DNA from: Chitinophaga pinensis
GTDB lineage: Bacteria > Bacteroidota > Bacteroidia > NS11-12g > UBA9320
Assembly: GCA_945907065.1 (NCBI GenBank)
Contig: CAMDSC010000013.1
Span: forward strand, 1-61,881
Reading direction: 5' to 3'
DNA length: 61,881 bases
Below are positions 1-61,881 of the stretch, piece by piece; position 1 is the first letter of the stretch; the number at the start of each line of letters is the position of its first letter. A program made the position numbers and the translations under genes. The notes beneath the pieces were generated by a model. The model was given only the letters and a program-made list of their open reading frames with translations, had not been told where the DNA came from and did not search any database.

Positions 1-531
1 CAGGAAATGGTGAGATTTATACCTCCAGTAGTAGTAGACGAACCTATACCTGAGGATGAAATACCTCCACCTCAGGAAAAACTTAATGAAACTCAAGCAG
101 GCAATACAACTCAAAAAGGCGATGGTGATGATGATATGATTCCACCAGATTTGGGTGGAGATGGAGATAGACCAATAGAGCCAGCAAAACCCCAAGAACC
201 ATTCTTGGCAGTAGAAGAAATGCCACAATTTATTGCTGGAGATGCTTCAAGAAGTGAAGCAGCCATGGTAAAATATATTGCAGAGAACACTAAATATCCT
301 GAACAAGCCATTGCTGCAGGAATAGAAGGAAGTGTTCGTGTTAAATTTACTGTAACTGCCAAAGGTGAAATTGAAAATGCTAAAATTATTAGCAAAGATA
401 AATTAGGTGCAGGGTGTGAAGAAGAAGCAATTAGGGTAATAATGAGTATGCCTAGATGGGTTCCTGGACGCCAGAACGGACAAGCTGTTCCTGTATATTT
501 CAATCTACCTGTACGTTTCCGATTATTTTAA
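1..531 (+). CDS. tonB: Energy transducer TonB, C-terminal part (5' end outside window)
   Basis: The reading frame is open to the left edge, so the inner-membrane anchor lies outside the window. What remains is a Pro/Glu/Asp-rich linker that would span the periplasm, followed by a TonB C-terminal domain over roughly the last 85 residues, with the family pattern YPEQAIAAGIEGSVRVKF, then GCEEEAIRVI, then a VPVYFNLPVRF ending. TonB passes proton-motive force from ExbB/ExbD to outer-membrane receptors; two such receptors occur later in the window. It is followed at 14 bases by a small membrane protein and then a PstS-like lipoprotein and a TPR protein, an order I associate with exbB-exbD-tonB loci of Bacteroidota. 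Family assignment is firm; which receptors it serves is unknown. Confidence 0.92.
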   Translation, partial: QEMVRFIPPVVVDEPIPEDEIPPPQEKLNETQAGNTTQKGDGDDDMIPPDLGGDGDRPIEPAKPQEPFLAVEEMPQFIAGDASRSEAAMVKYIAENTKYPEQAIAAGIEGSVRVKFTVTAKGEIENAKIISKDKLGAGCEEEAIRVIMSMPRWVPGRQNGQAVPVYFNLPVRFRLF

Positions 532-545
532 TTTTTTCAGGCACA

Positions 546-776
546 ATGCCCGACAGATTTAAACGCGAAGGTTTTTTAAACCTTAAAACGAACATCCAAC
601 TTATTGCAGGTATACTTTTTTTATTTGTTGGTATTTATATCATGGTAAAAACTTTTGATAACAATTATATTTTGAAAGGTTCTACAAAATATTTGTTTGG
701 TGGTATACTTTGCCTTTACGGAATTGTTAGAATATTAAGAATTTATTTTAACTGGAAAACTGAAAAAGAAGATTAA
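546..776 (+). CDS. Small two-helix membrane protein, unknown function
   Basis: A 76-residue protein with two hydrophobic segments, about residues 17-35 and 46-63, separated by a short polar loop, and a charged C terminus ending KTEKED. The frame is open further upstream (to 456), but that extension would overlap tonB and has no membrane-protein character, so the ATG at 546 is preferred. It lies 14 bases after tonB and 2 bases before the PstS-like gene, so it is almost certainly co-transcribed and probably acts with the TonB/ExbBD machinery in the inner membrane. I do not recognise a named domain. Confidence 0.72.
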   Translation: MPDRFKREGFLNLKTNIQLIAGILFLFVGIYIMVKTFDNNYILKGSTKYLFGGILCLYGIVRILRIYFNWKTEKED

Positions 777-778
777 TT

Positions 779-1711
779 ATGAAAAAAACCATCAATACCG
801 TATTCATAGTTTTATTAATATTTTTAGTTGAATGCAAAAGCGGCCCTAGCAATGAACCAACCGATACTCTTACATCGGGTGAAACAAAAATAGCTATGGA
901 TGATTCATATACATTTTTATTTGAAACTTTGACTCGTGTTTTTGAAGATCAAAATCCTGAAGCGAATATTATTTCTATTATAAAAAATGAAACTAATGCA
1001 ATAGATGCATTACTTAACGACTCCTGCAAAGTGATTGTATTGAATAGGGAACTCACTAAAAAAGAATTAGACATTTTTGAAAGTAAAAACATCTTTCCTA
1101 AATCTATCAAATTTGCCTACGATGCTGTAGCATTAATAATACATCCTGAAAATCCTGATTCTACAATTGATGTGGAAGATTTAAAATCTCTATTGACAGG
1201 AAAAATAACAAAATGGAATCAGTTAGGAAAGAATGGAGATAAAGATGTCGTTGTTGTTTTTGACAAACCCAATTCAGCAAATTTTAGATACATGAAAGAC
1301 ACGCTACTTGGTGGCAAAGAACTTCAAAAAAACTGTTTTGGAGTAAATAGCAATAAAGAAGTAATAGATTATGTAACAAAAAATAAATACGCCATCGGGA
1401 TTATTAGTGCCGGCTGGATTACAGATGACTATAGCAATGCAGCCAAAGCATTTTTAAAAAGTGTGAGGGTAATGGGCATAGGTCATAAAAGTAGCGGATT
1501 GTATTACAAGCCTTATCAATATTATATTCATGATGGCAGTTATCCTTTTTCAAGAAGTGTATATTTAGTGAATCGCCAAACTAGAATGGGTCTTGGCACA
1601 GGTTTTGTAAATTTTATTTGCAGAGCTGACAAAGGACAACAGATAGTAACCAAATCAGGACTTATACCTGTATATGCTTATATCAGAGAAATAAAAGCAA
1701 ACGTAGAATAA
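779..1711 (+). CDS. PstS-like substrate-binding lipoprotein
   Basis: A 310-residue protein with a lipoprotein signal (lipobox LVEC, Cys about residue 20), predicting a lipid-anchored periplasmic protein. The rest resembles the PstS-type phosphate-binding fold: an N-terminal stretch with VIVLNRELTKKE, a central KITKWNQLG segment typical of PstS relatives (ITKWNDPAI-like), and a C-terminal FVNFICRADKGQQIVTKSGLIP. No ABC permease or ATPase gene accompanies it; it sits between a TonB operon and a TPR gene. This suggests a sensor or TonB-system accessory rather than an ABC transporter subunit, which is inference. The bound ligand is not deducible. Confidence 0.82.
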   Translation: MKKTINTVFIVLLIFLVECKSGPSNEPTDTLTSGETKIAMDDSYTFLFETLTRVFEDQNPEANIISIIKNETNAIDALLNDSCKVIVLNRELTKKELDIFESKNIFPKSIKFAYDAVALIIHPENPDSTIDVEDLKSLLTGKITKWNQLGKNGDKDVVVVFDKPNSANFRYMKDTLLGGKELQKNCFGVNSNKEVIDYVTKNKYAIGIISAGWITDDYSNAAKAFLKSVRVMGIGHKSSGLYYKPYQYYIHDGSYPFSRSVYLVNRQTRMGLGTGFVNFICRADKGQQIVTKSGLIPVYAYIREIKANVE

Positions 1712-1724
1712 CAATAAAAAATCA

Positions 1725-3404
1725 ATGAAAAAAATAATATTATTTGGAGGAGTATTTCTCTTAAGTTTTGCATCACAATCGCAAACCTTAAAGGAAGCAA
1801 TGAGATTGGCTGAAAATGAACGATTTGAAAGTGCCAAAAATGCTTTCAAAAATTTAGTAATATCAGAACCCAATAATGGTAATATATATTATTACTTTGG
1901 AGAAACGTACTTTGATCAAAGCCTTACAATTCGTGATACAGCTTTTGCAAGAGTATTAAAAGACTCTTCATACCTTATGTTCAAAAAAGGTTCAGAAGTA
2001 GAACCAACTAACCCTTTAAATTTTGTAGGCTTAGGAAAGGTATTATGGTACAACAAACATCAAAATCAGGCCGATGCCTTTTTTACTAAAGCATTGGAAA
2101 TGACTAAAAATAAGAATGCAACAGTAATGTTAAAAATTGCTGAAACATATATAAATGCTGATTTTAAAAACCTAAAATCGGCCAACGAATTATTGGCTAA
2201 GGCATTTAAATTAGAACCTAAAAATTATGAAGTTCATATTTTGATGGGAGATGCAATGTTAGAAGCTGACCCAATGGATGGCAGCGGACCAGTAAAAAAA
2301 TATAATGAAGCTGCTGCCTTGGATATTACAAGTGCCAAACCAATATTGAGAATCGGTAAACTTTATTTTAGAGCTAAAAATCCAACTGAGGCCTTAAAAT
2401 GGTATAAGCAAGCCATAACTATAGACTCAACATTTGCTCCGGCGTATATTGAAATGGGCGAATTGTATATTATGGCCGGATTAAATAAAAAAGCATTGGA
2501 ATCATACAAAAAATATTTAGTACTAAATAATGATATAGAGGCACGTGATCGTTTTTCACAAGTTCTTTGGTTAAACAAATTGTTTGAAGATGCGGTTAAC
2601 GAAATTTCACAAATTCAAATAACTGACACTTCAAGTTACACATTGTACCGATTACTAGGTTATAGCTATGCTGAAGTTGGCGATAAATTTTCACCAGATG
2701 GGTATAAAAAAGGTTTATATGCCATGAGAAAGTTTTTTGATATGACCTCCCAAAAATCAAATTTTAAATACTTATCTACTGATTATTCCGTTCTTGGAAA
2801 ATTATTTTCAAAAACAAATCAGGATTCATTAGGAATACTTGAACTTAAAAAAGGGTATGATTTAGACACCACTAAAAAATCGCTTTACAGCGAAATTGCT
2901 TTAGCCTACTATAAAACAAAGAAATATAATGATGCTATTATTTATTACAATAAGAAAATTGCCTCAGGCGAACCAACAGTGAACGATTACATTTATTTAG
3001 GTTCATGTTATTACTTTACTAAACAATTTCCTTTAGCTGACAGTGCCTTTAAAAAAGTAACAATAGCTAGCCCTGAGTTGGTATTAGGTTATAAATTTAG
3101 AGCAAAATGTAATGTACAATTGGATCTTGATTCAAAACTTGGATTAGCCAAACCATATTACGAAAAAGTAGTGGAATTAATATTGGCAAAACCTGAAAAC
3201 TTTGAAAAAGGTACCAATAAAAAAGATATAACCGAAGCTTATGAGTATTTAGGTGCTTACCATTTTATTATTTTAAAAGATTTGGGGAAAGCCATTGAGT
3301 ACTTCAATAAAATAAAAGAAATAGATGCAACAAATAAAAAGGTAATTGATTTTTTTAAATCAATTGAAGACAAGAAAAAAACACCAGAGCCCAAAAAAGA
3401 TTAA
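1725..3404 (+). CDS. Exported tetratricopeptide-repeat protein
   Basis: A 559-residue protein with a cleavable signal peptide (MKKIILFGGVFLLSFASQSQ) followed by TPR motifs over most of its length, for example AKPILRIGKLYFRAKNPTEALKW-type and APAYIEMGELYIMAG-type helices. Helical repeats of this kind are protein-interaction scaffolds. It is the last gene of the TonB/PstS-like operon, 13 bases after the lipoprotein, and is followed by a terminator. Its C terminus carries KKKTPEPKK just before the final Asp, a tail shared with the WD40 protein encoded at 4257-5432. Periplasmic or outer-membrane-associated location is inferred from the signal. Confidence 0.85.
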   Translation: MKKIILFGGVFLLSFASQSQTLKEAMRLAENERFESAKNAFKNLVISEPNNGNIYYYFGETYFDQSLTIRDTAFARVLKDSSYLMFKKGSEVEPTNPLNFVGLGKVLWYNKHQNQADAFFTKALEMTKNKNATVMLKIAETYINADFKNLKSANELLAKAFKLEPKNYEVHILMGDAMLEADPMDGSGPVKKYNEAAALDITSAKPILRIGKLYFRAKNPTEALKWYKQAITIDSTFAPAYIEMGELYIMAGLNKKALESYKKYLVLNNDIEARDRFSQVLWLNKLFEDAVNEISQIQITDTSSYTLYRLLGYSYAEVGDKFSPDGYKKGLYAMRKFFDMTSQKSNFKYLSTDYSVLGKLFSKTNQDSLGILELKKGYDLDTTKKSLYSEIALAYYKTKKYNDAIIYYNKKIASGEPTVNDYIYLGSCYYFTKQFPLADSAFKKVTIASPELVLGYKFRAKCNVQLDLDSKLGLAKPYYEKVVELILAKPENFEKGTNKKDITEAYEYLGAYHFIILKDLGKAIEYFNKIKEIDATNKKVIDFFKSIEDKKKTPEPKKD

Positions 3405-3417
3405 TAAAATAAAGTTT

Positions 3418-3455
3418 ATAAAAAGCCCGTTAAACAAAATTTAACTGGCTTTTTA
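3418..3455 (+). terminator. Rho-independent terminator of the TonB/PstS-like/TPR operon
   Basis: An inverted repeat pairs AAAAGCC with GGCTTTT and GTTAAA with TTTAAC around a short A-rich loop, and ends in a T-rich run. It begins about 14 bases after the TPR stop codon and closes the operon before radC. Confidence 0.8.
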
Positions 3456-3486
3456 TTTACATTAGCATTTTTAATTTACAGAAATT

Positions 3487-4167
3487 ATGCATAGGCCCAT
3501 ACCTCAATGGTCATCCGATGAAAAACCTCGTGAAAAATTAGTTCTCCATGGAAAAGAAAGCCTAAGTAATGCGGAGTTAATCGGAATATTGCTATCCACT
3601 GGAACAAGAACAAAGTCAGCAGTGGATCTTGGTATTGAAATAATGGCATTAGCTCAAAACGACTTGAATACTTTAGCTCGTTTTAATGTATCCGAATTTA
3701 AAAAAATACTTGGGATTGGTGAAGCCAAAGCAATTACAATAATAGCGGCGATAGAATTGGGAAGCCGCCGAAGACTGGCAGAAGCTACCAAAGAAAAAAT
3801 CACTTCAAGTCGACATGCATTTGAAATATTGCATCCCAAAATGGCCGATAAACAATACGAGCAATTTTGGATGATAGCCCTCAACAGGTCCAATAATTTA
3901 ATATCATTAAAACAAATAAGCGATGGCGGAATTACAGGAACGGTGGTGGATATTCGACGAATTTTTAAACTTGCACTTGAAGAAAATGCCACTTCAATTA
4001 TCTTGGCTCACAATCATCCATCAGGAAATTTAAGCCCAAGCGATGCTGATAAAAAAATAACACGAAGCTTGAAAGATGCCGGTAACACAATGGATATTTT
4101 GGTTAAGGATCATTTAATTATTGCCGATTCGGGCTATTATAGTTTTGCCGATGAAGGATTAATTTAG
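3487..4167 (+). CDS. radC: RadC family protein (JAB/MPN metalloprotein)
   Basis: A 226-residue full-length RadC homologue. The N-terminal half has the helix-hairpin-helix-like region (LGIGEAKAITIIAAIELG); the C-terminal half is the JAB domain with the JAMM metal-binding signature HNHPSGNLSPSDAD. The family was once linked to DNA repair, but its cellular role remains unclear; the JAMM motif indicates a Zn-binding, possibly hydrolytic site. It is a single gene downstream of a terminator. RadC-like proteins also occur on mobile elements, but this copy sits in a core setting with no mobility genes nearby. Confidence 0.93.
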   Translation: MHRPIPQWSSDEKPREKLVLHGKESLSNAELIGILLSTGTRTKSAVDLGIEIMALAQNDLNTLARFNVSEFKKILGIGEAKAITIIAAIELGSRRRLAEATKEKITSSRHAFEILHPKMADKQYEQFWMIALNRSNNLISLKQISDGGITGTVVDIRRIFKLALEENATSIILAHNHPSGNLSPSDADKKITRSLKDAGNTMDILVKDHLIIADSGYYSFADEGLI

Positions 4168-4256
4168 ACACATAAAGTCCTGTAATATTATATTTCTAAA
4201 CAACCTTGGTATTTGCCTGAAAATATTTTAAAATTGAAAAGTCAATTTAAAGTCCT

Positions 4257-5432
4257 ATGAAACATTTTTTGGCAATATTTTTTCTTCTTTATTCCTTGGC
4301 TGGCTATACTCAGCCGCCAAAATCTTCTATACTTTTTAAGCTCCAGGGCCACTCAGATGATTTGGAATGTATGGCTGTTTCGGGTAACGGAAAATTAATA
4401 GCTTCCGGTTCATGGGATGGAATTGTAAATTTATTCTATACCGATTCAAATTATACACCAATTGGTACTTTCTCTGATCATTTTTCAGCGGTTAATTGTA
4501 TTTCATTTACCAATAACGGTAAAACGATGGTAACAGGTGGTAATGATGGAAAAATTTTCACTTACTTAATAGATTCGCTTGGGGTGGTTACAAAAGATAA
4601 ATATGCGCCATTGCACCGTATGTCCATTAACGCTGTTTATATTGATCCGGGAGGGAAATTTGTATATACAGGAAGTAATGATGGCACTATTATTCAATAT
4701 GAACTTGCCAAAAATAAAGAACGTAAAATAAACAACACCAACTCTGTATCAAGTATTGCAATTGGAAACGACAGAAAATCCGTTTATTGTTCAGACAACA
4801 CAAGCATCATTAAAAAATATGATATTTTAAATGCTACTGCTAAAGTTGTCGAATTTGAAGGTCATACCGATCAGGTAAATTGTATAGTATTGAGTAAGGA
4901 TAATAAATATCTTATTTCCGCCTCAAGTGACAAAACAGTGAAAATATGGAATACCCAAAATGGAAAGCTTGAAAAAACACTATTAGGCCATGATTGGAAA
5001 GTTTTAACCGTAACGATTTCTGCAAATGGAAAATATATCGCTTCAGGTAGTAATGACGGAAGCACTAAAATATGGGATTTTGAAACAGGTAAAGAAATAA
5101 AATCATTTGATGATATTGGTAGCAATGCGAGAGGAGTTACCTTTAATGCAAATAATTCTCTACTATACACAGCTATAAATTATCCTGTTGATTCATTTGA
5201 AACCAAAGGAATATTGGTGCTAAAAACCGGAATTGAGATAATTAAAAAAGATCCTCCAAAAAATTCAGGAAAAACACCTTTACCTAAAGGAGCAACTCCT
5301 AAAAGTACTGTTAAAAAACCAGCAACCATTGCTACACCTGAAACCACAAAAGAAATAATAAAAAAAACTGACGAGATAGAAATTTCGGAAGAAAAGAAAA
5401 AAACACCCGAACCTAAAAAAAATGACAACTGA
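4257..5432 (+). CDS. Exported WD40-repeat beta-propeller protein
   Basis: A 391-residue protein with an N-terminal signal peptide (ending about SLAGYTQ) and about seven WD40 blades, several with clear GH...D..IW ends (SSDKTVKIW and SNDGSTKIW among them). Seven blades would close one propeller, a scaffold without catalytic residues. After the propeller a Lys/Pro/Thr-rich tail of about 75 residues ends in KKKTPEPKK plus Asn-Asp-Asn; the nine-residue block also ends the TPR protein at 1725-3404. The next gene starts 11 bases before this stop codon, so translation may be coupled. Partner and precise location are unknown. Confidence 0.85.
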   Translation: MKHFLAIFFLLYSLAGYTQPPKSSILFKLQGHSDDLECMAVSGNGKLIASGSWDGIVNLFYTDSNYTPIGTFSDHFSAVNCISFTNNGKTMVTGGNDGKIFTYLIDSLGVVTKDKYAPLHRMSINAVYIDPGGKFVYTGSNDGTIIQYELAKNKERKINNTNSVSSIAIGNDRKSVYCSDNTSIIKKYDILNATAKVVEFEGHTDQVNCIVLSKDNKYLISASSDKTVKIWNTQNGKLEKTLLGHDWKVLTVTISANGKYIASGSNDGSTKIWDFETGKEIKSFDDIGSNARGVTFNANNSLLYTAINYPVDSFETKGILVLKTGIEIIKKDPPKNSGKTPLPKGATPKSTVKKPATIATPETTKEIIKKTDEIEISEEKKKTPEPKKNDN

Positions 5433-5838
5433 CAGGATTGAGAGTAATAAAGCACCCGAACCCGTAGGATTATACCCACATGCACGCAAAATTGGCAACC
5501 TTCTTTTTTTATCAGGTGTTGGCCCTCGCGAAAGAGGAACAAAAAAAATACCCGGAGTAGAATTAGATGAAAACGGAAAAATAATTTCTTACGATATTGA
5601 AGTTCAATGTCATTCCGTTTTTAGAAATGTAAAATATATATTGGAAGATGCCGGAAGCAGTTGGCTAAATATTGTTGACGTCACTGTATTTCTTACTAAC
5701 ATGAAAGATGACTTTCCAATATACAATAAAATTTGGGCTGAATATTTTAAGGACAATTTACCTTGTCGCACCACACTCGAAATTAATTGTTTACCAACCC
5801 CAATTGGTATCGAACTAAAAGTAATCGCTACTATTTAG
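5422..5838 (+). CDS. RidA-family protein, closest in look to 2-aminomuconate deaminase
   Basis: A 138-residue protein of the YjgF/YER057c/UK114 (RidA) family. The conserved Arg (in PCRTTLEI) and Glu (in IGIELKVIA) near the C terminus match the RidA active-site pair that handles enamine/imine intermediates. The opening (KAPEPVGLYPHARKIG) and the insertion after the first strand resemble 2-aminomuconate deaminases of the 3-hydroxyanthranilate route more than generic RidA. No other gene of that route is next to it, so the specific substrate is inference. Its start overlaps the WD40 gene by 11 bases; an enoyl-CoA hydratase follows 31 bases downstream. Confidence 0.85.
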   Translation: MTTDRIESNKAPEPVGLYPHARKIGNLLFLSGVGPRERGTKKIPGVELDENGKIISYDIEVQCHSVFRNVKYILEDAGSSWLNIVDVTVFLTNMKDDFPIYNKIWAEYFKDNLPCRTTLEINCLPTPIGIELKVIATI

Positions 5839-5869
5839 TATTTCATTTTTAAATATTACAAAATAACTA

Positions 5870-6640
5870 ATGTCATATAATAACATCGTAACGCATTATG
5901 AAGGTCACGCCTTTATAATAACCATTAATAGAGAAAATAAATTAAATGCTTTAAATTATGAAACCTTACAGGAAATAAAAGATGTAATACTGTCAGTTCA
6001 GGAAAATAATTCTGTTAGGGGCATTATTCTAACAGGTGCAGGTACTAAAGCTTTTGCCGCTGGTGCTGATATTTCAGAATTTGCCGAATTTGATACAATT
6101 CAAGGAACAAAATTAAGTGCAGAAGGACATGAAGTTATGAATACTATCGAACAATCAACCATACCAGTAATTGCAGCTGTTAATGGATTTAGTTTAGGAG
6201 GGGGATGCGAATTAGCAATGGCCTGCCACATTCGAATAGCTTCTGAGAATGCCAAATTTGGGCAGCCTGAAGTTAATCTTGGTATACCTCCCGGTTATGC
6301 AGGTACTCAGCGCTTAGTTCAACTTATAGGTAAGGGGAAGGCCTTAGAAATGCTGCTTTCTGCAGAAATTATAAATGCACAACAAGCTCTCAGCTATGGA
6401 ATGGTATCAAAAGTGGTTCCTATTGAGCAACTCCATAAAACTTGTATGGAACTAGTTAATCTTTATGCTTCCAAATCACCTTCAGCAATAGCTATGATAA
6501 TAAGATGTGTAAATTCTCATTTTGAAAGTACAAACCCTGGCTTTGAAAAGGAAATATCGGAATTTGGTAGAGCCTTTGGAACTAAAGATTTTAAAGAAGG
6601 GACATCTGCATTTATAGAAAAGCGAAAACCAAATTATTAA
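5870..6640 (+). CDS. Enoyl-CoA hydratase/isomerase family protein
   Basis: A 256-residue crotonase-fold protein of normal length. It has the CoA-binding/oxyanion segment AFAAGADISEF and the GGGCELAMACHIRIAS block followed by FGQPEVNLGIPPGYAGTQRL. Both glutamates used by hydratases (in GCELA and QPEVNLG) are present, so water addition to enoyl-CoA is likely. It would act in the cytoplasm in fatty-acid or amino-acid breakdown. It follows the AmnD-like gene, with which it may be co-transcribed; that pairing hints at aromatic or tryptophan catabolism, but the chain is too short to be sure. Confidence 0.93.
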   Translation: MSYNNIVTHYEGHAFIITINRENKLNALNYETLQEIKDVILSVQENNSVRGIILTGAGTKAFAAGADISEFAEFDTIQGTKLSAEGHEVMNTIEQSTIPVIAAVNGFSLGGGCELAMACHIRIASENAKFGQPEVNLGIPPGYAGTQRLVQLIGKGKALEMLLSAEIINAQQALSYGMVSKVVPIEQLHKTCMELVNLYASKSPSAIAMIIRCVNSHFESTNPGFEKEISEFGRAFGTKDFKEGTSAFIEKRKPNY

Positions 6641-6668
6641 AAATATTTATTTGGTATTTAAATTGCTT

Positions 6669-6676
6669 TATATTTG
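6669..6676 (+). promoter_or_regulatory. Possible Bacteroidota -7 element before the first DUF1573 gene
   Basis: The octamer TATATTTG matches the TAnnTTTG consensus of the Bacteroidota primary sigma factor, 20 bases before the start codon. A TTG lies only about 15 bases upstream, short of the usual 19-21, so only the -7 part is credible. Confidence 0.4.
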
Positions 6677-6696
6677 TCAAATTAAAAATAAAGAAA

Positions 6697-7215
6697 ATGA
6701 GAAAAATTGTATTAACCATTATTTTAGGTGTTTTTGTTACTGGTTTTGTATCAGCACAGAAAACCAAAAAAAAATCTGCCTCTAAAAAAGCTACCCCAAC
6801 TGCCGCTGTTACTCCAGTAAAAGCTGAAGAAAAAATTGAAATCGTTACTGATGGTTTGCCAAAAATTAAGTTTGTTGAAGAAACTCATGATTTTGGAAAC
6901 ATTAAAGAAGGTACACAGGCAACTTATGAATTTAAGTTTACCAATACAGGTAATGCCCCACTTATATTGGAATCGGTTCAAGCTAGTTGCGGTTGCACAA
7001 CACCAGAATGGAGTAAAGATCCAATTGCCCCAGGACAAACTGGTAAAGTAATTGCCACATTTAATAGTTCAGGTCGCCCTGGAACATTTACAAAAACAAT
7101 AACTGTAAAATATAATGGTGCAGTTGAAACTAACACCAACTACCTAACAATCAAAGGTTTTGTTGAATCTGCACCTGTTACCCCACAAACACCGGTTGCT
7201 GTTCCTGAACATTAA
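6697..7215 (+). CDS. Exported DUF1573 protein, first of three tandem copies
   Basis: 172 residues: a signal peptide (to about VSAQ), a Lys/Ala/Thr-rich linker, then a DUF1573 domain with ETHDFGNIKEGTQATYEF and the hallmark ASCGCTTPEWSKDP. DUF1573 is an Ig-like (ASH/MSP-type) beta domain common in exported Bacteroidota proteins; no activity is established. It is the longest-linker member of a three-gene array and has its own terminator (7239-7274), so it may be expressed separately from the next two. The SCGC cysteines could bind metal or form a disulfide, which is speculative. Confidence 0.87.
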   Translation: MRKIVLTIILGVFVTGFVSAQKTKKKSASKKATPTAAVTPVKAEEKIEIVTDGLPKIKFVEETHDFGNIKEGTQATYEFKFTNTGNAPLILESVQASCGCTTPEWSKDPIAPGQTGKVIATFNSSGRPGTFTKTITVKYNGAVETNTNYLTIKGFVESAPVTPQTPVAVPEH

Positions 7216-7238
7216 TAAAAATAATTTCTAAATAAATT

Positions 7239-7274
7239 AAAACCGGTAAGTGAAATAAGCTTGCCGGTTTTTTT
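7239..7274 (+). terminator. Rho-independent terminator after the first DUF1573 gene
   Basis: A stem of AAACCGG with CCGGTTT, extended by AAG with CTT across a T-G wobble, is followed directly by a run of seven T. It separates the first DUF1573 gene from the second. Confidence 0.85.
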
Positions 7275-7314
7275 ATGATATGCAGTTTTTTATAAATAAT
7301 TAAAATAATATTAT

Positions 7315-7818
7315 ATGAAATATATATTTACTCTTTTAATCACCTTTTTGATAAATCAAAATCACTTATTGGCTCAGGTCGATTCTTCAACAATAAATAA
7401 AAATTCAATAAAAGATACAAATACACCTATTAAATTAGACACTTTACCTTTTGAAAAAGTTTATTTAGGTAAATCTAAAATTACTTTTAATGAAACGATT
7501 CATGATTTTGGGAAAGTGAAACAAAATCGTCCGGTTACTTGTATTTTTATTTTTACAAACACGAGTAATGAAGAAATTGCTATTACAGAAGTACAAAGAA
7601 GTTGCGGCTGCACAACACCTGATTGGAACCAAGACCCAGTTTTAAAAGGCAAAACCGGAAAAATATCGGTGGCTTATAATAGCTCAAATATTGGTGAATT
7701 TTCTAAATCAATTTCTATTAAGTTTTCAAATGGTGATATGGAATTTTTAACATTGAAAGGAATTGTTGAATCAATTAAATCAGATCCTTCATTACCATTA
7801 ATTACTCCTGATCATTAA
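7315..7818 (+). CDS. Exported DUF1573 protein, second tandem copy
   Basis: 167 residues with a signal peptide ending near HLLAQ. The domain keeps ETIHDFGKVKQNRPVT and RSCGCTTPDWNQDP, but the EGTQAT block of the other two copies is replaced by QNRPVT and the linker is shorter. It is therefore the most diverged of the three, arguing for an old duplication. It lies 39 bases before the third copy and they are probably co-transcribed. Function unknown, as for its neighbours. Confidence 0.86.
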   Translation: MKYIFTLLITFLINQNHLLAQVDSSTINKNSIKDTNTPIKLDTLPFEKVYLGKSKITFNETIHDFGKVKQNRPVTCIFIFTNTSNEEIAITEVQRSCGCTTPDWNQDPVLKGKTGKISVAYNSSNIGEFSKSISIKFSNGDMEFLTLKGIVESIKSDPSLPLITPDH

Positions 7819-7856
7819 ATTTTTCCTTGGCATCAAATTTGTAAACTTTATAGCGA

Positions 7857-8267
7857 ATGAAAGTTTTAAGATTTGTTTCAATCGCATTATTGATGATTAC
7901 AATATCAGCCAAGGCACAGCCGGGTAGAAAAACTATTACATTAGAAGCAGATGGTCAACCTTCGTTAAAATTTGAAGAAATATTGCATGATTTTGGAAAT
8001 ATAGTCGAAGGAACGCAAGCTACATTTGAATTCAAATACACTAATACTGGCAAAGCGCCGCTTATTTTATCCGATGTTAAACCTCCATGCAGTTGTACAA
8101 CCCCTGAATGGCCTAAAGACCCTTTATTACCTGGAAAATCAGCTATAATAAAGGTTACTTTTGATAGCAAAGGAAAGCCTGGAAGTTTTAGTAAAACCAT
8201 AGAAGTTAAGCATAACGGAGAATCAGGAAGAGACTATATCACCATTAAAGGAATGGTTGGTACTTAA
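7857..8267 (+). CDS. Exported DUF1573 protein, third tandem copy
   Basis: 136 residues, the shortest copy: a signal peptide (to about ISAKA) and then almost immediately the domain, with EILHDFGNIVEGTQATFEF and PPCSCTTPEWPKDP. The first Cys-pair spacing is kept, but SCGC becomes PCSC. It is closer to the first copy than to the second. The array ends at a bidirectional terminator shared with the opposing PLP enzyme gene. Confidence 0.86.
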   Translation: MKVLRFVSIALLMITISAKAQPGRKTITLEADGQPSLKFEEILHDFGNIVEGTQATFEFKYTNTGKAPLILSDVKPPCSCTTPEWPKDPLLPGKSAIIKVTFDSKGKPGSFSKTIEVKHNGESGRDYITIKGMVGT

Positions 8268-8303
8268 AAAGAACAAATAGGATTGCAAATAAATTTTTCA
8301 GTT

Positions 8304-8339
8304 AAAAACCCTTGTCAGTGTGTGATGAGGGTTTTTTTT
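8304..8339. terminator. Bidirectional terminator between DUF1573 genes and PLP enzyme gene
   Basis: AAAAACCCT pairs with AGGGTTTTT, extended inward by GTCA with TGAT, with T runs on both strands. It serves the plus-strand DUF1573 array and the minus-strand gene, whose TAA stop overlaps the T run. Confidence 0.85.
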
Positions 8340-9240
8340 ATGATATACTTTTTTGTACATCATTGAGCATTTTTTCAGACAACAGGCCTGTAAGCCCGCC
8401 GGTATGAATTGCAAGAATAGTTTCACCTTTTTTGAAAACACCTTTTTTTATTAAATCAGTAATTCCATAAAATAACTTTGAGGTGTAAACAGGGTCGGTA
8501 AGAATTCCCGATTTAGATGCAAAATGGTTTAAAAATTTTAACAATTCAGGAGTTGTATTGGCATAACCTCCAAAATGATAATCGGTATGCACCGTAAAGT
8601 TTTTGGCTTTTGGTAAATATCCTAAAACGGTATTGGTAATAAATTCACCTTGCTTTAATACAGGTATGCTGTGGCAATGGGTATCCAAATTTTGCGCAGC
8701 CACGCCTCTAACAATTCCTGCAAAGGTGCACCCCGTTCCTGAAGCGCAAAATATATGATTATAGGTTTGGGTTAGTTCAGTTATTATTTCCACACACCCT
8801 TTTACTCCATCTTTATTTTCACCACCCTCGGGAACAATAAAATAGCCTTCATTTTTCCAAGTTTCGGATAAGAGTTCTTTGTTTTTGTAAGACTCTCGTG
8901 TTACAAATTCAAGCTTCATTCCCCAAAGTTGGGCCAAAATTAAAACATGATTAATTCCTGAAGGTTTCTCTCCCCTTATTATTCCAATACATTCTACCTG
9001 ATTTTCGGCACAAAATGCTGCTGTGGCTAAAATGTGATTAGAAAAGGCTCCACCAAAAGTTACAATACCTTTGCAACCACTCTTTAAAAAACTAACGTGA
9101 TTGTATTTTAATTTACGCCACTTATTGCCTGATATAAACGGATGAATCATATCATCGCGTTTAACAAACACATTTACTCCCGCAGCTTCAAACTCCGGAA
9201 GATTTATTTTTTGTTCAATAGAAACGTTGGTACTTAGCAA
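8338..9240 (-). CDS. PLP-dependent D-cysteine desulfhydrase / ACC deaminase family protein
   Basis: A 300-residue tryptophan-synthase-beta-fold enzyme. The N-terminal FVKRDDMIHPFISGNKWRKL holds the PLP-Schiff-base lysine (in GNKWRKL); VTFGGAFSNHILATA and FCASGTGCTFAGIVRG bind substrate and phosphate. The group includes D-cysteine desulfhydrase (DcyD), which releases sulfide, ammonia and pyruvate, and ACC deaminase; sequence alone does not separate them, though desulfhydrase is the commoner activity. The start is a TTG at 9240: no in-frame ATG exists before residue 31, which is already inside the domain. It is divergent from lpxK, with only 42 bases between. Confidence 0.88.
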   Translation of the reverse strand: MLSTNVSIEQKINLPEFEAAGVNVFVKRDDMIHPFISGNKWRKLKYNHVSFLKSGCKGIVTFGGAFSNHILATAAFCAENQVECIGIIRGEKPSGINHVLILAQLWGMKLEFVTRESYKNKELLSETWKNEGYFIVPEGGENKDGVKGCVEIITELTQTYNHIFCASGTGCTFAGIVRGVAAQNLDTHCHSIPVLKQGEFITNTVLGYLPKAKNFTVHTDYHFGGYANTTPELLKFLNHFASKSGILTDPVYTSKLFYGITDLIKKGVFKKGETILAIHTGGLTGLLSEKMLNDVQKSIS

Positions 9241-9282
9241 TTAAAAATTAATATTCGCAATATTACATCAGTAATAGGAATT

Positions 9283-10242
9283 TTGAAGCTTTTATACCCA
9301 TTTGCACTTATTTATGGACTCATAATCTGGGTGAGGAATAAACTGTTTGATTGGGGATTTTTAAAACAAACCAAATTTGAGGTTCCTATTATATGTATTG
9401 GTAATTTATCAATGGGTGGTACTGGTAAAACCCCTCATATTGAATATTTTATTTCGAAGTATAAAACAACGCATAAGATTGCAGTGGTAAGTCGAGGCTA
9501 TGGCCGAAAAACAAAAGGTTTCAGATATGTGAGCTCAAATGATTTTTCAGAAAATGTAGGTGATGAACCGTTACAGATTAAAAAGAAATTTGATGAAATT
9601 ATAGTAGCCGTTGGGGAAAACCGAGTGAAAGCAATGCAACAACTTTTAAATGAAAACCCTGCTGTAAATTTGATTTTACTAGACGATGCGTTTCAGCACC
9701 GCTATGTAAAAAGAAGTTTAAATATTTTATTGACAGAATATGCTAATCCTTTTTGGAAAGATTTAGTGGTTCCTGCCGGAAGATTAAGAGAGTTTAGGTG
9801 CGGATGGAAACGGGCAGATAAGATTATTATTACAAAATGTCCTGAAACTATTGATTTAAAAATCCCTCAAAGTATTAATTCCAAACCTGTTTATTTTTCA
9901 AGAATAGCTTACCAAAACCCAATTATAATTAATGGGAATTTCTCAAAAAAAATAATCTTGATTACCGGAGTTGCTAACCCTTCGCCACTTTTAGAATATT
10001 TGAAAGCAGAAGACTTTGAACTAATAAATCATTTCAATTTTTCTGACCATCATAATTTTAGTGGTTTTGATATATCAACTATTTTATCAAAAGCCAATTC
10101 AGAAAAAGATGCAATGCTATTAACCACTGAAAAGGACTGGATGCGACTGAAACCTTTTTTAGAAAATAAAGACATCAATCTAGCATATATTCCTATTGGT
10201 GTTGGAATTGAAAATCCGCCAAATGATTGGCTAAAAAATTAG
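9283..10242 (+). CDS. lpxK: Tetraacyldisaccharide 4'-kinase LpxK
   Basis: A 319-residue LpxK, which phosphorylates the 4' position of the lipid A disaccharide precursor at the inner membrane. The N terminus has a membrane-associating helix (LLYPFALIYGLIIWV), then the P-loop GNLSMGGTGKTPHIEYF and the Asp-rich LILLDDAFQHRYVKRSLNI, both family signatures. The start is TTG; the encoded N terminus matches LpxK relatives from its second residue and no ATG is available. Its TAG stop overlaps the stop of the convergent menC by four bases, leaving no room for a terminator. Confidence 0.94.
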   Translation: MKLLYPFALIYGLIIWVRNKLFDWGFLKQTKFEVPIICIGNLSMGGTGKTPHIEYFISKYKTTHKIAVVSRGYGRKTKGFRYVSSNDFSENVGDEPLQIKKKFDEIIVAVGENRVKAMQQLLNENPAVNLILLDDAFQHRYVKRSLNILLTEYANPFWKDLVVPAGRLREFRCGWKRADKIIITKCPETIDLKIPQSINSKPVYFSRIAYQNPIIINGNFSKKIILITGVANPSPLLEYLKAEDFELINHFNFSDHHNFSGFDISTILSKANSEKDAMLLTTEKDWMRLKPFLENKDINLAYIPIGVGIENPPNDWLKN

Positions 10243-11258
10243 TTTTTATAGAATAATTGCCCCACTTTTATCTCCGACTTTGGCTCAAAATTATTTTGAT
10301 ACAACAAGCCGGTACCTAAGCCTTGTGGTAAAATAGTATTGTATTTTCCAACCCACTGAGCAATGGCATTTAACCCAATATTGGCTTCCAATGCCGATGT
10401 AGCCCACCAGCCTATTATATGTCTGTTGGCTAATGAAATCCAATGGTCACTTTCTTTAAATCCTCCCAATAGCGATGGTTTTAGAATAATGTATTGAGGT
10501 GAGATGTGTTTTAATAAATCGTGGCGTTCGGATGATTTTATAGAAATTAACTCCTCATCAAGGGCAATTGCAATTTTTGAATCTTTGCAAATCTTAGCCA
10601 TATCATCCCAATCACCGGCCTTTATTGGTTGTTCAATGGAATGAATGTTAAATCGCGAAAATTCTTTAAGCTTTTCTAAAGCTTCATCTGGCATAAAAGC
10701 ACCGTTTGCATCTAGCCGTATGGTAACATTTTTTCCTTGTTGGGTGTTTCTAAATTGATCTAAAAAACGACACTCCGCATCAAAATCATGGCTGCCTACT
10801 TTAAATTTTATGCATCCAAAACCCAGGTCAGCCTTTGCAATAGCTTCTTTAAGCATTTCGTCCAAATCATTCATCCACACCAAACCGTTTATTGGGATTG
10901 GTTTCCCAGTTAAATAATCAGAATTAAAATAGATTTGTTTGCCACCATTTTCTAAATTCAACAATGCACTCTCAATAGCAAATTTTACCGAAGGAAGTTC
11001 ATCTAAATCTAAATCTTCAAATTTTTCACCTTCCACCAGTTGGTCAAGTTTGGATTCAATAATACTTCCCAAATCTTCATCATAATCAGGACTTAAAAAT
11101 TCTAATGGAGCAGCTTCGCCAATTCCTATTATTTCAGGGTTTTTCTTATCCCAGAGTTTCACAATCCAATGCAGTTTTTCCTCAAAAACATTGCGTGATG
11201 TTTTGGCCGGTTTTTTAAACTTTAGTTTATGAAGTTTTACGGAATAGTTTATTTGCAT
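10239..11258 (-). CDS. menC: o-Succinylbenzoate synthase (MenC), enolase superfamily
   Basis: 339 residues from the preferred ATG at 11258, which overlaps the menA stop as TAATG; the frame is open 4 codons further. It has the superfamily signatures: the KFKVG lysine pair (IKFKVGSHDFDAE), metal ligands in RLDANGAF, HSIEQPI and IALDEEL, and the downstream lysine in YIILKPSLLGG. MenC dehydrates SHCHC to o-succinylbenzoate in menaquinone biosynthesis. Its adjacency to menA supports MenC over a dipeptide epimerase or muconate cycloisomerase. Confidence 0.92.
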   Translation of the reverse strand: MQINYSVKLHKLKFKKPAKTSRNVFEEKLHWIVKLWDKKNPEIIGIGEAAPLEFLSPDYDEDLGSIIESKLDQLVEGEKFEDLDLDELPSVKFAIESALLNLENGGKQIYFNSDYLTGKPIPINGLVWMNDLDEMLKEAIAKADLGFGCIKFKVGSHDFDAECRFLDQFRNTQQGKNVTIRLDANGAFMPDEALEKLKEFSRFNIHSIEQPIKAGDWDDMAKICKDSKIAIALDEELISIKSSERHDLLKHISPQYIILKPSLLGGFKESDHWISLANRHIIGWWATSALEANIGLNAIAQWVGKYNTILPQGLGTGLLYQNNFEPKSEIKVGQLFYKN

Positions 11259-12157
11259 TAGGCCAACCAAAAAATTCCAAGTAGAATGACAAATAACAAA
11301 TTGAGTAAAGAAACTTGCTTTAATGCTTTATTATAGGGTTCTCTTCCCTCGGGTTCCTTAGATAATTTATGGGTAATAATATCATAAACTGAACCTATAA
11401 AAAAGGGTAATAAATAATCATAAGAAGAATGCGTAACCCTTGAAAATAATAAAAACAATACCATTGCCAAATTAATCAAAACATACTGATACCAAATAGC
11501 TCTTTTAAAACCCAGTTGTACCACTATTGTTTTCTTTCCCGCTGCCTTATCACTTTCAATATCGCGCAGGTTATTAATGTTTAATACCGCTACACACAGC
11601 AATCCAAAACCGATAGAAGGTATCCAAATATTATCAGGTAACTGTCCGGTCATTAAAATATACGTTCCACCAACTGCCACAGGCCCAAAAAATAAAAGTA
11701 CAAACAAATCTCCCAAACCCCGATATCCATAAGCACTTTTACCAACAGTATATTTCATGGCGGCGGCAATAGCTGCCAATCCAATGCCTAACCAAACCAA
11801 AAATTTAAAATCCAATTTTTGAAACGCTGCGAATAGCAATCCCAATCCACAAAATAAAGTAGCCAATCCTACAATCCACAAAGCATTTTTCATAGCTTTT
11901 AAAGAAATGGTTCCCGACGCTAAAGCCCGGTCTGTGCGGTCGGCAGCTTGATCGGTTCCTTTTTGAAAGTCACCGTAATCATTGGCAAGGTTGGAAAGTA
12001 TTTGTAATAAAACGGCTGTAAAAAAGGCTAATAAAAATACTGCCCATGAAAATGAATATTCATAAGCTGCTAAAAAACTTCCTAATAAAATTCCTCCGGC
12101 TGCCAGAGGCAAAGTTCTAAGTCGGGCGGCTTTAAGCCAAATTTTAAAAGTGTTCAA
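11258..12157 (-). CDS. menA: 1,4-Dihydroxy-2-naphthoate polyprenyltransferase MenA
   Basis: A 299-residue UbiA-family prenyltransferase with about eight or nine membrane helices. The first Asp-rich motif appears as NLANDYGDFQKGTDQAADR and the second as NNLRDIESDKAAGKKT, both Mg-diphosphate sites. It attaches the isoprenoid chain to DHNA, the membrane step of menaquinone synthesis. The start is TTG at 12157, overlapping the upstream nuclease gene's TGA as TTGA, so translation is probably coupled to that unrelated gene. It forms the head of the menA-menC pair. Confidence 0.93.
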   Translation of the reverse strand: MNTFKIWLKAARLRTLPLAAGGILLGSFLAAYEYSFSWAVFLLAFFTAVLLQILSNLANDYGDFQKGTDQAADRTDRALASGTISLKAMKNALWIVGLATLFCGLGLLFAAFQKLDFKFLVWLGIGLAAIAAAMKYTVGKSAYGYRGLGDLFVLLFFGPVAVGGTYILMTGQLPDNIWIPSIGFGLLCVAVLNINNLRDIESDKAAGKKTIVVQLGFKRAIWYQYVLINLAMVLFLLFSRVTHSSYDYLLPFFIGSVYDIITHKLSKEPEGREPYNKALKQVSLLNLLFVILLGIFWLA

Positions 12158-13161
12158 TGTTTAGAATTATCTAATTTTTCAATTTCTTTCTTTACTTCAT
12201 CTATCAACTGTTGTTCGGTTGGGAGATATAATTGGTATTTACTGGCAATAATGGTTTTGTTGTTTTCAGGCAATGTGATTTTTACAACGGCATCATTTTT
12301 ATCAGCACATAGTAAAATACCGATTGTTGGGTTTTCAAATTCTTGTTTTTCAAAACGGTCGTAATAATTAACATACATGCCCAATTGCCCAATATCTTCA
12401 TGCGTTAATTTTGTGGTTTTTATTTCAATTATTACAAAACATTGTAACAATCGGTTATAGAAAACCAGATCTATCGAAAACTCATCCCCATCAATATGTA
12501 TGCGTTTTTGCCTTGCTATAAATGAAAATCCGTTACCTATTTCTAATAAAAAATCTTGAAGATGAGTGATTATGGCACCTTCTAAGTCTCTTTCATAATA
12601 GGCCGATTCTCTTCGCAAACCCAAAAATTCCAATACCATCGGGTCTTTGATTATCTCCTTTGCATCGGTAGGTAATTTTTCCTCGCGAGCTACGGCTAAT
12701 ACAGCTTGTATATCATTGCTTATCAAAAGCCTTTCAAACAACTGGCTATTTATTTGCCTTTCCATTTGTCGGGCCGTCCAGTTATTTTTTTCCGTTTCAG
12801 CAATGTAAAAGTCTCTTTTGTCTTGGTTATCAATACGAATAAGTGTTCGATAATGGGTCCAACTCAATTGTGAACGCAGTGCGTTCACAATTGGAAAGGT
12901 GCGGTAAAACTGGCGAAACAAGTTTAATTGTCTGTATGAAAACCCACTTCCAAATTGAGGCTCTAATTCATTAGCTAACGATTTTATCAAAAAATCACCA
13001 TAGCCAGCCCGCTCTTTTCCTTCTTGCTCTTCTTCTAAAATAACCTTACCTATTTGCCAATACATCATTACCCGTTCAGTATCTACAGAACGAATGGCCC
13101 TACCCTTGGCATCAGCAATGATAGTTTGAATTTGGTGAATCAGTTCTGTTTTTAGTAGCAT
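12154..13161 (-). CDS. PDDEXK nuclease of the YhcG/DUF1016 family
   Basis: 335 residues. The N-terminal DUF1016 helical region includes GKVILEEEQEGKERAGYGD and LSWTHYRTLIRI; the C-terminal PDDEXK domain has the Asp in FSIDLVFYN and the E-x-K pair in VIIEIKTTKLTHEDIGQL, so the nuclease site looks intact. The family is scattered by horizontal transfer and often accompanies restriction-modification genes; none is here. It sits between nth and menA and overlaps menA by four bases. The coding region contains a perfect palindrome (12865-12893), and a 7-base inverted repeat covers the start codon. Its biological role is not established. Confidence 0.88.
   Translation of the reverse strand: MLLKTELIHQIQTIIADAKGRAIRSVDTERVMMYWQIGKVILEEEQEGKERAGYGDFLIKSLANELEPQFGSGFSYRQLNLFRQFYRTFPIVNALRSQLSWTHYRTLIRIDNQDKRDFYIAETEKNNWTARQMERQINSQLFERLLISNDIQAVLAVAREEKLPTDAKEIIKDPMVLEFLGLRRESAYYERDLEGAIITHLQDFLLEIGNGFSFIARQKRIHIDGDEFSIDLVFYNRLLQCFVIIEIKTTKLTHEDIGQLGMYVNYYDRFEKQEFENPTIGILLCADKNDAVVKITLPENNKTIIASKYQLYLPTEQQLIDEVKKEIEKLDNSKH
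12865..12893. repeat. Perfect palindrome with 13-bp arms inside the YhcG-family gene
   Basis: The arm CAATTGTGAACGC and its exact reverse complement are separated by three bases (AGT). It lies in the codons for IVNALRSQL. In RNA it would form a strong hairpin within the message; in DNA it could be a cruciform or a protein-binding site. Confidence 0.85.
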
Positions 13162-13179
13162 TTAGTAAAATGACTAAAT
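13160..13179. promoter_or_regulatory. Inverted repeat over the YhcG-family start codon, possible operator
   Basis: ATTTAGT and ACTAAAT are separated by six bases; the left half includes the start codon of the minus-strand nuclease gene. The placement suits an operator or a structure limiting translation. No regulator is identified. Confidence 0.4.
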
Positions 13180-13219
13180 ATAAACTCCAAAATTAGGCAA
13201 ATTTAAGGCCTGTAAAAAA

Positions 13220-13846
13220 CTATAACGACTTACAATAATTGCAATAGGGCTTCATCACACACTCGTTGCAATTAGGGTTGGTTGGTCGGCAGGTTTCTCT
13301 TCCTAAAAATGAAATGGCCATACCCAATTCACCCCATGTATATTGTGGCATCACAGCCATAAGTTGTTTCTCAATTTTTTTAGGGTCATCGCTATCTACA
13401 ACCCCTAATCGTGGCACCACTCTTACCACGTGTAAATCTACCACAATGCCTTCTGCCGATATTCCGGATTCACGCATTATTACATTGGCCGATTTGCGGC
13501 CTATTCCGGGTAAGGAAGTTAGCTCCTCCATGGTTAAAGGAATATTTTTATCTTCTTTAACTTTTGCCGATAGCTCCAATAACCATTTTATTTTATTGCC
13601 AAAATTTCTAACCTTACCAATAAGCGGATATAAAGCTTCGGCATCAGCTTTTGCCAAAGAAGCCATATCCGGAAAAGCTTCAAAAAAAGGGGGTGCAATT
13701 TGATTGATGTGTTTATCAGAATCCTGAGCCGATAAAATAACCATTACCAATAATTGATAAGTGTTTTTAAAAACCAGCGGATGGGGTTTACCTCTGTATT
13801 TTTCGATTAAGGGTTGAAAGGCTTGTGGCCAGTTGATTTTGTTCAT
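13220..13846 (-). CDS. nth: Endonuclease III (DNA glycosylase/AP lyase)
   Basis: 208 residues, normal length. It has the helix-hairpin-helix LPGIGRKSANVIM with the catalytic lysine, the catalytic Asp in VVDLHVVRV, and a C-terminal [4Fe-4S] cluster with spacing C-x6-C-x2-C-x5-C (CRPTNPNCNECVMKPYC). It removes oxidised pyrimidines in base excision repair. It is the first gene of a minus-strand run; the YhcG-family gene follows after 58 bases. The open frames on its opposite strand are shadows. Confidence 0.95.
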   Translation of the reverse strand: MNKINWPQAFQPLIEKYRGKPHPLVFKNTYQLLVMVILSAQDSDKHINQIAPPFFEAFPDMASLAKADAEALYPLIGKVRNFGNKIKWLLELSAKVKEDKNIPLTMEELTSLPGIGRKSANVIMRESGISAEGIVVDLHVVRVVPRLGVVDSDDPKKIEKQLMAVMPQYTWGELGMAISFLGRETCRPTNPNCNECVMKPYCNYCKSL

Positions 13847-14039
13847 AGAGATTATTTATTTTGGTAAAAATAAGGGTAAAAGTATTAAGCCCAAAATTGC
13901 TATCAAATTTTAAAGGAAACATCGCCACTCTTCCTGAACTGCATTTTTTTCTGAGTGTGATAAATAATGAAATATATCCCGTTTGTAAATTGACACCAAT
14001 AATTATAGGCTTTGGCCTTAATGGGTGTTATTTTTAAAG

Positions 14040-14047
14040 TACTTTTG
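14040..14047 (+). promoter_or_regulatory. Possible -7 element for the lipoprotein gene at 14084
   Basis: TACTTTTG matches TAnnTTTG and lies 36 bases before the preferred ATG; no TTG is seen at the expected distance upstream. The rest of the 237-base gap 13847-14083 shows no gene or RNA that I can recognise. Confidence 0.4.
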
Positions 14048-14083
14048 ATTTTAAATACACTATGCAGAAATAACCAAAATAGC

Positions 14084-15820
14084 ATGAAAAAATTTAATAG
14101 TACTAGCTTAATCATTATACTTATTGGGTTTACAATTGTTAATAGTTGTAAAAAAGAGGAATCAACTCAACAAAGTAATGAACCTGCATTTGTCAAAAAC
14201 TTTGGGGCAAGTGTTGAAAAGGACTTTTTAATTGAAGTAATAGATGACGACGGAAGCCCATTGGCCAATACGAATATTCAGATTGGAGATTTTATGGGGA
14301 ATACAGATGTAAACGGAATTTTGCTAAAAAGGGCAGTTAAGGTTTATGAAAAATTTGCTTTTATAAAAGCCTCCAAATTAGGTTATATATCTGGAGGGAG
14401 GTCGTTAATTCCAGGACAGGGGACAAATAAAATTACCATTCAGTTGATGCAAAGTAATCTGGTCGGAACTGTAAGTAGTGGTAAAATTGGAATTGTAACA
14501 TTATCTAATGGAACAAAGGTAGAATTTGACGGGGAATTTGAAGATGTTAATGGAAATGATTATTCCGGTGATGTAAAAGTGTATATGAAACTTCTGTCTT
14601 CATCAGATAAAGATATTGGAACAAAAATGCCAGGAATGCTTTATGGCAAAAGGGAAGATGGAAGTGAAAGCATATTAGAAACTTATGGGATGATTTCAGT
14701 AGAATTGCTTGGAAGGTCTAATCAAGTAATTCAACCTGCCAAAGGGCATAAAGCAAAAATTACAATGCCAATTGACCTGTCTCAAACAAGCAATGCTCCT
14801 TCAAGCATCCCTTTATGGCATTTTGATGAACACTATGGATACTGGATAGAAGAAGGAAGTGTAAGCAGAATTGGAAATGAATATAAAGGTGAGGTTTCAC
14901 ATTTTACATGGTGGAATGCAGATATGCCATGGATACCATTAGCTATAAATATTGCTGTAACTGATATGAATTCCAAACCATTGATTGGTATTCCAATTAC
15001 ATTGGTGATAAAAGGAACAAATAGGTCATTGGGAACGGACTATACAGGCGATAATGGTAATATATCGGTATTGATACCTGAAGGAGAACTATTTAGTTTA
15101 ATAATTAAAAATGTATGTGGAGATGAATTGCACAACCAATCAATTGGGCCTTATACTGATGCGACAACTTTACCCGTTATTAAGTTGAACTATGATAAAT
15201 CATTTACACTAAAAGGAAGTTTAAAAAACTGTAAAGGAGAGAAAGTGAAAAATGGCTATGTAATATTCAAAGAAGCAGCTAGTAATCCAAAGTACTTTCC
15301 TATTACAAACGGAGAAATAAACGAAGGAATACCTTACTGCAAACTTGGAAAATACACAGTAAGAGGTTTTGATAATACAAATTTTATGACTTCTACTCCT
15401 TTTGAAGGGACACTTAGAAGTCCGATTTCTGATTTTGGAAATATAACTGTATGTGACTCTTTCGGGGAGTATATTTCTTATTCAATTGATGGTAAAACAC
15501 CTTCTAAAATATTAACCAGTTTAATTGAATGCTACGATAAAGCGGATGGTTTTGAAATTAGTGCCAAACACGGACAGGATTATTTTAAACTTAATTCAAA
15601 TACTAAGGAAAGTGTTTTACATAGCCATTTGAATATGAATTTTAGTGCTGCTGACATTAGCTATAACCAAACATCAGGGATGGACATTATTTTTATTCTC
15701 CGCTATGGAAAATCTAAAGGCGATTTTGTAGATATTGAAATTAGCGGTTTTTACAGAGATAGTGGAGATAACAGTTACCATGAAATTAAAGGAACAGTCC
15801 ATGTAAGAAGGGATAATTAA
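14084..15820 (+). CDS. Lipoprotein with carboxypeptidase-regulatory-like domain
   Basis: 578 residues from the ATG at 14084; the frame is open from 14012, but only the 14084 start gives a proper lipoprotein signal (MKKFNSTSLIIILIGFTIVN followed by SCKK). After the Cys comes a CarboxypepD_reg-like beta domain (LIEVIDDDGSPLANTNIQIG), a middle region with WHFDEHYGYWIEEGSV and FTWWNADMPW, and a second similar domain (MNSKPLIGIPITLVIKG). These features are typical of surface lipoproteins of Bacteroidota; no enzyme site is visible. It stands alone, convergent with the SDR gene with a 3-base gap and no obvious terminator. Confidence 0.8.
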   Translation: MKKFNSTSLIIILIGFTIVNSCKKEESTQQSNEPAFVKNFGASVEKDFLIEVIDDDGSPLANTNIQIGDFMGNTDVNGILLKRAVKVYEKFAFIKASKLGYISGGRSLIPGQGTNKITIQLMQSNLVGTVSSGKIGIVTLSNGTKVEFDGEFEDVNGNDYSGDVKVYMKLLSSSDKDIGTKMPGMLYGKREDGSESILETYGMISVELLGRSNQVIQPAKGHKAKITMPIDLSQTSNAPSSIPLWHFDEHYGYWIEEGSVSRIGNEYKGEVSHFTWWNADMPWIPLAINIAVTDMNSKPLIGIPITLVIKGTNRSLGTDYTGDNGNISVLIPEGELFSLIIKNVCGDELHNQSIGPYTDATTLPVIKLNYDKSFTLKGSLKNCKGEKVKNGYVIFKEAASNPKYFPITNGEINEGIPYCKLGKYTVRGFDNTNFMTSTPFEGTLRSPISDFGNITVCDSFGEYISYSIDGKTPSKILTSLIECYDKADGFEISAKHGQDYFKLNSNTKESVLHSHLNMNFSAADISYNQTSGMDIIFILRYGKSKGDFVDIEISGFYRDSGDNSYHEIKGTVHVRRDN

Positions 15821-15823
15821 AAT

Positions 15824-16612
15824 CTACAAACACCCTGTTCTTCCGCCATCCACCACCACATTCGTTCCGGTAATATATCCGGCCAATGGTGATGCTAAAA
15901 ATGTAGCGGCATAGGCTAATTCTTCGGGAGTTCCAAATCGCCCGGCAGGTATTTCATGAAGCATTTCGGCTTCGGCTTCGGCTTCTGTTTTGTTGGCTTT
16001 TTCGGCTTTATTAGTTATTATTCCGGTAAGGCGTTCGGTTTTGGTAGCTCCGGGCAAAATATTATTTACTGTAATTCCAAAAGGAGCTAATTCCGTAGAC
16101 AACGTTTTGCTCCAGTTAGCCACCGCTCCACGAATGGTATTGCTTACTCCCAAACCTTTCAATGGCATTTTTACCGAAGTAGAAATAATATTAATAATCC
16201 GTCCGTAATGTCCAGCCTTCATTCCTTGAATAACCGCCTTGGCCAAAATATGATTGCATAACAAATGCGCTTTAAAAGCATCGGTAAATTCGTCCAAATT
16301 GGCCATGGAAACCGGTCCCGGAGGTGGGCCACCGGTATTGTTTATTAAAATATGAACCGTTTTTTGTTTTAAAATATAGGCCTCCAAAACCTCCTGCAAT
16401 TGCAAAGGTCTTGAAAAATCACATACCAGATAGGTGTGTTTTTGGCCTTTGGAAGTATCCAAATCGTTAAGAGTACCTTTTAAAACAGATTCGTTTCGGG
16501 CTATTAACGTTACCGAAGCACCTGATGCAGCCAATTGAACGGCTATAGCTTTCCCAATACCTTTGGTGCTGCCACAAACAATGGCTTGCTTACCTAATAA
16601 ATCAACTATCAT
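15824..16612 (-). CDS. Atypical SDR-family protein lacking the YxxxK pair
   Basis: 262 residues with a classical short-chain-dehydrogenase frame: nucleotide loop GSTKGIG (14-20), NNTGG (91-95) and the C-terminal [14 protein letters not shown] and VVDGG. Where the catalytic Tyr-x3-Lys should stand, the sequence reads VSNTIRGAV, so both residues are missing; a BKR-like SDR subgroup without the standard tetrad is known. It is named like 3-oxoacyl-ACP reductases but may not catalyse that reaction. Its ATG overlaps the kbl stop (ATGA), so it is probably translated with kbl and acts in the same pathway. Confidence 0.85.
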
Positions 16613-17799
16613 TTAATTACCCCTAAATTTTTACCAACCTTAGTAAATGCAGCAATGGCTTTGTCCAAATGATGACGCTCGTGTCCGGCAGAAATTTGAA
16701 CCCGTATTCTGGCCAATCCTTTTGCCACTACAGGAAAATAAAAACCTATAACATAAATGCCTTCAGCTAAAAGTTGCTCCGCAAAATCCTGAGCCAACTT
16801 AGCATCATACAACATTAATGGACAAATAGGATGCACGCCGGGTTTAATTTCAAATCCAGCCTCAGTCATTTTTGCTCTAAAATAGGTGGTGTTTTCTTCC
16901 AATTTATCGCGCAATTCGGTTGTTTCACTCAACATATCAAACACGGCTATAGAAGCCCCAACAATTGAAGGAGCAAGTGTATTGCTAAACAAATAGGGTC
17001 TTGACCGCTGGCGCAATAAATCAATAATTTCTTTTTTTCCACTTGTAAAACCGCCGGATGCACCTCCCAAGGCTTTTCCTAAAGTTCCGGTAATAATATC
17101 AATTTTGCCCATCACACCGCAATGTTCATGAGTTCCACGACCTGTTTTACCTATAAATCCGCTGGCGTGGCATTCGTCTACCATTATTAAAGCATTATAT
17201 TTTTCAGCCAATGCTACTATTTTATCTAATTGAGCAATGGTTCCGTCCATACTAAAAACACCATCGGTAACAACAATACGGTGTCTTAAATTTTGGGTTT
17301 CAATAAGTTTTTGCTCCAAATCTGCCATATCATTATTGTTGTAACGATAGCGCTGTGCTTTGCAAAGTCTTACCCCGTCGATAATAGATGCATGGTTTAA
17401 AGAATCACTAATAATGGCATCCCGTTCGTCAAACAAGGGTTCAAACACACCTCCATTGGCATCAAAAGCCGCCGCATATAAAATGGTATCTTCTGTTCCT
17501 AAAAACTCAGAAATCTTTTGTTCCAACTGTTTATGAATATCTTGAGTACCACAAATAAACCTTACACTGCTCATCCCGTATCCATGACTGTCAATGGCTT
17601 TTATAGCAGCCTCAATTACTTTTGGGTGAGAAGATAATCCAAGATAGTTATTGGCACAAAAATTTATAACCTCACTTCCATCGGTCAATGTTATATCTGC
17701 TCCTTGCGGTGAAGCTATAATTCGTTCTCGTTTATAAAGTCCGGCTTCTTTAATATCGGCTAATTCTTTTTCTAAAACGGGTTTGAGTGTATCGTACAT
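16609..17799 (-). CDS. kbl: Glycine C-acetyltransferase (2-amino-3-ketobutyrate CoA ligase)
   Basis: 396 residues from the ATG at 17799 ([16 protein letters not shown], the usual family start); the frame is open 15 codons further, but that extension lies outside the family. It is a PLP alpha-oxoamine synthase with the cofactor lysine in [14 protein letters not shown], the pyridine-ring Asp in [11 protein letters not shown], and [10 protein letters not shown] near the start. It cleaves 2-amino-3-ketobutyrate with CoA to glycine and acetyl-CoA in threonine breakdown. The usual partner, threonine dehydrogenase, is not adjacent; instead an atypical SDR gene overlaps the stop codon. Confidence 0.94.
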
Positions 17800-17864
17800 T
17801 TTATTTTCTTTAAAGTAGTTTGCAAAGATATATAGAACACGCATTAAAAAAATTTAGAGCACCA

Positions 17865-17906
17865 TGATTAATCGTAATTCCTAATTCTCCTTTCCTAATT
17901 ATTTTT
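17865..17906. repeat. A/T-rich degenerate repeat of CTAATTC units
   Basis: Between kbl and ftsH the sequence repeats TAATTCCTAATTC, TCCTTTCCTAATTA and similar units. A related stretch lies at 46785-46818. It may be a decayed short interspersed repeat or simply a biased intergenic segment. Confidence 0.35.
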
Positions 17907-17910
17907 CGTC

Positions 17911-17918
17911 TAAGTTTG
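17911..17918 (+). promoter_or_regulatory. Possible -7 element for ftsH
   Basis: TAAGTTTG fits TAnnTTTG and lies 49 bases before the ftsH ATG. No TTG is seen at the expected -33 position, so support is partial. Confidence 0.4.
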
Positions 17919-17967
17919 TAAATCCTTTTGGCATATCAATTGTTTAATAAGGATTACATAATTTTAA

Positions 17968-20112
17968 ATGGAAGAACCAACTAAAGAGCCTGGGCAAAAA
18001 ACCCGCATTGTTTTCAAAAGAAATCAAGCCCCAAACGACAACAACGAAAAGCCTGAAAATAACAATCCGTTAGACCGCAACAAAAAACCCACAGGACCTA
18101 AATTTAGTTTCTATTGGATTTATGGCATATTGGCAGTGGTGTTTTTATTCTTTTCTTATTTTTCAAATAATGCTGCCAAAACTATTGACACCAAAAAACT
18201 CAAACACATGCTTAATCAAGGCGATGTTAGCAGAGTAGTGGTTGTTAATAGATCAAAAGCTGAAATTTATTTAACCGATTCCGCTAAAAGCAAAATCGAA
18301 TACAAAAAAGATTTGGGTGAAGGAAGTGTATTTGCTGATACAAAAGCTGCAAATTATGTGCTTGACGATATAGGGGATTATAAAACCTTTAGCGATTTGG
18401 TAAATGGCACACAGGACAAATTACCTGAAGAAAAGCGTGTAATTATCGATTCACAAAGAAGAAGTGACTACCTTCAGGAATTTATGCCTTGGATAATTAT
18501 GATTTCAATATTTGGATTATTTTGGTTTTTTATGATGCGAAGAGTTGGTGGTGGTGGTGGACCCGGTGGTCAAATTTTTAATATTGGCAGAAGCAAAGCA
18601 CAACTTTTTGATAAAGATACAAAGGTTAATATTACCTTTAAAGATGTAGCAGGCTTAGAGGAAGCCAAGGTGGAAGTAATGGAAATTGTAGATTTCCTTA
18701 AAAACCCTAAAAAATATACTGATTTGGGTGGTAAAATTCCGAAAGGAGCTTTACTTATTGGCCCTCCCGGAACCGGTAAAACCCTTATGGCTAAAGCTGT
18801 AGCCGGCGAAGCCAATGTTCCGTTCTTCTCTTTATCAGGTTCTGATTTTGTGGAAATGTTTGTAGGAGTTGGTGCTAGCCGTGTACGTGATTTATTCCGC
18901 CAAGCCAAGGAAAAAGCCCCTTGTATTATTTTTATTGATGAGATTGATGCAGTAGGCCGTGCCAGAGGAAAAGGAGCTATTCAAGGAGGAAACGACGAGC
19001 GTGAAAACACGTTAAATCAATTGCTTACTGAAATGGATGGTTTTCAAACGGATTCAGGAGTAATTATTTTAGCCGCAACCAACCGTCCGGATATTTTAGA
19101 TTCAGCATTGCTTAGACCTGGACGATTTGATAGACAAATTTCGATCGACAGACCCGACCTAGTGGGTCGTGAGGAAATATTTAAAGTACATTTAAAAGGT
19201 TTAAAATTAGGAACTGATATCGACCCTAAAAAATTATCAGCTCAAACGCCTGGTTTTGCCGGTGCTGAAATTGCAAACGTTTGTAATGAAGCTGCATTAA
19301 TTGCTGCTCGTGGCAATAAAACCGAAATAAATATGCATGATTTTCAGGATGCCATTGATCGTGTAATTGGTGGATTAGAGAAGAAAAATAAAATTATTTC
19401 CCCAGAAGAAAAGAAAATTGTTGCCTATCACGAAGCTGGCCACGCTATAGCTGGCTGGTTTTTAGAATTTGCCGATCCTTTAGTTAAGGTATCAATTGTT
19501 CCTCGCGGAGTTGCAGCTTTAGGCTATGCCCAATATTTACCAAAAGAACAGTATTTATATCGCACTGAACAATTAATGGATATGATGTGCATGACCCTTG
19601 GTGGCCGAGTGGCCGAAGATGTTTTCTTTGGTAAAATATCTACAGGAGCTCAAAACGACCTTGAAAAAATTACTAAAATGGCTTATGCTATGGTAACTAT
19701 TTATGGAATGAACGAAAAAATTGGCCACGTTTCGTTTAAAGATGATACTGGCGAATATGGATTAATGGGGAAACCATATTCTGAAGCTACTTCCCAAATA
19801 ATCGATGAGGAAGTAAGAAAATTAATTGAAATTGCGTACCAAAAAACTAAAAATCTTATCATTGAACATAAGGACCATCTTGAAAACCTTGCACAGGCAT
19901 TGTTAGCTAAAGAAATTTTATTTCAACAGGATTTGGAAGGATTAATAGGTAAACGCCCGTTTGATACCAAAACTACTTATCAGGAATATATGGACACCCC
20001 ACCAACAAAAACCGAAGAACCTGAGGCTGAAGAATCAACCAAAGAAACGGTTGAAGAATCAACTGAAATAAATGATTCCCAGGAATCAACAGAAGAACCT
20101 ACCGCAGCCTGA
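17968..20112 (+). CDS. ftsH: ATP-dependent zinc metalloprotease FtsH
   Basis: 714 residues. Two N-terminal membrane helices (about 48-66 and 172-191) flank a periplasmic domain; then a Gly-rich hinge, an AAA module with Walker A GPPGTGKT (265-272), Walker [10 protein letters not shown], the SRH ([11 protein letters not shown]), and an M41 protease domain with HEAGH (488-492). It degrades misfolded membrane proteins and short-lived regulators. The N terminus has a long charged cytoplasmic stretch and the C terminus a Glu/Thr/Ser-rich tail, both disordered in appearance. The tail-specific protease gene follows after 83 bases. Confidence 0.97.
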
Positions 20113-20195
20113 TTTAATCGAAATAAATCGCTTTTATAACTGTTGCTCATCTAATCAAACAATAATTTTAAAGACTTTCGCTTTAAGTAATCAGT

Positions 20196-22268
20196 ATGAC
20201 ACTAAAAAAAATATTAATGGTTTTGGTTCCCATTTCATTATTGGGAACTGGTTTTTACATAAAAAATCAGGAATCAGGTAAAGGCATTCTTGTACCTGCA
20301 ATTTTAGAAAACCTTAAAAACTATCATTACAATCCTACTGATATTAATGATGATTTTTCAAAGAAAGTATTTGATGAATTTATAGGCGTATTGGATGCTG
20401 ATAAACGCTTTTTTACCCAAGAAGATATTAAACAGTTATCGGGTTACAAAACCAAAATTGACGATCTGTCAAAAGAAGGCAGTTATGATTTTTTTGATAA
20501 AACCATAGCAATTTATGAAAGCCGAATTAATCAGCATCAGGTTTGGTTTAGAGAGATTTTATCACAACCTATGGAATTTGAATCCAATGAAACCTATACC
20601 ATTGATGACAAACAGCCCTTTGCTAAAAATGATGCAGAACTAAAAGACCGTGTAAGAAAACTGCTTAAATTCAGTGTAATGAGTCGTTTGGCTGCAAGCC
20701 TCGAAGCTCAGGAATCAAAAGATTCAGCAGTAAAAATCCTATCAACTGATACCTTGGAAATTAGGGCCCGTAAAAGTGTTTTAAAGGGTCAGGAAGATTT
20801 TGTAACCCGCTGGCGTAAAGTAAAAACTGAAGAAAAACAAAGCTATTACATCAATGCTATCACATCCGTTTTCGATCCGCATACCAACTATTTTCCACCG
20901 GCCGAAAAGGAAAATTTTGATATTGCCATGTCGGGGCAATTGGAAGGAATTGGTGCCCAATTGCAGGAAAAAGACGGTTATATAAAAGTAACTCGGGTGG
21001 TTCCGGGTGCCCCGTCGGCATTACAGGGTGAATTAAAAGAAGGAGATTTGATACTAAAAGTAGCTCAGGGAGCCAGTGAACCTGTAGATGTAGTAAATAT
21101 GCCTATAGATGATGCCATCAAAATGATTCGCGGACCAAAAGGAACTGAAGTTCGTCTCACCGTTAAAAAACCGGACGGTTCTATAAAAGTAATAAAAATT
21201 ATTCGCGATGTGGTTATTGTAGATGAAACCTTTGCCAAATCAGTAGTTATTGAAGATAACGACCACATGAAAACCGGTTATTTATACCTCCCTACTTTTT
21301 ATACCGATATGAACGGAAGAGGCGGCAGAACCAGTTGGGACGATGTGAGAAAAGAGATTAAAAAGCTTAAAAAAGCCGGAGTTGGCCGCATTGTTTTTGA
21401 TTTGAGAAATAATGGTGGCGGCTCATTGCAAGATGTGGTTACCATGTCGGGATTGTTTATTGAAAAAGGCCCGATTGTTCAGGTAAAATCAAGAGAAAGA
21501 AGTCCTGAATTTTTAGAAGATTATGACCCATCCGTGGAATGGGACGGCCCATTGGTAGTAATGGTAAATCAATACAGTGCCTCGGCCAGCGAAATATTGG
21601 CAGCAGCCATGCAGGATTATAAACGTGCCATAATTATTGGCAGCAATCACACCTTTGGTAAAGGAACCGTTCAGCGTTTTGTGGATTTGAATGAAACCGT
21701 TCGTAGCAAAGATGCTTCTGAATTTGGCTCTCTTAAAATTACCATTCAAAAGTTTTATAGAATTGATGGTGGCGCTACACAATTAAAAGGAGTTTTATCC
21801 GATATTGAATTGCCTGATAATTTCACCTACTTGGAATCGGGCGAAGGTGAGCAGGATTATCCAATGACTTGGGATAAAATAAAACCCGCTACTTATAAAG
21901 CATATGATAAATATTTCACTAATTTTTCATCGGTAAAAGCCAACTCCAACAAGCGTGTAAAAGATAGCCCCATCTTTAGTTTGATAAATGAAAATGCCAA
22001 ACGTATTAAAGCCGAAAACGACAAAAAAGTAGTGAGCCTGAATCTTAAAACCTACATGGCCGAAGATAAACTTAGAAAAATAGAATCTAAAAAATTAGAG
22101 GTTTTGAACAAGGAAAATCCTGAATTAATCATTACCACCTTGGATGAAGATAAAAAGGATTTGGAAAGTGATAAAGGCAAAAACGACCGAGCCAAAGACT
22201 GGTACAAAAACCTTAAAAAAGACCCTTATATATTTGAGGCGTTGCAAGTGGCTGAGGAATTGAAATAA
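20196..22268 (+). CDS. prc: Carboxy-terminal processing (tail-specific) protease
   Basis: 690 residues with an N-terminal signal or anchor (about 4-22). The order is an N-terminal helical domain (DPTD-type region with VLDADKRFF), a PDZ domain around 243-330 (GIGAQLQEKDGYIKVTRVVPG), the S41 catalytic domain (VFDLRNNGGGSLQDVV, SASASEILAAAMQDY with the nucleophile Ser in 461-465, FGKGTVQ with catalytic Lys489), and a C-terminal DUF3340-like part. It acts in the periplasm, removing damaged or processing specific proteins from the C terminus. Length and order match E. coli Prc rather than the shorter CtpA type. Confidence 0.94.
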   Translation: MTLKKILMVLVPISLLGTGFYIKNQESGKGILVPAILENLKNYHYNPTDINDDFSKKVFDEFIGVLDADKRFFTQEDIKQLSGYKTKIDDLSKEGSYDFFDKTIAIYESRINQHQVWFREILSQPMEFESNETYTIDDKQPFAKNDAELKDRVRKLLKFSVMSRLAASLEAQESKDSAVKILSTDTLEIRARKSVLKGQEDFVTRWRKVKTEEKQSYYINAITSVFDPHTNYFPPAEKENFDIAMSGQLEGIGAQLQEKDGYIKVTRVVPGAPSALQGELKEGDLILKVAQGASEPVDVVNMPIDDAIKMIRGPKGTEVRLTVKKPDGSIKVIKIIRDVVIVDETFAKSVVIEDNDHMKTGYLYLPTFYTDMNGRGGRTSWDDVRKEIKKLKKAGVGRIVFDLRNNGGGSLQDVVTMSGLFIEKGPIVQVKSRERSPEFLEDYDPSVEWDGPLVVMVNQYSASASEILAAAMQDYKRAIIIGSNHTFGKGTVQRFVDLNETVRSKDASEFGSLKITIQKFYRIDGGATQLKGVLSDIELPDNFTYLESGEGEQDYPMTWDKIKPATYKAYDKYFTNFSSVKANSNKRVKDSPIFSLINENAKRIKAENDKKVVSLNLKTYMAEDKLRKIESKKLEVLNKENPELIITTLDEDKKDLESDKGKNDRAKDWYKNLKKDPYIFEALQVAEELK

Positions 22269-22296
22269 TATTTTTTAAGATATAAAATTTAAACAT

Positions 22297-22328
22297 TAAA
22301 AAGCTACCGGAGTTCGGTAGCTTTTTTC
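22297..22328. terminator. Rho-independent terminator between prc and dnaJ
   Basis: AAAAAGCTACCG pairs with CGGTAGCTTTTT around a 5-base loop; T runs occur on both strands, so it can serve both convergent transcripts. Confidence 0.88.
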
Positions 22329-22354
22329 GTATTGGAAATTTTTCAATTGCTATT

Positions 22355-23488
22355 TTAATGAAACAAATCCTTCATCCTGCCGAAAAACCCTTTCTCCTTG
22401 TTTTCCGCCGGAGGAACAAAATTTTCAGCAGTTTCTAATTTGCGAAGCAATTCTTTTTCTTCGTTGCTTAGCTTTTTGGGAGTATAAATATTTACCTGCA
22501 CCAATTGGTCGCCGCGGCCATATCCGTTTATATCAGGCACCCCTTTGTTTCTTAAGCGTAACATTTTGCCGCCTTGTGTTCCCGGGTCTATTTTTACTTT
22601 TACTTTGCTATCGATGGTTGGTATTTCTACATCACCACCTAAGGCAGCCGTAGGAAAACTTATAAAAAGGTCGTATAATAAATTGTTGTTTTCACGACGA
22701 AAATCGGCATGAGTCATTTCTTCAATCAAAACTAACAAATCGCCCGAACCACCACCCATAGGCGAATCATTACCATAACCACTTAACGAAAGTTGCATTC
22801 CGTTTTGCACACCGGCAGGTATTTTTATTGAAGTGGTTACTTCCTCATCCATCAATCCCTGGCTATCAGCCCCGGCAGGACGGTTTTCTAATTTTCGTCC
22901 CAAGCCATTGCAGCTATGGCAAGTGCTTGAGGTTTGCATTTGCCCTAAAAAAGTATTGGTCATTCGGGTTACAGAACCGCTTCCATGACATGTAGGGCAT
23001 GTTGTAAACTTGGCTCCTGGAGCGGCAATTTTTTTGGTGTATTTAACTTTTTTTTCTATTCCATTACAAATTTCTTCCAACGTAAGTTTTAGTTTTATAC
23101 GGATATTTGAACCTGAAGGAGCTCTTCCTCCCCCACGGCCACCTCTTCCTCCAAAAAAACCTTCAAATGGACTGCTATCTCCAAAAATATCACCAAACTG
23201 GCTAAATATGTCATCCATATTCATGCCGCCACCACTAAATCCGCCCTGACCACCAGCACCTCTCACCCCATCATGACCAAATCGGTCATAAGAACTGCGT
23301 TTTTCGGAATTACTCAATACTTCATAAGCCTGAGCGGCTTCTTTAAAATGCTCCTCGGCGGCTTTATCCCCGGGGTTTTTATCCGGATGGTATTTTATAG
23401 CCATCTTGCGATAGGCCTTTTTAATTTCTTCCTCGGTGGCTGATTTGCTTACACCAAGTATTTCGTAGTAATCTCTTTTTGCCGCCAT
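22355..23488 (-). CDS. dnaJ: DnaJ chaperone with only one of two zinc centres
   Basis: 377 residues: J domain with HPD (34-36), Gly/Phe-rich linker, zinc region and C-terminal client-binding domain. DnaJ stimulates DnaK ATPase. A type I DnaJ has four CxxCxGxG motifs; here only two are present (Cys164/167 and Cys190/193), equivalent to motifs 2 and 3, which form zinc centre II. Motif 1 has become [11 protein letters not shown] and motif 4 [10 protein letters not shown]. The gene follows grpE by 4 bases and is otherwise full length, so loss rather than a frameshift is likely. Confidence 0.94.
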
Positions 23489-23492
23489 TGGT

Positions 23493-24086
23493 TTATTCTC
23501 CTACTATTACTTTGGCAAATCGAATTACTTTATCCTGCAATTTGTAGCCTTTTTCTATTTCATCAACAATTTTACCTTTCAAATTCTTGGATGGAGCAGG
23601 TATTTTGGTAATGGCTTCATGTAAGTCAGCATCAAATGCTTCGCCTATTGAAGTATAAGGTTTTAAACCTTGGTGCTCTAGTGTACTTTTTAATTTTGAT
23701 GAAACTAATTTAACACCTTCGGCTAGTGAAACGGCATCGGTAGAATTTTCAAAGGCTTTTTCGGCCCGTTCAAAATCATCCATCACAGGTATCAAAGATT
23801 TTAGTACATCTTGTCCTGCCATTTTAAACAAATCAATGCGTTCCTTATTCGTTCGCCTTTTATAATTTTCGAAATCACTGTAAAGACGTAGGTACTTATC
23901 TTTCAATTCTTCATTTTCAGAATGCAATTTTCCTAACTCATTGGAAGCATTTTGTTCTTCATTATTTTGAGCGGCTTCATTAATAGTGACTGGTTCGTCA
24001 GTATTAATCTCTTCGTTTTGGTTTATATCCTCCTCCTTGTGCTTATTTTTTCCCTGCATTCTATTTTTAAATAATTTATTGAACAT
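23493..24086 (-). CDS. grpE: GrpE nucleotide exchange factor
   Basis: About 197 residues from the ATG at 24086; a TTG six codons earlier (24104) is a less likely start. An acidic, Asn/Glu-rich N terminus leads into the long coiled coil ([20 protein letters not shown]) and [11 protein letters not shown]-type region, then the C-terminal beta domain ([28 protein letters not shown]). GrpE releases ADP from DnaK. It is 4 bases upstream of dnaJ in an operon; dnaK is not in the window. Confidence 0.94.
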
Positions 24087-24192
24087 ATTCAAAACCTTTG
24101 CCAATGCAATTTGGGTGACAATTTGACTGCAAACAATTTAGTAATTATTTAATTATTGATGGTTAAAACCGAATGTATTTTTTTGATTGATT

Positions 24193-24732
24193 TTATTTTT
24201 CAATCAATTTTTCTAACTCGGCTTCAAGAAATGTTCCAGTTAAATCGGTAGCTATTATTTTTCCTGTAGGATCTAATAAAAAACTACTTGGTATGGATGA
24301 AACACCATAAGATGCAGCGGCAGGACAATCCCATTTTTTAAGGGCAGATACATGATAAGGCCAAACCAATTTATCGTTTTTTATAGCTTTTTTCCATATT
24401 TCCATATCATTGTCTAAAGAAACTGAATATACTGTAAACCCTTGTGAACCTTTAAATTTTTGATCTTTATATTTATTATAGGCTCTTACAAGATTTTGGT
24501 TTTCTCTTCTACACGGGCTGCACCATGATGCCCAAAAATCAACCAAAACATATTTACCTTTAAGTGATTCAAGCTCAATATTTTGGCCATCGGGTGAAGC
24601 TAAATTAATACTTGGTGCTTGTTCACCAACCTTTACTTTAGTAGCAACGGATGAATTAAAAATAAATGCCCCAAGCATTACCAAAGCCAAAACGGGGATA
24701 ATTATCAAAACTTTTTTTTTCACGATTATCAT
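24193..24732 (-). CDS. TlpA-like thioredoxin-fold disulfide reductase
   Basis: 179 residues with an N-terminal hydrophobic helix (about 6-27) that anchors the protein or serves as a signal, then a thioredoxin fold with the active-site WASWCSPCRRE. GEQAPSINLASPDGQ marks the AhpC/TSA-Redoxin type. It would act in the periplasm, reducing disulfides, for instance for cytochrome c maturation; the c-type cytochrome at 61493 shows that such substrates exist, but a link is inference. It lies alone between grpE and murA, 46 bases from murA. Confidence 0.88.
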   Translation of the reverse strand: MIIVKKKVLIIIPVLALVMLGAFIFNSSVATKVKVGEQAPSINLASPDGQNIELESLKGKYVLVDFWASWCSPCRRENQNLVRAYNKYKDQKFKGSQGFTVYSVSLDNDMEIWKKAIKNDKLVWPYHVSALKKWDCPAAASYGVSSIPSSFLLDPTGKIIATDLTGTFLEAELEKLIEK

Positions 24733-24778
24733 GTAATTATTTAAACAAATTTATTACCAAATAAAATTCTATGCATTT

Positions 24779-26086
24779 TTATATCCTTTCAATATCTGCT
24801 CCCAAAGCAATTAGCCGTTTTTCAATATTTTGATATCCCCGGTCTATTTGCTCAATATTATGGATAGTACTTGTTCCTTGTGCTGACAAAGCCGCAATGA
24901 GTAGCGAAACCCCAGCACGAATATCCGGTGAAGTCATTTGTATACCTCGCAATGGCATTCTTCTGTCGAGTCCCATTACTGTGGCCCTGTGTGGGTCGCA
25001 TAATATAATTTGTGCTCCCATATCTATCAAATTATCTACAAAAAACAAACGGCTTTCAAACATTTTTTGATGAATAAGAACGTTTCCTTTAGCTTGTGTA
25101 GCCATTACTAAAATTACGCTTAGCAAATCGGGAGTTAAACCTGGCCATGGAGCATCAGAAATGGTAAGCATGCTTCCGTCAATAAAAGATTCTATTTCAT
25201 AATGCCTTTGTGAAGGAATAAAAATATCATCATCTTTTATAATAAAACTCATTCCCATTTTTTCAAAGGTTAAAGGAATGTTACCTAAGTGCTTTATTCC
25301 TGCACCTTTAATTGTTATTTCAGATTCGGTTAAAGCTGCTAATGCCATAAAACTCCCAACCTCAATCATATCAGGAAGGCAAGTATGGTTGCAGCCTTTT
25401 AGTGAATCTACACCGTCTACAATTAATAAATTAGAACCTATTCCAGAAATTTTAGCCCCCATGCTCACCAGCATTTTACATAATTGCTGCACATAAGGTT
25501 CGCAGGCTGCATTGTATATTGTCGTTGTTCCTTTGGCCATTGTAGCTGCCATCACAATATTGGCAGTTCCTGTAACCGAGGCTTCTTCTAGAAGCATAAA
25601 TGTTCCTATTAACTTACCTGCTTTTACTTTATAAAAGTTTTCATCTTTCAGGTATTCAAACTTAGCCCCTAATTTTTCAAAACCTATGAAATGCGTATCT
25701 AAGCGGCGGCGGCCTATTTTATCACCTCCCGGGCTTGGTATATATCCTTTGCCAAATCGAGTTAATAATGGCCCTATAATCATTATGGACCCACGAAGTG
25801 CTGACCCTTTTTTTCTAAACTCTTTACTGTTTAAAAAATTTAAATCCAAGTCATCTGCTTTGAATGACCATGATCCGTCTTTTTTTAATTTATTAACTTT
25901 TACCCCTAAATCCCTTAATAAATCAATAAGTTTATTGACATCTACAATATCAGGAATTTTATTTATTATTACTTCGTCGGCAGTGAGTAAAACAGCTGAC
26001 AAAATTTGAAGAGCCTCGTTTTTGGCTCCTTGCGGAATAAGTTCACCCTTTAGTTTATTGCCGCCTGATATTTTAAATGAACCCAA
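24779..26086 (-). CDS. murA: UDP-N-acetylglucosamine 1-carboxyvinyltransferase MurA, Asp-for-Cys variant
   Basis: 435 residues, full-length EPSP-synthase-fold enzyme making the first committed peptidoglycan precursor from UDP-GlcNAc and PEP. QGAKNEALQILSAVLL (with the conserved Lys-Asn) and RGSIMIIGPLL are typical. The loop that normally reads PGGC-x-IG is PGGDKIGRRRLDTHF: residue 122 is Asp (codon GAT at 25721-25723, read on the minus strand). That is the position of E. coli Cys115, which fosfomycin alkylates. The start is TTG at 26086; the encoded N terminus begins as expected for the family. Confidence 0.96.
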   Translation of the reverse strand: MGSFKISGGNKLKGELIPQGAKNEALQILSAVLLTADEVIINKIPDIVDVNKLIDLLRDLGVKVNKLKKDGSWSFKADDLDLNFLNSKEFRKKGSALRGSIMIIGPLLTRFGKGYIPSPGGDKIGRRRLDTHFIGFEKLGAKFEYLKDENFYKVKAGKLIGTFMLLEEASVTGTANIVMAATMAKGTTTIYNAACEPYVQQLCKMLVSMGAKISGIGSNLLIVDGVDSLKGCNHTCLPDMIEVGSFMALAALTESEITIKGAGIKHLGNIPLTFEKMGMSFIIKDDDIFIPSQRHYEIESFIDGSMLTISDAPWPGLTPDLLSVILVMATQAKGNVLIHQKMFESRLFFVDNLIDMGAQIILCDPHRATVMGLDRRMPLRGIQMTSPDIRAGVSLLIAALSAQGTSTIHNIEQIDRGYQNIEKRLIALGADIERI

Positions 26087-26140
26087 TTTATTTAAGATTT
26101 ACTACTTTATAACCATTATCCTAATAACTCATTAACTTTA

Positions 26141-26797
26141 TTAAAATCTTGTGTCTTTACCCCTATTTCGATTCTTATTATTATTGTTTCTAAATTTATT
26201 ATTACGGCTGTTATTGTTGTTACTTTTGAAGTGTCCTGGATGTCGCTTAATATCTTTTTCTACATGAATATTTAAATCCTCTGAATTAAGATGAAGCTTG
26301 TCTTTGGAAAGTATTTTTAAATGCTCAGTAATGACATCCGGTGTTAAGTTTTCATTATTCCAGTTTCGTGATGAATTGGTCATAAATGAAGCAATCATAT
26401 TTATAAAACTTTGCTTTATTGCCTGATCGTCTACACGGGTGGCCCTATCCACCATGTATTGCAAATTGCGCCCATAAAACCTGAATTTTATCCTCACATT
26501 ATTGTAGGGTACAAGTTCCGGTTTTTGGTGTATCTGTTCGGGAACAGGCTTTGGGTAAGGCCCATCAATATCTAATTTAAAACCAGACATTATATGCAAA
26601 TGGTCCCAGAGTTTTTGCTGATAATTATCCAAATCTTTAATAGACGGATTAAGATTTATCATAACATTCATAAGACTTACTGAGAGTTTTGAACGTAATT
26701 CGCGGTCGGGAACTTCCACCACTTTATCTACCATTTTTTGCATTCCGCGGCCATACTCGCTCAATAACAAGTCGGGGCGTTGGGTATTATATTCCAT
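26141..26797 (-). CDS. DUF4290 protein
   Basis: 218 residues from the ATG at 26797 (MEYNTQRPDLLLSEYGRGMQ, the usual start of DUF4290 proteins; an in-frame GTG lies 4 codons earlier). DUF4290 is conserved across Bacteroidota and has no described function. The C-terminal 40 residues are a basic, Asn/Arg/Lys-rich low-complexity tail that could bind nucleic acid, which is speculation. It precedes murA by 54 bases on the same strand and is probably co-transcribed with it. Confidence 0.85.
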   Translation of the reverse strand: MEYNTQRPDLLLSEYGRGMQKMVDKVVEVPDRELRSKLSVSLMNVMINLNPSIKDLDNYQQKLWDHLHIMSGFKLDIDGPYPKPVPEQIHQKPELVPYNNVRIKFRFYGRNLQYMVDRATRVDDQAIKQSFINMIASFMTNSSRNWNNENLTPDVITEHLKILSKDKLHLNSEDLNIHVEKDIKRHPGHFKSNNNNSRNNKFRNNNNKNRNRGKDTRF

Positions 26798-26908
26798 TTG
26801 GATTTGCACGGCTCAAAGGTAACAAAAAAATTGTTTTCTATTCCTTTGAAAAAAATAGTCCTGAAATTCAGGCAATTATGTCGGTAATCCAAATTTAGTT
26901 TCATTTTA

Positions 26909-26939
26909 TTGTCATGATATTAATTTAATGTTACTTTTG
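26909..26939 (+). promoter_or_regulatory. Bacteroidota-type promoter of the susC-susD operon
   Basis: TTG at 26909-26911, a 20-base spacer, then TACTTTTG at 26932-26939 match the TTG-N19/20-TAnnTTTG promoter. Transcription would start about 7 bases later, 15-20 bases before the SusC ATG at 26962. Confidence 0.75.
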
Positions 26940-26961
26940 AGTACCTAATTAACATTTATAT

Positions 26962-29900
26962 ATGAAAAAATTATTCAACCTATTATTGGGGTTTCTGCTC
27001 ATTGGATGGATGGCAAACCCCGCCATGGCTCAAAACCGAACGGTTACCGGAAAAGTAACCTCAGACAAAGACAAAGAAATTCTCATCGGAGTTACAGTTG
27101 TTGTAAAAGGCACAACAATTGGAACCGCGACAGACGAAAACGGCAATTATTCTATTAGTGTGCCAGCCAACAAAAGTGTTTTGGTATTCACTTATGTGGG
27201 TATGAAAAAAACAGATGTATCTATTGGCACCAACACAACTCTTGACGTTGCTTTACTAGACGACGGGAAAGGATTAGACGAAGTAGTTATTACTGCTATT
27301 GCACTTGAAAAATCCTCAAAATCATTAGGGTATTCTACACAAAGTGTGTCTGGCAAGGAAGTTAGCGGCTCTGGTGAACAGAATGTAATTCAAGGTTTAG
27401 CAAGCAAAGCGGCCGGAGTTTACGTTCAAGGATCAAGCGGAACCCCAGGTTCTTCAAGTAAGATTCTTCTTCGTGGAAACACCACTTTTGAAGGAAACAA
27501 TCAACCACTTATTGTTATCGATGGGTTACCTATCAGTAATGAAACAGAAAACACCGTTGCAGGTGATTATCCATTTAATGGAAACTTACAAGGTGTTCAA
27601 ACTTCGAATCGTGGTATTGATATTAATCCTGATGATATTGAAACTATGACAGTTCTTAAAGGACCTGCAGCGGCAGCTTTATATGGAGCCCAAGCTTCAA
27701 GTGGTGCAATTATCATTACTACCAAAAAGGCAAGGGTTAGAGGAAAAGGAAAGGGATTTAATGTAACGTATGCAACTAGTCTTGAAATACAAAAAGTGAA
27801 TAAATTACCTGAACTTCAAACAAAATATGGCCAAGGAACAGGAGGAGGAACGTTAGTTAAAGGAAAAATATCTGGAAAAACAGATTCGATTGTTGAAGTT
27901 GGTAAATTTAATGGCTCTTCTCCAAACAGTTGGGGGCCAAAAACAAAGGCAGATTCATCATGGGATAATATGGCTGAATTTTTCAAAACAGGTCATATAT
28001 ATAACAATAGTTTAGTCTTAAATGCATTTAATGAAAAATCTTCTTTAAGGCTTTCTTTAGCTAATCTAAAACAAGATGGGGTTGTCCCAAATTCAGATTA
28101 CAGACGAAATACAGTAACTGTGAATGCAGACCATAGAATTAATGACAAATTTATTTTTGGTACCACATTTAGCTATGTTAACTCAGGAGGAACTTTGGTT
28201 CAAAATGGTAGCAACCTTGCAGGAGTTATGCTTGGGCTCACAAGAACCCCAGCTGATTTCAGATTAAATGATCCTGCTAGCGCAGGAAATAATGGATGGA
28301 CTAACCCTGATGGAACCCAAAGAAGTTGGTTTCCATTATATGATAACCCACATTGGAGTGTTAGAAATAATCCGTTCACCAATGAAATGAATAGAATGTA
28401 TGGTAATCTAAATTTCAAAGCATCTCCATTTAGTTTCCTAGATTTAACATATCGTTTAGGAACTGATGTTTATACAGATAAAAGATATTCAATATTTGCC
28501 ATTGGCTCAAACCAACCTGCAAGTGCCCCGAATGGTGAAATAAATGAAAACGTTATATCGTATAGATATGTTTATCAAGATTTTCTTGCAACGTTCAAAA
28601 AGAGTTTGACTAAGGATATTGACGCCAGTCTTTTAATTGGTACTAATCTTCAATATGAAAGAAGTGAAGATCAATATTTAAGAGGAAGAGATCTTACTAT
28701 TCCAGACTATTATAATCTATCAAATGCAGCAAATTTATATGCAAACTCATCCTATTCAATAATAAAAAAATCTGGTATTTTCACAGATTTAAACATGAAT
28801 TATAAGGAATACCTGTTTTTAAATGTAACAGCAAGACAGGATAGGTGGTCATCATTTAATAAAACAATTACTTACCCATCAACTTCCCTTGCTTTTGTTT
28901 TTTCGGATTTCGTTAAGCAAAATTGGTTAACTTTTGGTAAAGTTCGTTTAGCACATGCTAAAGCTGGAAAAGGTCCTGGATCATATGCTACAAAAAACTA
29001 TTATGGAAAACCATTTTTTACTGACGGTTTTACTGACGGTTTAGGATTTCCTTATTTAGGTCAAAACGGTTTTGGGATAAGCAATACTCTTAATGATCCA
29101 AATATTAAACCCGAAACAACATCCTCTAATGAGGTAGGTCTTGATTTAAGATTTTTTGAGTCGCGTTTCAGAATTGACTTCTCATACTATAATCAACAAT
29201 CGAAAGATATTATTCTAAGCTTACCAATAGCTCCTTCATCTGGTTTTAGAGCTCTATATACCAATTCTGGGCAGATGGAAAATAAAGGTATTGAAATCGT
29301 TGCATCTGGAACAGCTATTCAAACAAAGGATTTTAGTTGGGATATTGGAATTAATTTTAGCCGGAACAGAAACAAAGTTATTGCATTGGCTAATGGTGTT
29401 AAGGAAGTAGCGCCAGAATCGGCATTCAATTCAGCGCAAGCATATGCAATTGTTGGTTCTCCTTACGGAGCAATTTATGGCACAAAATGGGCTAGAAATG
29501 ATGCCGGACAATTAATAATAGGTGCCAATGGATTACCAACTTTAGATCCAGAAAAAGGCAACTTAGGAAACCCATATCCAGATTGGATGATGGGATTAAG
29601 AAACAGTTTTGCCTATAAAGGTATTAAACTTACAGGTTTATTTGATATTCGGCAAGGTGGTGTAGCATGGAATGGAACTTATGCCAGATTGAATCGACTA
29701 GGAAGAACCGAAGAGTCCACAGACAGAAACCGCACTTACGTTATACAAGGAGTATTAGCAGATGGAAGTGCAAATGCAAAAGAAATTTCTGCCAACTCCT
29801 ATTATTCAACTTTTGTAGGAGATGGCGGTGCTTATGCAGCCGAAAATGCAATACAAGATGTTTCATGGTTTAGATTAAGAGAACTAGGACTTAGCTATAA

Positions 29901-30102
29901 TTTAAAACTTAAAGCAATGGATAAATACATTAAATCCATTGACCTAGGTTTTATTGGTAAAAATTTATGGTTAAAAACTGATTATAAAGGTGTAGATCCA
30001 GAAACAAGCCTTACTGGTGCAGGTTCAAATATTGGTGGTTTTGATTATTTTAATAACCCTGGAATTAAATCTTACATATTTAGTTTAAAAGCAAACTTTT
30101 AA
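26962..30102 (+). CDS. SusC/RagA-family TonB-linked outer-membrane protein
   Basis: 1046 residues: a signal peptide (ending near PAMAQ), a CarboxypepD_reg-like N-terminal domain (RTVTGKVTSDKDKEILIGVTV), a TonB plug (IQGLASKAAGVYVQGSSGTPG, then GDYPFNG and VLKGPAAAALYGAQASSGAI), and a C-terminal 22-stranded barrel ending IKSYIFSLKANF. There is no N-terminal STN extension, so no sigma/anti-sigma coupling is expected. It forms a lid-and-barrel importer with SusD for oligosaccharides, peptides or other bulky nutrients. No carbohydrate-active enzyme gene flanks the pair, so the substrate cannot be guessed. Confidence 0.95.
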   Translation: MKKLFNLLLGFLLIGWMANPAMAQNRTVTGKVTSDKDKEILIGVTVVVKGTTIGTATDENGNYSISVPANKSVLVFTYVGMKKTDVSIGTNTTLDVALLDDGKGLDEVVITAIALEKSSKSLGYSTQSVSGKEVSGSGEQNVIQGLASKAAGVYVQGSSGTPGSSSKILLRGNTTFEGNNQPLIVIDGLPISNETENTVAGDYPFNGNLQGVQTSNRGIDINPDDIETMTVLKGPAAAALYGAQASSGAIIITTKKARVRGKGKGFNVTYATSLEIQKVNKLPELQTKYGQGTGGGTLVKGKISGKTDSIVEVGKFNGSSPNSWGPKTKADSSWDNMAEFFKTGHIYNNSLVLNAFNEKSSLRLSLANLKQDGVVPNSDYRRNTVTVNADHRINDKFIFGTTFSYVNSGGTLVQNGSNLAGVMLGLTRTPADFRLNDPASAGNNGWTNPDGTQRSWFPLYDNPHWSVRNNPFTNEMNRMYGNLNFKASPFSFLDLTYRLGTDVYTDKRYSIFAIGSNQPASAPNGEINENVISYRYVYQDFLATFKKSLTKDIDASLLIGTNLQYERSEDQYLRGRDLTIPDYYNLSNAANLYANSSYSIIKKSGIFTDLNMNYKEYLFLNVTARQDRWSSFNKTITYPSTSLAFVFSDFVKQNWLTFGKVRLAHAKAGKGPGSYATKNYYGKPFFTDGFTDGLGFPYLGQNGFGISNTLNDPNIKPETTSSNEVGLDLRFFESRFRIDFSYYNQQSKDIILSLPIAPSSGFRALYTNSGQMENKGIEIVASGTAIQTKDFSWDIGINFSRNRNKVIALANGVKEVAPESAFNSAQAYAIVGSPYGAIYGTKWARNDAGQLIIGANGLPTLDPEKGNLGNPYPDWMMGLRNSFAYKGIKLTGLFDIRQGGVAWNGTYARLNRLGRTEESTDRNRTYVIQGVLADGSANAKEISANSYYSTFVGDGGAYAAENAIQDVSWFRLRELGLSYNLKLKAMDKYIKSIDLGFIGKNLWLKTDYKGVDPETSLTGAGSNIGGFDYFNNPGIKSYIFSLKANF

Positions 30103-30107
30103 TTAAA

Positions 30108-30113
30108 AGGAGG
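30108..30113 (+). promoter_or_regulatory. Shine-Dalgarno sequence AGGAGG before susD
   Basis: AGGAGG ends 8 bases before the SusD ATG. Strong Shine-Dalgarno motifs are unusual in Bacteroidota, which typically start translation without them, so this one may raise SusD output relative to SusC. Confidence 0.65.
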
Positions 30114-30121
30114 AAAATACA

Positions 30122-31528
30122 ATGAAAAAAATATTAATAATAATAACATTTTCAGTTCTACTTGTAACCCAAGGTTGCAAAAAATTTACTGAAGGAGATA
30201 AAATTTCTCCAAATTCGCCGAGCGAAGTAACTGCTCCATTGCTATTAACTAACTGTGAAGTAGCATTATTTGCAGCCTATGGGGGGGGATTATCAAGACT
30301 TACTTCAATATTAACCCAGCAAAGTGCCGGTTTTACGGATCAATCTTTTATTTATGAAAAGTATGGCATGGTAGAAGGAGATTTTGATAATGATTGGCAA
30401 ACACTTTACTCATCAGGAATGATTAATACCAAGAAATTGATAGACAAAGCTGGAACAACCAATCCTCATTATACTGGTATAGCAAAAATATTACAAGCTA
30501 TGATGATTGGTGCTGCTACCGATTTATGGGGTGATGTTCCTTACAGCGGTGCATTAAAAGGTGAAGATGGAACTGAGGCGTCTAGAAAACCTTTTTATGA
30601 CAAACAAGAAGCTGTATTAAATGCCATTCAAATCGTTCTTAGTTCCGCCATTACTGATTTAGGTCAAACAAAGAATGTTATAACCCCATCTTCTGATGAT
30701 TTAATTTTTGGTGGTGATGCTGATAAATGGATTAGAACTGCTTGGATGTTAAAAGCCCGCTATTCATTAAGATTGAGTAAAAAGAATTCAGCAGACGCAT
30801 ATACCAAAACTATGGCTGCTTTAACAAGTGCCTATGCCGCAGGTTTATCTAAATCTGACGATTGTAATATGATGTTCGGGATAAATGCCAATGAGTATAA
30901 TCAATGGTATGCTTTTACCCGGGTTGATCGGAAAGGTTATATTAGAATGGGTGCTAAATTGGTTAACATGATGAACGGTATTAATGATCCAAGGTTGCCA
31001 TTTTATTGCCAATTAGAAGATACTACTAAATATTTAGGCGGACCAGCAGGCGAAGCTGAAACAATTACTTATGGTAGTTTCGTTTCTACAATAGGTGATT
31101 ATTATTCTTCTTCCGATGCTAAATTACCATTAATTACGTTTGTAGAAGCTAAATTTATGGAAGCTGAAGCTAAAATTAATTCTGATAAAGCAGGTGCTGC
31201 AATAGCATATAATGAAGCTGTTATTGCTCATATCATAAAGGTAACTGGTGCTGCCCCTTCAGGTGCTTACATTACAGCAAATGCATCAGAAACCTCTTCA
31301 ACAATAACATTAGCTAAAATAATGGATCAAAAGTACATTGCATTATTTACTCAACTAGAGGTATATAGTGATTGGAGAAGAACAGGTTTGCCAATGTTAA
31401 CAAAAGCAACTGGTGCAACTAAAGAAATTCCAAGAAGAATGGTAAATGTGTTAGAAGAAAGACAATATAATGGCAATGCCACAATTGTTTCTGACGTATC
31501 ATTACCTGTATGGTGGGATTCTAATTAA
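30122..31528 (+). CDS. SusD/RagB-family nutrient-binding lipoprotein
   Basis: 468 residues with a lipoprotein signal (VTQGCKK, Cys about residue 19), placing it on the outer membrane surface as the SusC lid. The helical TPR-like core includes ANCEVALFAAYGG-like and ATDLWGDVPYSGAL, the latter a SusD signature (WGDVPY), and it ends with PVWWDSN. It follows susC by 19 bases and is preceded by a good Shine-Dalgarno motif. It resembles the SusD group of about 460-500 residues rather than long RagB types. Confidence 0.94.
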   Translation: MKKILIIITFSVLLVTQGCKKFTEGDKISPNSPSEVTAPLLLTNCEVALFAAYGGGLSRLTSILTQQSAGFTDQSFIYEKYGMVEGDFDNDWQTLYSSGMINTKKLIDKAGTTNPHYTGIAKILQAMMIGAATDLWGDVPYSGALKGEDGTEASRKPFYDKQEAVLNAIQIVLSSAITDLGQTKNVITPSSDDLIFGGDADKWIRTAWMLKARYSLRLSKKNSADAYTKTMAALTSAYAAGLSKSDDCNMMFGINANEYNQWYAFTRVDRKGYIRMGAKLVNMMNGINDPRLPFYCQLEDTTKYLGGPAGEAETITYGSFVSTIGDYYSSSDAKLPLITFVEAKFMEAEAKINSDKAGAAIAYNEAVIAHIIKVTGAAPSGAYITANASETSSTITLAKIMDQKYIALFTQLEVYSDWRRTGLPMLTKATGATKEIPRRMVNVLEERQYNGNATIVSDVSLPVWWDSN

Positions 31529-31549
31529 GTAAATTTATACATCTTAAAA

Positions 31550-31587
31550 ATAGAAAAACCGCAATATATATATTGCGGTTTTTCTAT
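31550..31587 (+). terminator. Perfect 38-base palindromic terminator of the susCD operon
   Basis: The arm ATAGAAAAACCGCAATATA is followed directly by its exact reverse complement, ending in T-rich sequence. It lies about 20 bases after the susD stop codon. Being perfectly symmetrical, it could terminate on both strands. Confidence 0.85.
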
Positions 31588-31710
31588 TTAATGGAAAGCC
31601 GGATTTTAGACTAAAAAAACATTTGACCCCACTAAATGGGAAATATTGGTAACTCCATATAAAATTATTCTATCATTAATACTTTATCAACTGAAAACTC
31701 ATACCAGAAT

Positions 31711-32313
31711 CTAACTCATTTGCACCCTGCTTAATAGAGACCGTCCAAGTGTAATTTCATCAGCAAATTCTAACTCACCACCGATAGAAATACCTCTAGA
31801 AATTTGAGTAATTTTAATAGCTTTCTCTTTTAATTTTTTAGAAATGTAAAACGAAGTGGTATCACCTTCCATAGTAGCACTAAGGGCTAATATTACTTCA
31901 TCCGTTTCCTTTTCATTAACCCGTATTAATAAAGAAGAAATATTTATTTCCTCTGGGCCAATGCCATCCAACGGAGAAATTAAGCCATTTAGTACATGAT
32001 AGGTTCCATTATATTGCCCTGTACTTTCTATCGAAATACAATCTTGAAAATCTTTAACAACGCATATAACCCGTTTATTTCGATTAATGCTTTTACAAAT
32101 ATCACAATTATCTGTTTCAGCCACATTGTGGCATATGGTACAAAATTGAAGATTCGTCTTCAAATTAATTATAGCCTTGGCCAAGGATCCTACTGATTCT
32201 TCAGGCTGTTTCATTAAATGAATGACCATCCGTAAAGCTGTTTTTTTTCCAATACCTGGAAATTGAGAAAGCTCGTTTACAGCATGTTCTAATATTTTGG
32301 AAGGAAGATTCAA
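31711..32313 (-). CDS. recR: Recombination mediator RecR
   Basis: 200 residues, normal length. It has the N-terminal helix-hairpin-helix (LSQFPGIGKKTALRMV), a four-Cys zinc finger (CTICHNVAETDNCDIC), a Toprim domain beginning ICVVKDFQD and a C-terminal Walker-B-like LALSATMEG segment. RecR works with RecF/RecO to load RecA at gaps. The start is TTG at 32313: a stop lies just upstream in frame and no ATG is available, while the encoded start (NLPSKILEHAVNELSQFPG) matches relatives. It is divergent from the tRNA gene. Confidence 0.94.
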   Translation of the reverse strand: MNLPSKILEHAVNELSQFPGIGKKTALRMVIHLMKQPEESVGSLAKAIINLKTNLQFCTICHNVAETDNCDICKSINRNKRVICVVKDFQDCISIESTGQYNGTYHVLNGLISPLDGIGPEEINISSLLIRVNEKETDEVILALSATMEGDTTSFYISKKLKEKAIKITQISRGISIGGELEFADEITLGRSLLSRVQMS

Positions 32314-32399
32314 ATGATTTTAAATTTTGAAAAAGCAAAAATACATTTGATCGCGTTAATGCAAAGCACAAGATTGAAACAAAATCTAAAAATATTCGA

Positions 32400-32429
32400 T
32401 TGAATTTTTCAAAAGGCAATGTACTTTTG
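32400..32429 (+). promoter_or_regulatory. Promoter of the tRNA-Pro gene
   Basis: TTG at 32400-32402, a 19-base spacer, and TACTTTTG at 32422-32429 give a full Bacteroidota-type promoter. Transcription would begin close to the mature tRNA 5' end at 32446. Confidence 0.75.
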
Positions 32430-32445
32430 CACTCCGTCTGTAAAA

Positions 32446-32519
32446 CGGGGTGTAGCTCAGCCCGGTAGAGTACACGTCTGGGGGGCGTGTGGTCGCAAGT
32501 TCGAATCTTGTCACCCCGA
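32446..32519 (+). tRNA. tRNA-Pro (anticodon GGG)
   Basis: 74 bases fold into a full cloverleaf: acceptor CGGGGTG with CACCCCG, a D-arm beginning GCTC, anticodon stem CACGT with GCGTG around a 7-base loop CTGGGGG (anticodon GGG), and T-arm GCAAG-TTCGAAT-CTTGT. The discriminator is A and CCA is not encoded. It is followed by its own terminator. The frame open through it is not a gene. Confidence 0.95.
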
Positions 32520-32522
32520 CTA

Positions 32523-32551
32523 AAGGGCATCGAAAACGATGCCTTTTTTTA
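32523..32551 (+). terminator. Terminator of the tRNA-Pro gene
   Basis: GGCATCG and CGATGCC pair perfectly around an AAAA loop and are followed by a run of seven T. Confidence 0.9.
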
Positions 32552-32576
32552 TTTAATTTTGGCGTTCTTGGTAAAC

Positions 32577-32999
32577 ATGGTTTTGAAAGGAAAATTTTAT
32601 AGATATCTGTTACCGCTAATGGTAATCATATTAAGCAATTGCAATACTTCAGAAAAAGAACCATCCCAATTAAAAGATACTTTGGTTATTAATGATACCT
32701 TAATTAAATATTCTATTATTATAAAAGATACGGTTCTTCATATTGAAAAAGAAAGTTTACCTACTAAAAAGAAAACTTACGAAGGTATAGGTGGTTTAAA
32801 GGGCGGCGGTCCTGAAAATGGAACAGGTAGTTCTAGCAATCCGCGAAATTCATCTGAGCCTGGACGTGAAATAACCGCCCAGCAAAGAAAAGAAGAATAT
32901 TTTAGACAAATAGAGGAAAGACGAAAAGGAATAACAGAAAGAAAAGACTCAAAATCTAAAGATGATGATTCAGGATCTTTAAAAGATTTTAAAAAATAA
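32577..32999 (+). CDS. Small lipoprotein with Gly/Ser and charged low-complexity tail
   Basis: 140 residues from the ATG at 32577, the first that gives a lipoprotein signal (LLPLMVIILSNCNTS, Cys about residue 22); the frame is open upstream through the tRNA, which cannot be coding. After the Cys the chain is Thr/Asp/Ile-rich, then GIGGLKGGGPENGTGSSSN, then Glu/Arg/Lys-rich helix to the end. No known domain. It is 22 bases before tmk and could be co-transcribed with it. Confidence 0.65.
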   Translation: MVLKGKFYRYLLPLMVIILSNCNTSEKEPSQLKDTLVINDTLIKYSIIIKDTVLHIEKESLPTKKKTYEGIGGLKGGGPENGTGSSSNPRNSSEPGREITAQQRKEEYFRQIEERRKGITERKDSKSKDDDSGSLKDFKK

Positions 33000-33021
33000 A
33001 ACACGAGCCCAAACCCAAATA

Positions 33022-33639
33022 ATGAACAAAAATTTATTTATAGCTTTTGAAGGTATTGATGGCAGTGGCAAAAGCACTCAAGTGAAACTTTTGGCTGAAA
33101 GTCTTACCAAGTTAGGTCATAAGGTTTATAGCACCTTTGAACCCACTGACAGTGATATTGGACATTTAATTCGAAATATTTTTGCTCATAAAACTGAGGC
33201 CAATCATCAAACTATTGCAGCTCTTTTTTTGGCTGATCGTTTTAACCATTTACTTAATAAAACTAACGGTTTACTTAAAATGTTGGAAGATGGTTACACT
33301 GTAATTACAGACCGTTATTGTTTTTCATCCTATGCCTATCATAGTGTTCATATGCCCATGGATTGGGTTATTGAGATCAATAAACCTTGTGCCAAGTTAC
33401 TGCAACCTGATCTGACAATTTATATTGATATATCCCCTGAAGAAAGCATGGACCGAATAACAAAAGCCCGCGAATCGGCTGAACTTTATGAAACTTTAGA
33501 AAACCTTACAAATGTTCGTAACACATACATTGAAGCTTTTGAGCTTCTAAAATCAAATGAGAAGATTTTTATAACTGACGGGAATCGTTTGCCTGATTTA
33601 ATTGCAAAGGACATTTTTGGAATAATTTCTGGCTTATAA
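33022..33639 (+). CDS. tmk: Thymidylate kinase
   Basis: 205 residues, normal length. It has the P-loop FEGIDGSGKSTQ (residues 9-20), the dTMP-binding DR(Y/F) motif in VITDRYCFSSYAYHS, and the lid region with DISPEESMDRITKARESAELYE. It converts dTMP to dTDP in the cytoplasm, an essential step. It follows the small lipoprotein gene and is followed by a 113-base gap leading to the T9SS cargo gene. Confidence 0.95.
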   Translation: MNKNLFIAFEGIDGSGKSTQVKLLAESLTKLGHKVYSTFEPTDSDIGHLIRNIFAHKTEANHQTIAALFLADRFNHLLNKTNGLLKMLEDGYTVITDRYCFSSYAYHSVHMPMDWVIEINKPCAKLLQPDLTIYIDISPEESMDRITKARESAELYETLENLTNVRNTYIEAFELLKSNEKIFITDGNRLPDLIAKDIFGIISGL

Positions 33640-33724
33640 TTTTAATTAATATTCACGAAAAGAACAAATTTCTGAATGTTTAATCCTGTCATAATTTTTT
33701 CTTTATTTGGAAATTCGCTTTATT

Positions 33725-33732
33725 TACATTTG
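33725..33732 (+). promoter_or_regulatory. Possible -7 element for the T9SS type A cargo gene
   Basis: TACATTTG matches TAnnTTTG 21 bases before the ATG. The nearest TTG upstream is at a spacing of about 15, short of the usual range. Confidence 0.4.
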
Positions 33733-33753
33733 TTTTAAAAAAAAATAACCATT

Positions 33754-36456
33754 ATGATTCGTTTTTATTTTTCTTGCTTTTTAATATTCGCTTTTTCATT
33801 TGCAGGCTATAGCCAACTTTCGGAAATAAAAGTTAAAATAACCGATGATTTACCGAAATATTCTGACCTTAAATCTTATAAAAAATCAGCTACAAGTCCT
33901 AAAAAATGTGGTAATGATACAATTGAATATGCCCGTAGAAAGGCGTCGTCTTTCAATTCTATCAGTATGAGAAAGAACTATTCATTAGGGCAAATTTACG
34001 GAGCGCCTCAAGATATTACCATTTATGGTTTTACTTTTTATGCTTGGGCTTTGGCAAATCCCCCCACAGATAAAACAGTACGCTTAATTTGCAATATTTA
34101 TAAAGCAGGAACCGATTCTTTGCCTAGCGGCAGCCCTTTAAGAAGCGATACAGTTACTGTAGACTCAACTTTTGGAAATGGATTATTAACCAAATTAGAA
34201 AAACGTGCAACTTTCAAATCTCCAGTTACCGTTAATTATCCTTATATACTTACTGTAGAATCAGATAGTGTAAACCTTAACGCAGGCTTAGTAGCCAGCC
34301 AATGGACCAATAAAGATGGTGACAGAGCTAATTTACTTTGTGGTTCGGTAAGTGGGAAATGGTACAGAGGATTAAGCCTTAATATTGGTGGTAATACCCT
34401 AGATGCTGATATGCAATTCTATCCTCATGTAAGTTATAAGTTAGGAACTGATTTTAAAGTGCCGGATTGTTTTGATTTTAAAGATTCAGCCAGATTTAAA
34501 AATGATTATTTAAATAATGTTTCAGGAAGTATGTTTTACAGCTTGTATACTTTTTATAATATAGACCAATATATTCATCGATGGAACTACGGTGAAATGC
34601 CTTGGGATTACAATTCAAAAAATGGAATAAATAAATATAGCGGAAAGGGTAATTTTAAAATTCGATTAATTACAACCATGTACCAATATCGAGGAAATAC
34701 TCCTTGTATTGATACCACAGAAAAAATGCTTTACTTCAAGCCTACAAATCCAATGTCTATTAGTAATCCAAATATTTGCCGCGGCGAAGTAGCCGATATT
34801 AAGGTAGCTTCAGATACTGGCACTACAATTGAATGGTATAGAAATCCTGCTGGAAGTTTGGTTCATAAAGGCACTTCATACAATCTTGGTAAAATTCAAA
34901 ACAATGACACATTTTATATAAAGGCCATCAACTATGCTTGCGAAAGTGGTTTTACCCAACTAATAATTACTGTAAATGATTACCCAAAACACCCTGCAAC
35001 TAGCAACGATAGTATTTGTTTGGGCGCAAAAGCAAATTTGGAAGCTATAAGTACTATAGGAAATACTGAATGGTATACTGATAGCACAAAATTACCATTC
35101 TTTGGAGGAAATGTTTATCAAACCGGGAGCCTATCAAAAGATGCTACATATTTTGTAAGAGCAAATAATAATGGTTGCTACAGCCCGTTTTTTAAAACTG
35201 TCACAGCCTTTGTTGATAATAGTTTTGCACCCAATGAGCCAATTGTTTCAAATGATACAAATATCTGTTTGCGCCCATTGGGCAAAGCTTTATTAAAAGC
35301 TTATAGTAAGGACAATGATTCAATACGCTGGTATAATGTGCCAAGTGGTGGAATCAGCATTGCAAGAGGTAAGACGTTCAATTTTACAGCTTCATCCGTT
35401 GGAATTTCAAAAATTTATGTAGAAGCTCAAAAATCCATTTGTGCCAGTTCGCGCCTTGCTATTAATGTAAATGTTAATGATTACCCGTCCATCAAACAAA
35501 TATTTAATGATGAAAAATGTAAAGGTGATACTGCACAAATTGGCGCTTTATTATCTGGGCTAGGTAATGTAATTTGGTATAACACAATTACCGGAGGAAC
35601 TCCTATTGACAAGGGAATGGTAATAAGATATTTTACTATAAAATCAAAAAATATGTATGCTGAAGCAGAAGTAAATGGATGTGTAAATCCTTCAAGAACG
35701 CTTGCAACTATTAAAATAAATGCCTTTGATTCCATAACAAAAATTGAAGCCCCAATTGTTTGTGGAAATGCTAAAGTCACCTTAAAAGTAATCGCTGGAA
35801 CCAATTTAGTTAAATGGTATGAAGATGAAGCTACTACAAAATTGATTGCTAGCACAGCAGCATACACTACTCCAAAATTATTGGTATCTACAAATTACTA
35901 TTTTACGGTAGAAAAAAACGGTTGTAAAAGTGCTGTAAATACCGTGTTAGCGGAGGTATTACCATTACCTGTAGCTGGGTATAATTTTAATTTTATTACA
36001 GGTCATAAAATGAGCCTTGTGCCCTCAGTAACAAGTGGTGTTACTTATAAATGGTTTATGGGTGATGGAGCTACTTTTACAGCCAAATTTGTAACCTATA
36101 AATATGCTGTTTACGGAACGTATAATGTTAAACTCATTGTAAAAAACATAACAAGTGGCTGCACCGATAGTACTAGTCAGGATATAGTATTTGATTTTTC
36201 AGGAATCAAACCTGTTAACAAACCATCTATAAGTGTTTCACCAAATCCCGCAGTTCAAGGGTTTAAAGTATTAGTTAGTCCTGAGCTTTCAAAAGGAAAA
36301 CTTACAATACTTGGGATGGATGGAAAATTAGTTTTACAAAAAGTTTTATTGGGCCAACGTGAAATTGAGATTAATGAATTACTAAACTCAGGAACTTATA
36401 TTATTAAAGTTGAATCCAATAAAGGTGTAGCAATTACGAAGTTAATTATTCGATAA
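33754..36456 (+). CDS. Ig/PKD-repeat surface protein with T9SS type A sorting domain
   Basis: 900 residues with a signal peptide (to about AGYSQ). After an N-terminal domain (SLGQIYGAPQDITIYGFTFYAW) come several repeated Ig-like modules of about 85 residues, each with a NDSICLGA- or NDTNICLR-like opening and a W-Y pair (EWYTDS, RWYNVPSG, IWYNTITGG). A PKD domain (YKWFMGDGATFTAKF) precedes the C-terminal type A sorting domain (SVSPNPAVQGFKVLVSPEL, ending TKLIIR). T9SS would export it and anchor or release it at the surface. Convergent with the type B cargo gene, 5 bases apart. Ligand unknown; adhesin-like. Confidence 0.88.
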   Translation: MIRFYFSCFLIFAFSFAGYSQLSEIKVKITDDLPKYSDLKSYKKSATSPKKCGNDTIEYARRKASSFNSISMRKNYSLGQIYGAPQDITIYGFTFYAWALANPPTDKTVRLICNIYKAGTDSLPSGSPLRSDTVTVDSTFGNGLLTKLEKRATFKSPVTVNYPYILTVESDSVNLNAGLVASQWTNKDGDRANLLCGSVSGKWYRGLSLNIGGNTLDADMQFYPHVSYKLGTDFKVPDCFDFKDSARFKNDYLNNVSGSMFYSLYTFYNIDQYIHRWNYGEMPWDYNSKNGINKYSGKGNFKIRLITTMYQYRGNTPCIDTTEKMLYFKPTNPMSISNPNICRGEVADIKVASDTGTTIEWYRNPAGSLVHKGTSYNLGKIQNNDTFYIKAINYACESGFTQLIITVNDYPKHPATSNDSICLGAKANLEAISTIGNTEWYTDSTKLPFFGGNVYQTGSLSKDATYFVRANNNGCYSPFFKTVTAFVDNSFAPNEPIVSNDTNICLRPLGKALLKAYSKDNDSIRWYNVPSGGISIARGKTFNFTASSVGISKIYVEAQKSICASSRLAINVNVNDYPSIKQIFNDEKCKGDTAQIGALLSGLGNVIWYNTITGGTPIDKGMVIRYFTIKSKNMYAEAEVNGCVNPSRTLATIKINAFDSITKIEAPIVCGNAKVTLKVIAGTNLVKWYEDEATTKLIASTAAYTTPKLLVSTNYYFTVEKNGCKSAVNTVLAEVLPLPVAGYNFNFITGHKMSLVPSVTSGVTYKWFMGDGATFTAKFVTYKYAVYGTYNVKLIVKNITSGCTDSTSQDIVFDFSGIKPVNKPSISVSPNPAVQGFKVLVSPELSKGKLTILGMDGKLVLQKVLLGQREIEINELLNSGTYIIKVESNKGVAITKLIIR

Positions 36457-36461
36457 TACTT

Positions 36462-38948
36462 TTATCGCATCAGGTTAAATTCACCATTAATCACATGCCT
36501 TTGGTTATCACAACCAAGGTAGTTAAGAGTATAGATGTATACATCGGATTGGCAAAGTTTACCTGATACAAAGCCATCCCAATTCTTACCCGGAGATTGT
36601 GTCTCAAATAGCTTTTCGCCCCAGCGATTAAAAATCATTAAATGATAATAGGCATGAACATCCTGAAATTTGTTATCCGGATATTGGTCATTCAACTTAT
36701 CTCCATTTGGGGTAAATACATTTGGCATATAAATAACGTTTGGCAAAGCATTTGGGTTTTTGGTAATTCGATGATATACTGTATCCATACAGCCATTTTT
36801 ATCAGTTAATATTACTTCATATATTCCACCTTCCTGCACTTTAATAGTCTGTGTGGTTTCTCCGGTATTCCAAACATAGGTATTGCTATCGGTTGCTGTT
36901 AAATCTAAAATTGAAGAAGTGCAAGCAGCGGTATCTCCTGCAATAGAAGCAATATTTTCAGGATAATTTATAATAAAAAGACTGTCAGACTGAAAACAAC
37001 CTTCAACACTTTCAATAGTCACTTTTACTTTTCCCGGGTTATTAATTATAGTTTCTCTGCTGTAGGCTCCGTTGTTCCAATTATAACTAACAAATGTTTT
37101 ATTTGTTTTTATGGCAAAACCAAAAGGGCCGCAAAAGGAGGTGTCGTTGCCAATTTCCAATCCGGGATTAATATTTGATAATACCGCACTATCGCTGCTG
37201 CTGCAAAGCCCGTTAGTTATAGTAACCTTGTGCAATCCAGTAAAAGAAGTACTTATCTGACGAGTTGTTTCACCGGTATTCCAAAGATAGGAATAGTTCA
37301 AAATTTTAGCATCAAATACTCCGCTAAATCCTATACAAACTGCTGTATCTCTAAGATAACCTTTTGGTGGTGTAAAATGAAATACTTCTATAGTATCAGT
37401 TCGTTGACAATTGTTTTGATTGGTAATGGTAACCCAATATTTACCAGGTTTATTAATATTTACAGTATTAGAAGTTGTATTGTCATTCCATAAATAGGAT
37501 TTATAAATGTTGGGAACCCTATAGGTTAAAGGAATAAAACTAGCATTGCAAAACACAGTATCTTTTCCAGCATTAAAACCCGATTGGTCAATAATTACCA
37601 AAATTGTATCTTTAGCTACACATGGATTATTTTGAACTGTGACAATATAGGTTCCTGTTTGAGTCACTGTAATGGTTTGAGTGGTCTGGCCACTATTCCA
37701 ACCAAATTGGCTTCCCACATTTCCAGCATCTAATTTTAAAGAAGCTGATTTGCAAAAAATAGTATCCTTTCCTAGATTTACTTTGAGATTTTCTTTTATT
37801 GTGATTATATAATCAAACGTATCAATACAAACCGTATTAATAGCAATCAAAGTTACCTTATATGTTCCAGGCTTAGAATATGAATATGTTGGGGAGGTTT
37901 TATTTGAAGTATCTGAATTAATACCTGTAACTCCAAAATCCCAATGATACCTCAAAGCTCCACTACTTTGGTTAGTAAAAGAAAGATTGCTATTGGTGCA
38001 ATTAGTTTTAGCGGTAGAAAAAACTGAAATTACATCAAAAACACAGTTAGCCACATTAAACTGATAGTCGCGTCGTGTTTCACCTATTAAAACTCCCTTT
38101 CTAAATTCCTTTACCTTTATTCCAACTACAAATTGCCCGCTTTGGTCCGGTGTAATAGTTAGCCTGCCTGTTAATTCATCAATTTCTAATATTGGATTTC
38201 CTCCCATTTGGTCGGCTAAATTATAAGGACTAACCCATTTCACAAGCCTATTACCAAGCAAAGGGAATGTTGGGCTTCCGGTACCTCCTCCTCCTGTATA
38301 ACTAGGTCGGTTATTACCTGTAGAGCCACCAATGAAAGGGCTGGTTAATTCATACGCTAATGAATCACCATCTTCATCGGTAGCTGAATGATCAAAAGTA
38401 AAAGGTGCATTTAAACATAAAAAAACAGGTGGCCTAGCTTTAAAAACGGGACTGCTGTTTTTACCAATTACCGATTCAGGTTTTATTTCTGTCCAGTAAG
38501 TTGCCCCTGTGTTAGCACTGGTAATATTAACTACTACTGAATTTCTACAACACCTTTCATAGGTTATAATATAGCCATCTGCAAGTTTAGGTAAGGTCAT
38601 ATCTACTTCGTAAACATACATGTCAACACACACATCAGGTTTGTTTTTTATGCATTTATAAGCATTGGCCGACACCCTAACTGGACTTTGTCGTGTTACG
38701 GTTTTGCCTAATGAATTTATTATTTTTTGGGTTTTCGCATTATATACATTGATAAATGCTGGGCCATCTGCGGCAATAGCAGCAGTTCCATTTATACAAT
38801 CCATATATACAGTAAGTTTTACTGAGTAAGTTACATCTCCGTTCCCGGCTTTTGATTTGTATTTATAGGTTAATTCGCCACCTACTATATGGGAAGAAAA
38901 GGCCAGATGGTTAAAAAAAAGAAATATAAGTATTAACCCTTTTTTCAA
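36462..38948 (-). CDS. PKD-repeat protein with gliding-motility-associated (T9SS type B) C-terminal domain
   Basis: 828 residues with a signal peptide (to about LAFSS). An N-terminal beta region (SHIVGGELTYKY, then FEHSATDEDGD-like) leads to a PKD domain (YHWDFGVTGINSDTSNKT), then about five Ig-like segments with repeating WNTGETT or WNSGQTTQT ends, and a C-terminal type B domain (YMPNVFTPNGDKLNDQY, YHLMIFNRWGEKLF, WDGFVSGKLCQSDVYIY). That domain directs secretion through T9SS and is common in Bacteroidota adhesins and SprB-like proteins. It is convergent with a type A cargo gene, so two surface proteins of different sorting class are side by side. Confidence 0.9.
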   Translation of the reverse strand: MKKGLILIFLFFNHLAFSSHIVGGELTYKYKSKAGNGDVTYSVKLTVYMDCINGTAAIAADGPAFINVYNAKTQKIINSLGKTVTRQSPVRVSANAYKCIKNKPDVCVDMYVYEVDMTLPKLADGYIITYERCCRNSVVVNITSANTGATYWTEIKPESVIGKNSSPVFKARPPVFLCLNAPFTFDHSATDEDGDSLAYELTSPFIGGSTGNNRPSYTGGGGTGSPTFPLLGNRLVKWVSPYNLADQMGGNPILEIDELTGRLTITPDQSGQFVVGIKVKEFRKGVLIGETRRDYQFNVANCVFDVISVFSTAKTNCTNSNLSFTNQSSGALRYHWDFGVTGINSDTSNKTSPTYSYSKPGTYKVTLIAINTVCIDTFDYIITIKENLKVNLGKDTIFCKSASLKLDAGNVGSQFGWNSGQTTQTITVTQTGTYIVTVQNNPCVAKDTILVIIDQSGFNAGKDTVFCNASFIPLTYRVPNIYKSYLWNDNTTSNTVNINKPGKYWVTITNQNNCQRTDTIEVFHFTPPKGYLRDTAVCIGFSGVFDAKILNYSYLWNTGETTRQISTSFTGLHKVTITNGLCSSSDSAVLSNINPGLEIGNDTSFCGPFGFAIKTNKTFVSYNWNNGAYSRETIINNPGKVKVTIESVEGCFQSDSLFIINYPENIASIAGDTAACTSSILDLTATDSNTYVWNTGETTQTIKVQEGGIYEVILTDKNGCMDTVYHRITKNPNALPNVIYMPNVFTPNGDKLNDQYPDNKFQDVHAYYHLMIFNRWGEKLFETQSPGKNWDGFVSGKLCQSDVYIYTLNYLGCDNQRHVINGEFNLMR

Positions 38949-39050
38949 AATATATTGATTCCTTCAAATGTATTAATCCTAATTGTATTATCCTAAATAC
39001 GAAAGTAAAATTTTGGTAGTTATAGAAAAGTTAAATCCTAATTTTGAACA

Positions 39051-39509
39051 ATGATTATAACTCCTGCTTTTAAAGAACAATTGCTGCAAGCTTGCAAAAA
39101 AATTATTCATGAACGAATTGAAAATGCTAACCACGCGATGAATGCTGCCCAAGAAGCTGCCAATGGGGAAGATAAAAGCAGCGCGGGTGATAAATATGAA
39201 ACCTCAAGAGCTATGGGCCATCGCGACAGAGATATGTATGCCCGGCAATTGGTGGAAGCTAAAAATGAATGGCAGAAATTAGATAAAATAAATCTCGAGC
39301 CTTCATCTCTAATTAAGGCTGGCTCATTGATTGAAGTCAATGAAATTCTTTATTTTATTGCATCTGGTATTGGAAAATTAGAAATTAACGGACAAGTGGT
39401 AATGGTAATTTCCAAAGAATCTCCTATAGCTAATTTGATGGTAAATAAAAAAATAAATGATAATTTTAGTTTTAATGGTAAACTTTTGAAAATAACCAGT
39501 CTGATATAA
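39051..39509 (+). CDS. GreA/GreB-like coiled-coil protein
   Basis: 152 residues. The N-terminal half is a charged coiled coil (EQLLQACKKIIHERIENANH) with AANGEDKSSAGDKYETSRAMG, and the C-terminal half a small beta domain (IKAGSLIEVNEILYFIASGIG, ESPIANLMVNKK). The layout recalls the GreA fold: coiled coil for the RNA polymerase secondary channel and an FKBP-like C-terminal domain. It is a common single gene in Bacteroidota whose database names vary. A role as RNA-polymerase binding factor is inference; it is clearly not a ketosynthase. Confidence 0.6.
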   Translation: MIITPAFKEQLLQACKKIIHERIENANHAMNAAQEAANGEDKSSAGDKYETSRAMGHRDRDMYARQLVEAKNEWQKLDKINLEPSSLIKAGSLIEVNEILYFIASGIGKLEINGQVVMVISKESPIANLMVNKKINDNFSFNGKLLKITSLI

Positions 39510-39511
39510 AT

Positions 39512-40351
39512 TTAATCCCAAGTTCTTACACCTTTATCTCTATAATAATCCAATACTTTTTGTATCTCATTTTCATACAGCAATGGAACATAAATCCTGA
39601 ATTGATCATTAGTAACACCACCTCTTGTTAGCCATTGCAACGAAAACTCAATAAAATTATCTTCCTTTACTTTTAAAGATTTTATATACTCTAGTTTTAT
39701 ATCATTGTCATTAATAGTTTTAAATTTTCCATTAATTATTAAAGCATTTGTAGTAATGATAATACTATTGGTTTTTCTAAGCTTAAAAAGATTATTTGAA
39801 ATCAAAACTTTAAGGAATGAAAGAAAAACACCAACGGTTGCTGAAATCATAAAACCTGTTAAAATTGAGGCACCTCTTGCTGCACTTAGCACCCAAGTTC
39901 CTAAACCAGCAATGCCTAGTGTTACCCAAATGCCTTCTTTTAATCGTCTGGTAGTCTCTTCTTTGGTCATTAGTTTCCACTCATCAATTGTATAATTCCA
40001 TTTAGCAATAATATCGGGTTTGTAAATTTCAGAAGCCTCTGTTTCCAGTGGCTTATTGACATAAAGGATAGTTGATTTTGCCTCGGCTTGAACAGTTTTT
40101 AATATGTCTTCTACCTGTTTTTCATATTGACCAACGGCTTTATCTTTTTGCTTACCTTTTGCTATATTTTGATATCCACCTATTAGCATCAATACCCCAC
40201 TGATAATGCTTAACGCCATTATGGTATTTTCAAATTCACTTCGTTTATCAATAAAAATAAATGGAACACCTATGCAAAGTATAGCAAAACCAAAAAGAAT
40301 AAAAACACACCCAATTACTTTATTAATACTATTGGATTGTTTTTGATCCAT
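39512..40351 (-). CDS. Four-helix membrane protein of unknown function
   Basis: 279 residues. Two helices near the N terminus (about 11-31 and 43-60) and two in the middle (about 143-160 and 164-185) are separated by a charged segment of about 80 residues; the last 90 residues form a soluble domain (TNSIIITTNALIINGKFKTI, FIEFSLQWLTRGG) that resembles bacterial PH-like domains. No named family is certain. It lies 2 bases past the GreA-like gene's stop on the opposite strand and 7 bases from the DUF2461 gene on its own strand, so it is probably co-transcribed with the latter. Confidence 0.7.
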   Translation of the reverse strand: MDQKQSNSINKVIGCVFILFGFAILCIGVPFIFIDKRSEFENTIMALSIISGVLMLIGGYQNIAKGKQKDKAVGQYEKQVEDILKTVQAEAKSTILYVNKPLETEASEIYKPDIIAKWNYTIDEWKLMTKEETTRRLKEGIWVTLGIAGLGTWVLSAARGASILTGFMISATVGVFLSFLKVLISNNLFKLRKTNSIIITTNALIINGKFKTINDNDIKLEYIKSLKVKEDNFIEFSLQWLTRGGVTNDQFRIYVPLLYENEIQKVLDYYRDKGVRTWD

Positions 40352-40358
40352 CTTTTTA

Positions 40359-41027
40359 TTAAAAGGCTTTACAAAGAAATTGACTCACTGGCCGAGCTGT
40401 CTTAAAATAGTCGGTTAATATTTCAGTAAGATTATCTTTAATTAAACAACTCTCATCCAAAGAAGCTTCAAAATAAAATTGTTTATTAAAAATTAGTGGT
40501 TGTTTTTCAGCGGCTTCTTTTAGTTCGGGTGCAAGTCTCACTTGCTTTTCCCCTAAAATTTTCCCACCATATTTTTTCTTAAAATCGTGTTCGGTTATAA
40601 TGGTTTCAAATTGTTTAAGATTGGTTGCAATCAAATTTCGTATAGCTTCCAATTGTGGTTTTTCAGCCATATACACTCCCCCATAAATATTAATTCCTTC
40701 AGGAGTGGCTTCAAAATAAAACCCCGGATAACTCATGTTTTTTCTTCCCCCGGGCGCTATAGCTGCCGACATACTTATTTTATAAGGTGTCTTATCTTTA
40801 CTAAATCGTATATCTCGGTTTATTCTAAAAATACAATCTGAAGGTTTAGTGCCTTCAATATTTTTATCAATTTTGGCTAATTGTGTTATTAGTTCGGCCA
40901 CCAAATTATGAAATGGAATTTTTACATCCTTTTCATACCTTTTTCTGTTTTCGTTAAACCACTCCGAGTTATTGTTTGGAGCCAAATCCTTAAAAAATTG
41001 GCTATAATTTTCTTTTAAATGTGACAT
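40359..41027 (-). CDS. DUF2461 family protein
   Basis: 222 residues with the family landmarks FKDLAPNNNSEWFNENRKRYE at the start (NNSEWFNENR pattern), DCIFRINRDIRFSKDKTPYK, and AIAPGGRKNMSYPGFYFEATPEG. DUF2461 proteins are widespread in bacteria and fungi; their activity is unknown. It is cytoplasmic, with no signal or helix. It and the next membrane-protein gene run together on the minus strand, with a REP-like repeat upstream. Confidence 0.88.
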   Translation of the reverse strand: MSHLKENYSQFFKDLAPNNNSEWFNENRKRYEKDVKIPFHNLVAELITQLAKIDKNIEGTKPSDCIFRINRDIRFSKDKTPYKISMSAAIAPGGRKNMSYPGFYFEATPEGINIYGGVYMAEKPQLEAIRNLIATNLKQFETIITEHDFKKKYGGKILGEKQVRLAPELKEAAEKQPLIFNKQFYFEASLDESCLIKDNLTEILTDYFKTARPVSQFLCKAF

Positions 41028-41057
41028 ACTTATTTTAAATATTTATTCAATTAATTT

Positions 41058-41123
41058 TGTCATTCCGAGGCTGGAGGAATCTTTTATTTATTTAATGGAG
41101 ATACTTCATTCCTCAGCATGACA
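41058..41123. repeat. REP-like imperfect palindrome between DUF2461 and rimK
   Basis: The left arm starts TGTCATTCCGAGG and the right arm ends CCTCAGCATGACA, giving an imperfect inverted repeat of about 25 bases each side with an AT-rich loop. Stretches with TGTCATTCC/GGAATC ends are a familiar kind of interspersed palindrome in Bacteroidota genomes. It fills most of the gap between the two genes. Confidence 0.6.
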
Positions 41124-41137
41124 TACTGCAAATTTTT

Positions 41138-42040
41138 CTACCCTTGCTTCAAATCCGGTTTACCTTGTTTATAATTTCGTTCTACATATTCTATTATTTT
41201 TCCAGCAATATCAGTTCCTGTAGCTTTTTCAATACCTTCCAAACCCGGTGATGAATTAACCTCAATTACCAAAGGCCCACGTTCACTTCTTAAAATATCT
41301 ACTCCAGCTATCCCTAAACCCATAGCCTCTGCAGCTGCTAAGGCGGCTTGCTCTTCTTCCTTAGTCAATTGTACAATAGAAGCTGTTCCTCCCTTATGCA
41401 AGTTACTTCTAAATTCACCTTCCACTCCTTTACGTTTCATGGCTCCTACTACTTCTCCATCTACCACAAATGCACGAATATCCTCCGCTTTGGCTTCCTT
41501 TATAAATTCCTGAACAATAATATTTTCATCCAAATCATAAAAGGCTTCAATAACCGATTCGGCAGCCTTGGCAGTTTCAGCCAATACCACTCCTTTGCCT
41601 TGGGTGCTTTCTAATAACTTTACCACCAAAGGGGCTCCCCCCACAATTTTTATAAGGTTTTTAATATCGCTTGGATATTTGGCAAATGCAGTTTTTGGAA
41701 TATTAACATCCGCACTGGCCAATATTTGTAGGCTTCGCAGTTTATCCCTACTTCGCATCAATCCTACTGAAGTGGTAGTTGTAAAAATATTTTTCACCTC
41801 AAATTGCCTAATAATATTAGCTCCATAAAAAGTTACCGAAGCACCAATTCTAGGAATTATAGCATCCAATGGTTCCAACTCGTGGTCGCCCAAAAATATT
41901 TTAGAATTGAAATGCTCAATGGCTACATAGCACTTTGTAAAATTAATGACCCTGGCGTTGTGGCCTCTTTGTATTGCAGCCTCCACCAGACGGCGGGTAG
42001 AAACCAAGTTTCCGTTTCGTGATAATATTCCTATGTTCAC
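41138..42040 (-). CDS. rimK: RimK-type ATP-grasp ligase (S6 glutamate ligase family)
   Basis: 300 residues with the ATP-grasp signatures: [39 protein letters not shown], and the metal-binding [13 protein letters not shown]. RimK adds glutamates to the C terminus of ribosomal protein S6. The start is GTG at 42040 (encoding [10 protein letters not shown], the usual N terminus). It should form a unit with the aspartic-protease-like gene at 42468-42917, but a four-helix-bundle gene with flanking repeats sits between them. Confidence 0.93.
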
Positions 42041-42046
42041 TTTTTA

Positions 42047-42077
42047 ATTGTTAATGGTTAGTTGTTAATGGTTAATT
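42047..42077. repeat. Left flank repeat of the four-helix-bundle insertion
   Basis: Two copies of TTAATGGTTA separated by GTTG, with ATTGT and ATTAA ends. It is inverted with respect to the repeat at 42443-42478. The stop codon of the four-helix-bundle gene (42072-42074) falls within it, and the rimK start lies seven bases beyond its outer end. Confidence 0.7.
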
Positions 42078-42434
42078 AATTTTCAGATTTTGCTTTGTAG
42101 TTTTTATAATACTAGTTAGTAATTTTATAATTTCTACCGTGTCATCATAAATAGTTTGAAATTGTTCTTTTGTTAAATAATCTGTTTCTTTTAGTAATTC
42201 CAACCAATACAATGTTTCATTGGCTTCTTTTTGTACTATAGCCATTTTGTGCTTAAAATCAACTTTACTTTCCGCATGTTCTGCTTCTCTAACCAAAGCA
42301 CCAACACTTGTCCCGCTTCTCAAAACCTGCTTAGAAATCACAAATTCCCTTTTATCATTTCCCAAGTATTGATATAGCTTTACAATTCGTATTGCCAACT
42401 TGCAACTTTTTGTTCTAATTACATTTTCATTCAT
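42072..42434 (-). CDS. Four-helix-bundle protein (S23 / 23S rRNA intervening-sequence family)
   Basis: 120 residues, the usual family size. NENVIRTKSCKLAIRIVKLY, SKQVLRSGTSVGALVREAEH and AIVQKEANETLYWLELL match the TIGR02436-type four-helix bundle first seen in 23S rRNA intervening sequences and related to the Avd accessory protein of diversity-generating retroelements. Function is not established. No reverse transcriptase is nearby. It is set between rimB and rimK and flanked by TTAATGGTTA-type inverted repeats that supply stop codons for it and for rimB, so it looks like an insertion. Confidence 0.88.
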   Translation of the reverse strand: MNENVIRTKSCKLAIRIVKLYQYLGNDKREFVISKQVLRSGTSVGALVREAEHAESKVDFKHKMAIVQKEANETLYWLELLKETDYLTKEQFQTIYDDTVEIIKLLTSIIKTTKQNLKIN

Positions 42435-42442
42435 TTTTCAAT

Positions 42443-42478
42443 TCCATTAACCATTTATCATTATCAATTAACCATTAG
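42443..42478. repeat. Right flank repeat of the four-helix-bundle insertion
   Basis: Reads CCATTAACCATTTATCATT, then ATCAATTAACCATTAG, so TTAACCATT occurs twice, the reverse complement of the left flank's AATGGTTAA. The final residues and stop codon of rimB (ACT AAT GGT TAA on the minus strand) are part of it. Confidence 0.7.
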
Positions 42479-42917
42479 TTTTTGCTTTCAGTGAAAGGTT
42501 GAATTGAGAAACGTCGACCAAAAATTTTCCTTTCAAAAATTTTTTACCCAATAATACAGGATAGGCCATTTGCTTGCGATTGGTGAGGGTAAATGATGAA
42601 TTATAAACTTTATCAAAAACTCGAATTTTTAGTTTTACCTGAAACCTATTTTCGGCTTCGCCAAAACTATTTTTTATACGCTTTTCAGTAAAATCGCTGG
42701 TCAAAATTTCTATATTATTAAATTTTGGATGCTTTTTATCCAGCAGTTTAAACGCTAAAAAATCCACACCATTTTTTTCAATTATCTGAATTCTATCGGC
42801 ATGAATCGCTGATATAGCTGCACCTGTATCAATTTTGCAAGGAAGATTTTCTATCTCCGCATCCATAAAATCAATACAGTCCGTAGTTCCTATTATTTGT
42901 AATTTCCGTTTTGCCAA
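42468..42917 (-). CDS. RimB-like aspartic-protease-fold protein (RimK-associated)
   Basis: 149 residues of the putative ATP-dependent zinc protease family that accompanies RimK. The retropepsin-like motif appears as KIDTGAAISAIHAD (DTGA), and TNRKQMAYPVLLGKKFL is the second family block. In Pseudomonas RimB works with RimK on S6. The start is TTG at 42917 (encoding MAKRKLQIIGTTD); no ATG is near. The last two residues (Asn-Gly) and the stop lie inside the flank repeat, suggesting the original 3' end was replaced. Next gene on this strand is the four-helix-bundle gene. Confidence 0.85.
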   Translation of the reverse strand: MAKRKLQIIGTTDCIDFMDAEIENLPCKIDTGAAISAIHADRIQIIEKNGVDFLAFKLLDKKHPKFNNIEILTSDFTEKRIKNSFGEAENRFQVKLKIRVFDKVYNSSFTLTNRKQMAYPVLLGKKFLKGKFLVDVSQFNLSLKAKTNG

Positions 42918-43042
42918 AGCGGTTATAAAATAGTTTGCAAACTACAAATTTTACTATTCTTATCAATCACCAAATTATTGTTTTATTAAATAATTATTAC
43001 AATTCCATTTCTTCACTTTACTTTGCATTGATAAAAAAAATA

Positions 43043-43702
43043 ATGATGGAAAACGAAATAAAAACTAACGAAACCCAAGTAAATACCGAACAGGCTCATT
43101 ATATAACCAAAGTGTATGGCTGGATGGCATTGGGTACTGTTATATCGGGCTTGGTAGCATTTTTTACAAATCATAATCCTGCAATTGCCAAAATGATCAT
43201 ATCAAACAGTTATACTTTTTGGGTACTAATTGGGTTGCAGGTTGGTATCATTATTTTTCTTACCGCCCTAATAAATAAAATGTCGGCAAATATTGCAGTT
43301 GTATCATTTGTGCTATACTCCATAGTTACTGGTTTTGTTTTTTCAAGCCTATATACTGTGATTACTTTAGGTGGGGATATTGCTTCTACATTTTTTATTA
43401 TCAGCGCTATGTTTGGCTTAATGGCAGCTATTGGGCACTTTACCAAAACCGATTTAAAAAGCACCGGCCGCATAATATTGATGGGCTTGGTTGGTTGTGT
43501 AATAGCTACCTCAGTCAATTATTTTATGGATAGCGACGCTCTTTATTGGATAACCTCCTTTGCCGGAGTAGTTATTTTTATAGGATTGGTAGTTATTGAT
43601 TCTAAAAAATTAAAGGAAATAAATAAGATTGGGAACGAAGGCTCTGACGACGACGAAAAGGAAGCCATTATGGGAGCCGTTTGTTTGTATATTGTTTTTT
43701 GA
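43043..43702 (+). CDS. Bax inhibitor-1/YccA-family membrane protein lacking the last helix
   Basis: 219 residues from the first of two adjacent ATGs at 43043; the frame is open upstream to 42935, but that part lies outside the family and overlaps nothing else. Six hydrophobic segments are visible (about 30-48, 60-80, 85-105, 112-135, 140-155, 165-182) with YGWMALGTVISG and GVVIFIGLVVIDSKKLKEI. The family normally continues with a seventh helix beginning GALxLYLDFINLF; here it reads GAVCLYIVF and stops. One Asp of the di-aspartyl pH sensor (in VVIDSKK) remains, the other is missing. Calcium-leak or stress roles described for relatives may not apply. Confidence 0.85.
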   Translation: MMENEIKTNETQVNTEQAHYITKVYGWMALGTVISGLVAFFTNHNPAIAKMIISNSYTFWVLIGLQVGIIIFLTALINKMSANIAVVSFVLYSIVTGFVFSSLYTVITLGGDIASTFFIISAMFGLMAAIGHFTKTDLKSTGRIILMGLVGCVIATSVNYFMDSDALYWITSFAGVVIFIGLVVIDSKKLKEINKIGNEGSDDDEKEAIMGAVCLYIVF

Positions 43703-43758
43703 TGATGAGAATTTCCCTTAAACTGTAAACATTTGCCAATCCATATCCTACTTTCTCC

Positions 43759-43766
43759 TATTTTTG
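43759..43766 (+). promoter_or_regulatory. -7 element of the TPP-riboswitch transcript
   Basis: TATTTTTG fits TAnnTTTG. A TTG about 23 bases upstream is slightly beyond the usual spacing. Transcription would begin near 43773, just before the riboswitch. Confidence 0.55.
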
Positions 43767-43778
43767 CATCATCTTTTT

Positions 43779-43856
43779 AAGGGGTGCTTGATTTTATTAA
43801 TCAGGCTGAGATTACACCCAATGAACCTGATACGGATAATGCCGGCGAAGGGAGAA
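43779..43856 (+). ncRNA. TPP riboswitch (THI element)
   Basis: The conserved THI-box order is complete: GGGGTGC, a P3 stem (CTTGATT with AATCAGG), GCTGAGATTACACCC, then TGAACCTGATACGGATAATG and CCGGCGAAGGGAG. It lies 64 bases before the TonB-receptor ATG at 43920. After it, AAGGTC and GACCTT (about 43858-43877) can pair, possibly part of the expression platform; no T-run terminator is seen, so control at translation is more likely. Confidence 0.94.
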
Positions 43857-43919
43857 TAAAGGTCAACACTCAGACCTTGCACTACTTCAAAAGATATTTT
43901 TTAGTTAGAAAATATTTAT

Positions 43920-46373
43920 ATGCAAAAGCTATTTACTCTTTTATTCGTCCTTATTGGATGCAATGTGTTGGCACAAACCAATACTACCGTTATAATTTAC
44001 AATTTATCAGATTCAACCAAACTTGCAGGAGTTAAAGTTGAGATTGATTTTTTGGCTCAAAATTTAAAAGGTTTTTCAAAACTTTCCGATGCCAACGGCA
44101 TGGTATCGTTCGAATTGCCGCCATCCACAGCCTTTAATTTATTGGTGAGTAAAGATGGTTTTAAACCTATTTTTAATAAAATAACCAACGCTCCCTTGCT
44201 ATTAAATATTTATTTAAAAACATTGGTGTATGACGGCGAAGAAGTTACGGTGACCGCCACCCGTGCAGGAACTACAAGTACTGCCACTTTTACCCAATTG
44301 ACAAAGAAAGAAATAGCAGCCCGAAATTTTGGGCAAGATTTACCCATTCTGTTGCAAACCACCCCATCATCAGTAACCACTAGCGATGCCGGTGCCGGAA
44401 TTGGTTACACAGGAATACGGATTCGCGGTATTGACCCCACTCGAATAAATGTCACCATCAACGGAGTGCCGCTTAACGATGCCGAATCGCAAGGGGTATT
44501 TTGGGTAAATATGCCCGACTTTGCCAGTGGGGTTGAAAATATTCAGGTTCAACGTGGAGTAGGAACAAGTACCAATGGTGCCGCGGCTTTTGGAGCCAGT
44601 ATTAATGTGAAAACCGATAAATTTTCAGAAACTCCTTATGCCAAAATGAGTGCTTCCGTAGGAAGTTTTAATACCAACCGCCAATCGGTAAAATTAGGAA
44701 CCGGCCGAATGAAAAACGACTGGTATGCCGAAGGCCGCATTTCATGGATACACAGCGACGGATTTATAGATAGAGCCGCTTCTGATTTACAGGCTTGGTC
44801 ATTTAGCACAGGTCATAAAACCAAAAAAAGTTTGTTTCAACTGATTGTATTTTCAGGAAATGAAAAAACCTATCAGGCCTGGAATGGAGTGCCAATGGCA
44901 AAGTATAAAAATGATTCATCGGAAGTAGATTCATTTATTAATTATCAATATTATGATAGCACCAAGGCGGCACAATTGCGAAGCAGCGACCCTTCAAAAT
45001 ACAATTATTACACTTACAAAAATGAAACGGATAATTACAAGCAAAGACATATTCAAATAGTTTATAATCACAGCTTACGAAAAAATCAAAGCTTCAATAT
45101 GGTGTTGCACGGCACATTAGGCGGAGGTTATTATGAAAATTTTGAACACAAAACGGATTTGATTAATTATATGGATTCACCTGCGGTATCATATGGCAAC
45201 AGATATTACCAAGCTGATTTAATTCGACAACGCTGGTTGGATAACAATTTTGCGGGAGTTGTTTTTTCATACACTAAAAATGATGTAAAAACGGATCAAA
45301 CGATTGGCGGAGCAGCGAATGCATACCATGGTAAAAACTTTGGAAAAGTAATATGGCACGAATTTATGGACATGGAAAAAGGGCCTTTTAAATACTACGA
45401 CAACAAAAGCCTAAAAACAGATGCTAATATTTATTGGAAAGTTCAGCACCGGTTTACCAAAGAATTTTCAGCCTATACTGATATGCAGGTAAGGCATGTT
45501 TATTATGACTGGTTTGGTCCAAACAATGCAGAAATTAAAGAACAACAAAATACAAATTATTTATTTTTCAATCCAAAAGCAGGCTTGCAATACCAACCCA
45601 AAAGTAACCAATTATTTTATCTTACTTATGGCCGCGGAAGCCACGAACCCATTCGTGATGATTTTGTGAACTCAAGCACCAAAAGCCGCCCAAAGTCTGA
45701 GTTTATGAATAATGTGGAAGCCGCTTTTAAAAGCAGTCATGGCGATTGGAAATATTCGTTTACCGGCTATTATATGGGTTATAAAAACCAATTGGCTTTA
45801 TCCGGAAAAATTAATGATGTGGGAGGTTACTCACGAATAAATATTTCTAAAAGTTACCGAGCAGGTATTGAAATGGAAGGCTCGGTAGATATTGCAACCT
45901 GGATAAACTGGAGCATAAATCTAACTTTGAGCAGGAACAAGGTGAAAAAATTTACAGAATATGTGGATGACTGGACCAACAGTGGACAAGTGAGCTATGA
46001 ATGGAAAAACACAGATTTAGCGTTGTCTCCAAATAATATTTTAGGGTCACAGTTTACAATAAAAGCGACCAAAGATTTAACCGTTTTACTAATAACAAAA
46101 TATGTAGACCGCCAGTATTTGGATAATACACAAACCGCCAACCGAAGCCTTGACCCATATGTTATAAATGATATGGTTATTCAATATTCAATCCCTGCAA
46201 AAGGGTATAAAAACTGTAATTTAGCTTTGATGATTAACAATATTGGAAACCAATCATATACCTCTAATGGCTACTCGTATAGCGGAATGATAAATAACTC
46301 CCGCAAGGATTTCAACTTTGTATATCCTCAGGCCGGCACTAATTTTTTGGCAAGAGTAGAGATTGGATTTTAA
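43920..46373 (+). CDS. TonB-dependent outer-membrane receptor under TPP riboswitch control
   Basis: 817 residues: signal peptide (ending near NVLAQ), a CarboxypepD_reg-like domain (SDSTKLAGVKVEIDFL-like), plug (QDLPILLQTTPSSVTTSDAG, IRIRGIDPTRINVTINGVPL, VEIQVQRGVG-like), and a barrel ending FLARVEIGF. Because it follows a TPP riboswitch, it should be made when thiamin is scarce and most likely imports thiamin or a precursor; this is inference from regulation. Such THI-regulated receptors are known in Bacteroidetes. No inner-membrane thiamin transporter gene is adjacent. Confidence 0.93.
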   Translation: MQKLFTLLFVLIGCNVLAQTNTTVIIYNLSDSTKLAGVKVEIDFLAQNLKGFSKLSDANGMVSFELPPSTAFNLLVSKDGFKPIFNKITNAPLLLNIYLKTLVYDGEEVTVTATRAGTTSTATFTQLTKKEIAARNFGQDLPILLQTTPSSVTTSDAGAGIGYTGIRIRGIDPTRINVTINGVPLNDAESQGVFWVNMPDFASGVENIQVQRGVGTSTNGAAAFGASINVKTDKFSETPYAKMSASVGSFNTNRQSVKLGTGRMKNDWYAEGRISWIHSDGFIDRAASDLQAWSFSTGHKTKKSLFQLIVFSGNEKTYQAWNGVPMAKYKNDSSEVDSFINYQYYDSTKAAQLRSSDPSKYNYYTYKNETDNYKQRHIQIVYNHSLRKNQSFNMVLHGTLGGGYYENFEHKTDLINYMDSPAVSYGNRYYQADLIRQRWLDNNFAGVVFSYTKNDVKTDQTIGGAANAYHGKNFGKVIWHEFMDMEKGPFKYYDNKSLKTDANIYWKVQHRFTKEFSAYTDMQVRHVYYDWFGPNNAEIKEQQNTNYLFFNPKAGLQYQPKSNQLFYLTYGRGSHEPIRDDFVNSSTKSRPKSEFMNNVEAAFKSSHGDWKYSFTGYYMGYKNQLALSGKINDVGGYSRINISKSYRAGIEMEGSVDIATWINWSINLTLSRNKVKKFTEYVDDWTNSGQVSYEWKNTDLALSPNNILGSQFTIKATKDLTVLLITKYVDRQYLDNTQTANRSLDPYVINDMVIQYSIPAKGYKNCNLALMINNIGNQSYTSNGYSYSGMINNSRKDFNFVYPQAGTNFLARVEIGF

Positions 46374-46387
46374 TGTATTTCATTTAT

Positions 46388-46411
46388 TGCCGTTGCTTTA
46401 AAACAACGGCA
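46388..46411. repeat. Inverted repeat after the thiamin-regulated receptor
   Basis: TTGCCGTTG and CAACGGCAA pair around an 8-base loop, 14 bases after the stop. There is no T run after it, so termination is not proven; it may stabilise the mRNA end. Confidence 0.5.
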
Positions 46412-46423
46412 ATAGATTAAACC

Positions 46424-46431
46424 TATTTTTG
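46424..46431 (+). promoter_or_regulatory. Possible -7 element for the gene at 46440
   Basis: TATTTTTG matches TAnnTTTG and ends 8 bases before the ATG, so the transcript would be nearly leaderless. No TTG at the usual distance. Confidence 0.35.
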
Positions 46432-46439
46432 CACCTGAT

Positions 46440-46784
46440 ATGCAATCGGAAATGGTGGCCAAATGGCAAAAGATAATTCAAAAAATTCAACAGGATTTTA
46501 ATAAAACTCCGGATGTAAATGCCATCCTGTTTTTAATAGGGATGCGGGAATTTGGATTGCCTCGTGAAAAATTTACAAAGGAAGAAAAAGTAGAATTGAT
46601 GCACATTGCCGTTTGTCGGTTGTTGAGTAGTTCGGGATATTATGAATTAGAAGGTATAGATAAAGACGGTTGGCCGCACTGGAAATCTATTAAAAAACTT
46701 CCGTTTATTGATGTGTTTCAACAAGAAACTTTTTTGCGCCAGCACATTATTGATTATTTTGAAACCGAAGGCCTTTTAGAATAA
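46440..46784 (+). CDS. Conserved hypothetical cytoplasmic protein
   Basis: 114 residues without signal or membrane helix. It has regular alternation of helical segments (WQKIIQKIQQDFNKTPDVNA, FTKEEKVELMHIAVCRLLSS) and ends YFETEGLLE. Similar short proteins occur as single genes in Bacteroidota; I do not recognise a named domain. It lies alone between the riboswitch-controlled receptor and an opposing aminotransferase-like gene, with an A/T repeat at its end. Confidence 0.7.
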   Translation: MQSEMVAKWQKIIQKIQQDFNKTPDVNAILFLIGMREFGLPREKFTKEEKVELMHIAVCRLLSSSGYYELEGIDKDGWPHWKSIKKLPFIDVFQQETFLRQHIIDYFETEGLLE

Positions 46785-46818
46785 TTAGGAATCTGGAATT
46801 AAGAATTAGAAATTGATT
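46785..46818. repeat. A/T-rich repeat at the 3' end of the aminotransferase-like gene
   Basis: Contains TAATTAGGAATCTGGAATTA and GAATTAGAAATTG units, similar to the stretch at 17865-17906 read in reverse. The minus-strand gene's last codons (SISNS) and stop lie in it. Confidence 0.35.
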
Positions 46819-48085
46819 TTATCGCTTCAACAAACTTATCCAAATCAGCAATTGAAGTATAAAGATGTGGTGTAATTCTTACTCCTTTTATATAGGGATG
46901 ATCAATAGCTACTGTAAAAATTTTAAAGTCTTTTAAAAGTTTATCGGCTAATTGCTGCGGGGTATAACCTTTTACCAAAAAATTAGCAATGGCTCCACTT
47001 CGTTCGCTGGTCAAGGGTGTGTTTATTGTTACTTTATCTAAGTGCTGAACTTTTGCCACCCAATAGCTTTTCAAATATTGCAACCGCTCCTGTTTAAGTG
47101 TACTTCCAATGGCATTATGAAATTTTATAGCTTCGTTAATGGCCATCACAGTTTGAGGCGGTTTGGTTCCCTGATGTTCAAATTTTCGGATGTTATCATC
47201 CCCAAATTCATCATCAGCCATTAGTGGCCAAATTTTATGAATATGCTGTTTCTTCATCATCAAAAAACCTGCACCCAATGGGCAGCACAGCCATTTGTGT
47301 AAACTGGCTGCTAAGTAATCGGCACCTAATTCTGCGGGTTTAAAATCAATATGCGCCACACTATGGGCCGCATCTACTATCACTTCTATTCCTTTGGCAT
47401 GAGCAGCATCTATAATTTTTTTAGCCGGTAATAATTGACCACTTAAATTAATCATATGGGTGAGATGAATAACTTTGGTTTTGGAAGTGGCCAAAGAAAG
47501 ATAAGCATTTACCAACTCTTCATCTGACTTGGGTAGCAAAGGGATTTGGGCAATTTTTATTACAATACCTTCTCTTTTTTCCTGTTGTTTAAATGCAGCT
47601 ACCATACTTCCATAATCCTGATTGCCTATAATTACTTCATCGCCTTTTTGCCATGGAAACCCTGAAATTATGGTATTTAAACCTTCGGTTGTATTTCGTG
47701 TTAACACCAATTCTTCGGCATCACAACCTAAAAATTCTGATAGATTTTTACGGGTTTGTTCAATCATGTCTCGCTGTTCGCGACGCATAAACCAACTTGT
47801 TCTATGGTTAATATCGTGTTCTTTAGCTTGGTGAAATTGCTCTGTGCTAAAGGGCTGTGGACTGAAATATCCGTTTTCAAGATTGATAAAATCTTTGGAA
47901 TAATTAAACATTCCCCGAACTATGTTCCAGTAATTTTCATCCATTACAGGATTTATTCCTGTCTTTTCTTTTAATTTATTTAAAGCTTCCGAATTCATGG
48001 TTTTTGCAAATGGACGAGCCAAACCTGCCAATGGCAAACCTGTTAAAAGAATTCCGGATTGGGTTAAAAATGTTTTGCGCTGCAT
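46799..48085 (-). CDS. Exported-looking class V aminotransferase-fold PLP protein
   Basis: 428 residues. The PLP lysine is in ADYLAASLHKWLCCPLGAGF and the pyridine Asp in VIVDAAHSVAHIDF; TRNTTEGLNTIISGFPW is the cofactor-phosphate block. The fold is shared by isopenicillin-N epimerase-like proteins, cysteine desulfurases and selenocysteine lyases. The N terminus reads MQRKTFLTQSGILLTGLPLA, a Tat-like signal (Arg-Lys-x-Phe-Leu) with a following hydrophobic stretch, so export as a folded holoenzyme is plausible. Substrate cannot be told. It stands alone on the minus strand. Confidence 0.85.
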   Translation of the reverse strand: MQRKTFLTQSGILLTGLPLAGLARPFAKTMNSEALNKLKEKTGINPVMDENYWNIVRGMFNYSKDFINLENGYFSPQPFSTEQFHQAKEHDINHRTSWFMRREQRDMIEQTRKNLSEFLGCDAEELVLTRNTTEGLNTIISGFPWQKGDEVIIGNQDYGSMVAAFKQQEKREGIVIKIAQIPLLPKSDEELVNAYLSLATSKTKVIHLTHMINLSGQLLPAKKIIDAAHAKGIEVIVDAAHSVAHIDFKPAELGADYLAASLHKWLCCPLGAGFLMMKKQHIHKIWPLMADDEFGDDNIRKFEHQGTKPPQTVMAINEAIKFHNAIGSTLKQERLQYLKSYWVAKVQHLDKVTINTPLTSERSGAIANFLVKGYTPQQLADKLLKDFKIFTVAIDHPYIKGVRITPHLYTSIADLDKFVEAIKSISNS

Positions 48086-48197
48086 AGTTTTTCAAACCAC
48101 TAAAGTACTTTAAATTTTAATTAACCTTTAAATTTTTGATTACCGGACTTAATATATCCGTCACGATTAAATTATTTATTAATACATGAAAGTACTC

Positions 48198-48734
48198 CTA
48201 CCAATCATCTTTCTTTTTGGCTGGTGGAGTTTTTACCGCTTTTTTAAGTTCGGTTTTTAGGTTATCAAAATAAGAATTGGTTTGCTCAATATAACCCTGA
48301 TAGGCTTCTTTATAATATTGGTCTTTGGTATCCATCCATTTTGAAACATCATAATAGGAAGCTTGAACCCAACGAATACGAGTAATTTCATATTTAAATT
48401 TACCATCCTTAAAATTTAAAGTGATGGTATATGCCACCATTCCGTCATAGGATTCAACGCCTTTTTTATCTTTACTGTTAATTTTAAATTGTGCTTTGCC
48501 AACTATTTCACCAGTCTCAGGGTTTTTAGTTTGCACCATTCCTGTTGGATTGGAATAAAATTTATTAATCCATGCCATAGCACGGTCATACAATTCAGCC
48601 TGCTTAGCACCGGGCACATCCACCACTTCTTTAATTAAGGCTTGTTTGGTTTCGGCATCCACGGGCAGTGTTTGTTGAGCATAAGCAATTACAAACGAAA
48701 AGAAAAGACTAATGGTTAAGATAATTTTTTGCAT
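48198..48734 (-). CDS. Exported DUF4468 protein (TBP-like fold)
   Basis: 178 residues with a signal peptide (to about IAYAQ). The body fits DUF4468: LPVDAETKQALIKEVVDVPG, ELYDRAMAWINKFY, and KYEITRIRWVQ near the end, a domain found in Bacteroidota with a TBP-like fold and no known role. A Lys-rich tail (KTPPAKKKDDW) ends the chain. A divergent gene lies 140 bases away with -7 elements for both directions in the gap. Confidence 0.82.
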   Translation of the reverse strand: MQKIILTISLFFSFVIAYAQQTLPVDAETKQALIKEVVDVPGAKQAELYDRAMAWINKFYSNPTGMVQTKNPETGEIVGKAQFKINSKDKKGVESYDGMVAYTITLNFKDGKFKYEITRIRWVQASYYDVSKWMDTKDQYYKEAYQGYIEQTNSYFDNLKTELKKAVKTPPAKKKDDW

Positions 48735-48762
48735 TTTTATAAATTTGTTTAATATTAAACCT

Positions 48763-48770
48763 CAAAGGTA
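48763..48770 (-). promoter_or_regulatory. Possible -7 element for the DUF4468 gene
   Basis: Read on the minus strand this is TACCTTTG, fitting TAnnTTTG, 28 bases before the ATG. No TTG at -33. Confidence 0.4.
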
Positions 48771-48805
48771 AAGATTTATTGTATTTCATTGTTTGGTTTT
48801 AGAGT

Positions 48806-48813
48806 TACTTTTG
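48806..48813 (+). promoter_or_regulatory. Possible -7 element for the AcpH-like/PorV-like pair
   Basis: TACTTTTG fits TAnnTTTG and lies 61 bases before the TTG start at 48875. Upstream TTG triplets are at non-standard spacing. Confidence 0.4.
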
Positions 48814-48874
48814 TCAAACCGTAAGCAAACAAAAGATTAAAAATTGAGTTTAAATTACAAATCATTCTACTACT

Positions 48875-49534
48875 TTGAATTTTTTTGCACATTACTATTT
48901 TCATCACAAGCCCAACAACAGCTGGCATAACGCCGGTTTGTTGTTTCCTGATTTATTACGAATTTTTACTAAAGAGCAACGTATTTCCGAAAAAAGTAAT
49001 ATTGATTTTGGCTATAATCAAAAGGATTATAAAAATTTAATACATGGAATTCAAAATCATTTTAGAGGAGATGAAATTTTTCATAACTGGGATTGGTTTA
49101 AAGAAAAAAATCATGAATTGGCAATAACCATTCGTGAGAGTAAATTGGGAATAAAACGCGATTGGTTTTTGGCTCATATTTTTATTGAACTTACTATTGA
49201 CCATGTTTTAGTGAATGAAAATAAAACAATGGTTAAAGAATTATATGCTGATTTGATGGCGTGTGATAAACTAGGTTGGGAGCTTTTTTTTAATAAAAAC
49301 AAATTTGGAGAGTTTGAAATGTGGTATGAAAGCTTTGATCGATTTAATAAGAATCAATATATTTTTACATATAAAGATACTGACAATATTATTTATGCGT
49401 TAAACCGTATATGCCAAAGTATAGGAATTGGAAAATTTGATGACAATCAAAATCAATTTTTATTAGTATTATTGAACGATTTTATTCCTCAGGTAAAATT
49501 AAAAATTAACGAATTACGTAAAATATTAGAATGA
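48875..49534 (+). CDS. AcpH-like (acyl carrier protein phosphodiesterase family) protein
   Basis: 219 residues. The opening NFFAHYYFHHKPNNSWHNAG, with LFPDLLRIF, and the later GIQNHFRGDEIFHN and FLAHIFIELTIDHVL, match the layout of ACP phosphodiesterase relatives (NFLAH start, HFxxD-type metal ligands), but the overall match is weak, so the activity is uncertain. The start is TTG, and relatives also begin Met-Asn-Phe. The stop overlaps the start of the PorV/PorQ-family gene as ATGA, coupling the two. Confidence 0.68.
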   Translation: MNFFAHYYFHHKPNNSWHNAGLLFPDLLRIFTKEQRISEKSNIDFGYNQKDYKNLIHGIQNHFRGDEIFHNWDWFKEKNHELAITIRESKLGIKRDWFLAHIFIELTIDHVLVNENKTMVKELYADLMACDKLGWELFFNKNKFGEFEMWYESFDRFNKNQYIFTYKDTDNIIYALNRICQSIGIGKFDDNQNQFLLVLLNDFIPQVKLKINELRKILE

Positions 49535-50613
49535 AGAAGTACCTAATAATTATTTTTTTAACATTATTTTCAACCCGTGTTTTTGCACAAAGCACCCCTA
49601 AATATAGCAATGATTTTTTGAATATCGGTGTTGGGGCCAGAGCCTTTGGAATGGCCAATTCAGTGGTAGCATCGAGTGATGACGTAACTTCAGGCTATTG
49701 GAATCCTTCTGGTTTGCTTTCGCTGAAAGATAATTTGCAGCTTTCGTTCATGCACTCGGCTTATTTGGCCGGAGTTGCCAATTATGATTATGGAGCATTT
49801 GCTACCAAACTGGATGATAAACGAGCTGTGGGAGTTTCGGTAATTCGTTTTAGTGTAGATGGAATTCCAAATACTTTAGATTTGATACGAAATGGTCAGA
49901 TAGACTATAATCGGGTTACTAGCTTTTCAGCAAGCGACTATGCCTTTTTATTTAGTTATGCTCAAAAAACACGAATTGAAGGATTGATTTTGGGAGGAAA
50001 TGCTAAAATTATTAATCGTAAGGCTGGCGAATTCACAACAGCTTGGGGTTTTGGATTGGATGCTTCATTACAATATAAAAGTAAAGGCAATTGGCAATTT
50101 GGCATTATGGCTCGAGATATTTCAACCACTTTTAATGCCTGGAATTTTTCGTTTACCGATGCCGAAAAAAATACGTTTATTCAAACTCAGAACGAAATTC
50201 CTAAAAACTCGTTAGAAATAACCTTACCTACATTTATACTTGGTACTGGAAAATTATTTCAATTAAATAACAATATAGGATTGCGGGCTGAATCTAACGT
50301 TGCCATCAATACTGACGGGCAACGCAACGTTTTGGTAAGTTCAAAATATTTTAATCTTGACCCTAATTTGGGGGTTGAAGCCAATTATAAAAATGCTGTT
50401 TTTATTAGAGCAGGAATAGGAAAGTTTCAAAGAGAACTTGATATTAATAATAAAAAAGCGCTGACATTACAACCTAATATTGGCTTAGGTTTAAAATTGG
50501 GAAGTATAATGCTTGACTATGCACTTACTGATATTGGTGATGTTTCAGCATCACTTTATAGTAATTTATTTGCAGTAAGATTTAGTATCAACAAAAAAGA
50601 AGTGCCTAAGTAA
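49531..50613 (+). CDS. PorV/PorQ-family outer-membrane protein (T9SS-associated)
   Basis: 360 residues with a signal peptide (to about RVFAQ). The N-terminal NIGVGARAFGMANSVVASSDDVTSGYWNPSGL is the PorV/PorQ hallmark (GARxxGMG, then WNPAGL), found in FadL-type barrels; the rest is a beta barrel ending FAVRFSI. PorV shuttles T9SS cargo, and this family also includes PorV2 and PorQ; the type is not fixed. Two T9SS cargo genes lie in the same window. Its start overlaps the AcpH-like stop. Confidence 0.85.
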   Translation: MKKYLIIIFLTLFSTRVFAQSTPKYSNDFLNIGVGARAFGMANSVVASSDDVTSGYWNPSGLLSLKDNLQLSFMHSAYLAGVANYDYGAFATKLDDKRAVGVSVIRFSVDGIPNTLDLIRNGQIDYNRVTSFSASDYAFLFSYAQKTRIEGLILGGNAKIINRKAGEFTTAWGFGLDASLQYKSKGNWQFGIMARDISTTFNAWNFSFTDAEKNTFIQTQNEIPKNSLEITLPTFILGTGKLFQLNNNIGLRAESNVAINTDGQRNVLVSSKYFNLDPNLGVEANYKNAVFIRAGIGKFQRELDINNKKALTLQPNIGLGLKLGSIMLDYALTDIGDVSASLYSNLFAVRFSINKKEVPK

Positions 50614-50687
50614 TTTTATTGAAATTAATTCTTCAAAAAATTAAACATCTTCATTCGGGTTTTTCTTACTTTCCATTAAAATTTTCG

Positions 50688-50695
50688 TAGGTTTG
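50688..50695 (+). promoter_or_regulatory. Possible -7 element for fabH
   Basis: TAGGTTTG fits TAnnTTTG, 20 bases before the ATG. No TTG at the expected -33 position. Confidence 0.4.
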
Positions 50696-50715
50696 TTTCC
50701 ATTAATTTCAAAATT

Positions 50716-51705
50716 ATGCCAAATTCATACATTGCCGGTCTAGGCCATTACCTGCCTGAGAGAATAGTTACGAATAAAGATCTTGAAAAAATAATGGATA
50801 CCACTGATGAGTGGATAGTGGAACGCACTGGCATCAACTCACGACATTGGGCAGATATGAGTGTAGACAGCACTTCCAATATGGGGACCAAAGCTTCACT
50901 AAAAGCTTTGAAAAATGCAAACCTCGAAGCTTCAGATGTAGATTTTATAATATTTTGCACCCTATCGCCTGATTACAGTTTTCCAGGTGGAGGAGTTATG
51001 GTTCAGGAGCAATTAGGTATTGGTACAATAGGGGCTCTGGATATTAGAAATCAATGTTCTGGCTTTGTATATGGGCTAAGCGTAGCCGATCAATTTATTA
51101 AAAGCGGAATGTATATAACCATTTTAGTAATTGGTTCAGAAATACACAGTACTGGATTGGATAAAACCACCCGTGGCCGAAATGTATCCGTAATATTTGG
51201 CGATGGTGCCGGGGCTGCCGTTATAAGAGCTACAGATGAACCAGGGCATGGTGTTTTATCCACCCATTTGCACAGCCAAGGAAAGTATGCCGAAGAATTG
51301 GTTGTATTAGAACCTGGTTCATCAAGCCTGAACAGAACCGAATATTTACCTGAAAAAATTTACCCTATAATGAATGGGAGCAATGTTTTTAAACATGCAG
51401 TTACCCGTTTTCCGGAGGTAATAATGGAAGCATTAAATAAAAATGGCTATACTCCTTCAGATATCAATTTATTAATTCCTCATCAGGCCAATTTGCGCAT
51501 ATCCCAGTTTATACAAAAAACAATGAAACTGCGCGATGATCAAGTTTTTAATAATATTATGAAGTATGGTAATACTACTGCCGCTTCTGTTCCCATAGCA
51601 TTGTCCGAAGCTTGGCAAGAAGGAAAAGTTAAAGAAGGAGACCTAATTTGTTTGGCTGCTTTTGGAAGTGGATTTACTTGGGCTAGTGCTTTAATTCGTT
51701 GGTAA
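50716..51705 (+). CDS. 3-Oxoacyl-ACP synthase III family protein (FabH-type)
   Basis: 329 residues with the thiolase-fold catalytic triad of KAS III: Cys114 (RNQCSGFVYG), His256 (LLIPHQANLRI) and Asn286 (MKYGNTTAAS). GDGAGAAVI is the usual glycine-rich block. It starts fatty-acid synthesis by joining acetyl- or branched acyl-CoA to malonyl-ACP; relatives also make special fatty acids or start other pathways, so the primer is not fixed. It is followed by pdxA 60 bases later, probably an accidental neighbour. Confidence 0.92.
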   Translation: MPNSYIAGLGHYLPERIVTNKDLEKIMDTTDEWIVERTGINSRHWADMSVDSTSNMGTKASLKALKNANLEASDVDFIIFCTLSPDYSFPGGGVMVQEQLGIGTIGALDIRNQCSGFVYGLSVADQFIKSGMYITILVIGSEIHSTGLDKTTRGRNVSVIFGDGAGAAVIRATDEPGHGVLSTHLHSQGKYAEELVVLEPGSSSLNRTEYLPEKIYPIMNGSNVFKHAVTRFPEVIMEALNKNGYTPSDINLLIPHQANLRISQFIQKTMKLRDDQVFNNIMKYGNTTAASVPIALSEAWQEGKVKEGDLICLAAFGSGFTWASALIRW

Positions 51706-51765
51706 AGTTTATCACTTTAACTTCACCTTATTAACTAAAAATACCGAAATTCGCCACACAATAAT

Positions 51766-52860
51766 ATGAGTGATAAAATAAAAATAGGAATAACTGCAGG
51801 GGATATAAACGGGGTGGGGCTTGACATCATTTTAAGAATATTTGCCGAAGAAGGATTTGGCAATCAATTTATTCCGGTATTGTATGCCAATCCGCAATCT
51901 ATAAAGTTTTATAAAAACCTGCTGGAATTAACGGATAAACCGGTTTATAAAATTATAAAACACACCTCCGAGTGTGAAGAAGGCAAACTTAATCTTAGAA
52001 TTTGCACCGAAGAAGAAATTTTTATCCAACCCGGTGAAGCCTCTGAAGCAGGAGGAAAATTTGCATTAGCAGCTTTAAAAATGGCCATGACCGATGTAAA
52101 AGATGGCCAAATTCAAGCCATTTGCACCGCTCCTATTGATAAGCACAGTATTAAAAGTAACGACTTCCCTTTTAACGGGCACACCGGTTATTTGGCCAAG
52201 GAAATGGATGCCTCAAACTATGCCATGATGTTGGTTTCGGATAATTTAAGGGTAGGATTAGTTACAGAACACGTTCCCTTAAAAGATGTATCATCCATGT
52301 TAACTCAGGAACTAATACTTGAAAAAATAAGAGTTATTCATGAATCGTTAAAAATAGATTTTGGAATTATTAAACCAAAAATTGCCGTGTTGGGATTAAA
52401 TCCCCACTCAGGTGATGGTGGCGTAATTGGTCGTGAAGAAATAGAAATAATACAACCTGCCGTAGAAAAAGCCCAAGCCGAAAAAATGGTAGTTTGGGGT
52501 CCTTACTCAGCCGACGGATTTTTTGGCAATCACCAGTTTAGCCAGTTTGATGCGGTGTTGGCAATGTATCACGACCAAGGATTAATTCCTTTTAAGTACA
52601 TGGCTTTTGAAGATGGAGTAAACTTTACTGCAGGGTTACCAATCGTTCGTACCTCGCCCGACCATGGCACAGCCTATTCTTTGGCAGGTAAAGGAACAGC
52701 CAATGTTTCATCCTTTACAGCAGCCCTGAATATGGCAAGCCGCATCCATCATCAGCGCATTGAAAATATGGAAATGGCTAAAAATCCTCTTAATTTTACA
52801 AAATACCGCAAAGAGAAATTCAGTATCGGTGTACCTAATATGCCGAGACGCGATGGGTAA
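51766..52860 (+). CDS. pdxA: 4-Hydroxythreonine-4-phosphate dehydrogenase PdxA
   Basis: 364 residues. KIGITAGDINGVGLDIIL is the family start; PFNGHTGYLAKEM, LGLNPHSGDGGVIGREE and MYHDQGLIPFKYM hold substrate and zinc ligands (His in GHTGYL, His in NPHSG, His in YHDQG). It oxidises 4-hydroxy-L-threonine phosphate in the DXP-dependent vitamin B6 route. The B6 enzymes kbl, the desulfhydrase and the aminotransferase-like protein in this window depend on PLP, but no link is implied. It follows fabH on the same strand. Confidence 0.94.
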   Translation: MSDKIKIGITAGDINGVGLDIILRIFAEEGFGNQFIPVLYANPQSIKFYKNLLELTDKPVYKIIKHTSECEEGKLNLRICTEEEIFIQPGEASEAGGKFALAALKMAMTDVKDGQIQAICTAPIDKHSIKSNDFPFNGHTGYLAKEMDASNYAMMLVSDNLRVGLVTEHVPLKDVSSMLTQELILEKIRVIHESLKIDFGIIKPKIAVLGLNPHSGDGGVIGREEIEIIQPAVEKAQAEKMVVWGPYSADGFFGNHQFSQFDAVLAMYHDQGLIPFKYMAFEDGVNFTAGLPIVRTSPDHGTAYSLAGKGTANVSSFTAALNMASRIHHQRIENMEMAKNPLNFTKYRKEKFSIGVPNMPRRDG

Positions 52861-52891
52861 TAGGTTCATAACCTTTTACCTTTCTTATATA

Positions 52892-53572
52892 CTACATCTT
52901 TATTATCCTTCCATCTTCCATTTCAATGGTTCTATGGGTTCGGGCGGCAAATTCATTGTCGTGCGTTACTATTAAAAGCGATTGATTATACACCTCAGCT
53001 AGTTCCTGAAAAATACTAAAAACTATTTCGCTGTTTTTTTTATCCAAATTTCCGGTAGGCTCATCTCCCATTATTATTAATGGGTCGTTAATTAAAGCGC
53101 GGGCTATCGCTACCCGTTGTTTTTGGCCACCTGACAGTTGATTCGGTTTTTTTAAAGCTTCGTTTTCAATACCCAAAATTTTAAGCTTTTGGTAGGCTCT
53201 TTCTTCTACCTCTTTTGAGGAATGCTTTCCTAATTTTAAACCCGGAAGCATTACGTTTCGCAACACCGAAAATTCATTCAACAAATAATGAAACTGAAAC
53301 ACAAACCCAATTTTTTCGTTTCTAACACTTGCCAATTCTGCCTCCTTCTTATTTCGCATGGGCACGTTATCAATTAACAGGTCTCCTTCATAATCGGTGT
53401 CCATGGTACTCAAAATATAAAGCAAGGTAGATTTGCCACAACCTGATTTGCCGATTATAGAAACAAAATCACCCTTGTACATAGAAAAGCTAATTTCCTT
53501 TAAAATTTGAATTGTTATTGGGTCGTGAAACGATTTGGAAATAGCCTTGGCTTCTAATATTATTTCGTTCAT
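52892..53572 (-). CDS. ABC exporter ATP-binding subunit (MacB/LolD-type)
   Basis: 226 residues with Walker A GKSGCGKST, the LSGGQKQRVAIARAL signature, Walker B IIMGDEPTGNLD and the switch His in VTHDNEFAARTHR. The family (LolD, MacB, FtsE) energises transenvelope machines. It lies last in a minus-strand unit with an FtsX-like permease, one base apart, and a MacA-like adaptor upstream. Together these suggest a tripartite exporter; the outer-membrane partner is not in the window. Confidence 0.93.
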   Translation of the reverse strand: MNEIILEAKAISKSFHDPITIQILKEISFSMYKGDFVSIIGKSGCGKSTLLYILSTMDTDYEGDLLIDNVPMRNKKEAELASVRNEKIGFVFQFHYLLNEFSVLRNVMLPGLKLGKHSSKEVEERAYQKLKILGIENEALKKPNQLSGGQKQRVAIARALINDPLIIMGDEPTGNLDKKNSEIVFSIFQELAEVYNQSLLIVTHDNEFAARTHRTIEMEDGRIIKM

Positions 53573-53573
53573 A

Positions 53574-54839
53574 CTATTTGCCTCTTATTATAACTACTGG
53601 GTCAATTTTACTTGCTTTGCGCGAAGGGAAGTAGCCTGCAAAATAAGTTGTGACTAATGAAAATATGCTTCCAATCATATAAAACTTAGGATTATAATTT
53701 ACCGGAAACGTTTTGATAGTGGGCAAAGCGGCTGTATTAAAAGGTATTTGATCAATAACATTGGATAATCCAAACCCGAAAATCAACCCCATAGTACCTC
53801 CAAAAATCCCAATACTTAAAGCAATGGTAATAAATATTTTATTTACATCCTTGCCCGAAAAACCAGTGGCCTTGAGGATAGCAATGGAATCCATTTTTTC
53901 ATAAATCATCATGTTCAAAATGTTATAAATTCCAAACCCGGCCACAATTAATAAGGTAACTCCTACGGCATATGAAATTATGGTTCTTACTGAACTTCCC
54001 GTTTCGAATTGCGAATTGGCAGTTTGAATATCAATGGCTTCTACTTCAAATAATTTTTGATATTCTTTGGCAACTACCGGTGCCACAGTCATATCCTTTA
54101 ATTTTATCTGAATATCCGTTACAAAACTGTTGGATTCACCTAATAATTTTTGAGCTGTAGAGATAGACGCATAGCTCTGTACTTTATCCAAATCCTGTAA
54201 TCCCGACTGAAAATAACCAACTACTTTTAGTTGCATTCTATCGCCTTTGGTAGTAGTAACTTGGATAACATCGCCAATATTAGCCAGCATTTTTTCAGCA
54301 GCTCCTTTACCTAAAATAATACTGTTAGGCGTATTTTTAAGGTCAATATAATTGCCGGTGGTTACATAATCCTTAAAGAAAAACAATTTATTTTCGGCTT
54401 CTACATCTATTCCGTTTATAACGCCCGTAATATCTATCGCTCCTACATTATAAATAACTTGAGCAGTAATTTTCGGGGCAATTCCCAAGACCCGATTATC
54501 TTTTTTTAAAGCTTTCATGATGGCTGCATTGTTATAAATTTCCAGCCGCTCGTTTTTAGGTTTAATGGAACTTACAAAATTGTGATAGGTTTTGTATTTA
54601 TCTGAATTATCAATAGGCTGAATTTTTGATGGTTGAATTTCATTGTAGAGACGAATATGCGGGGTTCGGTTTATTATAAGATTATCCAGCATATCGTTTA
54701 ATCCTGACATAAAACTTAGCAAAGTAATAAACATTGTGATACTAAACGTAACACCAATAGCCGCCACTAGTGTTTGTTTCCAACGTGCCAATAATAGTGA
54801 TTTTGAAATGCTAACGATTAGTTTATACTTCGTTCCCAA
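53574..54839 (-). CDS. ABC exporter permease (FtsX/MacB-type)
   Basis: 421 residues with one N-terminal helix (about 20-42), a large periplasmic domain (MacB_PCD-like) and three C-terminal helices (about 280-305, 330-350, 380-400), with DSIAILKATGFSGKDVNKIF, the FtsX-like coupling-helix region, between the last ones. The start is TTG at 54839 (encoding GTKYKLIVSISKSLLLARWK); no ATG precedes the first helix. It follows the adaptor stop by four bases. The absence of a fused ATPase makes it LolC/E-like in layout, but the adaptor favours a MacAB-like pump. Confidence 0.9.
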   Translation of the reverse strand: MGTKYKLIVSISKSLLLARWKQTLVAAIGVTFSITMFITLLSFMSGLNDMLDNLIINRTPHIRLYNEIQPSKIQPIDNSDKYKTYHNFVSSIKPKNERLEIYNNAAIMKALKKDNRVLGIAPKITAQVIYNVGAIDITGVINGIDVEAENKLFFFKDYVTTGNYIDLKNTPNSIILGKGAAEKMLANIGDVIQVTTTKGDRMQLKVVGYFQSGLQDLDKVQSYASISTAQKLLGESNSFVTDIQIKLKDMTVAPVVAKEYQKLFEVEAIDIQTANSQFETGSSVRTIISYAVGVTLLIVAGFGIYNILNMMIYEKMDSIAILKATGFSGKDVNKIFITIALSIGIFGGTMGLIFGFGLSNVIDQIPFNTAALPTIKTFPVNYNPKFYMIGSIFSLVTTYFAGYFPSRKASKIDPVVIIRGK

Positions 54840-54843
54840 TTTT

Positions 54844-55923
54844 TTATTCCTTAGGTTTTATTAATTCTTGAGATTTATTAATCCCTGAAATAATTTCAAT
54901 TTTTTGATAATCCTTGAGACCTGTTTTTACTGCAATTTTATCACCGTTGGGTTTTACCACAAACGAATCATTTAATAAATAATCGCGGGGAATTAGAATT
55001 GCTTTTTCTTTTGAATTAATTACAATATTGGCTTCAAAACTGATGTTGGGATAAAGAATTTCAGGCTGTTTCAAAAACTCAGCTTCTACCAAAAAAGTTT
55101 TGCTTCGTTCATTCATCAAGGGGTTTATTTTGGTAACCAAGGCTTCAAACACTTTTCCATTATAACTCTCTAAAGTAACCAAAACTGTAAGCCCCTTTTT
55201 TATTTTCAAAATATCATATTCATCCACCTGCATCTCTAAAATAAACTTGCCGGCATCACCAATGATAGCTATTGGAGTTTGAGCTCCCGCTATTTCACCT
55301 TTTGATTTTGTAAGGCTATAAATAATTCCGTTAATTTCACTTTTCAGCACATAGTCACTTTGAAGTTTATCAGCTATCAACAGATTTTTTTTAGACTGAG
55401 ACGATGAAAAATTAAGCTGACGCTTAAGGTCATTATATCTAACAACTGAAGAATAATAAGCGTTTTTTGAATTTTGATACGCCAATTCGCGTTGTTCCAA
55501 TTCCACTTTAGTTCCAATTTGCTGTTGCCACAAGTTTTTTTGCCTGAAAAATAAAGCCGAATCTACCTTCGTTTTATTTTTAGCCAAATCAACAGCAAGT
55601 TGGGCATCATTCAATTTTCCCTGATTGGCGTTAATATCTGAAAAGGCGGCGGCCAGCTCTGCATTTTCTTTATTTAGTTTTTGGGCTTCATTAGAAATTG
55701 ATAAAATCGGAGTTCCAATTTTTACCGAATCTCCTTCCGAAATATATACATTTTCAACAATTCCATTCACCGAAGCAAAAGCCTGATATTGATTTTCGCT
55801 CTTTATAATTCCCGAAGCATAAATAGATTCGGATATAGGTTCAATAGTTGGTTTTATTTTTTCAACCTTGCTCTTGCAGGCAAACAAAAAGAGAATTAAA
55901 ACGACAGGAAATCTTTTTATCAT
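54844..55923 (-). CDS. MacA/HlyD-like periplasmic adaptor lipoprotein
   Basis: 359 residues, with a lipoprotein signal (VLILFLFACKS, Cys about residue 16). It has the biotinyl-lipoyl-like half (VNGIVENVYISEGDSVKIG), an alpha-hairpin of about 80-190 (AELAAAFSDINANQGKLN, KKNLLIADKLQSDY), a beta-barrel part (VDEYDILKIKKGLTVLV) and a C-terminal membrane-proximal domain. Such adaptors bridge an inner-membrane pump to an outer-membrane channel. It is first in its operon; a palindrome and a -7 element lie just upstream. Confidence 0.9.
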   Translation of the reverse strand: MIKRFPVVLILFLFACKSKVEKIKPTIEPISESIYASGIIKSENQYQAFASVNGIVENVYISEGDSVKIGTPILSISNEAQKLNKENAELAAAFSDINANQGKLNDAQLAVDLAKNKTKVDSALFFRQKNLWQQQIGTKVELEQRELAYQNSKNAYYSSVVRYNDLKRQLNFSSSQSKKNLLIADKLQSDYVLKSEINGIIYSLTKSKGEIAGAQTPIAIIGDAGKFILEMQVDEYDILKIKKGLTVLVTLESYNGKVFEALVTKINPLMNERSKTFLVEAEFLKQPEILYPNISFEANIVINSKEKAILIPRDYLLNDSFVVKPNGDKIAVKTGLKDYQKIEIISGINKSQELIKPKE

Positions 55924-55930
55924 GACAACA

Positions 55931-55938
55931 CAAAGGTA
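55931..55938 (-). promoter_or_regulatory. -7 element of the exporter operon, nearly leaderless
   Basis: On the minus strand this is TACCTTTG, fitting TAnnTTTG; only seven bases separate it from the ATG at 55923, so the mRNA would start at or next to the start codon. Confidence 0.5.
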
Positions 55939-55956
55939 TTAATATGTAGCTAGAAT

Positions 55957-55976
55957 AATATGAGAATACTCATATT
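55957..55976. promoter_or_regulatory. Palindrome upstream of the exporter operon, likely operator
   Basis: AATATGAG and CTCATATT are separated by four bases (AATA), a perfect 8-bp-arm palindrome covering the -33 region of the minus-strand promoter (18 bases upstream of the -7 element). The position suits a repressor or activator dimer. No regulator gene is adjacent. The rest of the 231-base gap up to 56154 is AT-rich and shows no gene. Confidence 0.55.
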
Positions 55977-56154
55977 TGATTCAAGATAATCGATAATAAG
56001 TATTGTGTAATTCATCAAATTAATCTTTCATTAATTAGCTCAAATTTTATATCTTCATAAACTTTTTAATTAATACATCATCTTAATTTCATATCTCACC
56101 CCTAAAACCCCACATTAAACAAAAAACTTACTTATTTTCGCTACTTATTTTTTT

Positions 56155-59100
56155 ATGAAAAGATTCGGATTATTCAACAACGTATTAGGTTGGCTCACTT
56201 TCGTTATATCACTTGTGGTATATGGCCTCACAGTAGAGCATTCAGTTAGTTTATGGGATTGCGGAGAATTTATTTCCGCATCATATCGGATGCAAGTGGT
56301 GCATCCACCCGGGGCTCCTTTATTTTTAATGCTTGGCCGCATATTTTCGCTTATGGCCGGTGGCGATGTAACCATGGTGGCTTTTTGGGTAAACATGCTA
56401 AGTGTTACTGCTAGTGCTCTCACGGTTATGTTCACCTTTTGGATTATTGTACACTTTGCCAAAAAAATATTAAATATTTCATTAGATGCCACTGAAATAG
56501 AAATGCCAAATGCGTTGGCTATTTTGGGTAGTGGTTTGGTAGGGGCATTAAGTCTTACCTTTATGGATTCGTTTTGGTTTAGTGCTGTTGAGGCGGAGGT
56601 ATATGCATCTTCTTCATTATTTACAGCCTTGTCATTTTGGTGTATACTTAAATGGGAACGGGTAAAAAATGAACATGGAGCCGATCGTTGGCTTATACTT
56701 ATTGCATATATGCTTGGGCTATCCGTTGGGTTGCACTTACTTAATTTATTGGTGATACCTGCAGTTATTTATTACTATTATTTTAACCGTTACAAATACA
56801 GTCGTAAAGGATTTTATATTTCTACTGCGATTGGTATAGGTACTTTAGGTGCAATACAAGCTGTTATTTTGCCAGGGTTGCCAAAAGTATCCGCCATATT
56901 CGACCGTTTGTTTGTCAATTCTTTAGGAATGCCTTTCAATAGCGGAGTAATATTTTTTGTGGTATTATTTTTATCATTGGTAAGTTATGGTATTTATTAC
57001 ACCATAAAAACCAATCATACTATAGCCAACCTTATTCTAAATTGTATTTTATTTATTTTCCTTGGTTATTCATCCTACTCAATGGTGGTTATCCGCTCTT
57101 TGGCCGATCCTGCTATTGATATGAATAACCCTGAAGATGCTTATACTTTAACAAGTTATATTAATCGTGAACAATACGGTAGCCGTCCAGTAGTTTATGG
57201 TCCATACTACAATGCTCAATACATTAGTACTGAGGAAGGGGCCATGCAATACAGAAAAGGAACTGATAAATATGAAGAAGTGGGAAACAAAATAGACCCG
57301 GTTTGGGATCCTAAATATTGCACAATATTTCCTCGTATGGGCGATTCACAAAAAGAGGGAGGACCACAAGGGTATCAATTGTGGAGTGGAGCCAAGGAGG
57401 GTAAAAAACCTACGTTTGGTCAAAACCTAACCTTCTTTTTTAAGTACCAAATTGGCTATATGTACATGCGCTATTTTATGTGGAATTTTGTAGGCCGTCA
57501 AAATGATAATCAAGGAATGACCGGCGATCCATGGGATGGTAACTGGCTAAGTGGAATTGGTTTTATTGATAATATGATGCTTGGGCCGCAAGGCAATTTA
57601 CCCGATTCATTTAAGGTAAATAAAGCCCGAAATACATTCTTTTTCCTTCCCTTTATTTTAGGAATTTTAGGAATGGTTATTCATTATCGCAAACGAAGAT
57701 TGGATGCCAATGTAGTTTTGACATTATTCCTTTTCACTGGATTAATGATTATAGTTTACCTTAATCAACCTCCTTATGAACCTCGAGAAAGAGATTACTC
57801 TATGGTAGGTTCGTTCCAAACTTTTTGTATTTGGATTGGTTTAGGCGTATTGTTTTTATATGATTATTTGGGTAGAAAATTAAAAATTAGTAAAACCGGT
57901 GTAGCTGCTGTGGTTATTGGTGCAGGCTTATTAGCAAGTCCGTATCTTATGGCTAAATACAATTGGGATGATCATGATCGTTCAAATCGTTATTTGGGTA
58001 TTTCTTTTGCCAAAAATTACCTTAACAGTTGTGAAAAAAATGCAATTCTGTTTACAAATGGTGATAACGATACGTATCCGCTTTGGTATGCGCAAAATGT
58101 AGAAGGAATAAGAACTGACGTAAGAATTATAAATCTTAGTTTGCTTGGAACAGATTGGTATATTAACGCTCTGAGAAGAAAAGTTTATGATTCAGAACCG
58201 TTGAATTTATCCATTCCAGCGGAAAAACTAGTAGAAGGGAAACGTGAAGTTACTTACTTTTTTGATAATGGTCAATTTGACCAAACCAGAGTTTACCCTT
58301 TAGATGAGGTTGTTAAATTTATGACTAGTGAAAATGAAGCTGAAATGACCGCAGCCAACGGAGGTCAAATGATGAACTTTATGCCAGTTAAAAAATTCGT
58401 TTTACCTGTTGATAAAAATGCTTGTATTAAACAAGGTTTTGTTAAGGCCAGCGATTCAATAGTTGACAATATTACCTTTGATATTGGAGCTAGTAATATT
58501 TATAAAGGCACATTAGTGGTATTGGATATATTGGCACAAAACGCTAAAGATGGATGGAAACGACCCATTTATTTTACTACAACTACAGGTTCATCAGCTT
58601 ACTTAAACTTGGATGAATATTTTAGATTAGAAGGTTTAACCTACCGATTAATTCCTGTAAAAGGAGATAAAGATAGAATGGGATTAACTGACCCTGATAT
58701 GCTCTATAACAAACTAACCAAGCAATTTGATTGGGGCAATATGGACAAAAATCTAAAAATGAATATGGATGATAAAGCCACTTTGGTTCCGAAAAATTTA
58801 AGAGTTTTATTTGTTCAATTGGCTAGAACATATGCTATGGAACGAAAAGATAATGCTAAGGCTGTAGCTTTACTTGACTATGGCCAAAAGGTAATTCCTG
58901 AAGCCATAATGCCAATGGATTTACGTTTACGTTTTTATTATATTGATACTTACTATTTAGCAGGCGACAAGAAAAAAGCTGAAAAAGTAATGGAATTTAT
59001 GGTAAAAGATTGTGAGCAACAGGCTCGTTTTTACAAGCAATACACTGGAAGCAATGCTAAATTTGTAACTGAAAAATTGCAAGAAGCTATTGGTTATATT

Positions 59101-59187
59101 GGCGAATGTGGCAAAAGAGCTACTCAGGAAGGAAACAAAAATTTAGGAGATAAATACACAGCTTTGTTTAACCAACTGAGCCGATAA
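56155..59187 (+). CDS. DUF2723 membrane protein (GT117-type glycosyltransferase family)
   Basis: 1010 residues with about a dozen membrane helices in the first 600 residues (for instance 12-30, 71-100, 118-140, 171-195 and 515-535), then a soluble C-terminal half with NGDNDTYPLWYAQNVEGIRTDV-like motif and TPR-like segments toward the end. SVSLWDCGEFISASYRMQV is the DUF2723 hallmark, with the acidic pair (Asp, Glu) expected in a GT-C catalytic loop. In CAZy this group is GT117; protein O-glycosylation, common in Bacteroidota, is a reasonable role but is not proven here. It stands alone. Confidence 0.9.
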   Translation: MKRFGLFNNVLGWLTFVISLVVYGLTVEHSVSLWDCGEFISASYRMQVVHPPGAPLFLMLGRIFSLMAGGDVTMVAFWVNMLSVTASALTVMFTFWIIVHFAKKILNISLDATEIEMPNALAILGSGLVGALSLTFMDSFWFSAVEAEVYASSSLFTALSFWCILKWERVKNEHGADRWLILIAYMLGLSVGLHLLNLLVIPAVIYYYYFNRYKYSRKGFYISTAIGIGTLGAIQAVILPGLPKVSAIFDRLFVNSLGMPFNSGVIFFVVLFLSLVSYGIYYTIKTNHTIANLILNCILFIFLGYSSYSMVVIRSLADPAIDMNNPEDAYTLTSYINREQYGSRPVVYGPYYNAQYISTEEGAMQYRKGTDKYEEVGNKIDPVWDPKYCTIFPRMGDSQKEGGPQGYQLWSGAKEGKKPTFGQNLTFFFKYQIGYMYMRYFMWNFVGRQNDNQGMTGDPWDGNWLSGIGFIDNMMLGPQGNLPDSFKVNKARNTFFFLPFILGILGMVIHYRKRRLDANVVLTLFLFTGLMIIVYLNQPPYEPRERDYSMVGSFQTFCIWIGLGVLFLYDYLGRKLKISKTGVAAVVIGAGLLASPYLMAKYNWDDHDRSNRYLGISFAKNYLNSCEKNAILFTNGDNDTYPLWYAQNVEGIRTDVRIINLSLLGTDWYINALRRKVYDSEPLNLSIPAEKLVEGKREVTYFFDNGQFDQTRVYPLDEVVKFMTSENEAEMTAANGGQMMNFMPVKKFVLPVDKNACIKQGFVKASDSIVDNITFDIGASNIYKGTLVVLDILAQNAKDGWKRPIYFTTTTGSSAYLNLDEYFRLEGLTYRLIPVKGDKDRMGLTDPDMLYNKLTKQFDWGNMDKNLKMNMDDKATLVPKNLRVLFVQLARTYAMERKDNAKAVALLDYGQKVIPEAIMPMDLRLRFYYIDTYYLAGDKKKAEKVMEFMVKDCEQQARFYKQYTGSNAKFVTEKLQEAIGYIGECGKRATQEGNKNLGDKYTALFNQLSR

Positions 59188-59207
59188 ATCTAAGATTTAA
59201 AAAACAC

Positions 59208-59247
59208 AGCAAACCCACTCTGACACACGGGGTGGGTTTGTTTATTT
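59208..59247 (+). terminator. Terminator after the DUF2723 gene
   Basis: CAAACCCAC and GTGGGTTTG pair around a 13-base loop and are followed by TTTATTT. It ends just before the rlmB start codon. Confidence 0.75.
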
Positions 59248-59250
59248 AAT

Positions 59251-60003
59251 ATGGAAACACCTATTCAAAACAATATCGTATTTGGGCTAAGAGCAATAAT
59301 TGAAGCTATACTTGCCGGCAAAAACTTTGATAAAATTTTTATTAAGCAAGGAACAAAGGGCGAACTTGCAACTGAACTTTTAATTTTAGCCAAAGAAAAA
59401 GAAATCTCTTTTAAAATTGTTCCACAAGAAAAATTAGACGGTATTACCCGAAAAAATCACCAAGGTGCAATTGGATTTATTGCCCCAGTAGATTATCAAA
59501 ATTTTGAAGAAATAATCACAGGACTTTTTGAAAAAGGAAACGATCCTTTGATTTTGGTATTGGATGAAATAACCGATGTTAGAAATTTTGGTGCCATAGC
59601 CCGAACTGCTTTATGCATGGGAGTTAACGCTATTGTTATACCTGCCAATGGCTCAGTAACGATTACACCTGATGCTATAAAAACCAGTGCAGGAGCATTG
59701 CTTACTATTCCGGTTTGCAAAGTAAAATCACTACCTGTGGCTTTAGAAAAAATGAGAGAATACAGTCTTCAAATAATTGGTTGCACTGAAAAAGGAAGCG
59801 ACCTTATTAGTGATTTAGATTTATCAGGCCCCATAGCTATAGTTATGGGTTCTGAAGAAAAAGGACTATCACCAATAATGCTAAGAATAGCTGACAAATT
59901 AGCCTTTATCCCTATTGGAGGTCCGGTAAAATCATTAAATGTATCTGTAGCTACAGGGATGATTTTATATGAAGTGAGAAGACAAAATCCTGCAGCCAAA
60001 TAA
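59251..60003 (+). CDS. rlmB: 23S rRNA 2'-O-methyltransferase RlmB-like (TrmH family)
   Basis: 250 residues: an N-terminal L30e-like RNA-binding part (FGLRAIIEAILAGKNFDKIF) and a SPOUT domain with the three TrmH motifs, DVRNFGAIARTALCMGV, VMGSEEKGLSP and IPIGGPVKSLNVSVATGM, which form the knotted SAM site. RlmB methylates G2251 of 23S rRNA; the exact base is inferred by family. It is 2 bases before radA, so the two genes are co-transcribed. Confidence 0.92.
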   Translation: METPIQNNIVFGLRAIIEAILAGKNFDKIFIKQGTKGELATELLILAKEKEISFKIVPQEKLDGITRKNHQGAIGFIAPVDYQNFEEIITGLFEKGNDPLILVLDEITDVRNFGAIARTALCMGVNAIVIPANGSVTITPDAIKTSAGALLTIPVCKVKSLPVALEKMREYSLQIIGCTEKGSDLISDLDLSGPIAIVMGSEEKGLSPIMLRIADKLAFIPIGGPVKSLNVSVATGMILYEVRRQNPAAK

Positions 60004-60005
60004 CA

Positions 60006-61379
60006 ATGTCAAAAACCAAATCCACATTCTTTTGCCAAAACTGCGGAGCTGCTGCCACCAAATGGATAGGTAAATGTCCCGCCTGTGGGCAATGGAATAC
60101 TTATGTGGAAGAGGTAATAATTAAAGAAGATAAAACCCCTGAATGGAATGTGGGTGAAGGAAAGAACAAACTAAACCCTTCAAAAAATAAACCTAAGACA
60201 TTTGCCAATATTGATTCCATCAGTGAAAAACGATTACCAACTTTGGATGGTGAATTGGATAGAGTATTGGGGGGAGGAATTGTTACCGGAAGTTTGATTT
60301 TATTAGGTGGTGAGCCTGGAATAGGTAAAAGTACTTTGCTGCTGCAAATGGCAGTTAAAAGTAAAAACAAAGTATTGTACCTGTCGGGTGAGGAAAGCGA
60401 AACCCAAATAAAAATGCGGGCTGAAAGGGTAGGAATAAACAATGAAGAATGTTACATCCTTTCGGTTACCAATATTCAAACTATTTTTCAGGTAATAAAA
60501 GAACTGCAACCGGAAATCGTCATTATTGATTCAATACAAACGTTGTATACCAATCATATTGATTCAGCACCGGGAAGTATTTCTCAAATACGTGAATGTG
60601 CCGCTGAATTTTTAAGGTTTGCCAAAGAAACCAATACTCCTGTTTTTTTAATTGGTCATATTACAAAAGACGGAGTAATAGCAGGGCCAAAAGTATTGGA
60701 ACACATGGTGGATACCGTTCTTCAGTTTGAAGGAGACCGCCATCACACCTACCGAATTTTGAGAGCTATAAAAAACAGATTTGGTTCCTCTTCTGAAATC
60801 GGAATTTATGAAATGATTCAAACCGGCTTGCGTGAAGTGCCCAACCCAAGTGAGATTTTAATAACTCAACGTCAACAGCCTTTGTCAGGCATTTCTATTA
60901 CCGCTACTATTGAAGGCATGCGACCTTTATTGGTAGAAACACAGGCATTAGTGAGTAGCGCAGTTTATGGCACCCCACAACGCAATTCCAACGGATTTGA
61001 TTTGCGACGTTTGAACATGCTGCTGGCCGTGCTTGAAAAACGCTGTGGCTTTTATTTAGCTTCTCAAGATGTGTTTGTAAACATAGCCGGAGGACTAAAA
61101 CTGGAAGACCCTGCATTAGACCTAGGAATAGCCGTGGCCATTTTATCTTCGTTTCATAATCAGGTGGTAAACCCAAGTTATGCCTTTGCCGGCGAAATAG
61201 GCCTTAGCGGTGAAATACGGGCGGTAGGAAAAGTAGAACAGCGCATTTCGGAGGCTGAAAAATTAGGATTTAAAGCCATTGTTATTTCCAAGTTCAACCA
61301 AAAAGGTTTAACAAAATCCAAAATTGAGGTGATTCCAGTTTCTAAAATTGAGGAATGCTTGGATTTTATTTGGCTGTAG
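60006..61379 (+). CDS. radA: DNA repair protein RadA
   Basis: 457 residues: N-terminal zinc finger (CQNCGAAATKWIGKCPACG), RecA-like ATPase with Walker A GEPGIGKST, the RadA-specific KNRFGS motif (AIKNRFGSSSEIG), and a Lon-like C-terminal domain (GLKLEDPALDLGIAVAIL). It drives branch migration of recombination intermediates. The length is normal. It follows rlmB by two bases and ends before a convergent terminator. An antisense frame in its 5' half is a shadow. Confidence 0.97.
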   Translation: MSKTKSTFFCQNCGAAATKWIGKCPACGQWNTYVEEVIIKEDKTPEWNVGEGKNKLNPSKNKPKTFANIDSISEKRLPTLDGELDRVLGGGIVTGSLILLGGEPGIGKSTLLLQMAVKSKNKVLYLSGEESETQIKMRAERVGINNEECYILSVTNIQTIFQVIKELQPEIVIIDSIQTLYTNHIDSAPGSISQIRECAAEFLRFAKETNTPVFLIGHITKDGVIAGPKVLEHMVDTVLQFEGDRHHTYRILRAIKNRFGSSSEIGIYEMIQTGLREVPNPSEILITQRQQPLSGISITATIEGMRPLLVETQALVSSAVYGTPQRNSNGFDLRRLNMLLAVLEKRCGFYLASQDVFVNIAGGLKLEDPALDLGIAVAILSSFHNQVVNPSYAFAGEIGLSGEIRAVGKVEQRISEAEKLGFKAIVISKFNQKGLTKSKIEVIPVSKIEECLDFIWL

Positions 61380-61430
61380 AAATAATAACTAATACTATAA
61401 TTAGAATTATTTATACTGTTATTTAGTATT

Positions 61431-61463
61431 AAAAAAAGCCTTGTACTTTTAATACAAGGCTTC
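61431..61463. terminator. Terminator between radA and cytochrome c gene
   Basis: AAGCCTTGTA and TACAAGGCTT pair around a short loop. The T run lies on the minus strand, so it chiefly serves the cytochrome gene; it may also end radA transcripts. Confidence 0.8.
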
Positions 61464-61492
61464 AATATTTATGCTTATGACTATTGTTTTTA

Positions 61493-61780
61493 CTATTTAG
61501 CGAAGGTTCTCATGTAATTAACAAGATTCCAGATATCCTCATCGTCAGTAATTTTTTTCTTAAAGGATGGCATATCATCTCTACCGGTTTGTATTTTATA
61601 AAACAATTCTCCATCGGTTTGTGCTTGAAATTCTTTCAAACTAAAATCACCTGAAGGTGTATCTAATTCTTTTGATTTTGGACCATCACCCAAACCCTTT
61701 GAACCATGACAAGATTTGCAATGTTTTGTATACTGTATGTCGTCAAACCAAAGTGGACTTTTTGTTAAGGAGTGTTTCAA
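61493..61780 (-). CDS. Short class I cytochrome c, no signal peptide visible
   Basis: 95 residues with one heme-binding site CKSCHG (CxxCH), the downstream DDMPSF that carries the likely axial Met, and the DIWNLVNYMRTF C-terminal helix of class I cytochromes. Heme attachment requires export, yet no signal peptide is encoded: the frame starts at TTG (61778-61780) with a stop three codons upstream, and no other frame to the window edge offers one. It may be truncated or fused originally to an upstream protein. The 101 bases to the right edge contain nothing recognisable. Confidence 0.75.
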   Translation of the reverse strand: MKHSLTKSPLWFDDIQYTKHCKSCHGSKGLGDGPKSKELDTPSGDFSLKEFQAQTDGELFYKIQTGRDDMPSFKKKITDDEDIWNLVNYMRTFAK

Positions 61781-61881
61781 ACTAATTCAAAGTTAAATTT
61801 AAGTTTTTAATATTGGTTGATTTATTTTTTTTAAGGTTTTGATATTCGATTCTTCTATTGCGAATTGATTCTTTTTTTATT

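Follow-up and report, generated by a model that had tools for sequence, protein, structure and literature searches.

The S23/IVP proteins form an orphan family, known from open reading frames in 23S rRNA insertions and as relatives of Avd. Intervening sequences (IVSs) with an S23 gene occur sporadically in the 23S rRNA of Coxiella and Leptospira; those of Coxiella are 428-444 nt long and have complementary borders around the S23 ORF, according to PMC4990558, which also reports that an S23 homologue crystallised as a homopentamer (Lin 2006). Avd of the diversity-generating retroelements belongs to a related family, as stated in PMC10053308.

Several bacterial groups are rich in heptanucleotide repeats, for which neither a function nor a way of spreading is agreed. 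Such repeats are known as cyanobacterial STRR and in the tRNA-Leu intron. Two published types, GGGNATC of Xanthomonas and Nostoc (PMC4692102) and TAACTGA of Beggiatoaceae, Cyanobacteria and Bacteroidetes (PMC4679880), are presented as unexplained. The strand on which the GGGNATC repeats are rich in G depends on their position: it is the coding strand in the 50 bp that follow a stop codon, and the non-coding strand in the 50 bp that precede a start codon. For each Xanthomonas genome, 70-75 inverted heptamer pairs are given (PMC4692102). Both papers describe 7-nt tandem units between aligned ORFs, some of them overlapping a stop codon, as in the elements reported here; unlike these elements, the published arrays are described with no S23 gene inside, and the words S23, four helix and intervening sequence are absent from both texts.

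The window, by which we mean the whole stretch of 61,881 nt that was analysed, carries an S23 gene between two protein genes, unlike the IVSs of 23S rRNA. All features of the locus lie on the minus strand. A RimB-like gene (PF05618; 42468-42917), identified by profile search and empty-site comparison, is followed by a left arm (42444-42477) of about five degenerate heptads (TAATGGT, TAATTGA, TAATGAT, AAATGGT, TAATGG), by the 120-aa S23 (23S_rRNA_IVP) four-helix-bundle gene (42072-42434), by a right arm (42044-42077) of inverse-orientation heptads (CCATTAA type) that overlaps the S23 stop codon, and by the RimK gene (41138-42040). The S23 protein scores 92 bits against PF05635 (cut-off 33.8) and 102 bits against TIGR02436 (cut-off 24), and has one solved relative, 2rld of Bacteroides thetaiotaomicron (E 1.1e-40). 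The inverse-orientation repeats that an earlier note had described around this gene are borne out: the 32-nt arms (42045-42076 and 42446-42477) are 78% complementary, stand 369 nt apart and contain, in gene direction, about five 7-nt units each (4.9 and 5.9 by self-match) of a degenerate TTAATGG type. As the note also had it, the AAT GGT TAA end of the rimB-like ORF lies in one repeat and the S23 stop codon in the other, while rimK starts with a GTG at 42040 just outside. Its statement that the gene splits rimB from rimK holds for RimK, which scores 372.7 bits against its equivalog model (cut-off 331). For RimB it holds at the family level: the upstream gene passes PF05618 (79.8 bits against 27) but misses the RimB equivalog cut-off (71.6 against 200) and is therefore named RimB-like.

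The neighbours of the element are thus the rimB-like and rimK ORFs, and it is not inside an rRNA gene, although it shows the S23 ORF between complementary borders that characterises a 23S rRNA IVS. Its borders differ from those of the rRNA elements in being tandem arrays with lineage-specific units, and no sense-strand RNA-stem constraint was seen in them. The PF05635 gene is the sole ORF of at least 60 aa inside 42044-42477, and neither nuclease, transposase nor reverse transcriptase is encoded by the element. The arm score, by which the left arm is compared with the reverse complement of the right, is 15.5 at this locus; among same-geometry random positions for the S23-bearing loci of this genome (G000) and its relatives, 2/749 reach at least 14. 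The bare 14-mer TTAATTGTTAATGG is not rare, with 18 matches in G000 at up to one mismatch compared with 11 for the reversed pattern. What is unusual at the S23 gene is the inverted tandem arrangement and not the 14-mer as such.

The locus was compared with 58 relatives in all, among them the rest of the genus (G001-G006). RimK-type matches were found in 30/58 genomes, and the rimB-like/rimK junction was read in 11 relatives, while the motif used failed at four further loci. Within the genus the site is empty in G006, where rimK follows the rimB-like gene after 5 nt, and in G004, where 1 nt separates them; the comparison of close relatives that the earlier note had proposed thus yields two empty sites with 1-5 nt between the genes. 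The RimK of G006 is 97% identical to that of G000, and the rimK start codon is ATG at both empty sites and GTG in G000. The two genes also abut in four genomes of the family (G015, G009, G022, G007) and two of the order (G051, G053); in G003 of the genus, roughly 50 nt that contain small repeats but lack an S23 gene lie at the junction, and no rimB-like gene adjoins rimK in G011 and G017. The S23 unit is a lineage-specific insertion at the rimB-like/rimK junction. Its terminal inverted repeats and its lineage-specific presence, with an intact empty site in relatives, are features shared with insertion sequences and transposons, from which it differs in encoding no transposase; the junction bases of the filled and empty pairs have diverged, and no target-site duplication is readable in them.

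Similar presence and absence were found elsewhere in the genus (gene names scoA, scoB and dapA are from NCBIfam, in which the neighbour at the C41 locus has no match). The C41 locus is filled in G000; in G006 and G004 the genes at this site are 1-2 nt apart, while G003 and G005 have no S23 gene there. Between scoA and scoB an S23 element is present in G000, G002, G003, G005 and G006, the site is empty in G004, and the gene order is another one in G001. In G006 and G004 the dapA locus carries gene-less arrays, the first units of which encode the final residues of DapA and its stop codon. The numbers of PF05635 matches in G000 to G006 are 9, 0, 1, 5, 4, 4 and 11 (draft assemblies; G005 is 77% complete). 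As side observations, the arms of the element that splits the CoA-transferase subunit genes scoA and scoB vary greatly in length among orthologues (L014, L257-L263), and in G004 two S23 elements lie about 1 kb apart (L090, C15), with proteins 95% identical and flanks partly repeated, as in a tandem duplication.

The earlier note had expected the TTAATGGTTA repeat to recur around other S23 genes of this genome. It is absent from all other eight, which have other arms, and a single terminal repeat common to all S23 genes of the genome can be rejected, as the units differ by locus. Taken literally, this counts against the note's reading, but 6/8 of these genes have inverted arms of their own sequence with a score of at least 12, the threshold used for inverted arms, and this is the broader finding. 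Seven of the nine S23 genes of G000 reach this value, and the two below it (C1a, 10.0; C7, 11.5) still have repeat units visible by eye.

Inverted arms prove to be general at S23 genes. Over five sets, which were chosen differently and include many MAGs whose labels may be wrong, arms scoring at least 12 were found at 191/244 S23 genes, compared with 12/1138 same-geometry controls in three of the sets; ten near-identical copies from G395 were excluded from these counts. The search window beside the gene was 130 nt for the relatives and the named loci, 150 nt for the non-Bacteroidota set and the class of G062, and 200 nt for the plasmids. In G000 and its relatives (94 loci from 131 PF05635 matches, 92 of them with 100 nt of flank on both sides), 63/92 loci have such arms, against 17/92 in direct orientation and 8/749 controls; 29/92 have none above the threshold. 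Compared in inverted orientation, the two arms of a locus score 16.1 on average over the 92 loci, and 8.3 when arms are swapped between loci. Among the best 80 of 194 named candidates by similarity to the window protein, 78 were tested and 68/78 have arms (131/170 jointly with the relatives; no separate control), in a set rich in one Flavobacterium site (27 loci). All 12 plasmid loci (of 25 records) have arms, many of them near-perfect heptads, under the wider search window and with no control; their hosts are Nostoc, Anabaena, Dolichospermum, Planktothrix, Euhalothece, Gloeocapsa, Chlorohelix, Treponema and Bernardetia. Thirteen genomes labelled non-Bacteroidota gave arms at 16/23 loci beyond the named set and 27/36 in all (control 0/171, from all 36 loci), where 36 of 50 entries were tested, ten plasmid entries and four fragments being left out, as were L341 and L342. 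For the class of G062, the genome of L149 labelled Thiotrichaceae, 77/369 genomes had a match and 39 of the loci were tested (30 and 9 more), with arms at 32/39 and in 4/218 controls. Armed S23 genes thereby occur in Bacteroidota, Gammaproteobacteria, Chloroflexi, Nitrospira, Planctomycetes, Cyanobacteria and a spirochaete. One MAG with a window-type S23 gene (L158, 65% identity) is labelled 'Rickettsia typhi', probably through a binning or naming error.

The period of the arms is mostly seven. Among 338 arms from 169 loci, 210 match themselves above all of 20 dinucleotide shuffles, as do 18/264 control segments. The best lag of the 210 is 7 in 109, 14 in 54, 8 in 26, 15 in 7, 6 in 7 and another value in 7, so that 163 have a lag of 7 or 14 and 33 a lag of 8 or 15. 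In the relatives of G000 alone, 8-nt and other units are common (lag 7 or 14 in 57/101 arms, 8 or 15 in 33), while 46/47 strong arms from the class of G062 have period 7 or 14. The 7-nt tracts detected have a median of 5.1 units on the left (137 arms) and 4.7 on the right (145), with a mode of 4-5 and a tail up to 26, very short tracts falling below the detection threshold; some of the longest arms reach 21-26 units. The match between about five units and the five subunits of the crystallised homologue may be suggestive, and is only a lead. Tandem 7-nt units at cistron boundaries are also what marks the published heptamer repeats. The left arms here have G>C rather than C>G in 55 against 6, 63 against 2 and 13 against 2 loci, and in 7 against 4 on plasmids, a bias like that of the heptamers in PMC4692102; one locus in the class of G062 (L367) has the unit AGGGAAT, similar to GGGNATC.

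Which arms an S23 gene has depends on the lineage of its protein more than on the genome or the site. At non-homologous sites, arms are shared (score of at least 16) in 57% of pairs above 75% protein identity, 46% at 65-75%, 15% at 55-65%, 3% at 45-55% and 0.3-1.3% below 45%; these pairs are not independent of one another, and those in the upper bins come mostly from window-type proteins. For pairs inside one genome with less than 55% identity, sharing is found in 1/95. The S23 proteins at C41 of G000 and C15 of G006, for example, are 80% identical and have related arms at different places, and TTAATGG-type arms accompany window-type S23 genes also in loci labelled Anaerolineales, Thiotrichaceae and Neomarinimicrobiota. 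When arms were swapped between loci, 0/20000 swaps were as good as the true pairs in each of four groupings (all relatives; the named loci outside the Flavobacterium site; within G000; within G006); within-genome swaps were as good in 9/20000 for G020 and 320/20000 for G008, and within-genome matching was not clear in G003, G004, G017 and G022, with 3-4 loci each. Among orthologues, no locus-specific matching of left and right arms was found either in the 27 Flavobacterium loci (3247/20000 swaps as good) or in the five scoA-scoB loci (2556/20000), so that fine-scale compensatory evolution of the arms was not found in these two sets. Co-expansion of the two arms is weak as well, the left and right unit counts hardly being correlated (rho 0.15, p 0.09). 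The tracking of protein lineage by arm type shows that gene and arms travel as one unit, which does not by itself show binding; protein and repeat might be linked simply because they are inherited together on a single piece of DNA.

Most elements occupy the space between the stop codon of one gene and the start codon of the next. With neighbour genes called by a simple ORF rule, the S23 gene has the same direction as both neighbours at 126 of 166 loci and the opposite one to both at 8. Ordinary gene triples of the window are co-directional in 23 of 53 cases and opposite in 6, and part of the bias in S23 direction is the usual operon structure. For loci with arms scoring at least 12, the respective values are 103/128 and 4/128. 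For the outer edge of the left arm, the median position is 2 nt inside the stop codon of the upstream gene (within 20 nt in 86/117); for that of the right arm, it is 6 nt ahead of the next start codon (within 20 nt in 74/110). With the empty sites of close relatives, and with arms that in most armed loci border directly on the neighbouring stop and start codons, the earlier note's picture of a repeat-bounded insertion at a cistron boundary is upheld; survival only at cistron boundaries would, however, look the same as targeting of stop codons. The S23 protein is under purifying selection in the pairs tested: dN/dS is 0.04-0.29 in 22 of 23 computable chosen pairs and 0.61 in one, a 24th pair being saturated. 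One S23 insertion is common to 27 named Flavobacterium records, many of which have the S23 start codon inside the left array (L102-L160); the gene beside it we take to be cobU-like.

Arms also occur without the gene. An inverted-repeat scan over 462 kb of G000 (400 kb sampled plus the window) gave 22 inverted pairs with a score of at least 15, six of them heptad-like by eye. These are the S23 unit, four short hairpins, and a pair that encloses 204 nt in which no S23 is readable. Of the five gene-less pairs, four match S23 arms of the genus, each those of one particular lineage, at a level that at most 2/200 random segments attain, and the fifth does not (14/200 as good). Two further hairpins had been picked out by their TTAATGG sequence, and their match to the window arms follows from this selection. 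The sequence TTAATKRTTAATKRTTA has seven matches at six places in G000, one of them the S23 arm, and five matches in G049, where heptad arrays persist in a genome without an S23 match (control 0 in both). The S23 pair is the sole gene-sized heptad-arm pair in the 462 kb, and no other cargo between heptad arms was recognised there by eye. In G013, long perfect TTAATGG runs lie at C45:10227-10271 and C3:60182-60219, away from its window-type S23 gene on C22. A different repeat of the window, a 21-nt inverted repeat without spacer at 31548-31589 (AAATAGAAAAACCGCAATATA), is perhaps a terminator.

Among known systems, one of the closest is REP/RAYT, in which a Y1 transposase family is tied to many small intergenic palindromes with gene-less derivatives. 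The S23 elements resemble it in joining one protein family with many small palindromic intergenic units and gene-less derivatives; they differ in that no Y1 domain is present in the S23 element, the single Y1_Tnp gene of G000 being elsewhere (C5). We consider it probable that 42044-42477 is a copy of a minimal mobile element whose S23 protein recognises its own heptad arms, where the binding, the mobility enzyme and any domestication of the unit are inferred. The element comprises about 430-440 bp, with the S23 gene between two inverted arrays of about five degenerate 7-nt units, and entered the rimB-rimK junction in the G000 lineage after its split from G006, leaving both neighbours readable. 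The S23 protein may recognise its heptads in a similar way to the recognition of element ends by a transposase or RAYT, and may so promote the transfer or retention of copies and of gene-less derivatives, with strand cutting probably left to a host enzyme. With a unit length of 7, which is 1 modulo 3, any stop codon that the unit contains comes up in each of the three frames, as PMC4679880 already points out for the TAACTGA repeats; the unit could in this way end an upstream gene cleanly. As a general feature of the arms, stops in all three frames amount to a hint (left 41/111 against 26.5 expected; right 51 against 12.6, where the right stretch can include the S23 stop). Y1_Tnp is present in 23/58 relatives and S23 in 43, and G003, G008 and G017 have 5-7 S23 matches and no Y1 match. 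Neither reverse transcriptases nor Y1 transposases track S23 over the 58 relatives, and mobilisation by a resident enzyme of either kind was discarded. More tentatively, and with somewhat less than even confidence, S23/IVP proteins may be dedicated partners of intergenic heptanucleotide repeats in many phyla, each lineage recognising its own unit, perhaps one per subunit of a pentamer, and may thereby drive the spread of both the S23 elements and the gene-less hairpins.

The anatomy of the Coxiella IVS, an S23 ORF between complementary borders at a similar size (428-444 nt; PMC4990558), invites another explanation, in which the element is an intervening sequence of the mRNA: the arms of the transcript would pair into a stem, and a cut by RNase III would free the S23 message, as in 23S rRNA. 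The window transcript does have a better fold than its 100 shuffled versions (z -3.8), one in which a 15-bp helix joins the two arms, and the elements are mostly sense-oriented between co-directional genes. The G-U signature of a stem in sense RNA is absent, the trend being the opposite: over 142 loci, arm mismatches are G-U-compatible in 131 cases and of the A-C type in 172 (p 0.02), with 56 against 97 in the relatives and about equal numbers in the two named subsets. Locus-specific pairing is also missing among the 27 orthologues, and the near-independence of left and right unit counts speaks against paired arms as well. We regard the mRNA reading as unlikely. Because there is no G-U enrichment and no arm-by-arm matching in the 27 Flavobacterium loci, a DNA-level element, with the S23 protein as the likely reader of the heptads, is ranked above it as the likely account. 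A remnant of a diversity-generating retroelement, with S23 as its Avd accessory protein, was already disfavoured and is hardly credible: despite the kinship of S23 and Avd (PMC10053308), G000 has no PF00078 match, in agreement with the earlier note's statement that no reverse transcriptase is present, and 6/58 relatives have such a match while 43/58 have S23. In G395, a 1.5-Mb genome, an S23/Avd-like gene occurs in ten copies (L373-L382), each within a repeated cassette; over more than 1 kb these cassettes are 97-99% identical. By eye, the sequence ahead of the gene resembles a diversity-generating variable region, and some copies have repeats with a 7-nt step behind the gene. Defining element ends from these ten copies was given up, since the cassettes resemble diversity-generating retroelements.

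Two further explanations were weighed. The arms might be ordinary simple-sequence repeats, grown by polymerase slippage and mirrored by template switching, with S23 as a passenger or junction gene. Heptanucleotides are the most abundant longer simple repeats in most of the repeat-rich genomes surveyed by Mrazek 2007, for which slippage was proposed (as reported in PMC4679880), and arms of 21-26 units would fit such growth. We find this quite improbable, as it leaves unexplained the inverted arms at 191/244 S23 genes, the tracking of protein lineage by arm type at unrelated sites, and the S23 unit as the sole gene-sized heptad-arm pair in 462 kb. About as improbable, and if anything a little more so, is a resident regulatory cassette, in which S23 would bind the arms in DNA or RNA and tune itself and the operon, its spread being incidental. 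Purifying selection and the sense placement in operons would suit such a cassette, as would a position by starts and stops that resembles the published heptamers read as regulatory (PMC4692102, PMC4679880); against it, presence and absence change within the genus and the empty sites are intact.

Among the papers listed in searches of the open-licence PMC library, none ties S23 genes to heptamer repeats, and the novelty of the association is provisional. The association joins an orphan family with a class of repeats and makes binding of an S23 protein to its own heptad directly testable. It may explain the puzzling 7-base repeats long known in bacterial genomes and, if true, this class of bacterial interspersed repeats and the orphan S23 family would explain each other. 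It also describes a very small element able to sit between neighbours such as rimB-like/rimK, scoA/scoB and cas2/cas1.

Several plasmid loci have neighbours of note. On plasmids of Nostoc sp. TCL26-01 and Anabaena cylindrica (L291, L292), an S23 element lies between cas2 and cas1 on the opposite strand, and on plasmid pNsp_b of Nostoc sp. ATCC 53789 (L287) one stands directly before the XisH/XisI genes. Defence-type neighbours were seen on a Planktothrix plasmid (L290), where the S23 gene lies between DISARM drmD and an MmeI-type enzyme, and on plasmids of Gloeocapsa (Cyanobacteria) and Chlorohelix (Chloroflexota) (L293, L294), where it lies between DUF1156 and Swt1-HEPN proteins; similar TTTTAGA-type heptads are found in both of the latter.
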